From Bacteroidetes bacterium MED-G20 (lineage in GTDB: Bacteria; Bacteroidota; Bacteroidia; Flavobacteriales_D; Parvicellaceae), in NCBI GenBank assembly GCA_002457645.1, contig NTKH01000004.1, positions 1 to 44,664 of the forward strand: DNA of 44,664 bases, written 5' to 3'. The position numbers and the translations under genes are program-made. The notes under the pieces are model-generated. The model was not told where the DNA came from and did not search any database. It saw nothing but the letters and a program-made list of their open reading frames with translations. Below are positions 1 through 44,664 of the stretch, piece after piece. Position 1 is the stretch's first letter, and every line of letters starts with the position of its first letter.

Positions 1-190
1 TCCATTTACTTTTATAAGTTTTGGTAACTGTATCTAAAGAAAATTGATGAGATTCCAAATAAGGTTGAATAGAGCTGTGAATTGGTTTGTAGCTATTTAA
101 ATAATAAGCTGAAAAACTACTATTCTTAATTTGGCCAAAGAATACATTCCAAACAAGTATGTTTAAAATAATAAAAAAAGCTCTAACCAT
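1..190 (-). CDS. exported protein, N-terminal 63 residues only (possible Wzi/RemB-like outer-membrane protein)
   Basis: An open frame starts with ATG at 190 and runs off the left edge, giving 63 residues. It begins with a clear signal peptide: basic start (MVRAF), hydrophobic stretch to about residue 18, then FGQ as a likely cleavage site near residue 20. The mature part includes SYKPIHSSIQPYLESH (residues 33-48). SSI-x-PY-like stretches near the N-terminus occur in large Bacteroidota outer-membrane proteins of the capsule-assembly Wzi or gliding RemB kind, but this is recollection, not alignment. It starts 7 bases after the fcl stop, so it is probably the last visible member of that operon. 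Being downstream of GDP-fucose genes fits a role in surface polysaccharide. Seen: signal peptide and start. Inferred: family. Confidence 0.55.
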   Translation of the reverse strand, partial: MVRAFFIILNILVWNVFFGQIKNSSFSAYYLNSYKPIHSSIQPYLESHQFSLDTVTKTYKSKW

Positions 191-197
191 AAAGCTA

Positions 198-1133
198 TTA
201 TTTCAGATTTTTAGTATACCAATCATAAGTTAATGCTATACCTGTATTAAGTTTGATATCTGCTTTCCACCCTAAATTATTAATCTTACTAACATCTAAT
301 AATTTTTTGGCTGTTCCATCTGGCATGCTAGTATTCCATTCTAATTCCCCATTAAAACCAATTATATTTTGCATAGAATACGAAAGCTCTTTTATTGATA
401 TATCTTGTCCTGTACCAATATTTATAGTTTCCTTAGAATGGTATTTTTTCATTAGAAAAATAAGTGCATTTGCTAAATCATCCACGTGAAGAAACTCTCT
501 TTTAGGGGACCCACTCCCCCATATCTCGACTTTAGATTGATTGTGAATAATTGCATCATGAAATTTCTTTATCAATGCAGCGAATACATGAGACGTCTTC
601 GGCTCAAAATTATCATTTGGTCCATAAACATTGGAAGGCATTGCTGAGATAAAGTTACAACCATATTGTTCTCTAAAATATTCGCACATTTTTAGTCCTG
701 CAATTTTAGCAATTGCATAAGGCTCATTGGTAGATTCTAAATATCCAGAAAGTAAATACTCTTCTTTTATAGGTTGAGATGCGTCTCTTGGATAGATGCA
801 TGAAGAGCCTAAAAACAAAAGCTTTTTCACACTATAATAATGTGCACTTTTAATTACATTATTTTGGATCATCAAATTATCATAGATAAAATCTGCTTTA
901 TATGAACTATTTGCTAAAATTCCACCGACTTTGGCTGCAGCTAAAAAAACAAATTCTGGTTGTTCGTTTTTAAAAAAATCTTGTGTTTGTTTCTGATTTC
1001 TTAAATCTAATTCTTTAGAAGATTTGGTAATTAAGTTATGATATCCTAAGGACTTAAGCTTTCTAGAAATAGCAGAACCCACCATCCCATTGTGCCCAGC
1101 AATATAAATTTTTGAATGATGGGAAAAGCTCAT
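198..1133 (-). CDS. fcl: GDP-L-fucose synthase (GDP-4-keto-6-deoxymannose epimerase/reductase)
   Basis: 311 residues, the usual length for this extended short-chain dehydrogenase family. It epimerises and reduces GDP-4-keto-6-deoxy-D-mannose to GDP-L-fucose with NADPH in the cytoplasm. The N-terminal Rossmann motif GHNGMVG (about residues 13-19), the segment GSSCIYP and the catalytic YAIAK (Tyr-x-x-x-Lys) are all present, as is the substrate-loop [11 protein letters not shown]. The gene begins with ATG overlapping the gmd stop as ATGA, so the two enzymes of the pathway are translationally coupled. The product would feed fucosylation of lipopolysaccharide, capsule or glycoprotein; glycosylation genes are not visible apart from the cut exported gene downstream. 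Also known as wcaG. Nothing looks damaged. Confidence 0.95.
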
Positions 1134-2188
1134 GAAGCTATATATTGATTTTTTAAATCTTTATAATCGGAATTTATCATTTCTTTAATAAGAGAATTTA
1201 AATTATTTTGTGGCTCCCAGTCTAATAGTTTTTTGGCTTTACTGGCATCTCCTATCAAGAGATCTACTTCTGTAGGTCGGTAATAATTTGAATCAATTAA
1301 AATAATTTCTTTTCCAGTTGAAGCATCTAATCCAACTTCATTTTCTCCTTTACCTTTCCAATTTATTTTGATTCCCAACTCTTGAAAAGAAAGATTACAA
1401 AATTCTCTAATAGTATTTGTTTTTCCAGTAGCAAGAACAAAATCTTCAGCATTTTCGTGTTGTAACATTCTCCACATTCCATCTACATAATCTTTAGCAT
1501 GTCCCCAGTCTCTTTTAGCATCAAGATTTCCTAAATAAAGTTTTTTTTGGACACCTAATTTTATTTTTACTGCTGCTCTTGTGATTTTTCTAGTTACAAA
1601 AGTTTCTCCTCTCATTGGGCTTTCATGGTTAAATAATATTCCATTACAAGCAAACATTCCATAAGCTTCACGGTAATTTTTAACAATCCAGAAAGCATAA
1701 AGTTTCGCAACTCCGTAAGGGCTTCTGGGATAAAATGGAGTTTTTTCATTTTGTGGAACTTCTTGGGATTTTCCATAAAGTTCTGAAGTTGAAGCTTGGT
1801 AAAATTTTATTTTTTTTTCTAGCTTTAAAATTCTGATGGCTTCCAGTATTCTTAAAGTTCCCAAAGCATCAGAGTTTGCAGTATACTCTGGAATTTCAAA
1901 AGATACTTTAACATGTGATTGAGCTCCTAAATTATAAACTTCATCTGGTTGAACTTCTTGGATAATTCTAATCAAATTAGTAGCGTCTGTTAAGTCCCCA
2001 TAGTGCAGAAAAAAATTAACATTTTCTTTATGCTTATCTTGGTATAAATGATCAATTCTTGAAGTATTGAACGAAGAAGCTCTTCGTTTAATTCCATGTA
2101 CTTCATAATTTTTTTTTAATAATAGCTCTGACAAATAAGCTCCATCTTGACCTGTTACACCTGTTATTAATGCTACTTTTCTTTTCAT
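1130..2188 (-). CDS. gmd: GDP-mannose 4,6-dehydratase
   Basis: Converts GDP-D-mannose to GDP-4-keto-6-deoxymannose, the substrate of the next gene. The NADP-binding motif [10 protein letters not shown] lies near the N-terminus, [13 protein letters not shown] is the family's cofactor-binding stretch, and YGVAKLYA carries the catalytic Tyr and Lys, with ASTSELYGK upstream. [15 protein letters not shown] is also typical. I chose the ATG at 2188 (352 residues), which overlaps the cysQ stop as ATGA; a TTG five codons upstream gives 357 residues but adds an atypical leader. Both ends of the gene are ATGA overlaps, so cysQ, gmd and fcl are tightly coupled. Length and motifs are normal for the family. 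Confidence 0.95.
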
Positions 2189-2946
2189 CTCACTATAAAC
2201 CAATTATTTTTTAATATTGGGCGATTGTAAATCATCTCGCTATTTGTTTCTAAATCTATTAAACTTTTGCCAGCATATTTTGCTATGGCGTGTCCTGCAG
2301 CAGTATCCCACTCCATAGTTGGTGCAAATCTAGGATAAACATCTGCAAATCCCTCAGCAACCAAACATATTTTAAGAGAACTTCCCATAGAAACAATTTC
2401 AACTTCTCCTTTTTGTTTTCTTAATTTATCAATATAATTTTCAGTTTCAGGACTTAAATGAGACCTACTCCCTACGATTCTGAAGTTTCTTTCTTTAGTA
2501 ATCGTAGGTAGTTGAATTTTATCTCCGTTATGTTCCTTAAATGAACCCTTAGAAGATGCAAAATATAAACATCCTGAAACAGGAACATAAATAACACCTA
2601 ATATAGGAGACCCATTTTTGATTAAAGCAATATTTACCGTGAATTCACCATTTCTTTTAACAAACTCTTTAGTTCCATCAAGTGGATCAACAATCCACAA
2701 TAAATTCCAATTTTTTCTTTCTTCAAAATCAATTTGTTTTCCCTCCTCGCTTAATATTGGAATACTGGTTTCTGAGAGGATTTTTTCTATAACATCATTG
2801 GCTCTTTGATCAGCGATAGTTAAAGGGGAGTTATCTTTTTTATAGTTGACTTTAAAATCTTTTTGATAAATATTTAAAATTTCTTCACCTGCTTTTACCG
2901 CTGCTTTTTTTGCAATTGAAAGCCATTTATTTTCTTTTTCTTGCAT
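2185..2946 (-). CDS. cysQ: 3'(2'),5'-bisphosphate nucleotidase
   Basis: 253 residues of the inositol-monophosphatase fold. CysQ hydrolyses PAP, the by-product of PAPS-using reactions, to AMP and phosphate, and so relieves inhibition of PAPS-dependent enzymes. Seen are the metal-site motifs [18 protein letters not shown] and, near the C-terminus, WDTAAGHAI, in the expected order; the last supplies the third metal-binding Asp. The ATG at 2946 lies inside the end of the DUF2061 gene (20-base overlap), and the stop overlaps the gmd start. The sulfate-activation genes cysCDN lie about 3.5 kb away on the other strand, which supports the PAP phosphatase call over a plain inositol phosphatase. Regulation is presumably with the whole minus-strand operon. 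Confidence 0.92.
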
Positions 2947-3145
2947 TTAATCCAAAATTTGATTTATACCAAGCTCTTTCATGAAAATAATATACTGGCA
3001 TTTTTATTATAAATTCAATGCCTCCAACCTTCAATCCAGTTAAAGGATCTCCACTTACCAACCATGCTATAATCATTGTGGTTGCTGTAGCTGTTAACCT
3101 CCAAGTAAATGTTTTAGCTAAATGTCTTTTTTTACTTTTTTCCAT
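2927..3145 (-). CDS. DUF2061 family small membrane protein
   Basis: 72 residues. The start MEKSKKRHLAKTFTWRLTA, the hydrophobic stretch ATATTMIIAWLVSG (about residues 19-32) and the later IEFIIKMPVYYFHERAW match the DUF2061 family of short inner-membrane proteins with one or two membrane segments. The biochemical role is unknown. DUF2061 genes often sit beside cysC, cysN or cysQ in marine bacteria (from memory), and this one touches cysQ, so a link to sulfate activation or transport is reasonable but unproven. Its ATG follows the preceding stop with no gap (TAAATG), and its last 20 bases overlap cysQ in another frame. The overlap strongly suggests a real, co-translated gene rather than a chance frame. 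Confidence 0.85.
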   Translation of the reverse strand: MEKSKKRHLAKTFTWRLTATATTMIIAWLVSGDPLTGLKVGGIEFIIKMPVYYFHERAWYKSNFGLNARKRK

Positions 3146-4024
3146 TTAATAATTATTAGTTTTTGTGAAATCAACTTCTACAGGATGCCAGGTAGTTTTT
3201 GACTCCATAAACTTTTTAATTATGTAAGGAGAATCAAAATCATCACTATAAATTTGAATATCATTAAAGGAACTGATTCTTTTTAGGTTTTCAGTTGCAT
3301 TAATAAATATTTGCTTATCTATTTTTTGTGAAAATAGTCCCAATGCATTTATATCCATATGAGAAGAAATAGGAGATGCTAATTCTTTTTTTGTTCCGGT
3401 TAAAATATTTATAACTCCAGAAGGAACATCAGAATTAGAAATTACTTCCGCAAAAGAAATAGAACTTAATGGGTACTTTTCAGAAGCTATAACTACGCAT
3501 GAATTTCCTGAAACTATTACTGGAATAATTGAAGAAACAAGTCCCAATAAAGGACTTTCATCAGAACTCAACACGCCAATAACTCCCATAGGTTCGAAAA
3601 GAGTAAAGTTATAATGAGAACTAGCTACTGGATTTACTGCACCAAAAACTTGATTTATTTTATCTGCCCATCCAGCAAAATAAATGATTCTATCTATACT
3701 TTGATCAAGCTCTTTTGAAGCGTCTTTTTTACTAAATCCTTGAATGGTTAACTCATCGATAAATTGAGTTTTTCTACTTTCAAGCATTTCAGCAATTCTA
3801 TATAAAATTTGACTTCTATTATAGGCTGTTTTTTCTGCCCACGGTAGAAATGCTTTTCTAGCAGCAACTACAGCATTTCTTAGATCTTTTTTTGAAGACA
3901 AGCAAACATTTGCATAAGGAATATCTTTTGATTTTAATTGATAATATCTTCCAGATTCAGTTCTTGGAAACTTTCCATCAATAAATATTTTATATGTTTT
4001 TAAAACTTTGATTCTTTCAGACAT
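3146..4024 (-). CDS. truncated, non-catalytic aldehyde-dehydrogenase-like protein (second half of a split ALDH16-like pair)
   Basis: 292 residues resembling only the N-terminal, cofactor-binding half of aldehyde dehydrogenases: YKIFIDGKF at the start, FAGWADKINQVFG in the middle, EPMGVIGVLSSDES, then VPSGVINILTG. It lacks the WNFP asparagine (replaced by SDESP), the ELGGK glutamate and the catalytic cysteine segment, so it should not oxidise aldehydes. The frame is intact from ATG to stop and its ATG overlaps the upstream ALDH stop as TAATG, which argues for a kept gene rather than decay. ALDH16 proteins consist of a normal ALDH domain followed by a shorter inactive one; 489 plus 292 residues here is close to that size. 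I infer a split version that may form a structural complex with its partner. Confidence 0.85.
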   Translation of the reverse strand: MSERIKVLKTYKIFIDGKFPRTESGRYYQLKSKDIPYANVCLSSKKDLRNAVVAARKAFLPWAEKTAYNRSQILYRIAEMLESRKTQFIDELTIQGFSKKDASKELDQSIDRIIYFAGWADKINQVFGAVNPVASSHYNFTLFEPMGVIGVLSSDESPLLGLVSSIIPVIVSGNSCVVIASEKYPLSSISFAEVISNSDVPSGVINILTGTKKELASPISSHMDINALGLFSQKIDKQIFINATENLKRISSFNDIQIYSDDFDSPYIIKKFMESKTTWHPVEVDFTKTNNY

Positions 4025-5493
4025 TATGATAGATTTAAATAAGCTTCAAGGCCATGCAATCCACCTTCTCTTCCATGACCACTTTCTTTATAACCGCCAA
4101 ATGGAGAAGTTGGGTCAAATTTGTTGTAAGTATTTGCCCAAACTACTCCTGCATTCAATTTTGAGGTTAAATTAAATACTTTAGAGCCTTTATCTGTCCA
4201 AACTCCAGCAGAAAGTCCATACGGAGTATTATTAGCTTTGTTAATTACCTCATTAGTAGTTCTAAATGTTTGAACTGCCAATACGGGTCCAAAAATTTCT
4301 TCTCTAGCAATAGCATGAGATTGAGAGACATTGGTAAAAAGAGTTGGTGCACACCAATATCCTTTGGAGGGTATTTCACAATTTAATTGAAAAATTTCAG
4401 CTCCTTCTTTTTTCCCAATATCAATATATTTGTTAATACTCCTCAGTTGGTTATGAGAGTTAATAGCTCCAATATCAGTGTTCTTATCTAGCGGATTTCC
4501 TAAAATTAAAGATTGCATTCTATCTTTTAATTTTCTAATGAATAAATCATAAATAGACTCCTGAATAAATAAACGAGAACCTGCACAACAAACATGACCT
4601 TGATTAAAATATATTCCATTAATCACTCCCTCAACTGCTTGGTCTAAAGGAGCATCTTCAAAAACAATATTTGCAGCTTTTCCGCCTAATTCCATAGTGG
4701 ACTTCTTATTACTACCAGCTATATTTTTCATTATAGACTTTCCTACTGCAGTAGAGCCTGTGAATGCAATTTTATCAATTTTGCGGTGATTTACCATTAA
4801 ATTTCCAGTTGTGCCTGGGCCAGTAATAATATTTACCACTCCTGGAGGTAAATCAGCTTCTTGAATAATTTCTGCTAATTTTAGTGCGGTAAGAGAGGTT
4901 GATTCTGCAGGTTTTAAGACCAATGTATTTCCAGTAGCTAAGGCTGGTGCAATCTTCCAAGCAGCCATCATTAAAGGAAAGTTCCAAGGAATTATTTGAC
5001 CGGCAACCCCAACAGGTTTTGGATTTGCAATTGGAAATGCATATTTCAATTTATCTGCCCAACCAGCATAATAAAAAAAATGAGCGGCTGCCAATGGAAT
5101 ATCAATATCTCTTGACTCTCTAATGGGCTTTCCTCCGTCTAAAGTTTCAATAACAGACAGCTCCTTAGATTTTTCTTGAATCATTCTAGCAATTCTATAA
5201 ATATATTTTGCTCGTTCTTTATTTGGCATTTTAGACCAATGTCCATCATAAGCAACTCTAGCCGACTTCACTGCTAAATTCACATCCTTTTCTTCCGCTT
5301 CTGCAATCATTGCAATCGTAGATTCATTAGATGGGTTTATAGTTGGAAAAAACTTTTTTGATAAAGGCTTAACAAAATTTCCATTAATAAAAAGTCCATA
5401 TTGATTTTTCAATGATAAGTGGTCGGTACTTTCTAAAGAAGGTGACAACTCCCAATTTCCATTAAATTCTAAAGGCTGTATAGTTGAACTCAT
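4024..5493 (-). CDS. NAD(P)-dependent aldehyde dehydrogenase
   Basis: 489 residues, catalytically complete. Visible motifs in order: IPWNFPLMMAAWK (transition-state Asn), LKPAESTSLTAL (cofactor binding), FTGSTAVGKSI, MELGGK with Glu268, NQGHVCCAG with Cys302 and Cys303, and EEIFGPVL near the C-terminus. Glu268 and Cys302 even match the classical ALDH numbering. Position directly between deoC (3-base gap) and the inactive ALDH-like gene (1-base overlap) suggests the substrate is acetaldehyde from DeoC, oxidised to acetate in the cytoplasm, though substrate cannot be read from sequence. The pair deoC-ALDH-ALDH is a recurrent bacterial arrangement (from memory). Start ATG at 5493 is well placed. 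Confidence 0.92.
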   Translation of the reverse strand: MSSTIQPLEFNGNWELSPSLESTDHLSLKNQYGLFINGNFVKPLSKKFFPTINPSNESTIAMIAEAEEKDVNLAVKSARVAYDGHWSKMPNKERAKYIYRIARMIQEKSKELSVIETLDGGKPIRESRDIDIPLAAAHFFYYAGWADKLKYAFPIANPKPVGVAGQIIPWNFPLMMAAWKIAPALATGNTLVLKPAESTSLTALKLAEIIQEADLPPGVVNIITGPGTTGNLMVNHRKIDKIAFTGSTAVGKSIMKNIAGSNKKSTMELGGKAANIVFEDAPLDQAVEGVINGIYFNQGHVCCAGSRLFIQESIYDLFIRKLKDRMQSLILGNPLDKNTDIGAINSHNQLRSINKYIDIGKKEGAEIFQLNCEIPSKGYWCAPTLFTNVSQSHAIAREEIFGPVLAVQTFRTTNEVINKANNTPYGLSAGVWTDKGSKVFNLTSKLNAGVVWANTYNKFDPTSPFGGYKESGHGREGGLHGLEAYLNLS

Positions 5494-5496
5494 AAT

Positions 5497-6393
5497 TTAA
5501 TCTTTTGAAAAGTAATTATTTGACTGATAAAACCCTGTTTTCTGTTTGGCTATTTGCATTAGAACATCATTGGCTAAACTACTAGCTCCAAACCTAAACC
5601 AATGTTTATCTAGCCATAAATTACCTAAAGTTTCTTTAACCAGAATTAAATATTGTAAGGCAAGTTTAGCATTAGAAATACCACCGGCTGGTTTCATCCC
5701 AACCATTTTTCCTGTACTATAGTAATGGTCCTTTATGGCTTCTAACATCACTAATGTGATAGGTAAAGTAGCTGCTGGTGATATTTTGCCAGTTGAGGTC
5801 TTAATAAAATCTGCTCCAGCATTTATGGCAATTTCACTTGCCATTCTAATATGATCATAATCTCCCAATTCTCCTGTTTCTAAAATTACTTTCAGTCTAG
5901 AATTTTCACCACAAACATCTTTAATGGCTGCTATTTCGTCAAAAACATAATTATATTCCCCAGAATGAAATTTACCTCTACTTATCACCATATCCACCTC
6001 ATTAGCTCCGTTTTCAATCGCTTCTTTAGTATCGTTAATTTTGATTTGTAAAGTGGCATTTCCACTAGGAAATGCTGTAGCAACACTAGCCACTAGTACA
6101 TCGCTTTCTTTCAATGAATTGGAGGCAATACGAACCATATTTGGGTAAACACAAACTGCAGCAACGCTAGGTAAATTAGGAAATTGATTGTGTAAGTGAG
6201 TAGCCTTATAGCACAATTGCTCTACCTTCTTAACTGTGTCCATCCCTTCCAAAGTAGTTAAATCTATCATACTTAAAATCATTTCTAAACCTTTTAATTT
6301 AGATTCCCTTTTTAGACTTCTTTTAGTAATTCTATTGATACGATCCTCAATTCCTACTTTGTCTACCTTTATATTGTTAAATTCTTTAATCAA
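5497..6393 (-). CDS. deoC: deoxyribose-phosphate aldolase, long form
   Basis: Class I aldolase that cleaves 2-deoxy-D-ribose 5-phosphate into glyceraldehyde 3-phosphate and acetaldehyde, the last step of deoxynucleoside catabolism. The Schiff-base lysine is in DFIKTSTGK; other family landmarks are MIDLTTLEG (residues 42-50), AVCVYP, NGANEVDMVISRG, KVILETGEL and GMKPAGGI. At 298 residues it is longer than the about 260 of the E. coli enzyme because of an N-terminal extension of some 35 residues with VGIEDRINRITKRS, seen in other long DeoC proteins. The start is TTG at 6393; the first in-frame ATG is codon 38 and would still leave the whole barrel, so the start is uncertain. A TAnnTTTG box lies about 25 bases upstream. 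First gene of an eight-gene minus-strand run. Confidence 0.93.
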   Translation of the reverse strand: MIKEFNNIKVDKVGIEDRINRITKRSLKRESKLKGLEMILSMIDLTTLEGMDTVKKVEQLCYKATHLHNQFPNLPSVAAVCVYPNMVRIASNSLKESDVLVASVATAFPSGNATLQIKINDTKEAIENGANEVDMVISRGKFHSGEYNYVFDEIAAIKDVCGENSRLKVILETGELGDYDHIRMASEIAINAGADFIKTSTGKISPAATLPITLVMLEAIKDHYYSTGKMVGMKPAGGISNAKLALQYLILVKETLGNLWLDKHWFRFGASSLANDVLMQIAKQKTGFYQSNNYFSKD

Positions 6394-6417
6394 AATTTAT
6401 TGTTAAATTTTATTTTT

Positions 6418-6425
6418 CAAATGTA
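6418..6425 (-). promoter_or_regulatory. putative -7 promoter box for the deoC operon
   Basis: Read on the minus strand the octamer is TACATTTG, an exact match to the Bacteroidota -7 consensus TAnnTTTG, ending 24 bases before the deoC start at 6393. No clear TTTG -33 element lies at the usual 19-21 base distance, which lowers confidence. It faces a matching box for cysC. Confidence 0.4.
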
Positions 6426-6465
6426 ATGAATCATAGTAAAATCATAGTTTACATAACATAATTGA

Positions 6466-6473
6466 TAAATTTG
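6466..6473 (+). promoter_or_regulatory. putative -7 promoter box for cysC-cysD-cysN
   Basis: TAAATTTG on the plus strand matches TAnnTTTG exactly and ends 19 bases before the cysC ATG, implying a 5' leader of roughly a dozen bases. A convincing -33 TTTG is not present at 19-21 bases upstream. The 99-base region between deoC and cysC therefore holds back-to-back -7-like boxes 40 bases apart. Confidence 0.4.
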
Positions 6474-6492
6474 ATCTTTAAAATAATTTGTC

Positions 6493-7089
6493 ATGGTAAA
6501 TTTGTTTTCTTCAAAGCATGAGTTAATTTCAAGAGAAGATAAAGAAAAACTTTTAAACCAAAAAGGAGTTTGTCTTTGGTTAACTGGCCTTTCTGGTTCT
6601 GGAAAAACAACTGTTGCTAAGTTTGTTTCTAAAAGATTTCATAAGGAAGGAATCATTACTCAAGTACTAGATGGTGACAATATTAGAATTGGTATTAATA
6701 ATAATTTAAGCTTTAGTGAAGAGGACAGATTGGAAAATATTAGAAGAACATCTGAAATTGGAAAATTATTCGTGGAAAGTGGAATTGTAACCATTTGTTG
6801 TTTGGTAAGCCCAACAAAAAAAATGAGAGAAAAGGCAAAATCAATCATTGGGGCATCAGATTTTTATGAAATCTATATTGATACTAATTTGAACGAGTGT
6901 AAAAAAAGAGATACCAAAGGTCTTTATGAAAAAGCAATAAGGGGAGAAATTAAAAACTTTACAGGCATTTCAGCTCCATACGAAAAGCCCGTTTCTCCAA
7001 ATTTAGTAGTCGCTACAGAAAATATTTCAATTGAAGAATCGTCTGAAATTTTATATAATTTTGCCATCCCATTAATAATTAAAAATTGA
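6493..7089 (+). CDS. cysC: adenylyl-sulfate kinase (APS kinase)
   Basis: 198 residues. Phosphorylates APS at the 3' position with ATP to give PAPS, in the cytoplasm. The P-loop GLSGSGKTT is at residues 32-40, DGDNIRIGIN follows the family's DGDxxR motif, CCLVSPTKKMREKAK contains the phosphorylation-loop Ser, and the lid region KGLYEKAIRGEIKNFTGIS and PYEKP are typical. The gene is stand-alone, not fused to cysN as in some bacteria. Its TGA overlaps the cysD start (TTGA), so translation of the two is coupled. It heads a three-gene plus-strand operon whose promoter must lie in the 99 bases shared with deoC. Confidence 0.96.
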   Translation: MVNLFSSKHELISREDKEKLLNQKGVCLWLTGLSGSGKTTVAKFVSKRFHKEGIITQVLDGDNIRIGINNNLSFSEEDRLENIRRTSEIGKLFVESGIVTICCLVSPTKKMREKAKSIIGASDFYEIYIDTNLNECKKRDTKGLYEKAIRGEIKNFTGISAPYEKPVSPNLVVATENISIEESSEILYNFAIPLIIKN

Positions 7090-7991
7090 ATAAATATCAA
7101 TTAAGTCATCTTGAAGAGTTAGAAGCAGAATCGATTTTCATCATAAGAGAAGTTGCTTCACAGTTTGAAAACCCAGTATTACTATTTTCTGGGGGGAAAG
7201 ATTCTATTGTATGCTATCATTTAGCAAGAAAGGCATTTTATCCTGCGAATGTTCCTTTTCCACTTATGCATATTGATACAGGACATAATTTTGATGAATT
7301 ATATCAATTTAGAGATGAATTAGTTAAAGAAACCAAAGCTAGATTAATTATTGCCTCTGTTCAAAAATCTATTGATCAAGGAAAAATTATTGAAGAAAAG
7401 GGAATAAATTCAAGTAGGAATAAATTGCAAACAACTACTCTACTTGATAGTATCAATGAATACCAATTTGACTGCGCTATGGGTGGAGCAAGAAGAGATG
7501 AAGAAAAAGCAAGAGCTAAAGAACGTTTTTTTTCCCATAGAGATGATTTTGGTCAGTGGGATCCAAAAAATCAAAGGCCTGAGCTATGGAATATATTTAA
7601 TGGGAAAAAGAACTTTGGAGAACATTTTAGAGCATTTCCCATAAGTAATTGGACTGAAATGGATATTTGGCAATACATTTTGAAAGAAAATATTAAAATT
7701 CCTTCTTTATACTTTTCTCACAATCGCGAATGCTTTATTAGAAATAATGTAGTTATGGCTAAAACTGATTTTATTGAGACCCAAGCTGAAGAAGAAATTC
7801 AAAATATGAGAGTCAGATTTAGGACCATTGGAGATGCTACTTGTACTGGAGCAACTCTTTCCGATGCTGATAGCTTAGAGATGATTATTGATGAAGTTTC
7901 ATCCTCTAGAATAACAGAAAGAGGGGGAAGAGCTGATGATAAAAGATCTGAAGCTGCTATGGAAGACAGAAAAAAAGAAGGTTATTTTTAA
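7086..7991 (+). CDS. cysD: sulfate adenylyltransferase subunit 2
   Basis: 301 residues, the same size as E. coli CysD. It forms APS and pyrophosphate from ATP and sulfate as a heterodimer with the CysN GTPase. The ATP pyrophosphatase loop is SGGKDS (residues 35-40), with LMHIDTGHNFDE, CAMGGARRDEEKARAKER and FRAFPISNWTEMDIW all characteristic. The start codon is TTG at 7086, overlapping the cysC TGA by four bases; the first in-frame ATG lies far inside the conserved region, so TTG must be the start. The stop is one base before the cysN ATG. The C-terminus, ending KKEGYF, is conserved in CysD. Confidence 0.96.
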   Translation: MNKYQLSHLEELEAESIFIIREVASQFENPVLLFSGGKDSIVCYHLARKAFYPANVPFPLMHIDTGHNFDELYQFRDELVKETKARLIIASVQKSIDQGKIIEEKGINSSRNKLQTTTLLDSINEYQFDCAMGGARRDEEKARAKERFFSHRDDFGQWDPKNQRPELWNIFNGKKNFGEHFRAFPISNWTEMDIWQYILKENIKIPSLYFSHNRECFIRNNVVMAKTDFIETQAEEEIQNMRVRFRTIGDATCTGATLSDADSLEMIIDEVSSSRITERGGRADDKRSEAAMEDRKKEGYF

Positions 7992-7992
7992 A

Positions 7993-9255
7993 ATGAGCAA
8001 TAACTATTTAAATATGGATTTATTGCGATTTACTACTGCAGGAAGCGTAGATGATGGTAAAAGCACTTTAATAGGCAGATTGCTATACGATAGTAAATCC
8101 ATTTTTGAAGATCAAATGGAAGCCATTGAAAATGCAAGTTCTAAAAAAGGGGAGGAAAAAGTAAATTTAGCTTTACTTACCGATGGATTAAGAGCCGAAA
8201 GAGAACAAGGCATTACAATTGATGTCGCTTACAGATATTTTGCTACTCCCAAAAGAAAATTTATCGTTGCAGATACTCCAGGTCACATTCAATATACTCG
8301 AAATATGGTTACCGGAGCAAGTACGGCCAATTTAGCCATTATTTTAGTAGATGCTAGGAATGGAATTGTTGAGCAAACCAAAAGACATTCATTTATAGCA
8401 TCCTTATTAGGGATACCTCATATTATTTACTGTATCAATAAAATGGATTTAGTTGATTACAACGTAAAAACATTTACAAAAATAAAAGAGGAATTGACAG
8501 GTTTTAGTTCTAAGTTAAATACCAAGGACGTAAGGTTTATTCCAATTAGTGCCTTAAATGGAGATAATATTGTTAATAGGTCTAATGAAATGGAATGGTA
8601 TGAAGGAAGTACGTTGCTGCATACTTTAGAAAACATTCATATTGCATCAGATTACAACCTTATTGATTGTAGATTTCCTATCCAGAATGTAATAAGGCCT
8701 CAAAATAAAAAATTCCATGATTTTAGAGGATATGCAGGAAGAATCTCAGGAGGAGTATTTAAAAAAGGGGATGAAGTTGTGGTTTTACCATCAGGATTTC
8801 TTTCTAAAATTAAATCTATTGTAACTTACAATAAAGAAATTGATGAAGCCCATGCTCCCATGTCAGTTACGGTGACACTTAATGATGATTTTGATATTAG
8901 TAGAGGAGATATGATCGTAAGGGAAAATAATCAACCAAGAATCCTAAAAGAAATTGAATTAATGGTTTGTTGGCTTGACGAAAATCCTTTAATAGAAAAA
9001 GGAAAATATACTGTTAAACATACTTCAAAAGAGGTTAGGGGCATTATTAAAGAAATTTTATATAAGATTGACATTAATACACTTCACAGAAATGTTGAAG
9101 ATCGAAAAATTAATTGCAATGATATTGCGCGAATTACCATTAAATTATCCCAACCATTGTTAGTAGATAAATACAATGATAACAGATCAACTGGAAGTTT
9201 GATAATAATTGATGAAAATACCAACAATACTGTTGGTGCAGGAATGATTATTTAA
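7993..9255 (+). CDS. cysN: sulfate adenylyltransferase subunit 1, GTPase
   Basis: GTP hydrolysis by CysN drives APS synthesis by CysD. With the ATG at 7993 it is 420 residues; a TTG-type extension 57 bases upstream runs back inside cysD and is unlikely. The elongation-factor-like G domain shows GSVDDGKST (residues 17-25), the switch region REQGITIDVAYRYF, DTPGH and NKMD, followed by translation-factor barrel domains to the C-terminus. There is no APS kinase domain, in line with a separate cysC. The TAA shares three bases with the stop of the convergent tonB gene, leaving no room between them for a classic terminator. Confidence 0.95.
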   Translation: MSNNYLNMDLLRFTTAGSVDDGKSTLIGRLLYDSKSIFEDQMEAIENASSKKGEEKVNLALLTDGLRAEREQGITIDVAYRYFATPKRKFIVADTPGHIQYTRNMVTGASTANLAIILVDARNGIVEQTKRHSFIASLLGIPHIIYCINKMDLVDYNVKTFTKIKEELTGFSSKLNTKDVRFIPISALNGDNIVNRSNEMEWYEGSTLLHTLENIHIASDYNLIDCRFPIQNVIRPQNKKFHDFRGYAGRISGGVFKKGDEVVVLPSGFLSKIKSIVTYNKEIDEAHAPMSVTVTLNDDFDISRGDMIVRENNQPRILKEIELMVCWLDENPLIEKGKYTVKHTSKEVRGIIKEILYKIDINTLHRNVEDRKINCNDIARITIKLSQPLLVDKYNDNRSTGSLIIIDENTNNTVGAGMII

Positions 9256-9932
9256 CTGATTCTAAATTTGATAGGTAGCGTAAATCTGGCATTTACCGCA
9301 GTCCCTCTTTGTCTTCCTGGCGTCCACTTTGGCATTGATTTTACCACTCTTTGTGCTTCACTGTCTAAAGTTTTATGCACTCCTTTCACTACTCTTACAT
9401 CCTTGATGGTGCCATCTTTCCAAACAACAAACTGAACAAAGACTTTTCCTTGAATTCCATTCTCTTTTGCCATTTCTGGATATTGAATATTTTTTCCTAG
9501 ATACTCATATAACTTGGCCATTCCACCAATAAATTCTGGATTTTCTTCTACAACATCAAAAATTTGTTCTACCACTGGCTCAGGCTCTTCTTCAACTTCA
9601 ATAACAATATCTATATCTGCTTCTTGATCAATAATGATGACATTAGTTTCCTCTCTTTCGTCTTCTTCCTCCAATACCTCAACCTCTTCTGGGGGAGCGG
9701 GTGGTGGTGGTGGTGGTGGTGGTGGTGGTGGTGTATTTGGGTTAATTTCAACCACTTCTTCGTCTTCAAGGGCTGTTAGGGAAGACTCAATACTAGCGCC
9801 AGCTAAATCAATTTTTTTATATTCAACAAGACAAAGAATAAAAGCAATTACTAAAACCAAACCAGATAGAACATAAACGGTTCTTGACTTGATGTCTTCA
9901 GCATCTACTGCAGGATTTTTTTTGGGCTTCAT
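9252..9932 (-). CDS. energy transducer TonB family protein
   Basis: 226 residues. A cytoplasmic N-terminus is followed by one membrane helix (about residues 18-37), an acidic periplasmic linker with eleven prolines (68-78) then Ala-Pro-Pro, an Asp/Glu-rich stretch to about residue 125, and a C-terminal TonB domain. The last has the family's FIGGMAKLYEYL, IQYPEMAKENGIQGKVFVQF and KWTPGRQRG motifs. TonB carries proton-motive energy from ExbB/ExbD to outer-membrane receptors. Bacteroidota have many paralogues, so I give no number. It follows gcvH by 59 bases on the same strand and is the last gene of the maeB-ruvA-sprA-gcvH run. Its stop overlaps the convergent cysN stop. Confidence 0.93.
   Translation of the reverse strand: MKPKKNPAVDAEDIKSRTVYVLSGLVLVIAFILCLVEYKKIDLAGASIESSLTALEDEEVVEINPNTPPPPPPPPPPPAPPEEVEVLEEEDEREETNVIIIDQEADIDIVIEVEEEPEPVVEQIFDVVEENPEFIGGMAKLYEYLGKNIQYPEMAKENGIQGKVFVQFVVWKDGTIKDVRVVKGVHKTLDSEAQRVVKSMPKWTPGRQRGTAVNARFTLPIKFRIS
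9700..9732. repeat. (GGT)11 trinucleotide repeat inside the TonB-like gene
   Basis: Eleven perfect GGT units on the plus strand read as CCA proline codons in the gene and encode most of its eleven-proline run. A perfect trinucleotide tract can slip in replication, changing linker length in steps of one proline without a frameshift. Confidence 0.9.
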
Positions 9933-9991
9933 ATTATTTTATAAAAATAACTATTTAAAAGAAAATATTCAAAAACCATACCAAAATGATA

Positions 9992-10369
9992 CTAAATTAT
10001 GCTGTTTTTATAATCTTCTGCTGAAAGCAAATGTTCCAGTTCTGAAAGGTCACTGACCTTCATCTTAATCATCCACCCTTCATTATAAGGATCTTCATTG
10101 ACTTTTTCCGGATTGGTTTCTAAAGATTCGTTAAACTCTAAAATTTCTCCAGAAATAGGCATAAAAAGATCCGATACCGTTTTAACAGCTTCAACAGTTC
10201 CAAAAACTTCTTCTTTTTGCAATGTTTCATCTAAAGTGTCTACTTCCACATAGACAATATCACCAAGTTCTCCTTGAGCAAAGTCAGTAATTCCAATAAT
10301 AGCAATATCATTTTCGATTTTAACCCACTCGTGGTCTTTTGTATACTTTAAATCATTTGGAACATTCAT
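9992..10369 (-). CDS. gcvH: glycine cleavage system H protein
   Basis: 125 residues with the ATG at 10369; a TTG two codons earlier would add only Met-Ile. GcvH carries the lipoyl arm that shuttles aminomethyl groups between the P, T and L proteins of the glycine cleavage complex. Lipoylation should be at Lys63 in [35 protein letters not shown] and NEGWM are also standard. The other gcv genes are not in this window. It lies 36 bases after sprA on the same strand. A gcvH near sprA is common in Flavobacteria (from memory), so the position reflects conserved order rather than a functional link to secretion. Confidence 0.96.
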
Positions 10370-10405
10370 TATCAATTATTTTGAAGCAAATTAACAAAAA
10401 AAATA

Positions 10406-13400
10406 TTATCTAAGCTGAAATCTGAGAGCAAAACCGGCATTGGTATTGGCCGTAGGAAAAGAGGTTGAAACAAATGGAGTATTCACCCTTCTATCAAAAT
10501 ATATTCTAAGCATTAATTGCTTGGTTAAATTATAGTCTCCAGAAAATTGAATACTAACCGCACGCTGTCCAGCAGTTGCTTGATTTTGATTTTCGATAAT
10601 TTTTCTTGTAATAGTCTTATTATCTCTAACGGAAACATCTAATCTCATTCTTAAATCACTTGGATCTAAAGTTTTACCAGAAATTTTTATAGGAAGAGAT
10701 AATTTTCTCCAAGTGTATCCCGAACCGAACTTTATTTCACTTCCCTTGATTTCAGTAATTTGATTATTGGCTAAGCTTAAGGAAATATTTCTGTCTTTTT
10801 TAATTTCTAATTTAACTGACATGTTATTGGCAAGAGTTAAGTCAACTCCAAGTAAAGGAGCAAACTGTTCTAAAATATTCATGGTCATAATTTGTTTTTG
10901 AGAAATAAAATTTCCAGCAATATCTGTTTGAGTAGCATTTCCAGCTGCATCCCATTGACCACTTAAATTAGTAGTATAATTTCCCAATGAAAAATTAGAT
11001 CTATACGCATGAGTAAAGGAGAGTTTCTTAATATATTTTCTTAAAGATTTTATTTTACCAATTCCATCAAAAGTAATTCGCCAATTTGGTAATGGAATTC
11101 TTTGTTTTAGAGGATTTATATTATTTAATGAAGGTGTTTCGCCCAAATAAGCACACATAAAAGCCCCAATGATTACATCCTGCTGAGTACTATCATAACC
11201 AGTGTAATATCCGCTATTCTCCAAATTATTAGGGGCATTTGGATTTGATTGAGACATTAAACTTGAAATACTTTGGCGGTAAGAAAGTAAATTCTCCCAT
11301 ATTTGATTCGATAGAGTAGTATCATTCATTTTATCAGCTTTGAAAGCTGTATTCCAAGTAATTATGGAAGTGCTGAAAGAACCATTAAATTGATTATTTA
11401 AAAGTGCAAAAGATCTGTCATCATCTAAACCAAGATTTGAAGTCCTATTCTCCATTAGATTCCTGTCAGCTGAAAGATCAATTCTTAAGCTTTTAATGGG
11501 CTTAATAGAGGCTTTAAAAGTCATATTTTCAGTATGATTAACAATATACTGAGTACTTATATATTGGTAGTTATTGGTATCTACCAACCAATTATTTTGG
11601 GCAGCATGATTGGCAAAAATAAAATTCGTTTTATTGCCTAGCATATCTCTTTCTTGATATCCTCCAGCAATGAAATCCATTCCAGGTGCTAACCAATTGT
11701 CATCCATCCCTAATAAGTTAGTTCTATTGGCATATCCTGGAAGCATAATACCATCATTTGTATTAAAAGTTGCATTCACACTTTTTACAGACATTAGAAT
11801 CCTTGCAAATTGATCTAAAATTTTAATATCACTTTCTTCTTTCTTTTTCTTTGAGCTATCTGATTTTTCATCTTTTGAATTGGACTTTTTACCTCCTTTT
11901 GTAGTATTACTTCTAGCTCTTGAAATTCGAGAATTTCCATACTTTTTATTTACCTTTTTCAAATATGGAACTTTATTGTAAAGTGCTATGAAATTTAGTT
12001 TTCCTGACCAAGCGATGACACGAGAGTTCTGAACAATATTTCCTACTGATAAAGTATCATTATCAAGAGCTAAAGGAGCGCGAGTCCAATCAAAATTCCC
12101 AGTATATCTCGTAGTTAATGAAATCCAATCGGTTAGCGGAAAACTTTTTAATGGCCATTTGAATGATACATTTCCAACATGATTATAATTCATATTTTCA
12201 CCAAATGTTTTTAGACTGTTATTGATTACTTCTTGGTCTAATTCGTCTTCATACCCAAAAATACCATAATCTATTTTACCTGGAGTTTCTCTTACAAATG
12301 CTCCATTGGTAGCTTGTAAATCAAATTTTAAGTTTTTAGTTATATCATATTTAAAGTCATAATTTCTGTCCCAATTAAACTGTTTACCATACTGTGGAAC
12401 CTCAAAATTTTCACCACCCGGAAAATTGTATCTAGTTGAAAATATATTATAAGTTCTGTTCATATTTGAACGAATAGCAATTTGCTTTGGAAGTAGATAG
12501 ATATTAAAATCTCTTATCAACCTTAACCATTTAGATTTTCTCAAAAAAGAATTTTTCTTGAATGGTTCAAAAGGTTTAACCTTGCTATTATATAAATAAT
12601 TAACAGACCCAAGGTAATTCCTTTGTAAATCTTGTCTGGTATTAATGTCTCTGTGAGATAATTCAGTAAAAGAATAATTAAAACTAAAGTTGGATATGTC
12701 CCAAGGAAGGGCAATTTGTTGATTGAATTTCTTTTTCTTTTTTGAAATTATTTTTTCAGCTACTTCTTCCTTTTCATTAAGCTCTTCTTTAAGTGGTTCT
12801 TTTTTATTTGTTAATTTTTTATTTATTGCTTTCTTTGGGGGTTTACTTTTCTTTTTTCCATCAAATTTTATGTTGGTAAAATTGATTGATTTTCTTTCAG
12901 TTAAATCAATACCGTTATAGAATCTATCATTCCATAAGTTCTCAGCTTCATTTGGGCTTTTCTCAAATAATAAATCTGGACTTAAAGGGTCATACAAAGG
13001 TTTAATGACATTTCTTGAATAGCCAACATACATAGGGAGATTTATGCCAGACTGATCACCAAAAAACTTATCTAAATTAACAGTACTTGAAGCATCAAAA
13101 CCATAGATAAATTCTTGTTGTCTTTCACTCACTCTTTTTTCTATACTTCCAAAACCAGGAGTTGAATAGTTTCCGGAAACAGCTAAATCTGCAAAGTCTG
13201 CAAGGTTGGCTGTCATTCTTCCAATAGCTGCCCATCCCCCATTTTCATTAAAGTCACTTAACCTTAATTCGTTTACCCAAATTTCAACACATTTTTCTAA
13301 TCCATCGTCTGGTTGCCATTGGTTATTAGGATCATTACTCTTAGGATTTCTAACGCCAATCATTATTGTTTTTAAACCCTGTAAATTCGGATTTCCAACT

Positions 13401-16400
13401 ACTGTAATATTAGAACTAGGATTATCAGGATCAAATCTTGAATATCTATCAAAATTGCTGAATTCTGATGCATTTCTGTTCTTTTTTAATTCTTTTAAAT
13501 GATTTAAATTAATAGTTAAGTTATTCTCTTGAGGCCAAACTGAACTTGCAGCATTATTTCCCCATGGAGAAATTTTAACAGGCATTTCATACTCATAATA
13601 ATTAGAAACAAAATCTGTTCCAAGCCTGATAAAAACTGTTGCTTCATTGTCATTGATGGGTTCTGAACCTGCATTAGGTTCTCCATGAACAAACATTTGT
13701 ATTTTGTTGTAATTTCTAATATCTAAATTAACGTTTCTATAAATAGCTCTTGAATCACCATCTTTCAATCCACATACATCTAATACTAAACTTTGTTCAT
13801 TTTGTTGGGCCAAGTTGGCTGTTTGATAATTGGTTTCTCTGATAATACCCTCAGGTAAAACATAATTTATAGGGTCTCTAGTTCCGTTATCTTCAAGATT
13901 TACTGCACTAACATTAAAAAAAGTATTGGCTTCTTCATTTTGAATATATTCACCATCTGCCAATAAACTGCCTAAGTACCTTCTCCATTCTCCCCTAATT
14001 AATTCTAGTCTAGCAAATCTCAATGTCACATTTTCGCTCCATCCATGTAAAAACATTCTTATAAAGCGAATGGATCTAAAATCTTGAATATCATTTATTC
14101 TTTTTGAAAATGAAGTTACTGGAACCCTAAACTGGTACCAATAAACCTCTTTTTGAGTATCGGGGTCAATATATAGTACTTTATCCGTAATAAAATTTTT
14201 ACCCACTTCCATTTTATTGGGCTTAAAATCTATCTTATATTGAAAATAACTCTCAGATTCACTTAAATTATTATCCAAATTAATGTCCTCTACATTAGGT
14301 AAAGTTGAAGCAGAAGTAGGGTAGCGATCCGCATTCATAGTATCTGACATTTCTGAAGTTGGAGAATTTCCATCTGGATTATTATAGTCTTTATACCTAT
14401 CTCTTATGCTTACCTGATCCGTGTCATAATCATCATCTCTATAGTAATTGAAATTATCTGCAGAAGGATCGTTTATAATTTTAGAAATGATACTGGGGTC
14501 TGAAATATGGTTTTGAATTTTAGAAATATAATTATTAAAATAGGATAATTCTTGATTGTCAGCTAGTCCGTCAAATCCAATATCTTGAAACTGTCTGGAA
14601 GATAAGTTGTTATTAAAGGCATTAACGACAACTTGAGTATTGGGAACCACACCCCAAGAAGTATACTCTAATTCATTGGAATAAGCATCATAATCTCCAT
14701 CAGGTGGCAGTCCATTTTCAAATGACTTTCTTCCATCTCTTAGTAAGTCTTCAGAAACATTTCCAAGATTGAAATAAAACTCACCACCAGAACTATTCTC
14801 CGAATCTTCGTTAAAAGGGTCCATAATCCAAAACTGTATAAATTCAATATTAGCAGCTTCAAAATCATTTGTAGTAAGAGTTCTCATAATCCCTCCCCAT
14901 CTAGTTTCTGGATCATTCAAATTACCATTAGTTTGGTTCAGTCCAGCGCTATAATTTCCTGGTTCTACATCAAAATTATAAGGACCTCTTTCATTAGGAT
15001 AATATGAGATATCAAAAACAGGAATATTGGTCAACTGACCTGTTCCAAGTTGTTTATTAGGAAAAACTTCATCAACCAATACCTGTCTCATTAAATGATT
15101 TTCTTGTAAAGCAGATCCTTTAATATGGGTTGGCGTCAAAGAAGATGTTCTACTATGAAATAGCGGGTCAATAACATACCACGAAAATTTTGCTCTGTTT
15201 TTTCCATAATTGATATCATTATATAAAGATGCTTCTGGAAAAAGATTGGGTTGGCCCTGAGGAACTGATGCTAAAACCCAATTATTTATAGTTCTAATGT
15301 CTATAGCACTTTGACTCCCTTCAAAATCATCGATATACGAAGATCCGTTTTCTTGTGTAATATCAATTGCCTTATTGTGTCCAGGTATTAAAGCAGCTAC
15401 TTCTCCAGAAAAATTGACCATTGACTTTTTCTTAGTTTCTATAAATGGAAGCATATCTACCCACTTAGTTAAAATTGGAACTTCTTTTTTAAATCCTCCA
15501 TCAAGACCCAGCATAGTATTGGAAATGGGTTCATCACCTGCATTAACTTTAGGGGTAAGAGGTCTTTCTTTAAGTTTAAGTATAGTAGCTCCAATATTGG
15601 CATCTTTATTTATTTTATAATCTAAATGAGTCCCCAATAAGGTCTTCATTTGCACACTGAATAAAGAATTACTTTCCAAAGAAATTTTAATTGGAGTCCC
15701 TGAACTAAGAATACCATCATCTAAAATTTTAACTCTCCCCAAATTATAATCTACCATATATTGTGCTCCCTCAGTTAAAATTTGGCCGCCTGCAGTAACC
15801 ACAACAGAGCCCTGAGGAATATTCATAGCATTGAGGGAGATTTCAGAACTTACAGAGGATTGATAAGTGCCCTTAATTTTGAATCTGTTGATTTCAGGCA
15901 ATTGTTGAGCCGCAGTTTTTGTACTGTCGTACAATTGTGTAAATGCTACCTTTTCTATAATAGTTGATGAAATTCCTTGTGCCAACATTTTTTGTTCTAA
16001 GGTTTTCCCAAAAGGTTCTATTGTTGTAAAATACAACCTTCCATTTCTAGGATTAATCGTTCCTCCGTTTGCAATTTTCCCTTGGTTTGAAGTAATGGGA
16101 ACAAAATCAAATAAGCCATCCTGATATAACTGCTGCTGTTGATTTAATCTATCTAAATCAAGCAGTTGAATTAATAATTTATCATCCACACCAGGCTTAG
16201 GAATGTAATTAATATCTATTGAAGTTGATGGGTTATTGTACCATATATCTAACCTAAAATTATTTGGATCAACCTGATATGCCCCCAAAGAATAGACATT
16301 CTTCATCATTAAATCCCATAATTTTTTCTTTGGATTTCTTACAGTAGATTTTAATAGTTTTAGAAAAAGAGCGCTTTGGCCAGCAACTCCGTCTGTAGAG

Positions 16401-17830
16401 AGTTCCCCGACTTGATAGGTCTTTCCAGCGTAAGTATATTGATAAGATACTCCAAGAACTTGATCATTATTAAGCGATTGATTTAATGAAATAAATCCTA
16501 AAACTGAATTATAAGCAAATTCATTTGAAGTAAGCATTCTAGCGTTTTCAACTTTTTCAAACTCTATTCCTTGCTCCATATTATAATTGGGTCCAGAAAG
16601 CTCATTACTTGCGTTCACATAATTTCTAATATTAGAATTGGACTTAATATTATTATATAATCCATTATGATTATTATCGGGGACGTTATACCCTCCAGAA
16701 ACCCATATTGGATTTTCAAGCTGAGTTATTCTTGGCTCTCCTAAATCAGTAAAACATAAAATATTTCTAGTGTTCTGAATAGTATTATTTCTATTTGTCA
16801 CCCAAACTTCTATTCTTTGAATTTGAATTCCAGAAGTTATCATGGGAAGGGTTTTCATAGATTGGTCATAACTGTCTCTATAATAAAAACTCAAGAAAAA
16901 ATGACGATTTTCTTCGTAATTATCTGCATTGATTTCAAACTCATTAAGTTGGGCTCCTCCTGAAACTTCAATTTCTTTTTTCTGGCCTTTTTGTTGAGAT
17001 AATACAGTAGTAGCTGTTAATTTACCAAATTTTAACTCCGATTTAATTCCAAATAAACTTTGACTTCCAGAAATCAAGGTACTATTTAAAGGTAAAGTGA
17101 CATTTCCAGCTTCTAATTTTTGAAGAATATCATCTTCCTTTCCAGAATAATCTAAATTTAATTGATTATCAAAATCAAAAGTTGCCTCTGTATTGTAGTT
17201 AAAACCTAAATCCATTAAATCTCCAATTTTACCTGTTAAATTCATTTGAATTTTTTGATCGAAATCAAAAGTGGTAATTCTTCTATTTCTTTCTGGAAGA
17301 ACTGGATTATCAGTTCTCGAAGAGTTGAGACCGAAACTAAGTTCTGCTGATCCTTGTGGTCTTATTTCCACAAAATCGCTTCCGAAAATTTTCTTTGCGG
17401 GCGGCTCGTTTATCTTTATTTCATCCTCAATATTTTTGTACTTATAATCTGAAATATCATCTAGATTTTTTTTCCAAAAGTCTGACATTGACTTTTGATG
17501 CTGTATTTTTAAATAGTCATCCAATGATACTTCACTAGATGGTCTAAAACTTAAAGAATCTCCTAACAAAGAATTATAAATATATTGACCAGTAATAGGG
17601 TCATACTGCACATTATTTTGAATATTTAAAGGAAGATTAAAATCAATTATTCCTAATGAAAAATTAGTAGGATCTAAAGGATCGTTAATTGGAAAAATTA
17701 AATCTACTTCAGGGGAGTCGATCGCCATTTTTCGAGCAATAGGATTTTCTTTTGCTTTAACCTTAATTCCTAAAAGGGTGGTTAAAACAATTATAAAAAC
17801 TATTTTACTTAAAAAAAAATTATTTAGCAA
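10406..17830 (-). CDS. sprA: type IX secretion outer-membrane translocon SprA
   Basis: 2474 residues, close to the roughly 2400 of Flavobacterium johnsoniae SprA (Sov in Porphyromonas), a 36-strand barrel that passes folded cargo across the outer membrane. The N-terminus is a signal peptide (LSKIVFIIVLTTLLGIKVKA). Family stretches include FGLNSSRTDNPVLPERNR, TTFDFDQKIQMNLTGKIGD and LPLNSTLISGSQSLFGIKS in the first 300 residues, and the typical porin-like end in FALRFQLR. The start is TTG at 17830; the in-frame ruvA TAA is only 9 bases upstream, and the next ATG would remove the signal peptide. Two Lys-rich insertions (about residues 1657-1702 and 1967-2000) look like extramembrane loops. It needs PorV, plug and Gld motor proteins encoded elsewhere. 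Confidence 0.97.
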   Translation of the reverse strand: MLNNFFLSKIVFIIVLTTLLGIKVKAKENPIARKMAIDSPEVDLIFPINDPLDPTNFSLGIIDFNLPLNIQNNVQYDPITGQYIYNSLLGDSLSFRPSSEVSLDDYLKIQHQKSMSDFWKKNLDDISDYKYKNIEDEIKINEPPAKKIFGSDFVEIRPQGSAELSFGLNSSRTDNPVLPERNRRITTFDFDQKIQMNLTGKIGDLMDLGFNYNTEATFDFDNQLNLDYSGKEDDILQKLEAGNVTLPLNSTLISGSQSLFGIKSELKFGKLTATTVLSQQKGQKKEIEVSGGAQLNEFEINADNYEENRHFFLSFYYRDSYDQSMKTLPMITSGIQIQRIEVWVTNRNNTIQNTRNILCFTDLGEPRITQLENPIWVSGGYNVPDNNHNGLYNNIKSNSNIRNYVNASNELSGPNYNMEQGIEFEKVENARMLTSNEFAYNSVLGFISLNQSLNNDQVLGVSYQYTYAGKTYQVGELSTDGVAGQSALFLKLLKSTVRNPKKKLWDLMMKNVYSLGAYQVDPNNFRLDIWYNNPSTSIDINYIPKPGVDDKLLIQLLDLDRLNQQQQLYQDGLFDFVPITSNQGKIANGGTINPRNGRLYFTTIEPFGKTLEQKMLAQGISSTIIEKVAFTQLYDSTKTAAQQLPEINRFKIKGTYQSSVSSEISLNAMNIPQGSVVVTAGGQILTEGAQYMVDYNLGRVKILDDGILSSGTPIKISLESNSLFSVQMKTLLGTHLDYKINKDANIGATILKLKERPLTPKVNAGDEPISNTMLGLDGGFKKEVPILTKWVDMLPFIETKKKSMVNFSGEVAALIPGHNKAIDITQENGSSYIDDFEGSQSAIDIRTINNWVLASVPQGQPNLFPEASLYNDINYGKNRAKFSWYVIDPLFHSRTSSLTPTHIKGSALQENHLMRQVLVDEVFPNKQLGTGQLTNIPVFDISYYPNERGPYNFDVEPGNYSAGLNQTNGNLNDPETRWGGIMRTLTTNDFEAANIEFIQFWIMDPFNEDSENSSGGEFYFNLGNVSEDLLRDGRKSFENGLPPDGDYDAYSNELEYTSWGVVPNTQVVVNAFNNNLSSRQFQDIGFDGLADNQELSYFNNYISKIQNHISDPSIISKIINDPSADNFNYYRDDDYDTDQVSIRDRYKDYNNPDGNSPTSEMSDTMNADRYPTSASTLPNVEDINLDNNLSESESYFQYKIDFKPNKMEVGKNFITDKVLYIDPDTQKEVYWYQFRVPVTSFSKRINDIQDFRSIRFIRMFLHGWSENVTLRFARLELIRGEWRRYLGSLLADGEYIQNEEANTFFNVSAVNLEDNGTRDPINYVLPEGIIRETNYQTANLAQQNEQSLVLDVCGLKDGDSRAIYRNVNLDIRNYNKIQMFVHGEPNAGSEPINDNEATVFIRLGTDFVSNYYEYEMPVKISPWGNNAASSVWPQENNLTINLNHLKELKKNRNASEFSNFDRYSRFDPDNPSSNITVVGNPNLQGLKTIMIGVRNPKSNDPNNQWQPDDGLEKCVEIWVNELRLSDFNENGGWAAIGRMTANLADFADLAVSGNYSTPGFGSIEKRVSERQQEFIYGFDASSTVNLDKFFGDQSGINLPMYVGYSRNVIKPLYDPLSPDLLFEKSPNEAENLWNDRFYNGIDLTERKSINFTNIKFDGKKKSKPPKKAINKKLTNKKEPLKEELNEKEEVAEKIISKKKKKFNQQIALPWDISNFSFNYSFTELSHRDINTRQDLQRNYLGSVNYLYNSKVKPFEPFKKNSFLRKSKWLRLIRDFNIYLLPKQIAIRSNMNRTYNIFSTRYNFPGGENFEVPQYGKQFNWDRNYDFKYDITKNLKFDLQATNGAFVRETPGKIDYGIFGYEDELDQEVINNSLKTFGENMNYNHVGNVSFKWPLKSFPLTDWISLTTRYTGNFDWTRAPLALDNDTLSVGNIVQNSRVIAWSGKLNFIALYNKVPYLKKVNKKYGNSRISRARSNTTKGGKKSNSKDEKSDSSKKKKEESDIKILDQFARILMSVKSVNATFNTNDGIMLPGYANRTNLLGMDDNWLAPGMDFIAGGYQERDMLGNKTNFIFANHAAQNNWLVDTNNYQYISTQYIVNHTENMTFKASIKPIKSLRIDLSADRNLMENRTSNLGLDDDRSFALLNNQFNGSFSTSIITWNTAFKADKMNDTTLSNQIWENLLSYRQSISSLMSQSNPNAPNNLENSGYYTGYDSTQQDVIIGAFMCAYLGETPSLNNINPLKQRIPLPNWRITFDGIGKIKSLRKYIKKLSFTHAYRSNFSLGNYTTNLSGQWDAAGNATQTDIAGNFISQKQIMTMNILEQFAPLLGVDLTLANNMSVKLEIKKDRNISLSLANNQITEIKGSEIKFGSGYTWRKLSLPIKISGKTLDPSDLRMRLDVSVRDNKTITRKIIENQNQATAGQRAVSIQFSGDYNLTKQLMLRIYFDRRVNTPFVSTSFPTANTNAGFALRFQLR

Positions 17831-17839
17831 CTTAGTGTT

Positions 17840-18421
17840 TTAAACAGCTTTAAGTGTTTTTTTTATGAGCTCCTCAACAGAGGATATTTCACTATTTTTT
17901 AATATCTCATCTATCGTGATTGAAGCTTTCTTTTTATCAATACCTAAAACTACCAATGCTGATAACGCTTCATTTTTATAGGTATTGCCTTGAGGAGATA
18001 AAAAGTCATTTTGAGTTTCTATTTTATCAAGTTTTCCCTTTAAGTCAACAATTATTCTCTGCGCTGATTTTAGACCTATTCCTTTTACACTTTTAAAGGT
18101 ATTTACGTCGCTTTGATCCACTGCAGCAACCACTTCCGATGGCTTCATAGATGATAATATCATTAATGCAGTACTTGCACCAACTCCAGAAACATTAATG
18201 AGTTCTTTAAACATTAATCTTTCTTCTTCTTCTGAAAATCCAAATAGAATATGAGCATCCTCTCTAACAATCAAATGACTATACAATCTTAATTTCCCTT
18301 TTGAAGGAAGTTGGTCATAGGTGTTCAATGAAATATTTAATAAATATCCAACTCCGTTTACATCAATTATAACGGATGTCGGGGTTTTTGACTCTAGAAT
18401 TCCTTCAATATGTGCAATCAT
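17840..18421 (-). CDS. ruvA: Holliday junction branch-migration protein RuvA
   Basis: 193 residues. RuvA tetramers bind Holliday junctions and load the RuvB motor during recombination repair. The N-terminal OB-fold starts MIAHIEGILESK and includes DVNGVGYLLNIS; the helix-hairpin-helix DNA-binding motifs are visible as LINVSGVGASTAL and SVKGIGLKSAQRI; the short C-terminal RuvB-interacting domain follows a linker near residue 140. ATG at 18421. It lies 5 bases after maeB and 9 before sprA. The partner ruvB is about 15 kb away in a different operon rather than beside ruvA, and ruvC is not seen. Confidence 0.96.
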   Translation of the reverse strand: MIAHIEGILESKTPTSVIIDVNGVGYLLNISLNTYDQLPSKGKLRLYSHLIVREDAHILFGFSEEEERLMFKELINVSGVGASTALMILSSMKPSEVVAAVDQSDVNTFKSVKGIGLKSAQRIIVDLKGKLDKIETQNDFLSPQGNTYKNEALSALVVLGIDKKKASITIDEILKNSEISSVEELIKKTLKAV

Positions 18422-18426
18422 ATTAC

Positions 18427-20700
18427 TTATTTTCTGTTTTGAACATCCACAACTCCAAGAGTAATCATATTTAGAATTTCTCTAACTGAAGACCCTATTT
18501 GAAGTACATGAACAGGCTTTTTCATACCTAATAAAATGGGACCTATCGCTTCTTGTTGACTCATTTCTTTTACTAATTTATAGGCAATATTTCCAGAACT
18601 TAAATTGGGAAAAATTAAAGTATTAGCACTTTTTCCTGAAAGCACTGAAAAAGGGAAAAAATCATTAATCAATTCTTTATTAACAGCAAAATTTGCCTGT
18701 ACCTCTCCATCTACGATTAATCCTGGGTGCTTATCATGAAGTATTTTGGTTGCCTCTCTCATCTTAATAGCATCCTCGCCTTCATTAGATCCAAAATTTG
18801 AATAACTTAAAAGTGCAATTTTTGGAATGATTTTATATTGTTTTACGGTCTTAGCCACCAGAAGGGTGATGTCTACTATTTCTTCAACTGTTGGATTAAT
18901 ATTGACGGTTGTATCGGCAAAAAACATGGGGCCATCCTTACTAATTAAAATATACATTCCAGCAATTTTATTCAACCCATCCTCAACTCCAATAACTCTT
19001 AAAGCAGGTCTTATAGAATCTTTATAACTTCTGGTTAATCCAGAAATCATTACGTCTGCCATCCCAGTTTCTACCATAGCAGCAGCAAAATAATTTCTTT
19101 CCCTCATAAGTTTTTTAGCTTCATAAAAAGTCAACCCTCTTCTTTTTCTTTTTTCATGAAGAATCTCGGCAAATCCTTCTCTATGTTTTAGTTCACTTTC
19201 ATTCCTTGGGTCTATAATTTCACAATCAGATAAATCTAAACTATAATCATCTATTATTTTTTGGATTTTCTGTCTTGTTCCTAACAAAATGGGTATTGCA
19301 ATGCCCTCTTCTAAAGCCATTTCTGCTGCTTTTAAAATTTTATAATGATCAGCTTCCGCGAAAACAACTTTTTTTGGATTTCTTTTAGCTTTTTCTGTTA
19401 AGTTTCTAATCAACTTATTATTAAGACCTAATCGGTCCATTAATTCTAACTCATATTTTTCCCAATCTTTAATGGGTATTCTGGCGACTCCAGATTCAAT
19501 TGCTGCTTTAGCTACTGCAGGAGCAACCCAATATATCAATCTTGGATCCAAAGGCTTGGGAATAATTTGAGTTCTTCCAAAAGAAATACTTTTGGCATCA
19601 TATGCTTCATTAACAACATCTGGGACAGGTTCTTTTGCCAAAAGAGCAATAGCTTTTACAGCTGCTAATTTCATTTCTTCATTAATTTTAGTAGCTCTTA
19701 CGTCTAAAGCACCACGAAATATATAAGGGAACCCAAGAACATTATTTACCTGATTAGGATGATCAGATCTTCCAGTTGCCATAATTACATCATCTCTTGT
19801 TTTTAAAGCTATGTCATATTCAATTTCTGGATTAGGGTTGGCTAAAGCAAAAACTATAGGGTTTTTAGACATGCTTTTAATCATCTGTTGATTAACTATT
19901 CCTCCTTTAGATAATCCTAAGAAAACATCTGCTTTTTTAAATGCTTCTTGAAGTGAAGGATTGGAACCTTTTTGCATGAAAAGTCTTTTATTTTCATCAA
20001 GAGAATTTTTTCGAGATTCATGAAGCAAACCTTTAGAATCAAACATAAATATATTTTCCTTTTTAGCTCCCAAAGATATATACATCTTTACGCAAGATTG
20101 AGCAGAAGCTCCTGCTCCACTAACCACTATTTTAACTTTTCCAATTTTTTTCTTTGCAATTTCTAGAGCATTTATCAGGGCCGCAGATGAAATAATTGCT
20201 GTTCCGTGCTGGTCATCGTGCATGATTGGAATATCTAGTTCTTCTTTTAGCCGCTCTTCAATAACGAATGCATCAGGAGCTTTAATATCTTCTAAATTTA
20301 TACCACCAAATGTTGGAGAAATTGCTTTTACAGTTGCAATAAATTTTTCAATATTTGTTTCATTTACTTCAATATCAAAAACATCTATATCTGCAAATAT
20401 TTTAAATAACAAACCTTTTCCCTCCATTACGGGTTTTGAAGCTTCTGGTCCAATATCTCCAAGTCCTAATACTGCCGTTCCGTTAGAAATAACCGCAACT
20501 AAATTTCCTTTAGCTGTATATTTATAAACATTATCTATGTCTTTATTAATTGATAAACATGGCTCTGCTACACCTGGAGAATATGCCAAAGAAAGATCTC
20601 TTTGAGAAGAATATGGCTTTGTAGGAATAACTTCTATTTTGCCTTTTCTACCAGAACTATGATAATCTAAAGCATCTTTTTTTAATAGTTTTTCTGACAT
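18427..20700 (-). CDS. maeB: NADP-dependent malic enzyme with C-terminal phosphotransacetylase-like domain
   Basis: 757 residues from the ATG at 20700; an upstream ATG would add ten residues (MIKLANHIHF) not expected in the family. Decarboxylates malate to pyruvate, giving NADPH. The malic enzyme part (about 1-420) shows SSQRDLSLAYSPGVAEPC with catalytic Tyr40, NGTAVLGLGDIG, DDQHGTAI and the NAD(P)-fold VSGAGASAQS. The rest resembles phosphate acetyltransferase (VFAEADHYKILKAAEMALEE, then MFFADTTVNINPTVEE), which in MaeB acts as a regulatory module sensing acetyl-CoA or related metabolites rather than a working enzyme (known for the family). First gene of the maeB-ruvA-sprA-gcvH-tonB run; divergent from a sirtuin gene. 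Confidence 0.96.
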   Translation of the reverse strand: MSEKLLKKDALDYHSSGRKGKIEVIPTKPYSSQRDLSLAYSPGVAEPCLSINKDIDNVYKYTAKGNLVAVISNGTAVLGLGDIGPEASKPVMEGKGLLFKIFADIDVFDIEVNETNIEKFIATVKAISPTFGGINLEDIKAPDAFVIEERLKEELDIPIMHDDQHGTAIISSAALINALEIAKKKIGKVKIVVSGAGASAQSCVKMYISLGAKKENIFMFDSKGLLHESRKNSLDENKRLFMQKGSNPSLQEAFKKADVFLGLSKGGIVNQQMIKSMSKNPIVFALANPNPEIEYDIALKTRDDVIMATGRSDHPNQVNNVLGFPYIFRGALDVRATKINEEMKLAAVKAIALLAKEPVPDVVNEAYDAKSISFGRTQIIPKPLDPRLIYWVAPAVAKAAIESGVARIPIKDWEKYELELMDRLGLNNKLIRNLTEKAKRNPKKVVFAEADHYKILKAAEMALEEGIAIPILLGTRQKIQKIIDDYSLDLSDCEIIDPRNESELKHREGFAEILHEKRKRRGLTFYEAKKLMRERNYFAAAMVETGMADVMISGLTRSYKDSIRPALRVIGVEDGLNKIAGMYILISKDGPMFFADTTVNINPTVEEIVDITLLVAKTVKQYKIIPKIALLSYSNFGSNEGEDAIKMREATKILHDKHPGLIVDGEVQANFAVNKELINDFFPFSVLSGKSANTLIFPNLSSGNIAYKLVKEMSQQEAIGPILLGMKKPVHVLQIGSSVREILNMITLGVVDVQNRK

Positions 20701-20742
20701 AAAATGAATATGATTAGCTAATTTAATCATCTGAAAAGAACA

Positions 20743-20775
20743 GGAAACATAAACTTAAGTTTATTGTATAACAAA
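20743..20775 (-). promoter_or_regulatory. weak candidate promoter for maeB-ruvA-sprA
   Basis: On the minus strand TTTG (20775-20772), a 21-base spacer and TATGTTTC (20750-20743) approximate the Bacteroidota TTTG / TAnnTTTG pattern with one mismatch in the -7 box. The -7-like box ends 42 bases before the maeB ATG. The 16-bp palindrome overlaps the end of the -7-like box and most of the spacer, which would suit a repressor site. Inference from pattern only. Confidence 0.25.
20749..20764. promoter_or_regulatory. 16-bp perfect palindrome, candidate operator between maeB and the sirtuin gene
   Basis: ATAAACTTAAGTTTAT is its own reverse complement over all 16 bases and sits in the 78-base divergent region, 14 bases before the sirtuin ATG and 48 before the maeB ATG. 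Symmetry and place suit a dimeric regulator, though AT-rich DNA yields such palindromes by chance more often than balanced DNA does. Confidence 0.4.
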
Positions 20776-20778
20776 TAA

Positions 20779-21513
20779 ATGTTAATGAAAAATATTGTAG
20801 TATTTACGGGTGCCGGTATAAGTGCTGAAAGTGGATTATCCACCTTTAGAGATAATGGTGGTATTTGGGATGAATTTCCAGTCGAAGAAGTTGCTACATT
20901 AAATGCATGGGAGAAAAATCCAATTAAAGTTATTGAATTCTATAATTTAAGAAGAAAGTTGTGTTTAATGGCTAAACCAAACATGGCACACCAAAATATT
21001 CAAAAACTTGAAAAAAAATTTAATGTAAATATTATTACTCAAAATATTGACGATTTGCACGAAAGAGCTGGGTCAAAAAATGTACTTCATTTACACGGTG
21101 AAATTATGTTATCTAGAAGTACTAAAACAGGGAAAACTTTTCGAATTAAAAAGGATTTAAAATATGGTGATAAATGTTCTGATAATTTTTTGTTAAGACC
21201 TCATGTTGTGTGGTTTGGAGAAGAGGTTCCAAAAATGAAAGAAGCCTATAAAATTATTAATAAAGCAGATGTTTTAATAATAATTGGGACTTCACTTAAA
21301 GTATATCCTGCAGCAGATTTAATAAACTTTATAAAAGAAAATTGTAAAGTTTTTTTAATTGACCCTAATCCAAAACTCAATATTAAAAAAGTAACTCACC
21401 TAAAAAAAAATGCAGTAAATGGAACTAAAGAATTGTATGAGAATTTAATGGTTGATAATCAATTATTAAAAATAAGCGATGAGCTAGAGCATAAATCAAA
21501 TCCTGAGAAATAG
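20779..21513 (+). CDS. cobB: NAD-dependent protein deacylase, sirtuin (CobB-like)
   Basis: 244 residues of the Sir2 family, which removes acyl groups from lysines using NAD. NAD-binding motifs are FTGAGISAESGLSTFRD (residues 9-25) and TQNIDDLHERAG; the catalytic His106 is in HLHGE. Tyr55 and Arg58 in FYNLRR match the Tyr-x-x-Arg signature that lets SIRT5/CobB types bind succinyl and malonyl lysines. The zinc-binding cysteine pairs usual after HLHGE are missing: only one Cys lies before LRPHVVWFGE. Divergent from maeB across 78 bases. A second ATG two codons in is an equal start. A weak hairpin overlapping the stop (21513-21527) followed by six T might end the transcript. Confidence 0.92.
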   Translation: MLMKNIVVFTGAGISAESGLSTFRDNGGIWDEFPVEEVATLNAWEKNPIKVIEFYNLRRKLCLMAKPNMAHQNIQKLEKKFNVNIITQNIDDLHERAGSKNVLHLHGEIMLSRSTKTGKTFRIKKDLKYGDKCSDNFLLRPHVVWFGEEVPKMKEAYKIINKADVLIIIGTSLKVYPAADLINFIKENCKVFLIDPNPKLNIKKVTHLKKNAVNGTKELYENLMVDNQLLKISDELEHKSNPEK

Positions 21514-21558
21514 TTAAAAATATTAACATTTTTTCCAATAATAATATATTAATTATTA

Positions 21559-21723
21559 TCATACTAAAAAAGTAATATATCCAAAAGAAAATAGAGCTAT
21601 TAGAATAAATATTAAGGAAATTATAAAATAACTATTAAGTGTTTTCTTATCAAAAAGAATTAAATTAATAGTCTTATACATTGCAAATTCATCTGATATA
21701 TTATTATTATATTCACATTTCAT
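21559..21723 (-). CDS. possible 54-residue single-pass membrane protein
   Basis: An ATG-to-TGA frame in the otherwise empty stretch between the sirtuin and thioredoxin-like genes. It predicts a polar N-terminal 30 residues (MKCEYNNNISDEF...) and one strong hydrophobic helix from about residue 32 to the end (YFIISLIFILIALFSFGYI). No family recognised. The DNA is AT-rich enough that chance frames of this size, with hydrophobic translations, are expected, and it lies opposite to both neighbours, so it is a weak call. No promoter box was found for it. Confidence 0.3.
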   Translation of the reverse strand: MKCEYNNNISDEFAMYKTINLILFDKKTLNSYFIISLIFILIALFSFGYITFLV

Positions 21724-21772
21724 ATAACATATTGTAAGTAATTAATAAATATGATTGCTTGAAAAAAAACTT

Positions 21773-22255
21773 ATGAAAAAACTATTATTCTTATTTTATT
21801 TTAGTCTATTTAATTTCGTCATTTACAGTCAATTACCTAATATTAATCTTAAAGATGTGAATGGAAATAATAAGAATTTATCTAAACTTTCAAATAATGG
21901 CAATCCTATTATAATAAGTTTTTGGGCAACTTGGTGTAAGCCTTGTAAAGCAGAACTTAATACAATCGCAGAAGAATATGATGATTGGGTAGATGAAACC
22001 GGAGTAAAGTTAATTGCAATTTCTATCGATGATGCAAGGTCTAGTTCTAGAGTAGAACCCTATATAAATGTTCAAGGCTGGGATTATATGGTACTCTTAG
22101 ATCCCAATGGTGATTGCAAAAGAGCTATGAATGTGAATAATGTTCCTCATACATTTTTAATTAATGGTTCAGGAAAAATAGTTTGGGATCATAACAATTA
22201 TTCAATAGGGGATGAAGACGAGCTGTATGAAGAACTCGTTAAAATTTCAAAATGA
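21773..22255 (+). CDS. exported TlpA/ResA-like thioredoxin-fold protein
   Basis: 160 residues from the ATG at 21773; a TTG six codons upstream spoils the signal peptide and is less likely. The signal peptide is MKKLLFLFYFSLFNFVIYSQ, with cleavage likely after YSQ. The thioredoxin fold shows SFWATWCKPCKAEL (active-site Cys-Lys-Pro-Cys), ISIDDARSS and the cis-proline loop NNVPHTFLING. It should act as a periplasmic or surface thiol-disulfide oxidoreductase or reductase. The TGA overlaps the ATG of the next gene (ATGA), a barrel protein, and a cysteine-bearing lipoprotein follows, so a shared redox task is likely. It is not obviously a cytochrome c maturation protein, since no ccm genes are near. 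Confidence 0.88.
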   Translation: MKKLLFLFYFSLFNFVIYSQLPNINLKDVNGNNKNLSKLSNNGNPIIISFWATWCKPCKAELNTIAEEYDDWVDETGVKLIAISIDDARSSSRVEPYINVQGWDYMVLLDPNGDCKRAMNVNNVPHTFLINGSGKIVWDHNNYSIGDEDELYEELVKISK

Positions 22256-23928
22256 AATTAAGACTTGTAATTTTATTGACATTACTAATTTTTTTCATTG
22301 TTAATATTAATGGACAAGACTTAAAATCTCCAGGTGTCATTTCTGGAAATATTCAAACAATTGGTCAATATTATCAAGAAGATTCTATTATAAATGCTGC
22401 TTTACCAGAACATCTTTATGGATTTAATGGGTTTGCTAATATCAATTATCAAAAAGGTGATTTTAGAGCTGGCATTCGCTATGAAAGTTACTTAAATACT
22501 TTAGAAGGTTATCCGACTTCATTTTCCGGCACTGGAATTGGTTATAGATATTTATCTTGGAAAAGTGATAATGTTGGTATTACAATTGGAAATTTCTACG
22601 ACCAATTTGGAAGTGGAATGATTTTTAGAGCTTATGAAGAAAGGCAACTGGGAATTGATAATTCATTAGATGGGATACGATTAACATTTCAACCTGTAAA
22701 TGGTCTTTTTCTGAAAGGTATGGTTGGTAAGCAAAGACATGTATTTATGGATGGCTTGGTAAATGGAAATGGTATTATTAGAGCTTTTGATAGTGAACTT
22801 AACCTCAACGAATTACTAGATTCATCTAATTCATGGAAATTCAAAGCTACTATTGGCGGAAGTTTTGTAAGTAAATTTAATACAGATAATAATACCAGTT
22901 TTTTTGATTTACCTAAAAACGTAGGAGCTTCTTCAATAAGACTCAATTTGAGGTACAATAAAATTCGTTTTAGTGGAGAATATGTTCATAAAATCAATGA
23001 CCCATACCCTGATAACCAAGATAGTAGATTTAATTATATTTATAAAAATGGTGAAGGAGTTTTACTTAATCTAGGTTATTCTACAAAAGGGTTTGCAGTT
23101 GATTTTTCTGCTAAACATATGGACAATATGTTATGGCGTTCTACTAATGTCAATGTTGGACCTACAGATTTATTAATTGGTTATTTGCCCGCGTTAACTA
23201 AACAACACACTTATAATCTTGCAGCAACTCTTTACCCATATGCTACTAATTTTTATGGAGAAATTGCTTACCAATTAGATGTTCTTTATAAAATTCCAAA
23301 AAAATCTTTCTTGGGTGGTAAATATGGTACTTCAATTGCATTAAACTTTGCAACTGCCCATGTTCCAGAAAGAAATTTTATTGAAGATATGGAGTCAACA
23401 AGAACTAGTTATACCAGCTCTGTCTTTTCCCGATCTGATAGTATATTATTTCAGGATTTTAATGTTGAGATTAAACGAAAAATAAATAAAAAACTAAATA
23501 TAAGTCTGAACTATTTTAATTTTATTTTTAATGATGATGCGGTTAAAGTGGCTAATTACTACAAAATGATATATGCTCAAATAGCAGTGATGGATTTAAC
23601 ATATAAAATAAACAGACATCATTCCTTGAGATTTGAGACTCAAGCTATGTGGACTAATGAAGATAAAGGTGATTGGCTATTTGGTCAAATTGAATATACT
23701 TTTAGTCCTCACTGGTATATAGCAATTCTAGACCAATATAACTCCGGAAATGAAGACCTTAAAAAGCGTGTTCATTATGGGTTAATATCTGCGGGTTACA
23801 TTAATGGATCTCATCGTTTTTCTTTTCAATATGGAAAACAAAGAGCTGGTGTTTTTTGTGTAGGTGGGGTTTGTAGGGCTGTTCCCGCTTCAAATGGTCT
23901 AACATTCTCTTTCACCTCAAGTTTTTAA
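22252..23928 (+). CDS. DUF6029-like outer-membrane beta-barrel protein
   Basis: 558 residues. A signal peptide (MKLRLVILLTLLIFFIVNINGQ, about 22 residues) is followed by long alternating, aromatic-rich segments typical of barrels: FRAGIRYESYL, GIGYRYLSWKSDNVGITIGNFYDQFGSGMIFR, and an end in Phe (FSFTSSF). Near the C-terminus a pair of cysteines five apart, FCVGGVCRAVPASNG, is unusual for a barrel and resembles the end of the Bacteroidota DUF6029 family (from memory). Function is not established. It overlaps the thioredoxin-like gene by four bases and ends one base before the Omp28-like lipoprotein, so the three are one transcript. I infer an outer-membrane channel or scaffold served by the two thiol proteins. 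Confidence 0.8.
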   Translation: MKLRLVILLTLLIFFIVNINGQDLKSPGVISGNIQTIGQYYQEDSIINAALPEHLYGFNGFANINYQKGDFRAGIRYESYLNTLEGYPTSFSGTGIGYRYLSWKSDNVGITIGNFYDQFGSGMIFRAYEERQLGIDNSLDGIRLTFQPVNGLFLKGMVGKQRHVFMDGLVNGNGIIRAFDSELNLNELLDSSNSWKFKATIGGSFVSKFNTDNNTSFFDLPKNVGASSIRLNLRYNKIRFSGEYVHKINDPYPDNQDSRFNYIYKNGEGVLLNLGYSTKGFAVDFSAKHMDNMLWRSTNVNVGPTDLLIGYLPALTKQHTYNLAATLYPYATNFYGEIAYQLDVLYKIPKKSFLGGKYGTSIALNFATAHVPERNFIEDMESTRTSYTSSVFSRSDSILFQDFNVEIKRKINKKLNISLNYFNFIFNDDAVKVANYYKMIYAQIAVMDLTYKINRHHSLRFETQAMWTNEDKGDWLFGQIEYTFSPHWYIAILDQYNSGNEDLKKRVHYGLISAGYINGSHRFSFQYGKQRAGVFCVGGVCRAVPASNGLTFSFTSSF

Positions 23929-23929
23929 T

Positions 23930-24850
23930 ATGAAAAAATATTTAAAATATTTTTTGATTATATCCATCTTCTCATGTGATAAAATAGAAAATCCCTTACC
24001 TGAAGAATATGGTAAATTTGATTGGTCCTTATATCCAGGGGACCCTGCTGATTATAGTTATGATTTGGTAAATCCGGAAAATAATTGGGGGCCAAATAAT
24101 AATCCTAAAAGTATTCTATTAGAAGATTATACTGGTCATAAATGTACAAATTGTCCAGAGGCAGCCCAAATTGCTAAAGATTTAGAAGATGATACCAGTA
24201 AAAATGTAATAGTTTCAACTATACATGCAAGTCAAGATGGGACTTTTCAGTCTACAGATAATATATTTATAAACAATTATGAAACCGAAGCAGGAAATGA
24301 ATATGTGAGGGGCAGTGAAATGCCAGGCTTTCTTGGGAATCCAATGGGAACAATCAATAGAAATGATGGTGGGTTGAGTAACTCCTCATGGTATTTTGCA
24401 AGTGATTGGCTGAACGGAGTAAATAATGAGCTAAACAGTGCATTTTCATTAAATATACAATTACAGTATTATTACTTTACTCAAACAAATGGTTTATTTA
24501 TTCACACAGAAACTTCTATTTTAAATGATCTCACTGGTGAATATCACTTGGTAATTTATCTTATTAGAGATGATATAGTCTCTCCACAGAAGTTTAACAG
24601 TGGAATAATTGATACTAACTATCATCACCACGCTGTACTTTCTGATAATATAAATGGAACTTGGGGAACACCAATTATTAATGGAACCGCAGAAAAAGAT
24701 TCTATGATTTACAATAATTTTACTTATGAACTTATTGATCCAAGTATTGATTCTACTTACTCAATTGATAATCTATCGCTTATAAGTTACGTCATTGATA
24801 GAAATACTTTAAGAGTTATTCAGGTTATTAAAACTAAACTTAATTATTAA
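23930..24850 (+). CDS. Omp28-like lipoprotein with a Cys-x-x-Cys motif
   Basis: 306 residues. The leader MKKYLKYFLIISIFSC gives a lipobox with Cys16, so the protein is likely lipid-anchored. After a linker comes ILLEDYTGHKCTNCPEA (residues 61-77), a thioredoxin-like start in which CTNC resembles an active site; this is the signature of Omp28-related Bacteroidota proteins. The C-terminal half is beta-rich with no recognised motif. Third gene of the exported cassette, starting two bases after the barrel gene's stop (TAATATG). Its TAA shares three bases with the stop of the convergent lpxA. Role unknown; a surface or periplasmic oxidoreductase is the simplest inference. Confidence 0.82.
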   Translation: MKKYLKYFLIISIFSCDKIENPLPEEYGKFDWSLYPGDPADYSYDLVNPENNWGPNNNPKSILLEDYTGHKCTNCPEAAQIAKDLEDDTSKNVIVSTIHASQDGTFQSTDNIFINNYETEAGNEYVRGSEMPGFLGNPMGTINRNDGGLSNSSWYFASDWLNGVNNELNSAFSLNIQLQYYYFTQTNGLFIHTETSILNDLTGEYHLVIYLIRDDIVSPQKFNSGIIDTNYHHHAVLSDNINGTWGTPIINGTAEKDSMIYNNFTYELIDPSIDSTYSIDNLSLISYVIDRNTLRVIQVIKTKLNY

Positions 24851-25626
24851 CTCAATCCTCTCATAATTCCTTTGGTAGAGTTTCTAATAAACTCTAATAT
24901 TACTTCTTTTTCTTCTGAAACTGGAATTTCCAAATCTGCAACTCTTAAAGCTGTTGTCATGTTACTATTTTGGACATAAATCACTCTGTAAATATCTTCT
25001 ATATTGATTATTTGTTGGTCATTAAACCCTCTTCTTCTTAACCCAATTGTATTAACACCAATGTAGGACAATGGTTCTCTAGCAGCTTTAACATATGGAG
25101 GAACATTTTTTCTTACAAGAGATCCTCCAGCAATAAATGAATGCTGTCCTATGCTAACAAATTGTTGAATTGCAGCAGTTCCTTCAATAATGACCCAATC
25201 ACCAACAATTACATGGCCGGCTAATTGGACTAAATTAGCTATAACTACATTATCACCTACTGTACAGTCATGAGCAACATGGACATAAGACATCAGTAAA
25301 CAATTACTACCAACTTTTGTTATTTTCTTATCTAAAGTTCCTTTATGAATGGTTACGTATTCTCTTATTGTAGTATTATCCCCTATTTCGGTAATTGCGT
25401 ATTCTCCATTATACTTTAGATCTTGAGATTCTGCCGAAATAATAGCACCTGGAAAAATTTTACAATTATTTCCAATCCTAGCTCCACTCATAACAACTGC
25501 GTTGGATGCTATCCAACAATTATCTCCAATAACAACATCTTCATAAATTGTTGCGAATGGTTCAATTATAACATTTTTTCCAATTTTAGCATTGGGATGT
25601 ATATTGGCAAGTTTATGATTAATCAT
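24847..25626 (-). CDS. lpxA: acyl-[ACP]-UDP-N-acetylglucosamine O-acyltransferase
   Basis: 259 residues. First enzyme of lipid A synthesis, adding a 3-hydroxyacyl chain to UDP-GlcNAc in the cytoplasm. The N-terminal two-thirds is a left-handed beta helix of hexapeptide repeats (IHPNAKIGKNVIIEPFATI and so on), with the catalytic His119 in YVHVAHDCTVG, then the SIGQHSFIAGGSLVRKNVPPY stretch and a helical C-terminal domain containing GLRRRGF. Length fits the family. It lies 20 bases after the lpxC/fabZ stop and is the last gene of the HD-lpxD-lpxC-lpxA operon. Its stop overlaps the convergent lipoprotein stop. Confidence 0.96.
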   Translation of the reverse strand: MINHKLANIHPNAKIGKNVIIEPFATIYEDVVIGDNCWIASNAVVMSGARIGNNCKIFPGAIISAESQDLKYNGEYAITEIGDNTTIREYVTIHKGTLDKKITKVGSNCLLMSYVHVAHDCTVGDNVVIANLVQLAGHVIVGDWVIIEGTAAIQQFVSIGQHSFIAGGSLVRKNVPPYVKAAREPLSYIGVNTIGLRRRGFNDQQIINIEDIYRVIYVQNSNMTTALRVADLEIPVSEEKEVILEFIRNSTKGIMRGLS

Positions 25627-25646
25627 TATTGTTCTGTTAAAATAAT

Positions 25647-27047
25647 TTACTCTTCTCTGTCTTTGACTACTTGAGCTAACATTTCAGCCTCAATACAGAT
25701 AACTCCGTTTACATATCCTTTACCTTTCATGTGTACCAATCCCCTCCTTATTGGAGATATTAGATTAAGATCAAACACAACTGTATCACCAGGAATCACT
25801 TTCTTTTTGAACTTAACATTGTCAATTTTCATAAAATATGTTGAGTATAAATGAGGTTCTTTTACTTTACTTAATGAAAATATTCCACCCGTTTGAGCCA
25901 TAGCCTCAATTTGGAGAACACCTGGCATAACTGGGTTATTTGGGAAATGTCCCATAAAAAAATTTTCATTCATAGTTACATTTTTAACGCCAATAATTCC
26001 ATTATCAGTAATTTCCATAATCTTATCTATCAGTAAAAAAGGATATCTGTGGGGAAGCATTTTCTCGATAGCAACTATATCATAAAGGGGTTTTTTTGAT
26101 AGATCAAATTTTCTGGGTGATTTTTCTTGTTCTTTCATAGCTTTTTTAAGTATTTGAGCAAAAGAGGTATTTAACTTATGGCCTGGTTTTTTTGTGATAA
26201 TATGTCCCATTATTGGCATACCAATTAATGCAAGATCTCCAATAACATCTAATAACTTATGTCTTGCTGGTTCATTAAAAAATTGTAATTCACAATTATT
26301 TAATACGTTTCCATTTACCTGGATATCCGTATCATCTTTACCCAATAAATGGGCAAGTTTTTTAATTTCTTGAATTTTAATTTCATCTCTATCAACTAAA
26401 ACAATAGCATTTTGTAAATCTCCTCCTTTAATTAGATTAGCTTGAGCAAGTTTTTCAAGTTCAGTCAACAATACAAATGTTTTACAAGGTGCAATTTCCT
26501 CAGGGTAATTTTCTAAATTTCTAATTTCAGCATATTGAGTTCCTAGTACAGGATTCTGATAATCTAAAACAACCGATAATATAAAATTATTAGCAGGAAC
26601 AAATAATATTTCAGCCCCTGATTCAAAATCTGAATAATTAATGGGGTTGGGAAGGTTGATAAATTTTAAAGGAGCATTTTGATCTTTCAATCCTACTTTT
26701 TGGATTTCATCGACAAATATTTTTGCACTTCCATCTAAAATAGGGACCTCAGAGTTATTCATTTTAACCAAAACATTATTCACTCCAAGGGCATAGAGTG
26801 CTGACATTAAATGCTCAACTGTAATAATTTTTACATTATTAAGTTCAAGAGTTGTACTCCTCTGAGTATCTTTTACTAAATCAATATCGGCTGGTACAAT
26901 AGGAGCTCCAGGAAGATCAATTCTCTGGAATTTTATTCCATGATTTTCTCTAGCAGGGATAATAACCAGACAGACCTTTTTTCCAGTATGAAGTCCCAAT
27001 CCATTAAACTCAATTGACTCTTTTAATGTCTTTTGATTATTCACCAA
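25647..27047 (-). CDS. lpxC/fabZ: bifunctional LpxC-FabZ: UDP-3-O-acyl-GlcNAc deacetylase and 3-hydroxyacyl-ACP dehydratase
   Basis: 466 residues, a fusion standard in Bacteroidota. The LpxC part (about 1-300) has the zinc ligands His79 in EHLMSAL and His263/Asp267 in HKLLDVIGD, and starts [21 protein letters not shown] as usual. The FabZ part (about 315-466) shows [14 protein letters not shown] and [20 protein letters not shown], with the catalytic His and Glu. One protein therefore commits lipid A synthesis and removes water from hydroxyacyl-ACP in fatty acid elongation, two steps that compete for the same acyl pool. No ATG exists at the start: TTG at 27047 or GTG at 27044 must be used, both inside the 11-base overlap with lpxD. 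Confidence 0.95.
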
Positions 27048-28083
27048 TAGATTTTTTATTTATTTTCAATTGCATTTCTTCAATTTCCATTTTTAGTTTA
27101 GGAAAATTTTTAAAAAGGACATAGCTTCTTTTAAAATTTCTTGAATTAAAGGCAGGTGTTCCTTGTAATATACTATTCTCTTTTAAAACAGATTTGGTAA
27201 TTCCAGTCTGAGCGGCAATTTTAGTTCCTTTAGAAATTTTAATATGTCCATTTATTCCGACTTGACCCCCTATCATAACATCTTTTTCAATTTTTGTAGA
27301 GCCTGCTATTCCTGTTTGAGCTGCTATTACAGTATTTTCTCCAATTTCAACATTATGCGCAATTTGAACTAAATTATCAATTTTAACTCCCTTATTTATT
27401 ATAGTTGATCCAATGGTGGCTCTATCAACTGTGGAGTTAGCTCCAATTTCAACGTAATCTTTAAGAATTACATTCCCAATTTGAGAAACTTTTTTATACT
27501 CATTATCTTTATTTGGAGCAAACCCAAAACCATCAGCTCCAATAACCGCACCTGAGTGAATCATACAATTATTACCTACCTTACACTTATCATATATTTT
27601 AACTCCAGGATAAAGAATGGAATTTGAGCCAATAACCGTTGACTTTCCTATATGACAATTTGGATGTACTTGAACATGGTTTCCTAAAACTGCCCCTTTA
27701 CCAATATAGGAGAAAGCTCCTATATAAACATGCTTTCCTAGCTGGGCTGATTCATGGATAAATACTGGGGATTCTATGCCTTCAGGAGGACCATCGATAT
27801 TATTATAATAATTCAATAATACAGCCAAACTTTCATAGGCATTATCCACTTTTATTAATGTTAAGGTATTAGGTAATGATTTCTTAGGAACAAAATCAGT
27901 ATTAACTAATACAACACTTGCTTTAGTATTGTATATGTACGATTCGTAGTTAGAGTTGGCTAAAAATGTAAGAGAATTTGGTTGGGCATCCTCAATTTTT
28001 GAAAAAGTATTTAATTCAACGTTCTTATCTCCTTCTAATTTACCCTTTAACAGTTTTGCAATTTGTTGAGACGTAAAATTCAT
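27037..28083 (-). CDS. lpxD: UDP-3-O-acylglucosamine N-acyltransferase
   Basis: 348 residues. Third enzyme of lipid A synthesis, adding the second hydroxyacyl chain to the glucosamine nitrogen. It has an N-terminal uridine-binding domain ([28 protein letters not shown]), a hexapeptide-repeat beta helix, and the catalytic histidine region [34 protein letters not shown] is also diagnostic. ATG at 28083. It overlaps lpxC/fabZ by 11 bases, and sits 43 bases after the HD-domain gene on the same strand, with no convincing promoter between them. Confidence 0.96.
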
Positions 28084-28126
28084 TTAAAATTAAAAATAAG
28101 AAATAAGATTAGAAAGTCATCATAAA

Positions 28127-29353
28127 TCAAAAGTTAGGTGCAAATAAATAATATTTCTTTACAGCTTTAGAAAGTGCACTTATATTTAAATTATCCGATG
28201 CTTTAGTAATATCTTTTAGGGAACCGTCATTAAAAAGAATTTTGATTTCGTCTTTTCTTGGGTCATAAGCATTATTCTCCATTTCTTTTTGAAAAACAAA
28301 ATATTGCATCTCATTATTACTAAATCCTAATGATTTTTGATTTTTCTTAAATATTTTATCTATTTCTTCATCAGAAAATTTTTTAGCACTAATTTTAACT
28401 TTTAATAGACTCCTATTAATCAACATTTCGCTTAGTCTAGATATTACTTTGTCATTATCTTCTGTCCAAACTTTAATACACGTAAGAATATCATAGTCAT
28501 CTATTTTTGAAAAGTGATTTAAAAACTCAACTTGAGAAACATTGTCTTTTGTAATACTTTTTGTTAAAAAATATTTCAAATTAGGAACAGTAAAAAGATT
28601 AGATCCACTATTTAATAACTCTCTCGCTCTTTCTAATATTTTTGCCAATAAGAATTCTGCAGAAAGTACTGTTTTGTGAAGATAAACTTGCCAGTACATA
28701 AGTCGCCTAGCCACAATAAACTTTTCTATTGAATAAATACCTTTTTCTTTGATTACTATTTCATCATTAACCACAGAAAACATCTTAATAATTCTTTGAT
28801 TACTTACTACTCCTTCAGAAACTCCTGTAAAAAAGCTATCTCTTTTTAAATAGTCTAGTCTATCCATATCCAATTGCGATGAAACTAAATCATGTAAAAA
28901 TCTTTTTGGATATTGATCATTAAAAATTTCAATAGCTAATGTTAAATCACCACCAAAATTATGATTTAAAGAATGCATGAAAAATTTTGATATTTCTTCA
29001 TGATTAATTCCCCTTACAAAGCTATTTTCTAATGCATGAGAAAATGGTCCATGGCCAATATCATGAAGTAAAATAGCAAGAATAACAGCCATTTTTTCAT
29101 CATTACTAATGGTTATTCCATTTTCTTTTAAGGTTTGAACTGCTTGTTCCATTAAATGAGCTGCACCTATGGCATGATGAAATCTGGTATGGTGAGCGCC
29201 AGGATAAACTAAGTAAGTTAGTCCTAATTGTTTGATTCTTCCTAGTCTCTGAAAATAAGGATGATCAACGATATTCAATAAAATTCCTTTATTTAGTGTA
29301 ATAAATCCATAAACAGGATCGTTTAATATTTTACTTATTTGAATTCTATTCAT
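28127..29353 (-). CDS. HD-domain phosphohydrolase (COG1078, dGTPase-like)
   Basis: 408 residues. The metal-binding HD signature is spread as HHTRFHHAIGAAHLM (around residues 54-68), LLHDIGHGPFSHALE and, later, SQLDMDRLDYLKRDS, the pattern of COG1078 and SAMHD1-like nucleotidases. The substrate is uncertain: dNTP triphosphohydrolase or another nucleotide phosphohydrolase. An HD gene directly before lpxD is a common Bacteroidota order (from memory). ATG at 29353; porX begins 40 bases away on the opposite strand, and a well-formed promoter pattern for this gene overlaps the porX start. A role in lipid A synthesis is not implied by its chemistry. Confidence 0.9.
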   Translation of the reverse strand: MNRIQISKILNDPVYGFITLNKGILLNIVDHPYFQRLGRIKQLGLTYLVYPGAHHTRFHHAIGAAHLMEQAVQTLKENGITISNDEKMAVILAILLHDIGHGPFSHALENSFVRGINHEEISKFFMHSLNHNFGGDLTLAIEIFNDQYPKRFLHDLVSSQLDMDRLDYLKRDSFFTGVSEGVVSNQRIIKMFSVVNDEIVIKEKGIYSIEKFIVARRLMYWQVYLHKTVLSAEFLLAKILERARELLNSGSNLFTVPNLKYFLTKSITKDNVSQVEFLNHFSKIDDYDILTCIKVWTEDNDKVISRLSEMLINRSLLKVKISAKKFSDEEIDKIFKKNQKSLGFSNNEMQYFVFQKEMENNAYDPRKDEIKILFNDGSLKDITKASDNLNISALSKAVKKYYLFAPNF

Positions 29354-29369
29354 TAGGAATCTTTTAAAA

Positions 29370-29400
29370 CAAATCTAATTAAATCAATATAAGTGGCAAA
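29370..29400 (-). promoter_or_regulatory. putative promoter of the HD-lpxD-lpxC-lpxA operon
   Basis: On the minus strand TTTG (29400-29397), a 19-base spacer and TAGATTTG (29377-29370) match the Bacteroidota consensus TTTG-N19-21-TAnnTTTG exactly. The -7 box ends 16 bases before the HD-gene ATG, so the leader would be about ten bases. The -33 element lies within the first codons of the divergent porX gene. This is the best promoter match I found in the window. Confidence 0.6.
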
Positions 29401-30925
29401 AATACTTTGGGCAGACGACGAAATAGATAGCTTAAAACCTCATATAATTTTTTTGAAAAATAAAGAGCATGAAGTTAAAGCGGTTAACTCTGGAAATGAA
29501 GCAATAGAGGAATTTAAAAAAGACTCATTTGACATTGTTTTTTTAGATGAAAATATGCCTGGAATGAATGGACTAAAAACTTTAGAAGAAATCAAAATTA
29601 TAAACCCTACCACTCCAGTAATTATGATTACTAAAAGTGAAGAGGAAATGATTATGGAAGAAGCCATAGGCAGGCAAATATCAGATTATTTAATTAAGCC
29701 AGTAAATCCAAATCAGATATTGATGGCCATAAAGAAAATATTGGATAGCAAAAGACTAATTAGTGAATCCAATACTCTTTCTTACCAACAAAATTTCAGA
29801 GAAATAAGTAATGACTTGAATAATTCCATGAATTTAGGTGAGTGGATAGAACTATTTAAAAAATTAAACTTTTGGGAACTTCAACTTGAACTATCAGATG
29901 AGAATATGTCTGAAATATTTAATATGCAAAAAGAAGAGGCTAACCAGTTATTTAGTAAATATATTAATAATAATTATCAAGATTTATTAAATGACAATGG
30001 CATCATATTTAGCAATAGCTTATTAAAAAAAGAACTATTTCCAAGACTTAAAGACGAAAGCTATTTTCTTGTAGTTATTGATAATTTAAGGTTTGATCAA
30101 TGGTTAATTATTAAACCAGTAATTGAAGAATTGTTTAGTGTGGAAAAAGAACAGGTTTATTGTAGTATTTTACCTACAACTACTCAGTATTCGAGAAACG
30201 CATTATTTGCTGGATTAATGCCATCGGATATAAAAAATAAATATCCAGAAAAATGGATTGACGAAGAGACTAATGAAGGGAAAAACTTGTATGAAGATTT
30301 TTTCCTATTAGAAAATTTAAAAAGATGCTCTACGATTATAAAATCTTCTTACCATAAAATCACCAATCTTGATAAGGGGAAAAAACTATTGAATAATTTC
30401 AATAACCTTCTTCAGAATAATCTTAATACTATTGTATATAACTTTGTAGATACTTTATCACATGCAAGAACAGAGATGGATGTTATTAAAGAACTTGCTG
30501 AAGATGAATCTGCTTACAGATCGCTTACCCTAAGTTGGTTTAAACATTCTCCTCTTTATGAAATGATGAAAAAAATGAGTGAAAACTCTTGTAAAGTTTT
30601 TTTAACCACTGATCATGGAACCATAAGAGTTAAGAATGCATCCAAAGTTATGGGGCCAAAACAAATAAATAGTAATATGAGATATAAAGTTTCTAAAAAT
30701 TTATCTTATAATAAAAAGGATGTGATGGAGGCTTTAAATCCAGAAAAAATTTCACTTCCAAAAAATGCTTTAAGCAGCTCTTATGTTTTTGCAAAAGAAA
30801 GTAACTTTTTTGTTTATCCAAATAACTATCATCATTTTGCCAATTTATATAAGGATACCTTTCAGCATGGTGGTATTTCTTTAGAAGAGATGCTTATCCC
30901 TTATGTTATTTTAAATAGCAAATAA
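29393..30925 (+). CDS. porX: PorX: response regulator with PglZ/alkaline-phosphatase-like effector domain
   Basis: 510 residues. The receiver domain (1-120) has acidic residues Asp8/Asp9, the phospho-acceptor Asp52 in FLDENMPGMNG, a Thr/Ser switch (VIMITKSEE) and Lys in YLIKPVNP. After a linker, the PglZ-like domain carries metal-site stretches VVIDNLRFDQW, PTTTQYSRN, NFVDTLSHART and FLTTDHGT. PorX, with the PorY kinase and a sigma factor, controls type IX secretion genes and cleaves cyclic oligonucleotides (published for Porphyromonas and Flavobacterium proteins). The start is GTG at 29393, giving the usual KILWADDEID beginning. sprA lies 12 kb away. porY is not in the window. The stop abuts the convergent lipoprotein gene. 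Confidence 0.95.
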   Translation: MAKILWADDEIDSLKPHIIFLKNKEHEVKAVNSGNEAIEEFKKDSFDIVFLDENMPGMNGLKTLEEIKIINPTTPVIMITKSEEEMIMEEAIGRQISDYLIKPVNPNQILMAIKKILDSKRLISESNTLSYQQNFREISNDLNNSMNLGEWIELFKKLNFWELQLELSDENMSEIFNMQKEEANQLFSKYINNNYQDLLNDNGIIFSNSLLKKELFPRLKDESYFLVVIDNLRFDQWLIIKPVIEELFSVEKEQVYCSILPTTTQYSRNALFAGLMPSDIKNKYPEKWIDEETNEGKNLYEDFFLLENLKRCSTIIKSSYHKITNLDKGKKLLNNFNNLLQNNLNTIVYNFVDTLSHARTEMDVIKELAEDESAYRSLTLSWFKHSPLYEMMKKMSENSCKVFLTTDHGTIRVKNASKVMGPKQINSNMRYKVSKNLSYNKKDVMEALNPEKISLPKNALSSSYVFAKESNFFVYPNNYHHFANLYKDTFQHGGISLEEMLIPYVILNSK

Positions 30926-31480
30926 TTATTCTTTTATAAATCTATGAGCTAAATCTAAATATTCATAAATTAAAATGATTTCTTGATCAGAGCAGTCTAA
31001 ACAATATTGATGAGCAACATTTTTCATACTTACAATAGTAATTTCATTTTGATTTAGATAATCTTTTATATAAGATGAAATAGAGACAAGCAAACAATCA
31101 CTATTGTCATAATTCATTTTTTCAATATTCTCTAGATATTCTTTCGGATGATGCAAAAAATAATTAAAAATTGAAGCTTCTAGCTTTGATTGATCATCTA
31201 AAGTAATTCTATTGCAATAAATAGAGAGCGCATTGAAATAATAAGGCCTCCAAATTGCTTTCCCTTCATTTAATTTAAGTAATAAAATATTAAAATACTT
31301 CTTAGAAATAGTCGTATCTATTTGATAGATGAGTTCTAAAGAATGTTTTTCAACACTCTCGGGACCGCCTAATATTTCTTTATGGTTTAAGCCATCAATT
31401 TTTGAATAAATAAATTTATCTTCATTATTACAACTTATAAAAACAGAAAAAAATAATATTATAATTATACATTTTTTCAA
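30926..31480 (-). CDS. small lipoprotein of unknown function
   Basis: 184 residues. The leader KKCIIIILFFSVFISC has a lipobox with Cys17, so it is probably lipid-anchored in the envelope. The rest is mostly helical in character with no recognised domain; it contains QYCLDCSD, a Cys-x-x-Cys pair near residue 160. Its ATG overlaps the ctaA stop as ATGA, making it the last gene of the ruvB-queG-ctaA run, and its stop abuts the porX stop with no gap. Coupling to ctaA and the cysteine pair could hint at oxidase assembly, but this is only a suggestion. Confidence 0.75.
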   Translation of the reverse strand: MKKCIIIILFFSVFISCNNEDKFIYSKIDGLNHKEILGGPESVEKHSLELIYQIDTTISKKYFNILLLKLNEGKAIWRPYYFNALSIYCNRITLDDQSKLEASIFNYFLHHPKEYLENIEKMNYDNSDCLLVSISSYIKDYLNQNEITIVSMKNVAHQYCLDCSDQEIILIYEYLDLAHRFIKE

Positions 31481-32460
31481 TTATTAGATATTTTATAATT
31501 GAATAGTAGTCTTGACATGCATCCAAAAGAAATCATTGCGAGTAGTAAATGAATTGGTTGGAGGATATAAGGTAAATTGAAGTCTGCTAATATTTTACCA
31601 ACTAAACCCTCCAATAAAACACAAAATAAAAAAATATAAATTTCTAAAATTTCTATTTTTTTTACATAAGCGTATAATCCTAAAAACAAGCTAAATAAAA
31701 CTATAAATAAAGCAATTGTTCTGTGTGATATAAATAATTGGAATTTTTCTAATAATAAATCGTTTCTAGAACTAGACTCTAGCCAATGGTCTACAATTTG
31801 ACGTACTTGAGTACCAACTATAATTTGAAACAAGAAAAATAGTGTACCAAATAGAGCTATGAGTTTTAAAGATTTTGGTATGGAAATGGTTGATCTATTC
31901 CAAAAAGAAATAATTAAAATTTGCCAAGTAATCATTAGTGCTGCTATAACCATATGGACTGTTAATACCCAAGGAACAATATTGGTAGCAACAACCATTG
32001 ACCCCCACCAGGCTTGAAAAAAAGTTAGTAATATCAACCCGAAGGCTAATAAAGATTTAAGTATTTTATCTTTTTTTTGTTTGAGTGCCAAGATAAACCC
32101 ACCAAAAATAAATAACCCTGCTAAAGCTCCTATTAATCTATTTATATACTCCAACCATGTATTCCAAACATTGAACGGTTGTTCATAAAGTAATGATTTG
32201 TCAGACTCAATTAATATTGCTTTTTCTTCAAGACCAATACTCTTTAAAAATGATATGAATTTTTTTATTTTTTTCTCCCTAACTGATGAGTAGTAGTATT
32301 GGTAATTTTCTGGAAGTTCACTAATATCAATAGGTGGGATATATTGGTCAAAACATTTAGGCCAATCTGGACAGCCCATTCCAGATTCTGTAATTCTAAC
32401 TATTGATCCTGCAATGATAACAAGATAAATCATTATTAATGTTGCCCCATTGAATCGCAT
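31477..32460 (-). CDS. ctaA: heme A synthase (CtaA/COX15)
   Basis: 327 residues, an integral membrane protein of about eight helices. It oxidises the methyl group of heme O to make heme A for aa3 oxidases. Seen: IVRITESGMGCPDWPKCF after the first helix, EYINRLIGALAGL, VLTVHMVIAAL, SHRTIALFIV and LQPIHLLLAM, with the expected histidines. A loop of about 60 residues follows the CPDWPKC motif, as in other Bacteroidota members. It lies 3 bases after queG. Its product is needed by the ctaC-ctaD oxidase encoded 3 kb upstream on the same strand; ctaB (heme O synthase) is not seen. Confidence 0.93.
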   Translation of the reverse strand: MRFNGATLIMIYLVIIAGSIVRITESGMGCPDWPKCFDQYIPPIDISELPENYQYYYSSVREKKIKKFISFLKSIGLEEKAILIESDKSLLYEQPFNVWNTWLEYINRLIGALAGLFIFGGFILALKQKKDKILKSLLAFGLILLTFFQAWWGSMVVATNIVPWVLTVHMVIAALMITWQILIISFWNRSTISIPKSLKLIALFGTLFFLFQIIVGTQVRQIVDHWLESSSRNDLLLEKFQLFISHRTIALFIVLFSLFLGLYAYVKKIEILEIYIFLFCVLLEGLVGKILADFNLPYILQPIHLLLAMISFGCMSRLLFNYKISNN

Positions 32461-32463
32461 TGA

Positions 32464-33390
32464 TTAAGTATTTAAAAAATTAATGTTTCTTTTAAGCCCC
32501 TTAAATTTGGTTCTTTTAACAGCAGAATTTATAAATAACTTGTTAAATGCTTCTTCATTGATCTCCTGCCAATCTTTTTTGGTGAAATCTAGTAAGTCAA
32601 AAGAGGGATTAAATTGAGGTTCGTTATGATTTGTAGAAAATCTATTCCAAGGACAAACTTGTTGACAGACATCACATCCAAACATCCAATTATCCATTTT
32701 TCCTTTAAACTCAATAGGAAGAATCTCATCTTTTAGTTCAATGGTTAAATAAGATATACATTTAGATCCGTCAACTACATAAGGGTCAATAATAGCATCT
32801 GTTGGGCAAGCATCTATACATTTTGTACAGGTTCCGCAATAATCTTTTACAGGTAAATCTGTCTCTAATTCTAAATCTAGAATCAGCTCTGCAATAAAAA
32901 AATAAGAGCCTTTATCTTTATTTATCAAATTACTATGCTTTCCAATCCACCCCAATCCACTTTTTTCAGCCCAAGCCTTATCCATCACAGGAGCAGAATC
33001 TATAAAGCCTCTTATACTTAAATCTCCAAAATTTTCAACTATATAGTTTTCTAAAATTTTTAGCTTTTTCTTAATTACTTTATGGTAGTCCTTTCCAAAA
33101 GAATACATAGAAATCTTTGGGGCATTAACATCCTTTTGTTTTACAGGATTATAATAATTAAATAAAAAAGTAATAACTGTTTTAGCACCTGGAACTAACT
33201 TTCTTGGATCTGTTCTTAAATCAAAATAATTTTCCATGTAGGACATCTTACCATGAAAATCATTTTTTAGCCACACTTCTAATTGTTTGGCTTCTTTTTC
33301 TAAAAAGCTAGCTTTAGAAATACCAACATGGGAAAATCCTAAATCAAAAGCTTTGTCTTTTATGAGTTTTGTTCTTTGTGGAATTGTCAA
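32464..33390 (-). CDS. queG: epoxyqueuosine reductase
   Basis: 308 residues. Reduces epoxyqueuosine to queuosine in tRNA, using cobalamin and two [4Fe-4S] clusters. Markers are [42 protein letters not shown] split over the active site (its Asp in DSAP), [16 protein letters not shown] and [11 protein letters not shown] for the clusters. It is shorter than E. coli QueG (379 residues), lacking the C-terminal HEAT-like repeats. The start is TTG at 33390, overlapping the ruvB TGA as TTGA; no ATG is available before the conserved N-terminus. Cotranscribed with ruvB and ctaA. Confidence 0.94.
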
Positions 33391-34412
33391 AATATTTCTT
33401 GTTGACCAGGATTGTTTTTAGATTTATTAAGGTGATTATACGCCATTTCTGTAACCATTCTTCCCCTTGAAGTTCTCACCATATAACCCTGTTGTACTAA
33501 AAAAGGTTCGTATACTTCCTCAATAGTACCAGACTCTTCACCAACTACTGTAGCTAAGGTATTTATCCCAACAGGGCCCCCCATATATTTATCTATAATT
33601 GCTGTTAAAATTTTATTATCCATCTCATCTAAGCCATGTTTATCAACTTGTAAAGCTGTTAATGCCATTTGAGTAATTTCGTTTGTTATGACCCCATCCC
33701 CTTTTACTTGAGCATAATCTCTTACTCTTCTTAAAAGAGCATTAGCAATTCTTGGAGTTCCTCTACTTCTTCCAGAAATTTCATTTGCAGCCTTGTCTTT
33801 TAAAGGAATTTTTAAAATACCTGCTGATCTGTTGATTATGGATTTTAAGGTTATTTGATCGTAGTAATGTAATCTACAATTAATACCAAATCTTGCTCTT
33901 AGTGGAGCTGTAAGTAAACCACTTCTAGTGGTAGCTCCTATTAGTGTAAATGGGTTTAAATCAATTTGAACTGTTCTTGCATTTGGGCCAGTATCTAGTA
34001 CAATATCAATCTTATAATCTTCCATAGCAGAATATAAATATTCTTCAATTACTGGACTTAATCGATGAATTTCATCAATAAAAAGAACATCTCCTGTTTC
34101 TAAATTAGTAAGTAATCCTGCTAAATCTCCAGGCTTATCAAGCACAGGCCCTGATGAGATTTTAATCCCAACTTCCATTTCATTGGAAATAATTTGTGCC
34201 AATGTTGTTTTTCCAAGTCCGGGGGGGCCATGAAGTAGTACATGATCTAGGCTTTCTTCTCTCATTTTAGCAGCAGAGACAAAAATTCTTAGATTTTCTA
34301 CTACTTGCGGCTGTCCAGCGAAATCTTCTAATTGCTTAGGTCGTAAAGCAATCTCGTATGTTTTATCAGTCTGACCCTGATCTTCTGATCTGAAATCATA
34401 TTCCTCAATCAT
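33387..34412 (-). CDS. ruvB: Holliday junction ATP-dependent helicase RuvB
   Basis: 341 residues, AAA+ motor that drives branch migration with RuvA. It starts with the typical [19 protein letters not shown]; Walker A is GPPGLGKTT, Walker [10 protein letters not shown], the sensor [18 protein letters not shown], and the winged-helix C-terminal domain contains [16 protein letters not shown] and RTSRGR. ATG at 34412. The first 8 bases overlap the end of the upstream exported-protein gene. It is separated from ruvA, which lies in the maeB-sprA operon. Confidence 0.97.
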
Positions 34413-35019
34413 AACTCAAATATAATGATGTATTTGCACGATGATGAAAGTGATTATAAATTTCTGTAAACTTTAAGGAAAATCTTAAAATTAGGGTTGG
34501 CAGAGTCAAGTTTTGATAAAAAATAGATTTATCATTTCTTGTAAATCTAATGCCCGAACCAAAACCTAAATTAAAAAAGTTAAATCCATTATGATTTATA
34601 ATGATAGCTGGCTCAAAAAATGAATAAGCTCCTTTATCAATACTGTCATCTATATTGACTGACTTTATTCTTCCTATTCCAAAGTCTAATGTAGCTTCAG
34701 CTGAAATAATTTCTGAGATTATCCAATTATAAGAACCAAAAAAATTGGATGAATTAATTCTTAGCAAAGTTGAGTCTTGAAAATAAAAATTTTTATCTCT
34801 TAAGGAACAATATCCAAACCCAATTTTGAACTTTTCGTTTAATTTATAAAATGGTTTTATTTCTTGAATTTTAAAACGATGGCCATCAATAAAAAAGTTT
34901 TTAATTTCTAATCGTAATCCCATCTCATTAAGTAAGACAGGGGGATCAATTATTTTACTTTCTTGAGAGATGAAAATATTATTTAATAGAATAGCAATTA
35001 CAAAATAAAAAGTCCGCAT
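34405..35019 (-). CDS. exported protein, probable small outer-membrane beta-barrel, unknown family
   Basis: 204 residues. The start has a signal peptide ([18 protein letters not shown], cleavage near residue 18-20). The rest alternates polar and aromatic residues in short strands: [51 protein letters not shown], as in eight- to ten-strand barrels, but no family is recognised. It lies between ctaD (47 bases away) and ruvB (8-base overlap). The start codon sits in the loop of a terminator-like hairpin formed by bases just before and after it, so its expression may depend on readthrough or unfolding. No other in-frame ATG would keep the signal peptide. Confidence 0.75.
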
Positions 35020-35039
35020 ACAGTGAAGTTACGGACTTT
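35009..35039 (-). terminator. terminator-like hairpin after ctaD, enclosing the next start codon
   Basis: On the minus strand AAAGTCCG (35039-35032) pairs perfectly with CGGACTTT (35016-35009) around a 15-base loop, followed by TTATTTTG, giving a U-rich tail. The stem is 8 bp with 4 G-C pairs in this AT-rich DNA. It starts 28 bases after the ctaD stop. The ATG of the next gene (35019-35017) is the last three bases of the loop, and the 3' arm is codons 2-4. Confidence 0.6.
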
Positions 35040-35066
35040 AGTAAAAATATTAATTAAAAGTAAATA

Positions 35067-36827
35067 TTAATGCTCTTCTTCATTGTCGTCTAATGGAACG
35101 TTTTGAGGCACAAAATCTTTTTCTTTTCCTGGTTTGCTGTAATCATATGGCCACCTGTGAACTATGGGTATTTCACCTATCCAATTACCATGGACATGTT
35201 CTACAGGTGTAGTCCACTCTAATGAATTGGAATTCCATGGATTTTGAGAAGATCTAGGGCCTCTAAAAATACTATAGAAAAAATTGAAAAAGAAAATAAC
35301 TTGAGCAATTACACCTACGCTGGCAAAAATAGAGATCAAAATATTAAGATCTAAGAAATGATCAAACATAGGAAAATTTGTGTTTTCATAATATCTTCTA
35401 GGTAGACCTCCTTCACCAAGAAAATGCATTGGAAGAAAAACACCATAACCACATATAATTGTTATCCAAAAATGAACCATTCCCATTCTCTTATTCATCG
35501 CCTTACCATACATTTTAGGGAACCAATGATATATTCCTGCAAACATTCCTAAAATGGCTGTCATCCCCATCACAATATGGAAATGTCCCACCACAAAATA
35601 AGTATCATGCTGAGAAATATCTAAGGCAGAATCTGCTAGAATTATTCCAGTTACACCACCAGAAATAAAAGTAGAAACAGAACCTATACAAAATAGCATG
35701 GCAGGTGTCATAACTACATTACCTTTCCAAATAGTAGTAATATAATTGAACGCCTTAACAGCTGAGGGTATAGCAATTAGTAATGTTGTAAAGGTGAAAA
35801 CACCTCCTAAAAAAGGATTCATTCCTGTTAAAAACATATGATGCCCCCAAACAATAAAAGAAAGAAATCCGATAGCTAACATTGAGCCTATCATGGCTCG
35901 ATAACCAAAAATTGGTTTTCTAGCACATGTAGAAATAATTTCTGAAGTCATACCCAATGCAGGCAATAAAATGATGTATACTTCAGGATGACCTAAAAAC
36001 CAGAATAAATGTTCATATAAAATTGGACTTCCCCCTGTTGCGTCTAATGCCCCAGATGATGTGACAATATCACTCATATAAAAACTGGTTCCAAAACTTC
36101 TGTCCATTAAAAGTAGAACTGCTGCTGATAATAAAACCGGGAAGGAAAGAACACCAAGAATAGCAGTAATAAAGAATGCCCAAATTGTCAATGGAAGCCT
36201 TGTCATTGTCATTCCTTTAGTTCTAAGATTCAAAATGGTAACGATATAGTTAATTCCCCCAATTAGTGAGGATGCAATAAAGACTGTCATTGATAATAGC
36301 CACAGTGTCATTCCAAGACCAGATCCTGGTTGAAACTCAGCTAAAACACTTAATGGAGGATAAACAGTCCAACCAGCCATAGCAGGTCCAGTTTCTATAA
36401 AAAGAGAGGCTGCCATCAGTAGACTTGAAAGAAAGAATAACCAATATGCCACCATGTTTAAAAGACCCGAGGCCATATCTCTAGCTCCTACTTGAAGAGG
36501 GATTAATAAGTTAGAAAAGGTTCCTGAAAGACCCCCCGTTAAAACAAAGAAAACCATAATAGTTCCATGAAGTGTAACTAGACCCAAATACCAGTTACTG
36601 TCTAAAAGACCATCTGGAGCTGCGTCTGATCCAAGTATCGCTTCTAAAAGTGGGAACTTTTCATCAGGCCAACCTAACTTCATCCTAAACAATGCGGATA
36701 AGGTTATTCCAATAGCTCCCATAAAGATTGCAGTTAACAAATACTGTTTTGCAATCATTTTATGATCTTGGCTAAAAATATACTTTGTTATAAAACTTTC
36801 TTTGTGATGATGTGTGTCGTGCGCCAT
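35067..36827 (-). CDS. ctaD: cytochrome c oxidase subunit I (aa3 type)
   Basis: 586 residues, the catalytic heme-copper subunit with about twelve membrane helices. Visible ligands: LHGTIMVFF (low-spin heme His), WFLGHPEVYIILLP (CuB His with the cross-linked Tyr), VWGHHMFLTG (CuB His pair) and HDTYFVVGHFHIVMG (heme His). A His-rich cytoplasmic start (AHDTHHHKE) is present. ATG at 36827, 29 bases after ctaC. Oxygen reduction here pairs with the act genes upstream, which should deliver electrons from quinol. Subunit III is not seen in the window. A hairpin after the gene probably ends most transcripts. Confidence 0.97.
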   Translation of the reverse strand: MAHDTHHHKESFITKYIFSQDHKMIAKQYLLTAIFMGAIGITLSALFRMKLGWPDEKFPLLEAILGSDAAPDGLLDSNWYLGLVTLHGTIMVFFVLTGGLSGTFSNLLIPLQVGARDMASGLLNMVAYWLFFLSSLLMAASLFIETGPAMAGWTVYPPLSVLAEFQPGSGLGMTLWLLSMTVFIASSLIGGINYIVTILNLRTKGMTMTRLPLTIWAFFITAILGVLSFPVLLSAAVLLLMDRSFGTSFYMSDIVTSSGALDATGGSPILYEHLFWFLGHPEVYIILLPALGMTSEIISTCARKPIFGYRAMIGSMLAIGFLSFIVWGHHMFLTGMNPFLGGVFTFTTLLIAIPSAVKAFNYITTIWKGNVVMTPAMLFCIGSVSTFISGGVTGIILADSALDISQHDTYFVVGHFHIVMGMTAILGMFAGIYHWFPKMYGKAMNKRMGMVHFWITIICGYGVFLPMHFLGEGGLPRRYYENTNFPMFDHFLDLNILISIFASVGVIAQVIFFFNFFYSIFRGPRSSQNPWNSNSLEWTTPVEHVHGNWIGEIPIVHRWPYDYSKPGKEKDFVPQNVPLDDNEEEH

Positions 36828-36856
36828 TTAAGTATTATTTATTACAAATTTACAAA

Positions 36857-38158
36857 TCATAGAGATGCTTGTTCTTTTGTCTTACTCCAATTAACCTCTT
36901 GCCCAGAAAAGGTTAAACGTTTATTATCTCCATTATTTTCTATCCAGTTATTAAATTCTTCTTGTGTTTCTACAATTACCTTGAGTTGCATATTAGAGTG
37001 ACCAGCACCACAGATCTTATTACACATTAATACATAATCAAATAAGACTCTTTCTTCTTCTTCTCCAATTCTTCTTTTTCTTTCATTATGAATAACATTT
37101 ATATTTTCCCAATGCTTTATTACATCAGGGTCAGCTCTCATTTCTTCAGTAGTTATAGTAGGAGTAAGCGCAAAACTTGTTTCCATCCCTGGGACTGCAT
37201 TAATTTGAGCTCTAAAATGAGGAAACCATGGACAATGAATAACATCTTTTGACCTAAATTTAAAAGTATAAGGTTGATTTTTCACTAAATGAATCTCTTG
37301 AACTATTATATCATCGTCGCTAGATTCATAAACAGTTGAATTACCGTTTTTTCTATCTATCGATGCTTCAATTCTATATTTTCTTCTTTTATTTCTATCC
37401 AGTTCTTCTTGCAATTTATCAACTTTCGAGTCAGGTAACAAATACTTTCCTTCAGCATTAATGTTGTTTGAAAGGGTAGAGTCAATATCATTAACTCTTT
37501 GATCTATTTCATTGTAGGTTTCTGTAATAGTTTTTTGAGTAATCACTCCAAGTGGATTGGTTGCAGAAACCATTTTATAGTCAGCTTTTCCAAGAGTATT
37601 ATCCACACCTGAATACCTGACAATCCACCCAAATTGATAAGCATAAACTTCAACTACTTCACCTTTTTCCTGATTATACATAATTTTATTCCAAGTCATT
37701 AACCCGTATATAACAATAAAAGCCAGTGCAATTGCTGGAACAATAGTCCATACAGCCTCTAACTTATTGTTATGAGGGTAATATAAAGCAGTTCTTTCCT
37801 CTCGATAATAGTATTTCCATGAAAAGCCAAATAATAAGGTATTTGTAATAAAAAAAACTGGAAGTATAATCCACCAATTAAACATTAGTAACTGGTCAAT
37901 TTCTTGTCCATGCTCAGTAGCGGCAGTATAAAGTCCTGAATTAGAGCCGTATTTAGCAATTAACCATATTACAAATCCAAAGAATGCTATCATGAAAATC
38001 AGCATTAGATTAGCCATCAACATATTTTCGCTTCTGGAAACTTTTTCTTGTGATTTTTCTCCCCTTACTTTTGCAGCAAGGTCATATACTTTCATTAATT
38101 GCACTAAGGCAATAAAGAAAAGAGCTACAGTAATTATAATTATAAACTTAATTTCCAT
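36857..38158 (-). CDS. ctaC: cytochrome c oxidase subunit II with CuA site
   Basis: 433 residues, larger than typical subunit II. Three to four membrane helices occupy the first 160 residues, including an additional N-terminal one (MEIKFIIIITVALFFIALVQ). The CuA domain has VIHCPWFPHFRAQINAVPGM and CNKICGAGHSNM, with ligands Cys379, Cys383, His387 and Met390. Between NPLGVITQKT and the strand VQEIHLVKNQ lies a charged helical insertion of about 70 residues (roughly 195-270) absent from proteobacterial subunit II. No heme-binding Cys-x-x-Cys-His is fused. Twelve bases after actF, so the oxidase is cotranscribed with alternative complex III. Confidence 0.96.
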   Translation of the reverse strand: MEIKFIIIITVALFFIALVQLMKVYDLAAKVRGEKSQEKVSRSENMLMANLMLIFMIAFFGFVIWLIAKYGSNSGLYTAATEHGQEIDQLLMFNWWIILPVFFITNTLLFGFSWKYYYREERTALYYPHNNKLEAVWTIVPAIALAFIVIYGLMTWNKIMYNQEKGEVVEVYAYQFGWIVRYSGVDNTLGKADYKMVSATNPLGVITQKTITETYNEIDQRVNDIDSTLSNNINAEGKYLLPDSKVDKLQEELDRNKRRKYRIEASIDRKNGNSTVYESSDDDIIVQEIHLVKNQPYTFKFRSKDVIHCPWFPHFRAQINAVPGMETSFALTPTITTEEMRADPDVIKHWENINVIHNERKRRIGEEEERVLFDYVLMCNKICGAGHSNMQLKVIVETQEEFNNWIENNGDNKRLTFSGQEVNWSKTKEQASL

Positions 38159-38170
38159 AATTTTTTAAAA

Positions 38171-39685
38171 TTAATATTCATGGTGTTTACTTTCTTCTAA
38201 AAACGGGTGATTTTTCTGTAATAATGGTGCCTTAGAAATAGCATTAAGAACAGTATACACGAAAATGCCTAAAAACATTAGGAACATGCCTATTTCTAAT
38301 AATCCGATTTCCCACTGATCAAATAAGGTGCCTGGCATTACCATATTAAATACATCAAACCAATGGCCAATAAATATCATTAAGCCAATAACTATAAGAA
38401 ATCCAGCAGATCGTTTGGTGTCTCTTGACATAAAAAATACCATCGGGAAAAAGAAGTTGACAATAAATGTTCCAAAGAATAACAGTTTGTAGTTTTCAAT
38501 TCTTTCAGTGAAATAAATCACTTCTTCTGGAATATTTGAATACCAAATTAACATGAACTGAGAAAACCATAAATAACTCCAGAGAAAACTTAAAGCAAAC
38601 ATATATTTACCTACATCATGAATGTGGCTTTCATTAACAAAAGGTAAGTATCCAGATTTTCTTAAATAAAGCGTAATCATCATTACCATAATCATTCCGC
38701 TTAACCATATCCCTGAAAAAACATACCAACCAAATAAAGTACTAAACCAATGAGTATCAATAGACATAATGAAATCCCATGACATAGTAGAAGAAAACAC
38801 GGCAAAGAAAACTAAAAATAAAGCTCCTCTTCTATACATTTTAAAATGAGTTGTTGTACCACCTTCCGAATCCTCTTGTCTTGATTTCTTTTTAAACCAC
38901 CTTAAAAACAAAACAAAAGTAGTAAAGTATGCTGCAACTCTTATCCAGAAAAAAGGGATATTCAAATAAGCTTTTTTTCCATAAATTATGGGATCAAAAT
39001 GACTTGAATTAGGATTAAGTAAATCAGAATCCATCCACGGATATATGTGGTGAATTCCAAGAGAACCTGCTATAAATACTACTACTAAAACACCCATACC
39101 TATAGGCATTGCAGTCATGATTCCCTCAGTGACTCTCAATAAAACTACACCCCATCCAGATTCAGTAGCATAATGTAAAGCCAGAAAGAATAAAGCTCCT
39201 AGAGCAATTCCAAAAAAGAAAAATCCATTGACCAGTAAATTAGACCAGAATCTTCTTAAACCTGAATCAAAAAAAGAAACTTCACCGCTTTCTACTTTAT
39301 TGACTAAAATGTCAGCACCACTTTCATGATTAGATAAAAGTGAACTGTTGTGATTTTCTAGATGTTTTATATGAATATTCCAATTAAAAGTTGGACCATG
39401 ATGGGCGTGGGAATCTTCTAGATGTTCAATGTGACTGCTGCCATGAGATGCATCATGAAAATCTAATTCATATCCAGACATCTTATTTTTGATACTTTCT
39501 TTTAGATTGTCCTGAGATTCAACATCAGCATGACCGTTATATATTATTTCAACAGTATGATTATCTACTTTTTTTGCATAAACATATTCTTTTTGTTGAG
39601 AAAAACCAATAACCAATAATACCAAACCAACTATTGCAAGGCCAAGGGTTACTTTTTTTGCTTTATCTGAAATTGTATAGTTCAT
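38171..39685 (-). CDS. actF: alternative complex III subunit ActF (NrfD-like membrane protein)
   Basis: 504 residues with about ten membrane helices; family features include WSNLLVNGFFFFGIALGALF, MSWDFIMSIDTHWFSTLFGWYVF, LWFSQFMLIWYSNIPEEV and NFFFPMVFFMSRDTKR. In alternative complex III, ActF sits beside ActC in the membrane part that oxidises quinol. Between helices 1 and 2 is a soluble loop with many histidines (HDASHGSSHIEHLEDSHAHH and beyond, about residues 77-125). ATG at 39685, 6 bases after actE. It directly precedes the oxidase genes. Confidence 0.94.
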   Translation of the reverse strand: MNYTISDKAKKVTLGLAIVGLVLLVIGFSQQKEYVYAKKVDNHTVEIIYNGHADVESQDNLKESIKNKMSGYELDFHDASHGSSHIEHLEDSHAHHGPTFNWNIHIKHLENHNSSLLSNHESGADILVNKVESGEVSFFDSGLRRFWSNLLVNGFFFFGIALGALFFLALHYATESGWGVVLLRVTEGIMTAMPIGMGVLVVVFIAGSLGIHHIYPWMDSDLLNPNSSHFDPIIYGKKAYLNIPFFWIRVAAYFTTFVLFLRWFKKKSRQEDSEGGTTTHFKMYRRGALFLVFFAVFSSTMSWDFIMSIDTHWFSTLFGWYVFSGIWLSGMIMVMMITLYLRKSGYLPFVNESHIHDVGKYMFALSFLWSYLWFSQFMLIWYSNIPEEVIYFTERIENYKLLFFGTFIVNFFFPMVFFMSRDTKRSAGFLIVIGLMIFIGHWFDVFNMVMPGTLFDQWEIGLLEIGMFLMFLGIFVYTVLNAISKAPLLQKNHPFLEESKHHEY

Positions 39686-39691
39686 TTTATA

Positions 39692-40372
39692 TTATTTATT
39701 ATCTTCTAGATTTTCAGAAATTAGTTCTTCTAAGTTAATATCTCCATCAAACTGCATTGTCCTTACATACATTGCCACTTTCCATCTTTCATCTTTGTTA
39801 AGCTGTGAAGCATGTGGCCCCATTGCATTTTTTCCATGCGTAATGGTATGAAAAACAGATCCTGGTTTTCTATCTTTTAATGTGTTATAAGCCGGCGGAG
39901 CTGCAGGATAACCTCCTATTGTAATTGTTTTACCGTCTCCGTTTCCCTTTTCTCCGTGACAATGAGCACAAAACAATCCATAAAGTCGCTTTCCTTCAGC
40001 AATGTTTTTTTCTTGTATTGAGGAATTTATATAATAATTTACAGGAAGGGAAACCTCTTCTCCTGCTCTAATTCTTTCTTCTTCAGATGCCCCATAATAA
40101 AACGGCATATTGATTTCAGATATTTTCTTATTTCTACTAAAGGGTATAGTCCCTTTTGATGGAATTCTTGCTGAAATAGTGTTCTTTAATGAATCATTAG
40201 TTTTATCTCCTACCAAACCATAATCAAGATATGCTTCAATGGCTTGAGACCGAAACATGTCATCTACATATTCGTAGCCTGGAGAGTCAGGATCTTTAAC
40301 ACATGAGTTTAGAACTGTAAACACTAGTGTTATAAAGAAAAGTTTAAATAAGGAAACAATTAACTTATTCAT
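39692..40372 (-). CDS. actE: alternative complex III monoheme cytochrome c lipoprotein ActE
   Basis: 226 residues. A lipobox (VFTVLNSC, Cys24) anchors it to the membrane. DMFRSQAIEAYLDYG and the repeated PFYYGASEEERIRAGEEV are typical of ActE; the single heme site is CAHCHG with a downstream NAMGPHASQL supplying the axial Met. It passes electrons from the ActB/ActA part of the complex toward the oxidase. Its ATG overlaps the actD stop (ATGA). Confidence 0.94.
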   Translation of the reverse strand: MNKLIVSLFKLFFITLVFTVLNSCVKDPDSPGYEYVDDMFRSQAIEAYLDYGLVGDKTNDSLKNTISARIPSKGTIPFSRNKKISEINMPFYYGASEEERIRAGEEVSLPVNYYINSSIQEKNIAEGKRLYGLFCAHCHGEKGNGDGKTITIGGYPAAPPAYNTLKDRKPGSVFHTITHGKNAMGPHASQLNKDERWKVAMYVRTMQFDGDINLEELISENLEDNK

Positions 40373-40905
40373 AATATATTTTTTTCTTCAATCTCAATAA
40401 AGCCCGTATCTTTTATAAGCTTAGATAAATCTTTTTCAGGTACATGTGAGTTCTCTGAAGTTTTTATTTCCATGATAAATTTGTCGTCAGTAGTTCTTGG
40501 ATCAGGATTTCTTGGTGGCATTCCGGGTAGTGTTTTATTTCTAATTAAATAAGTAATTGCCATGCCATGGGCAGCACATAATACAGTAAATTCAAAAAAT
40601 ATGGGAACAAATGACAACATATTTTCCCTTAAACTAAAGTTGGGTTTACCGCCAATATTCATGGGCCAGTCAATAATCATCATATATCTTATTCCAATTA
40701 TAGCTAACATAGTGCCAGTAAGGCCATATAAAAAAGCTGTAATAGCTAATCGTGTATGTTCCACCCCAATTATTGCGTCTATTCCGTGCAATGGCATAGG
40801 AGAATAAACATCAGAAACTTTAACCTTGTTGGCTACTAAATGCTTGGCTCCGTCCATCAGCTTATCATCATCATCATACATTGCGAATATTACTTTATCT
40901 GCCAT
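40369..40905 (-). CDS. actD: alternative complex III subunit ActD (DUF3341)
   Basis: 178 residues. An N-terminal soluble part (VIFAMYDDDDKLMDGAKHL, then VYSPMPLHGID) is followed by two membrane helices (about residues 53-78 and 89-118), the standard ActD layout. PGMPPRNPDPRTTDDKFI near the C-terminus is conserved. A structural subunit joining membrane and periplasmic parts. ATG at 40905, 9 bases after actC; overlaps actE by four bases. Confidence 0.93.
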   Translation of the reverse strand: MADKVIFAMYDDDDKLMDGAKHLVANKVKVSDVYSPMPLHGIDAIIGVEHTRLAITAFLYGLTGTMLAIIGIRYMMIIDWPMNIGGKPNFSLRENMLSFVPIFFEFTVLCAAHGMAITYLIRNKTLPGMPPRNPDPRTTDDKFIMEIKTSENSHVPEKDLSKLIKDTGFIEIEEKNIL

Positions 40906-40914
40906 AATTAGTTT

Positions 40915-42324
40915 TTAATGGGCTGAGTGTTTATCCCAATAACCTTTTCCTTTTCCATATCCCTCTTTGTAATTTTTACCTGAGGACTTCAAAATAGTTT
41001 TAAGTTCTGCTATGGGCAAAACAGGGAAATATCTTGAGAATAATAAATAAAAAACAAAAAATATTCCTAGAGTTCCCATGTAGACGCCAATGTCAACCCA
41101 TGTTGGATGAAAATAAGTCCATGATGATGGAACATAGTCTCTATGAAGGGATGTAACAATAATTACAAATCTTTCAAACCACATTCCTATATTAATAATA
41201 ATGGACATGAAAAAAGAAAACATTAGACTAGTTCTAAGTTTTTTAAACCAAAATAATTGGGGTGAGATGACATTACAGGTCATCATCGCCCAGTAAGACC
41301 ACCAGTATGGTCCGGTAGCTCGATTTAAAAATGCATAGGACTCGTATTCTACTCCAGAATACCAAGAAACAAATAATTCAGTTATATAAGCTACCCCTAC
41401 AATAGAACCAGTTACGATAATTACAATGTTCATGTACTCAATATGTTTGACGTGTAGGTATGCTTCTAACTTATAAGCTTTTCTTAATATCAACATTAAA
41501 GTCTGTACCATTGCAAAACCTGAAAATACTGCTCCAGAAACAAAATAGGGTGGAAAAATTGTAGTATGCCAACCAGGAATTACAGAAGTTGCAAAGTCAA
41601 ACGAAACAATTGAATGAACAGAGAATACTAATGGAGTAGCTAGACCTGCCAAAACTAAAGACACTTGCTCGAATCTGTTCCACGCTTTCGCATCTCCAGT
41701 CCATCCAAAACTTAAAATTCTGTAAGCTTTTTTAAATATAGGCTTGGTTACTCTGTCTCGAATTGTTGCAAAATCTGGAATAAGTCCTATATACCAAAAA
41801 ACTAAAGAAACAGAAAGATAAGTTGAAATAGCAAATACATCCCAAAGCAAGGGAGAATTAAAATTAACCCAAAGAGATCCAAACTGGTTGGGAAGTGGAA
41901 ATACCCAATAACCTAACCAAAGTCGTCCCATATGAATTAGTGGAAATAAACCTGCCATGAAAACAGCAAAAATAGTCATGGCCTCTGCAGCTCTATTTAT
42001 AGCAAATCTCCACTTTTGTCTGAATAAAAGTAGTACTGCAGAGATTAAAGTTCCTGCATGACCAATCCCTACCCACCAAACGAAATTAGTAATATCCCAT
42101 GCCCATCCAACAGTTTTATTCAAACCCCAAACCCCAACACCTGTTCCTAATAAATAAACAATGCATCCAATACCCCAAAGTGCTATTATTATGGAAATTG
42201 TAAACAATAAATACCATAATTTTGGAGCCTTTGCTTCAATTGGACGGATAATATCATCGGTAATATCTTTATAAGATTTATCTCCTAAAATAAGTGGTAA
42301 TCGTATATCTGATTCTTTATGCAT
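40915..42324 (-). CDS. actC: alternative complex III subunit ActC (NrfD-like)
   Basis: 469 residues with about ten membrane helices. NrfD/PsrC-family hallmarks are WWVGIGHAGTLISAVLLLFRQKWR, AEAMTIFAVFMAGLFPLIHMGR and VHSIVSFDFATSVIPGWHTTIFPPYFV, split over several helices; these line the quinol-binding and proposed proton path. The C-terminus (GYGKGKGYWDKHSAH) is hydrophilic. It starts 13 bases after actB and ends 9 bases before actD. Confidence 0.95.
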   Translation of the reverse strand: MHKESDIRLPLILGDKSYKDITDDIIRPIEAKAPKLWYLLFTISIIIALWGIGCIVYLLGTGVGVWGLNKTVGWAWDITNFVWWVGIGHAGTLISAVLLLFRQKWRFAINRAAEAMTIFAVFMAGLFPLIHMGRLWLGYWVFPLPNQFGSLWVNFNSPLLWDVFAISTYLSVSLVFWYIGLIPDFATIRDRVTKPIFKKAYRILSFGWTGDAKAWNRFEQVSLVLAGLATPLVFSVHSIVSFDFATSVIPGWHTTIFPPYFVSGAVFSGFAMVQTLMLILRKAYKLEAYLHVKHIEYMNIVIIVTGSIVGVAYITELFVSWYSGVEYESYAFLNRATGPYWWSYWAMMTCNVISPQLFWFKKLRTSLMFSFFMSIIINIGMWFERFVIIVTSLHRDYVPSSWTYFHPTWVDIGVYMGTLGIFFVFYLLFSRYFPVLPIAELKTILKSSGKNYKEGYGKGKGYWDKHSAH

Positions 42325-42337
42325 TTTAATATTCTAT

Positions 42338-44664
42338 TTAATGAGATTCAGAATGAGATTCGTTATTATATGAATTTATAGCTAGCTCATCTTCGTTGTT
42401 ACGAACTTTCAATTGGTACCAGATATTTGGTTTAATTCCAACCTCTTCAAGAGCTTGGTAAGATCTATCAGACTTAGATTCTTCTCTAATTTTAGACTCA
42501 GGGTCATTCCAGTCCCCAAAGGTGATACAGTCATTTGGACAAGCATCTGAACATGCTGTAATAACATCTCCATCAATAACTGGACGGGATTCTTTTTTAG
42601 CAGTTAATTTTCCAGACTGTATTCTTTGAACACAAAAGCTACATTTTTCCATTACTCCTCTAGACCTAACAACTACATCAGGATTAAGGACCATCCTTGC
42701 CATCTGATCTTGATTTGGATTAAAATTCTTAAATTTTCTGTAATCACGGTAATTAAACCAATTAAATCTTCTTACCTTATAGGGACAATTGTTTGCACAA
42801 TATCTAGTACCTATGCATCTGTTATAAGTCATCTGGTTCAAACCTTCATTACTATGAGTAGTTGCGGCAACAGGACAAACTGTTTCACACGGAGCATGAT
42901 TACAATGTTGACATAGCATTGGCATAAAAACTACTGATGGATTGTCTTCAGGTACTTCTAATTTCCCATAATCAAAATCACCTTCTACCTTATCAGAATT
43001 GGCCCAACTTTTTCTATTATCATCTTCAATGGAAGAAAAATATCTATCCATTCTTAACCATTGCATATCTCTTGATCTTCTGACTTCATCTTTACCGACT
43101 ACTGGAACATTATTTTCTGAATGACAAGCAGTTATACAAACACCGCATCCATTGCAGGATGATAAGTCAATAGCCATCCCCCAGCGATGTCCAACATTTT
43201 CTACAGGATGTTCGTCCCATAAAGAGTATTCTGTGGCATTTACTTCAGAATGTCCACCTTCTGCGTGGCTGTGTAATTTAACTTTTGGGTTGTAAGATTC
43301 TTGATTAAATTCATGGTTATCCTTCCAAAAATCATAAGTAGTTTCTTTTACAATTGATGTTCTTCCCATAATAGTATGGTGAGTTTGAGTGCTAGCAAGA
43401 GCATACCTTTCATCCGTTGCCGAAACATTTGCAAAACCATTATAATTCAAAAATCCACTTTTAAAACTACACAACTTAAAAGCATTAGCTCCAACTGGAA
43501 CTAGAGCACCATTATCATCAGCTAAATGGTTTCCAAATTCATCAGATTGAAATGCAGCTTTACCAATATCTTCACTATTTTCTCCTCTTCCATAGCCCAT
43601 AGAAATTCCAATAGTTCCACTGGTTTGACCAGGGAGTGGATAAACCGGTAATTTAATATTAATGTCATTAACATTAACAGTTGCTACAAAGGCTTTTTCT
43701 TCTTGTCCCAAATGAATTCCGTCCCATGCAGATTTAGAATCTGAAGTATCGATTTCAAATAACTTGTAACAATCAGATGGAGCCATTGTAATATAATTAT
43801 CCCAAACAATTTTTGAAATGGCGTCAGGAAGTTCTTGTAACCAAGGGTTGGCGGCATGATGTCCAACTCCTAGCTCTTTTTGATAAATTGTAAATTCCCA
43901 GTCTTTATTTTCTGATTGATTAGTGATTTTGATTGGATAATCATTATAAATTAATTCTACTATTTCACTATTACCAACTTGATTGGTAAACCCATTATGA
44001 ACAGTCCAATTCCAAAAATCAGTGAATCCAGTATAGGAATTTTGGTCGCCTATATTATTTTCTAACCAATATTTTTTAATGAAATCATAAAAAGCCTGAC
44101 TCTCAGAATTAGATCTTTGAGCAAGCCCAGACCAAACCAACAATGATTCTTGTGATTGTCTAGTATTATAAAGAGGTCTGATTAAGGGCTGTTGTATAGA
44201 GAAATGTTTTCCTACGGGATTTAAATCACACCAAGACTCTAAATAATTATGATCTGGACAAACAAAATTACAAAGAGAAGATGTTTCATCAAGATACTCA
44301 GAAAAAGATACTGATAATTCTAAGTCTTTAATTGCCTTTGAAGTTTTATCACTATTTGGAAGAGAATATACTGGATTAACTCCATAAAAAAGCACCCCGT
44401 CAAGTTCTCCATTTAAAAGTTCACTGTGAAAAGCTTCTACTTCTTCATCGTTTGCATTAAATAATTTTACCGTGTTGTTTGTGTCAATTGTATTACCGTA
44501 ATTTTCTAGCTTGAAATTTATTTTATTGACCAACATTTGGACATTGGGATCATTAGATCCTGCAACAACGAGGGAATTTGCTTTATTTTCAATTAAAGAA
44601 GCTACAGCTGCTTCTAATTTCTTATTGGTGTCGTCACTAAAAGTTGCTTTTGGAGATTCTCCAT
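42338..44664 (-). CDS. actB: alternative complex III iron-sulfur subunit ActB, C-terminal 774 residues
   Basis: The frame is open to the right edge: upstream of the internal Met at 44536 it continues without a stop for 42 more codons (for example SLVVAGSNDPNVQ), so the gene is cut by the window, not started there. Full ActB is about 1000 residues. The visible part has the molybdopterin-oxidoreductase-like region without molybdenum cofactor and a ferredoxin-like end with four cluster sites: CNGCGVCITACHSENN, CQHCNHAPCETVCPV, CIGTRYCANNCPYKV and CSFCVQRI with ACSDACPNDC. These relay electrons from quinol to the heme subunits. actA should lie just beyond the edge. Confidence 0.95.
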   Translation of the reverse strand, partial: GESPKATFSDDTNKKLEAAVASLIENKANSLVVAGSNDPNVQMLVNKINFKLENYGNTIDTNNTVKLFNANDEEVEAFHSELLNGELDGVLFYGVNPVYSLPNSDKTSKAIKDLELSVSFSEYLDETSSLCNFVCPDHNYLESWCDLNPVGKHFSIQQPLIRPLYNTRQSQESLLVWSGLAQRSNSESQAFYDFIKKYWLENNIGDQNSYTGFTDFWNWTVHNGFTNQVGNSEIVELIYNDYPIKITNQSENKDWEFTIYQKELGVGHHAANPWLQELPDAISKIVWDNYITMAPSDCYKLFEIDTSDSKSAWDGIHLGQEEKAFVATVNVNDINIKLPVYPLPGQTSGTIGISMGYGRGENSEDIGKAAFQSDEFGNHLADDNGALVPVGANAFKLCSFKSGFLNYNGFANVSATDERYALASTQTHHTIMGRTSIVKETTYDFWKDNHEFNQESYNPKVKLHSHAEGGHSEVNATEYSLWDEHPVENVGHRWGMAIDLSSCNGCGVCITACHSENNVPVVGKDEVRRSRDMQWLRMDRYFSSIEDDNRKSWANSDKVEGDFDYGKLEVPEDNPSVVFMPMLCQHCNHAPCETVCPVAATTHSNEGLNQMTYNRCIGTRYCANNCPYKVRRFNWFNYRDYRKFKNFNPNQDQMARMVLNPDVVVRSRGVMEKCSFCVQRIQSGKLTAKKESRPVIDGDVITACSDACPNDCITFGDWNDPESKIREESKSDRSYQALEEVGIKPNIWYQLKVRNNEDELAINSYNNESHSESH

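Follow-up and report, generated by a model that had tools for sequence, protein, structure and literature searches.

A predicted intrinsic terminator after ctaD encloses the start of the next gene, and possibly its promoter, in a Bacteroidetes genome

The window, the whole 44,664-nucleotide stretch of Bacteroidetes bacterium MED-G20 that was analysed (contig NTKH01000004.1), carries on its minus strand the genes ctaD, orf and ruvB, in that order of reading, with a hairpin at the ctaD/orf junction. The features referred to below are:

35067-36827, minus strand: ctaD, cytochrome c oxidase subunit I, the last gene before the hairpin (Pfam COX1, E 2.1e-135)
35042-35049, minus strand: rival promoter-like box in the spacer, TATTTTTA, with 5/6 matches, outscoring the loop box in the window
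35030-35039, minus strand: 5' arm of the hairpin (from sequence, fold and covariation), AAAGTCCGTA, the final two bases of which pair as U.G and A-U
35024-35031, minus strand: sigma-A-like -7 box in the loop, TAACTTCA in the window and in L002 (4/6), ending 4 nt before the start codon
35017-35019, minus strand: ATG start of orf, the U and G of which are paired in the read-through hairpin
35009-35018, minus strand: 3' arm of the hairpin, TGCGGACTTT, which also encodes the end of Met1, Arg2, Thr3 and most of Phe4
35002-35011, minus strand: T-tract of the terminator, TTTTTATTTT, which also encodes the Phe-rich start of the presumed export signal
34405-35019, minus strand: orf, a presumed exported protein of 204 aa, lying between ctaD and ruvB in relatives
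34417-34424, minus strand: promoter-like box of ruvB, TATATTTG, at exactly -12 from the ruvB ATG and within the last orf codons
33387-34412, minus strand: ruvB, Holliday junction helicase

The ctaD product also matches the NCBIfam model CtaD_CoxA (E 1.4e-172), under the curated cut-off of that model. A tblastn search recovered all three genes from 25 of the 30 loci that the orf search had yielded, the window's included; in other families of the order orf often went undetected, and many loci there consist of ctaD, terminator and ruvB. The named relative of orf, in the Crocinitomicaceae MAG ARS86 (L151, the same locus as L002), is 85% identical. Searches of the window's orf protein against Pfam and NCBIfam gave nothing above cut-off, while among 15 aligned relatives two match DUF3575 (best E 1.6e-4) and one matches OMP_b-brl (0.017); a profile search gave no match to solved structures up to E 1, and structure prediction from two rows reached a mean pLDDT of 26.9. 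In one relative (L008 of G010) orf has a one-base frame shift downstream of the start, which reflects either an assembly error or a broken gene.

On the minus strand the junction reads AAAGTCCG-TAACTTCACTGTATG-CGGACTTT-TTATTTTG, the last piece being a T-rich run. The perfect stem comprises 8 bp (35039-35032 with 35016-35009) and encloses a loop of 15 nt with the ATG (35019-35017) at its end, so that the 3' arm corresponds to orf codons 2-4 (CGG ACT TTT) minus the last base. RNAfold extends the stem by an A-U and a U.G pair and by two further pairs on the inside, which leaves the U and G of the AUG paired. The predicted energy of the hairpin alone is -13.2 kcal/mol (z -6.0), a value equalled by 0 of 200 shuffles, and with its flanks the z-score is -3.05, again equalled by 0 of 200. 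The first-pass annotation had placed a hairpin here, and its existence at this position, far beyond chance, is borne out. The start codon it overlaps is the only one that orf can use here, since an in-frame TAA lies 12 nt upstream and leaves no other ATG, GTG or TTG available.

The hairpin begins 27 nt after the ctaD stop codon, and its stable stem is followed by the T-tract CGGACTTTTTATTTT, as in an intrinsic terminator. Sites outside genes that combine a hairpin with a T-tract are scarce, with just 10 in a 400-kb sample of the same genome from which the window was excluded. The built-in terminator scan was limited to loops of up to 8 nt, and the ctaD hairpin with its 15-nt loop is absent from its list. 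Rfam gave no hit above gathering score for positions 34000-36000 of the window, the six hits there having E values from 0.88 to 3.9.

Relatives retain the hairpin. In the first set of loci, as judged from folds, it directly follows ctaD in 28 of 29 (the exception being L010), and a contiguous stem of at least 9 bp is present at 38 of 40 further ctaD junctions; the two with short stems are L063 (6 bp) and L068 (5 bp as picked by the script, with a longer imperfect hairpin visible). One locus lacking the ctaD end (L029) was excluded from the junction analyses, and since the genomes share kinship, locus counts here and below are not independent. An alignment of 32 of the 37 listed hairpins (30 distinct rows; L023, L025, L026, L027 and L055 omitted) has 91% of its cells paired and 15 cells altered on both sides, neither value being reached by any of 500 shuffles. 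Two of its rows (L011 and L012) seem to be out of register in the alignment, which lowers the pairing. Controls with slid partners gave pairing of at most 50%. The alignment contained no more further pair types than shuffles do (209 of 500 reach the value). The position after the gene, GC-containing stem, T-tract and compensatory changes are all shared with Rho-independent terminators, and together they make it well supported that the hairpin and T-tract, which are found throughout the family and in neighbouring families, terminate the ctaD transcript intrinsically, in agreement with the first-pass annotation as to termination. That annotation had also looked to compensatory changes in relatives as a check on its proposal of a terminator that is also a lid on the start codon; such changes are present, but they favour the terminator, not the lid. 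What sets the element apart from usual intrinsic terminators is that its 3' arm and T-tract double as the opening codons of orf and that the loop, in relatives, contains a promoter-like box.

In L010 (G001) a break in the ctaD frame near residue 535 accompanies the loss of the hairpin that normally follows the gene; sequencing errors in this assembly are a possible cause. The G006 assembly contains the ctaD-orf junction twice, on C32 (L003) and C16 (L034), with bases right after ctaD that look alike, and the orf copy on C16 is split into two matches, one of them with stops.

The position of the orf start relative to the hairpin varies among relatives. The arm contains the sole start before the body of the protein in the window's genus (g1; L001-L009), in g2 (L019, L021-L023) and in two of the three g3 genomes (L017, L018), where L008 was scored with this class despite its one-base frame shift after the start. 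In g4, g7, g8 and g9 no stop interrupts the orf frame across the hairpin, and it reaches back to a start that overlaps the last part of ctaD; the loci with such an open frame are L011-L014, L016, L020, L024, L028 and L030. Among the eight of these that were checked, no in-frame start lies inside the hairpin of L011, L013, L020 or L024. The hairpin of L014 offers only a TTG, in its loop, and in L016, L028 and L030 a GTG or ATG within the arm is available as an alternative start. In L015, f10, f11 and g6 the ATG lies just beyond the T-tract (assigned partly by eye). The hairpin and the gene start thus travel together, whereas the hiding of a sole start codon does not, being confined to g1, g2 and two of the three g3 genomes.

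These distributions bear on the proposal, made in the first-pass annotation, that the hairpin is a lid on the start codon, which lowers expression from read-through messages. In the form considered here, orf is translated mainly from ctaD read-through RNA, and the hairpin holds the AUG and keeps that translation low. The geometry itself holds for any read-through RNA of the window's species, in which the start-codon U and G are predicted to be unpaired with probabilities of only 0.057 and 0.002, and bases 2 and 3 of the start codon are mostly paired in the read-through RNA of 15 of 16 loci with the start in the arm, the exception being L010, where the hairpin is lost. Structure close to the start is, moreover, reported to tune translation in Flavobacterium johnsoniae (PMC6847099). 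Against a lid, the arm is the sole start in just three genera, and elsewhere the start can or must be upstream, or follows the hairpin; a strong terminator would be expected to leave scant read-through RNA; and, in arm-start loci, the loop box described below is placed such that orf mRNA beginning from it would never contain the 5' arm. A regulatory lid is therefore unlikely as the role of the element, and we consider it improbable that read-through messages governed in this way account for orf expression.

A hairpin that, when read through, both terminates and hides an AUG resembles attenuators and other start-codon-sequestering hairpins, although no anti-terminator fold, ligand or leader peptide was identified, in a non-systematic search. 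The open-frame loci would in principle allow a translation-controlled attenuator, in which ribosomes starting orf within the end of ctaD cross the 5' arm and prevent the hairpin from forming, such that transcription continues. The frame that this model needs is open from the ctaD end through the hairpin in all nine open-frame loci, but nothing in those genera shows regulation, and we regard the model as very improbable. For the window, L002-L007 and L009, translation-dependent antitermination is excluded by an in-frame stop between the ctaD stop and the orf start; in L001 this is a TAA at position 35 after the ctaD stop.

The loop itself contains a candidate promoter. In F. psychrophilum the sigma-A box is reported to be TAnnTTTG, at -12 to -5 from the transcription start (PMC9723704). 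The window's loop box matches this word at only 4/6 positions, compared with 5/6 in eight of ten loci of the window's genus, where seven other members have TA[AG]CTTTA and L010 has TAAATTTA, and with 6/6 in all six arm-start loci of g2 and g3, where the box reads TACnTTTG. Perfect boxes within the terminator loop occur in g2, g3 and L047. When all 16 arm-start loci are scored at -12 from the start codon the mean match is 5.25/6, the next-best of 78 offsets giving 3.94 and the average 2.35; six of these loci are perfect and 14 have at least 5/6 matches. In L010 the 5/6 box is retained at -12 of a TTG start.

The best box overlapping the loop is perfect in six and 5/6 in seven of the 16 arm-start loci, and perfect in two and 5/6 in three of eight loci with the start just after the hairpin (none in L031-L033, g6), whereas there are 0 perfect and four 5/6 boxes in nine open-frame loci, 0 and one in five other orf-bearing f6 and f9 loci, and 0 and one in 30 loci with no orf detected; the class labels were set by hand, the second copy in G006 (L034) was left out, and the last class may hide distant orfs. 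Within L031-L070, orf was found by tblastn (E 1e-3, one query) in L032, L034, L046, L051 and L055 only, and was assigned by eye in L031, L033, L045, L047 and L048.

The TAnnTTTG word is enriched upstream of genes in the family, with 61 occurrences in G012, where 8.4 are expected, and 43 in G001, where 12.5 are expected. In G012 the positions -13 (nine), -12 (eight) and -30 (nine of 109 sites) are among the commonest. In the samples from the window's genus -12 accounts for 4 of 76 sites and is exceeded by -26, with six. A TTG-N20-box arrangement was seen by eye in g2 (L019, L021-L023), but no consistent -33 TTTG/TTG element was found by eye in the window's genus; in F. johnsoniae a -33 motif was likewise reported as not identifiable (PMC7366714). 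A scan with the E. coli sigma-70 consensus, which is uninformative for Bacteroidota, gave 41 sites against 50.8 in shuffles. The loop box thus resembles Bacteroidota sigma-A promoters in its word, in the enrichment of that word upstream of genes and in its expected distance to the presumed start (as described in PMC9723704 and PMC7366714), and departs from them in lying within a terminator loop, in the two mismatches of the window's copy and in the lack of a clear -33 element in the genus.

A plainer account would be that an ordinary terminator has been crowded into the next start by genome compaction, that orf is expressed by low read-through or from a spacer promoter, and that the loop box is due to chance or is inherited from the stem GTCCGTA. 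The weakness of the window's loop box speaks for this account, as does the higher score of the spacer box TATTTTTA (35049-35042); with a crude promoter matrix, which with flanks holds little information beyond the -7 box and cannot settle the window's promoter, spacer boxes rank above the loop box in the window, and the loop box ranks first in five of the ten window-genus loci. TTT also arises easily in T-rich loops, and nesting of this kind is rare elsewhere in the genome samples (see below). Several observations are harder to reconcile with it: the offset of -12 stands out among the 78 tried, perfect loop boxes are missing both from the 30 loci with no orf detected and from the nine open-frame loci, among which g7 keeps the stem GTCCGTA yet has no perfect loop box, and L010 retains its 5/6 box despite having lost the hairpin. 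We regard compaction alone as doubtful, albeit with a real chance of being correct.

The reading we prefer, with a probability of roughly 0.6, is that the start of orf, with a promoter in the loop, is nested within a conserved intrinsic terminator of ctaD. RNA polymerase coming from ctaD would halt at the T-tract, and a second polymerase would start at the loop promoter and produce a leaderless orf mRNA, the first base of which would be the first base of the start codon. Because the 5' arm is absent from such an RNA, it would form neither the terminator nor the lid. In the window, the three start-codon bases of the leaderless RNA are predicted to be unpaired with probabilities of 0.997, 0.874 and 0.543; in several relatives, e.g. 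L019, L022 and L023, the start codon in the leaderless fold is still mostly paired with downstream sequence. A promoter nested in the loop fits the comparative data better than a lid, most firmly in the sister genera and less firmly in the window's species, where the weak loop box implies that orf is probably expressed at a low level, or else from a spacer promoter or by read-through.

On this reading ruvB would be transcribed separately, from a leaderless-type promoter of its own that lies in the last codons of orf. The sequence TATATTT[GA]-N4-ATG occurs at exactly -12 of ruvB in the window's genus and several others, and this supports the suggestion of the first-pass annotation that ruvB may have its own promoter. 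Among 54 ruvB rows, which include both L151, identical in locus to L002, and L034, a further copy from the L003 genome, 20 have at least five matches at -12, and a box anywhere in -60 to -8 is perfect in 36 and 5/6 in 15 more, with neither in three; positions were counted from the first residue that aligns with the window's protein, and in some rows this is not where RuvB truly begins. The orf frame of L011-L014 stops sooner and the ruvB box is still present, so the box is not kept merely by the protein code. A perfect box also precedes ruvB in 14 of 19 rows that have ruvB but no orf, and this suggests that a terminator followed by a promoter is an old layout of the ctaD/ruvB boundary.

The spacing of box, N4 and start codon, at orf in relatives and at ruvB, is that expected of leaderless mRNAs. 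Among the mRNAs examined in F. psychrophilum, 5.5% are reported to be leaderless (PMC9723704), and 5' UTRs of less than 10 nt account for about 3.7% in Bacteroides thetaiotaomicron (PMC7366714). What would set orf apart from usual leaderless mRNAs is that its first codon doubles as a terminator arm.

The general kind of arrangement, an overlap of terminator and promoter, is already known from Salmonella, where inter-operon overlaps are described at tufB-secE, secE-rpoBC and S10-spc-alpha, within an ancient gene cluster, and where the tufB-secE overlap is reported to regulate expression and to matter for fitness (PMC7055797). The ctaD/orf element would be similar in that the terminator of one operon overlaps the next promoter at a conserved gene boundary, and is different in phylum, in the genes involved and in the sigma-factor word. 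Its box, moreover, lies within the loop of the terminator and the start codon of orf within an arm, a difference judged against an outline description of the Salmonella layouts. A literature search turned up no terminator that combines a promoter box in its loop with the following start codon in one of its arms; the system reported in PMC12502629 is described as involving an antiterminator and cleavage by RNase III rather than a promoter.

A bolder proposal, which we offer tentatively and hold to be possible though clearly short of even odds, is that the hairpin is a punctuation element of ~30 bp in which the loop acts as promoter and the arm provides the first codons of a leaderless gene that is blind to its own terminator, with heavy ctaD transcription blocking the loop promoter such that orf expression would run inverse to that of the oxidase. 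If the nested arrangement is true, one short sequence would be under three constraints, namely stem pairing, promoter box and protein code, and a gene start seemingly hidden by structure would be exposed, its own mRNA beginning inside the hairpin. It would also extend terminator-promoter overlaps to an oxidase/next-gene boundary, to another phylum and to a more compact form. Such sites can escape tools, as illustrated by the terminator scan that overlooked the ctaD hairpin, and relatives that start orf before, inside or after the hairpin provide a natural comparison of how transcript boundaries are packed in compact genomes.

We do not claim a widespread class of nested hairpins. In the genome samples, terminators outside genes have the word TAnnTTT[GA] in the loop in 1 of 10, 0 of 24 and 2 of 92 cases, the last count being for G012, where loop boxes are no commoner than several control words. 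The full nested layout was found nowhere else in 400 kb each of G000 and G001, and once in 800 kb of G012. In that case (L085:12044-12073) the terminator follows a stop codon at a distance of 20 nt, its loop carries TACATTTG, and an ATG comes 3 nt past the hairpin; the two flanking genes are what we take to be a peptidase-like gene and a large gene that is membrane-protein-like. A G000 hairpin (L118) has TACCTTTA in its loop, but adjoins neither a gene stop nor a gene start. Further hairpin-plus-T-tract sites overlap a predicted ATG at L093:17600-17626, on the minus strand of L092 and at L124:8845-8868.
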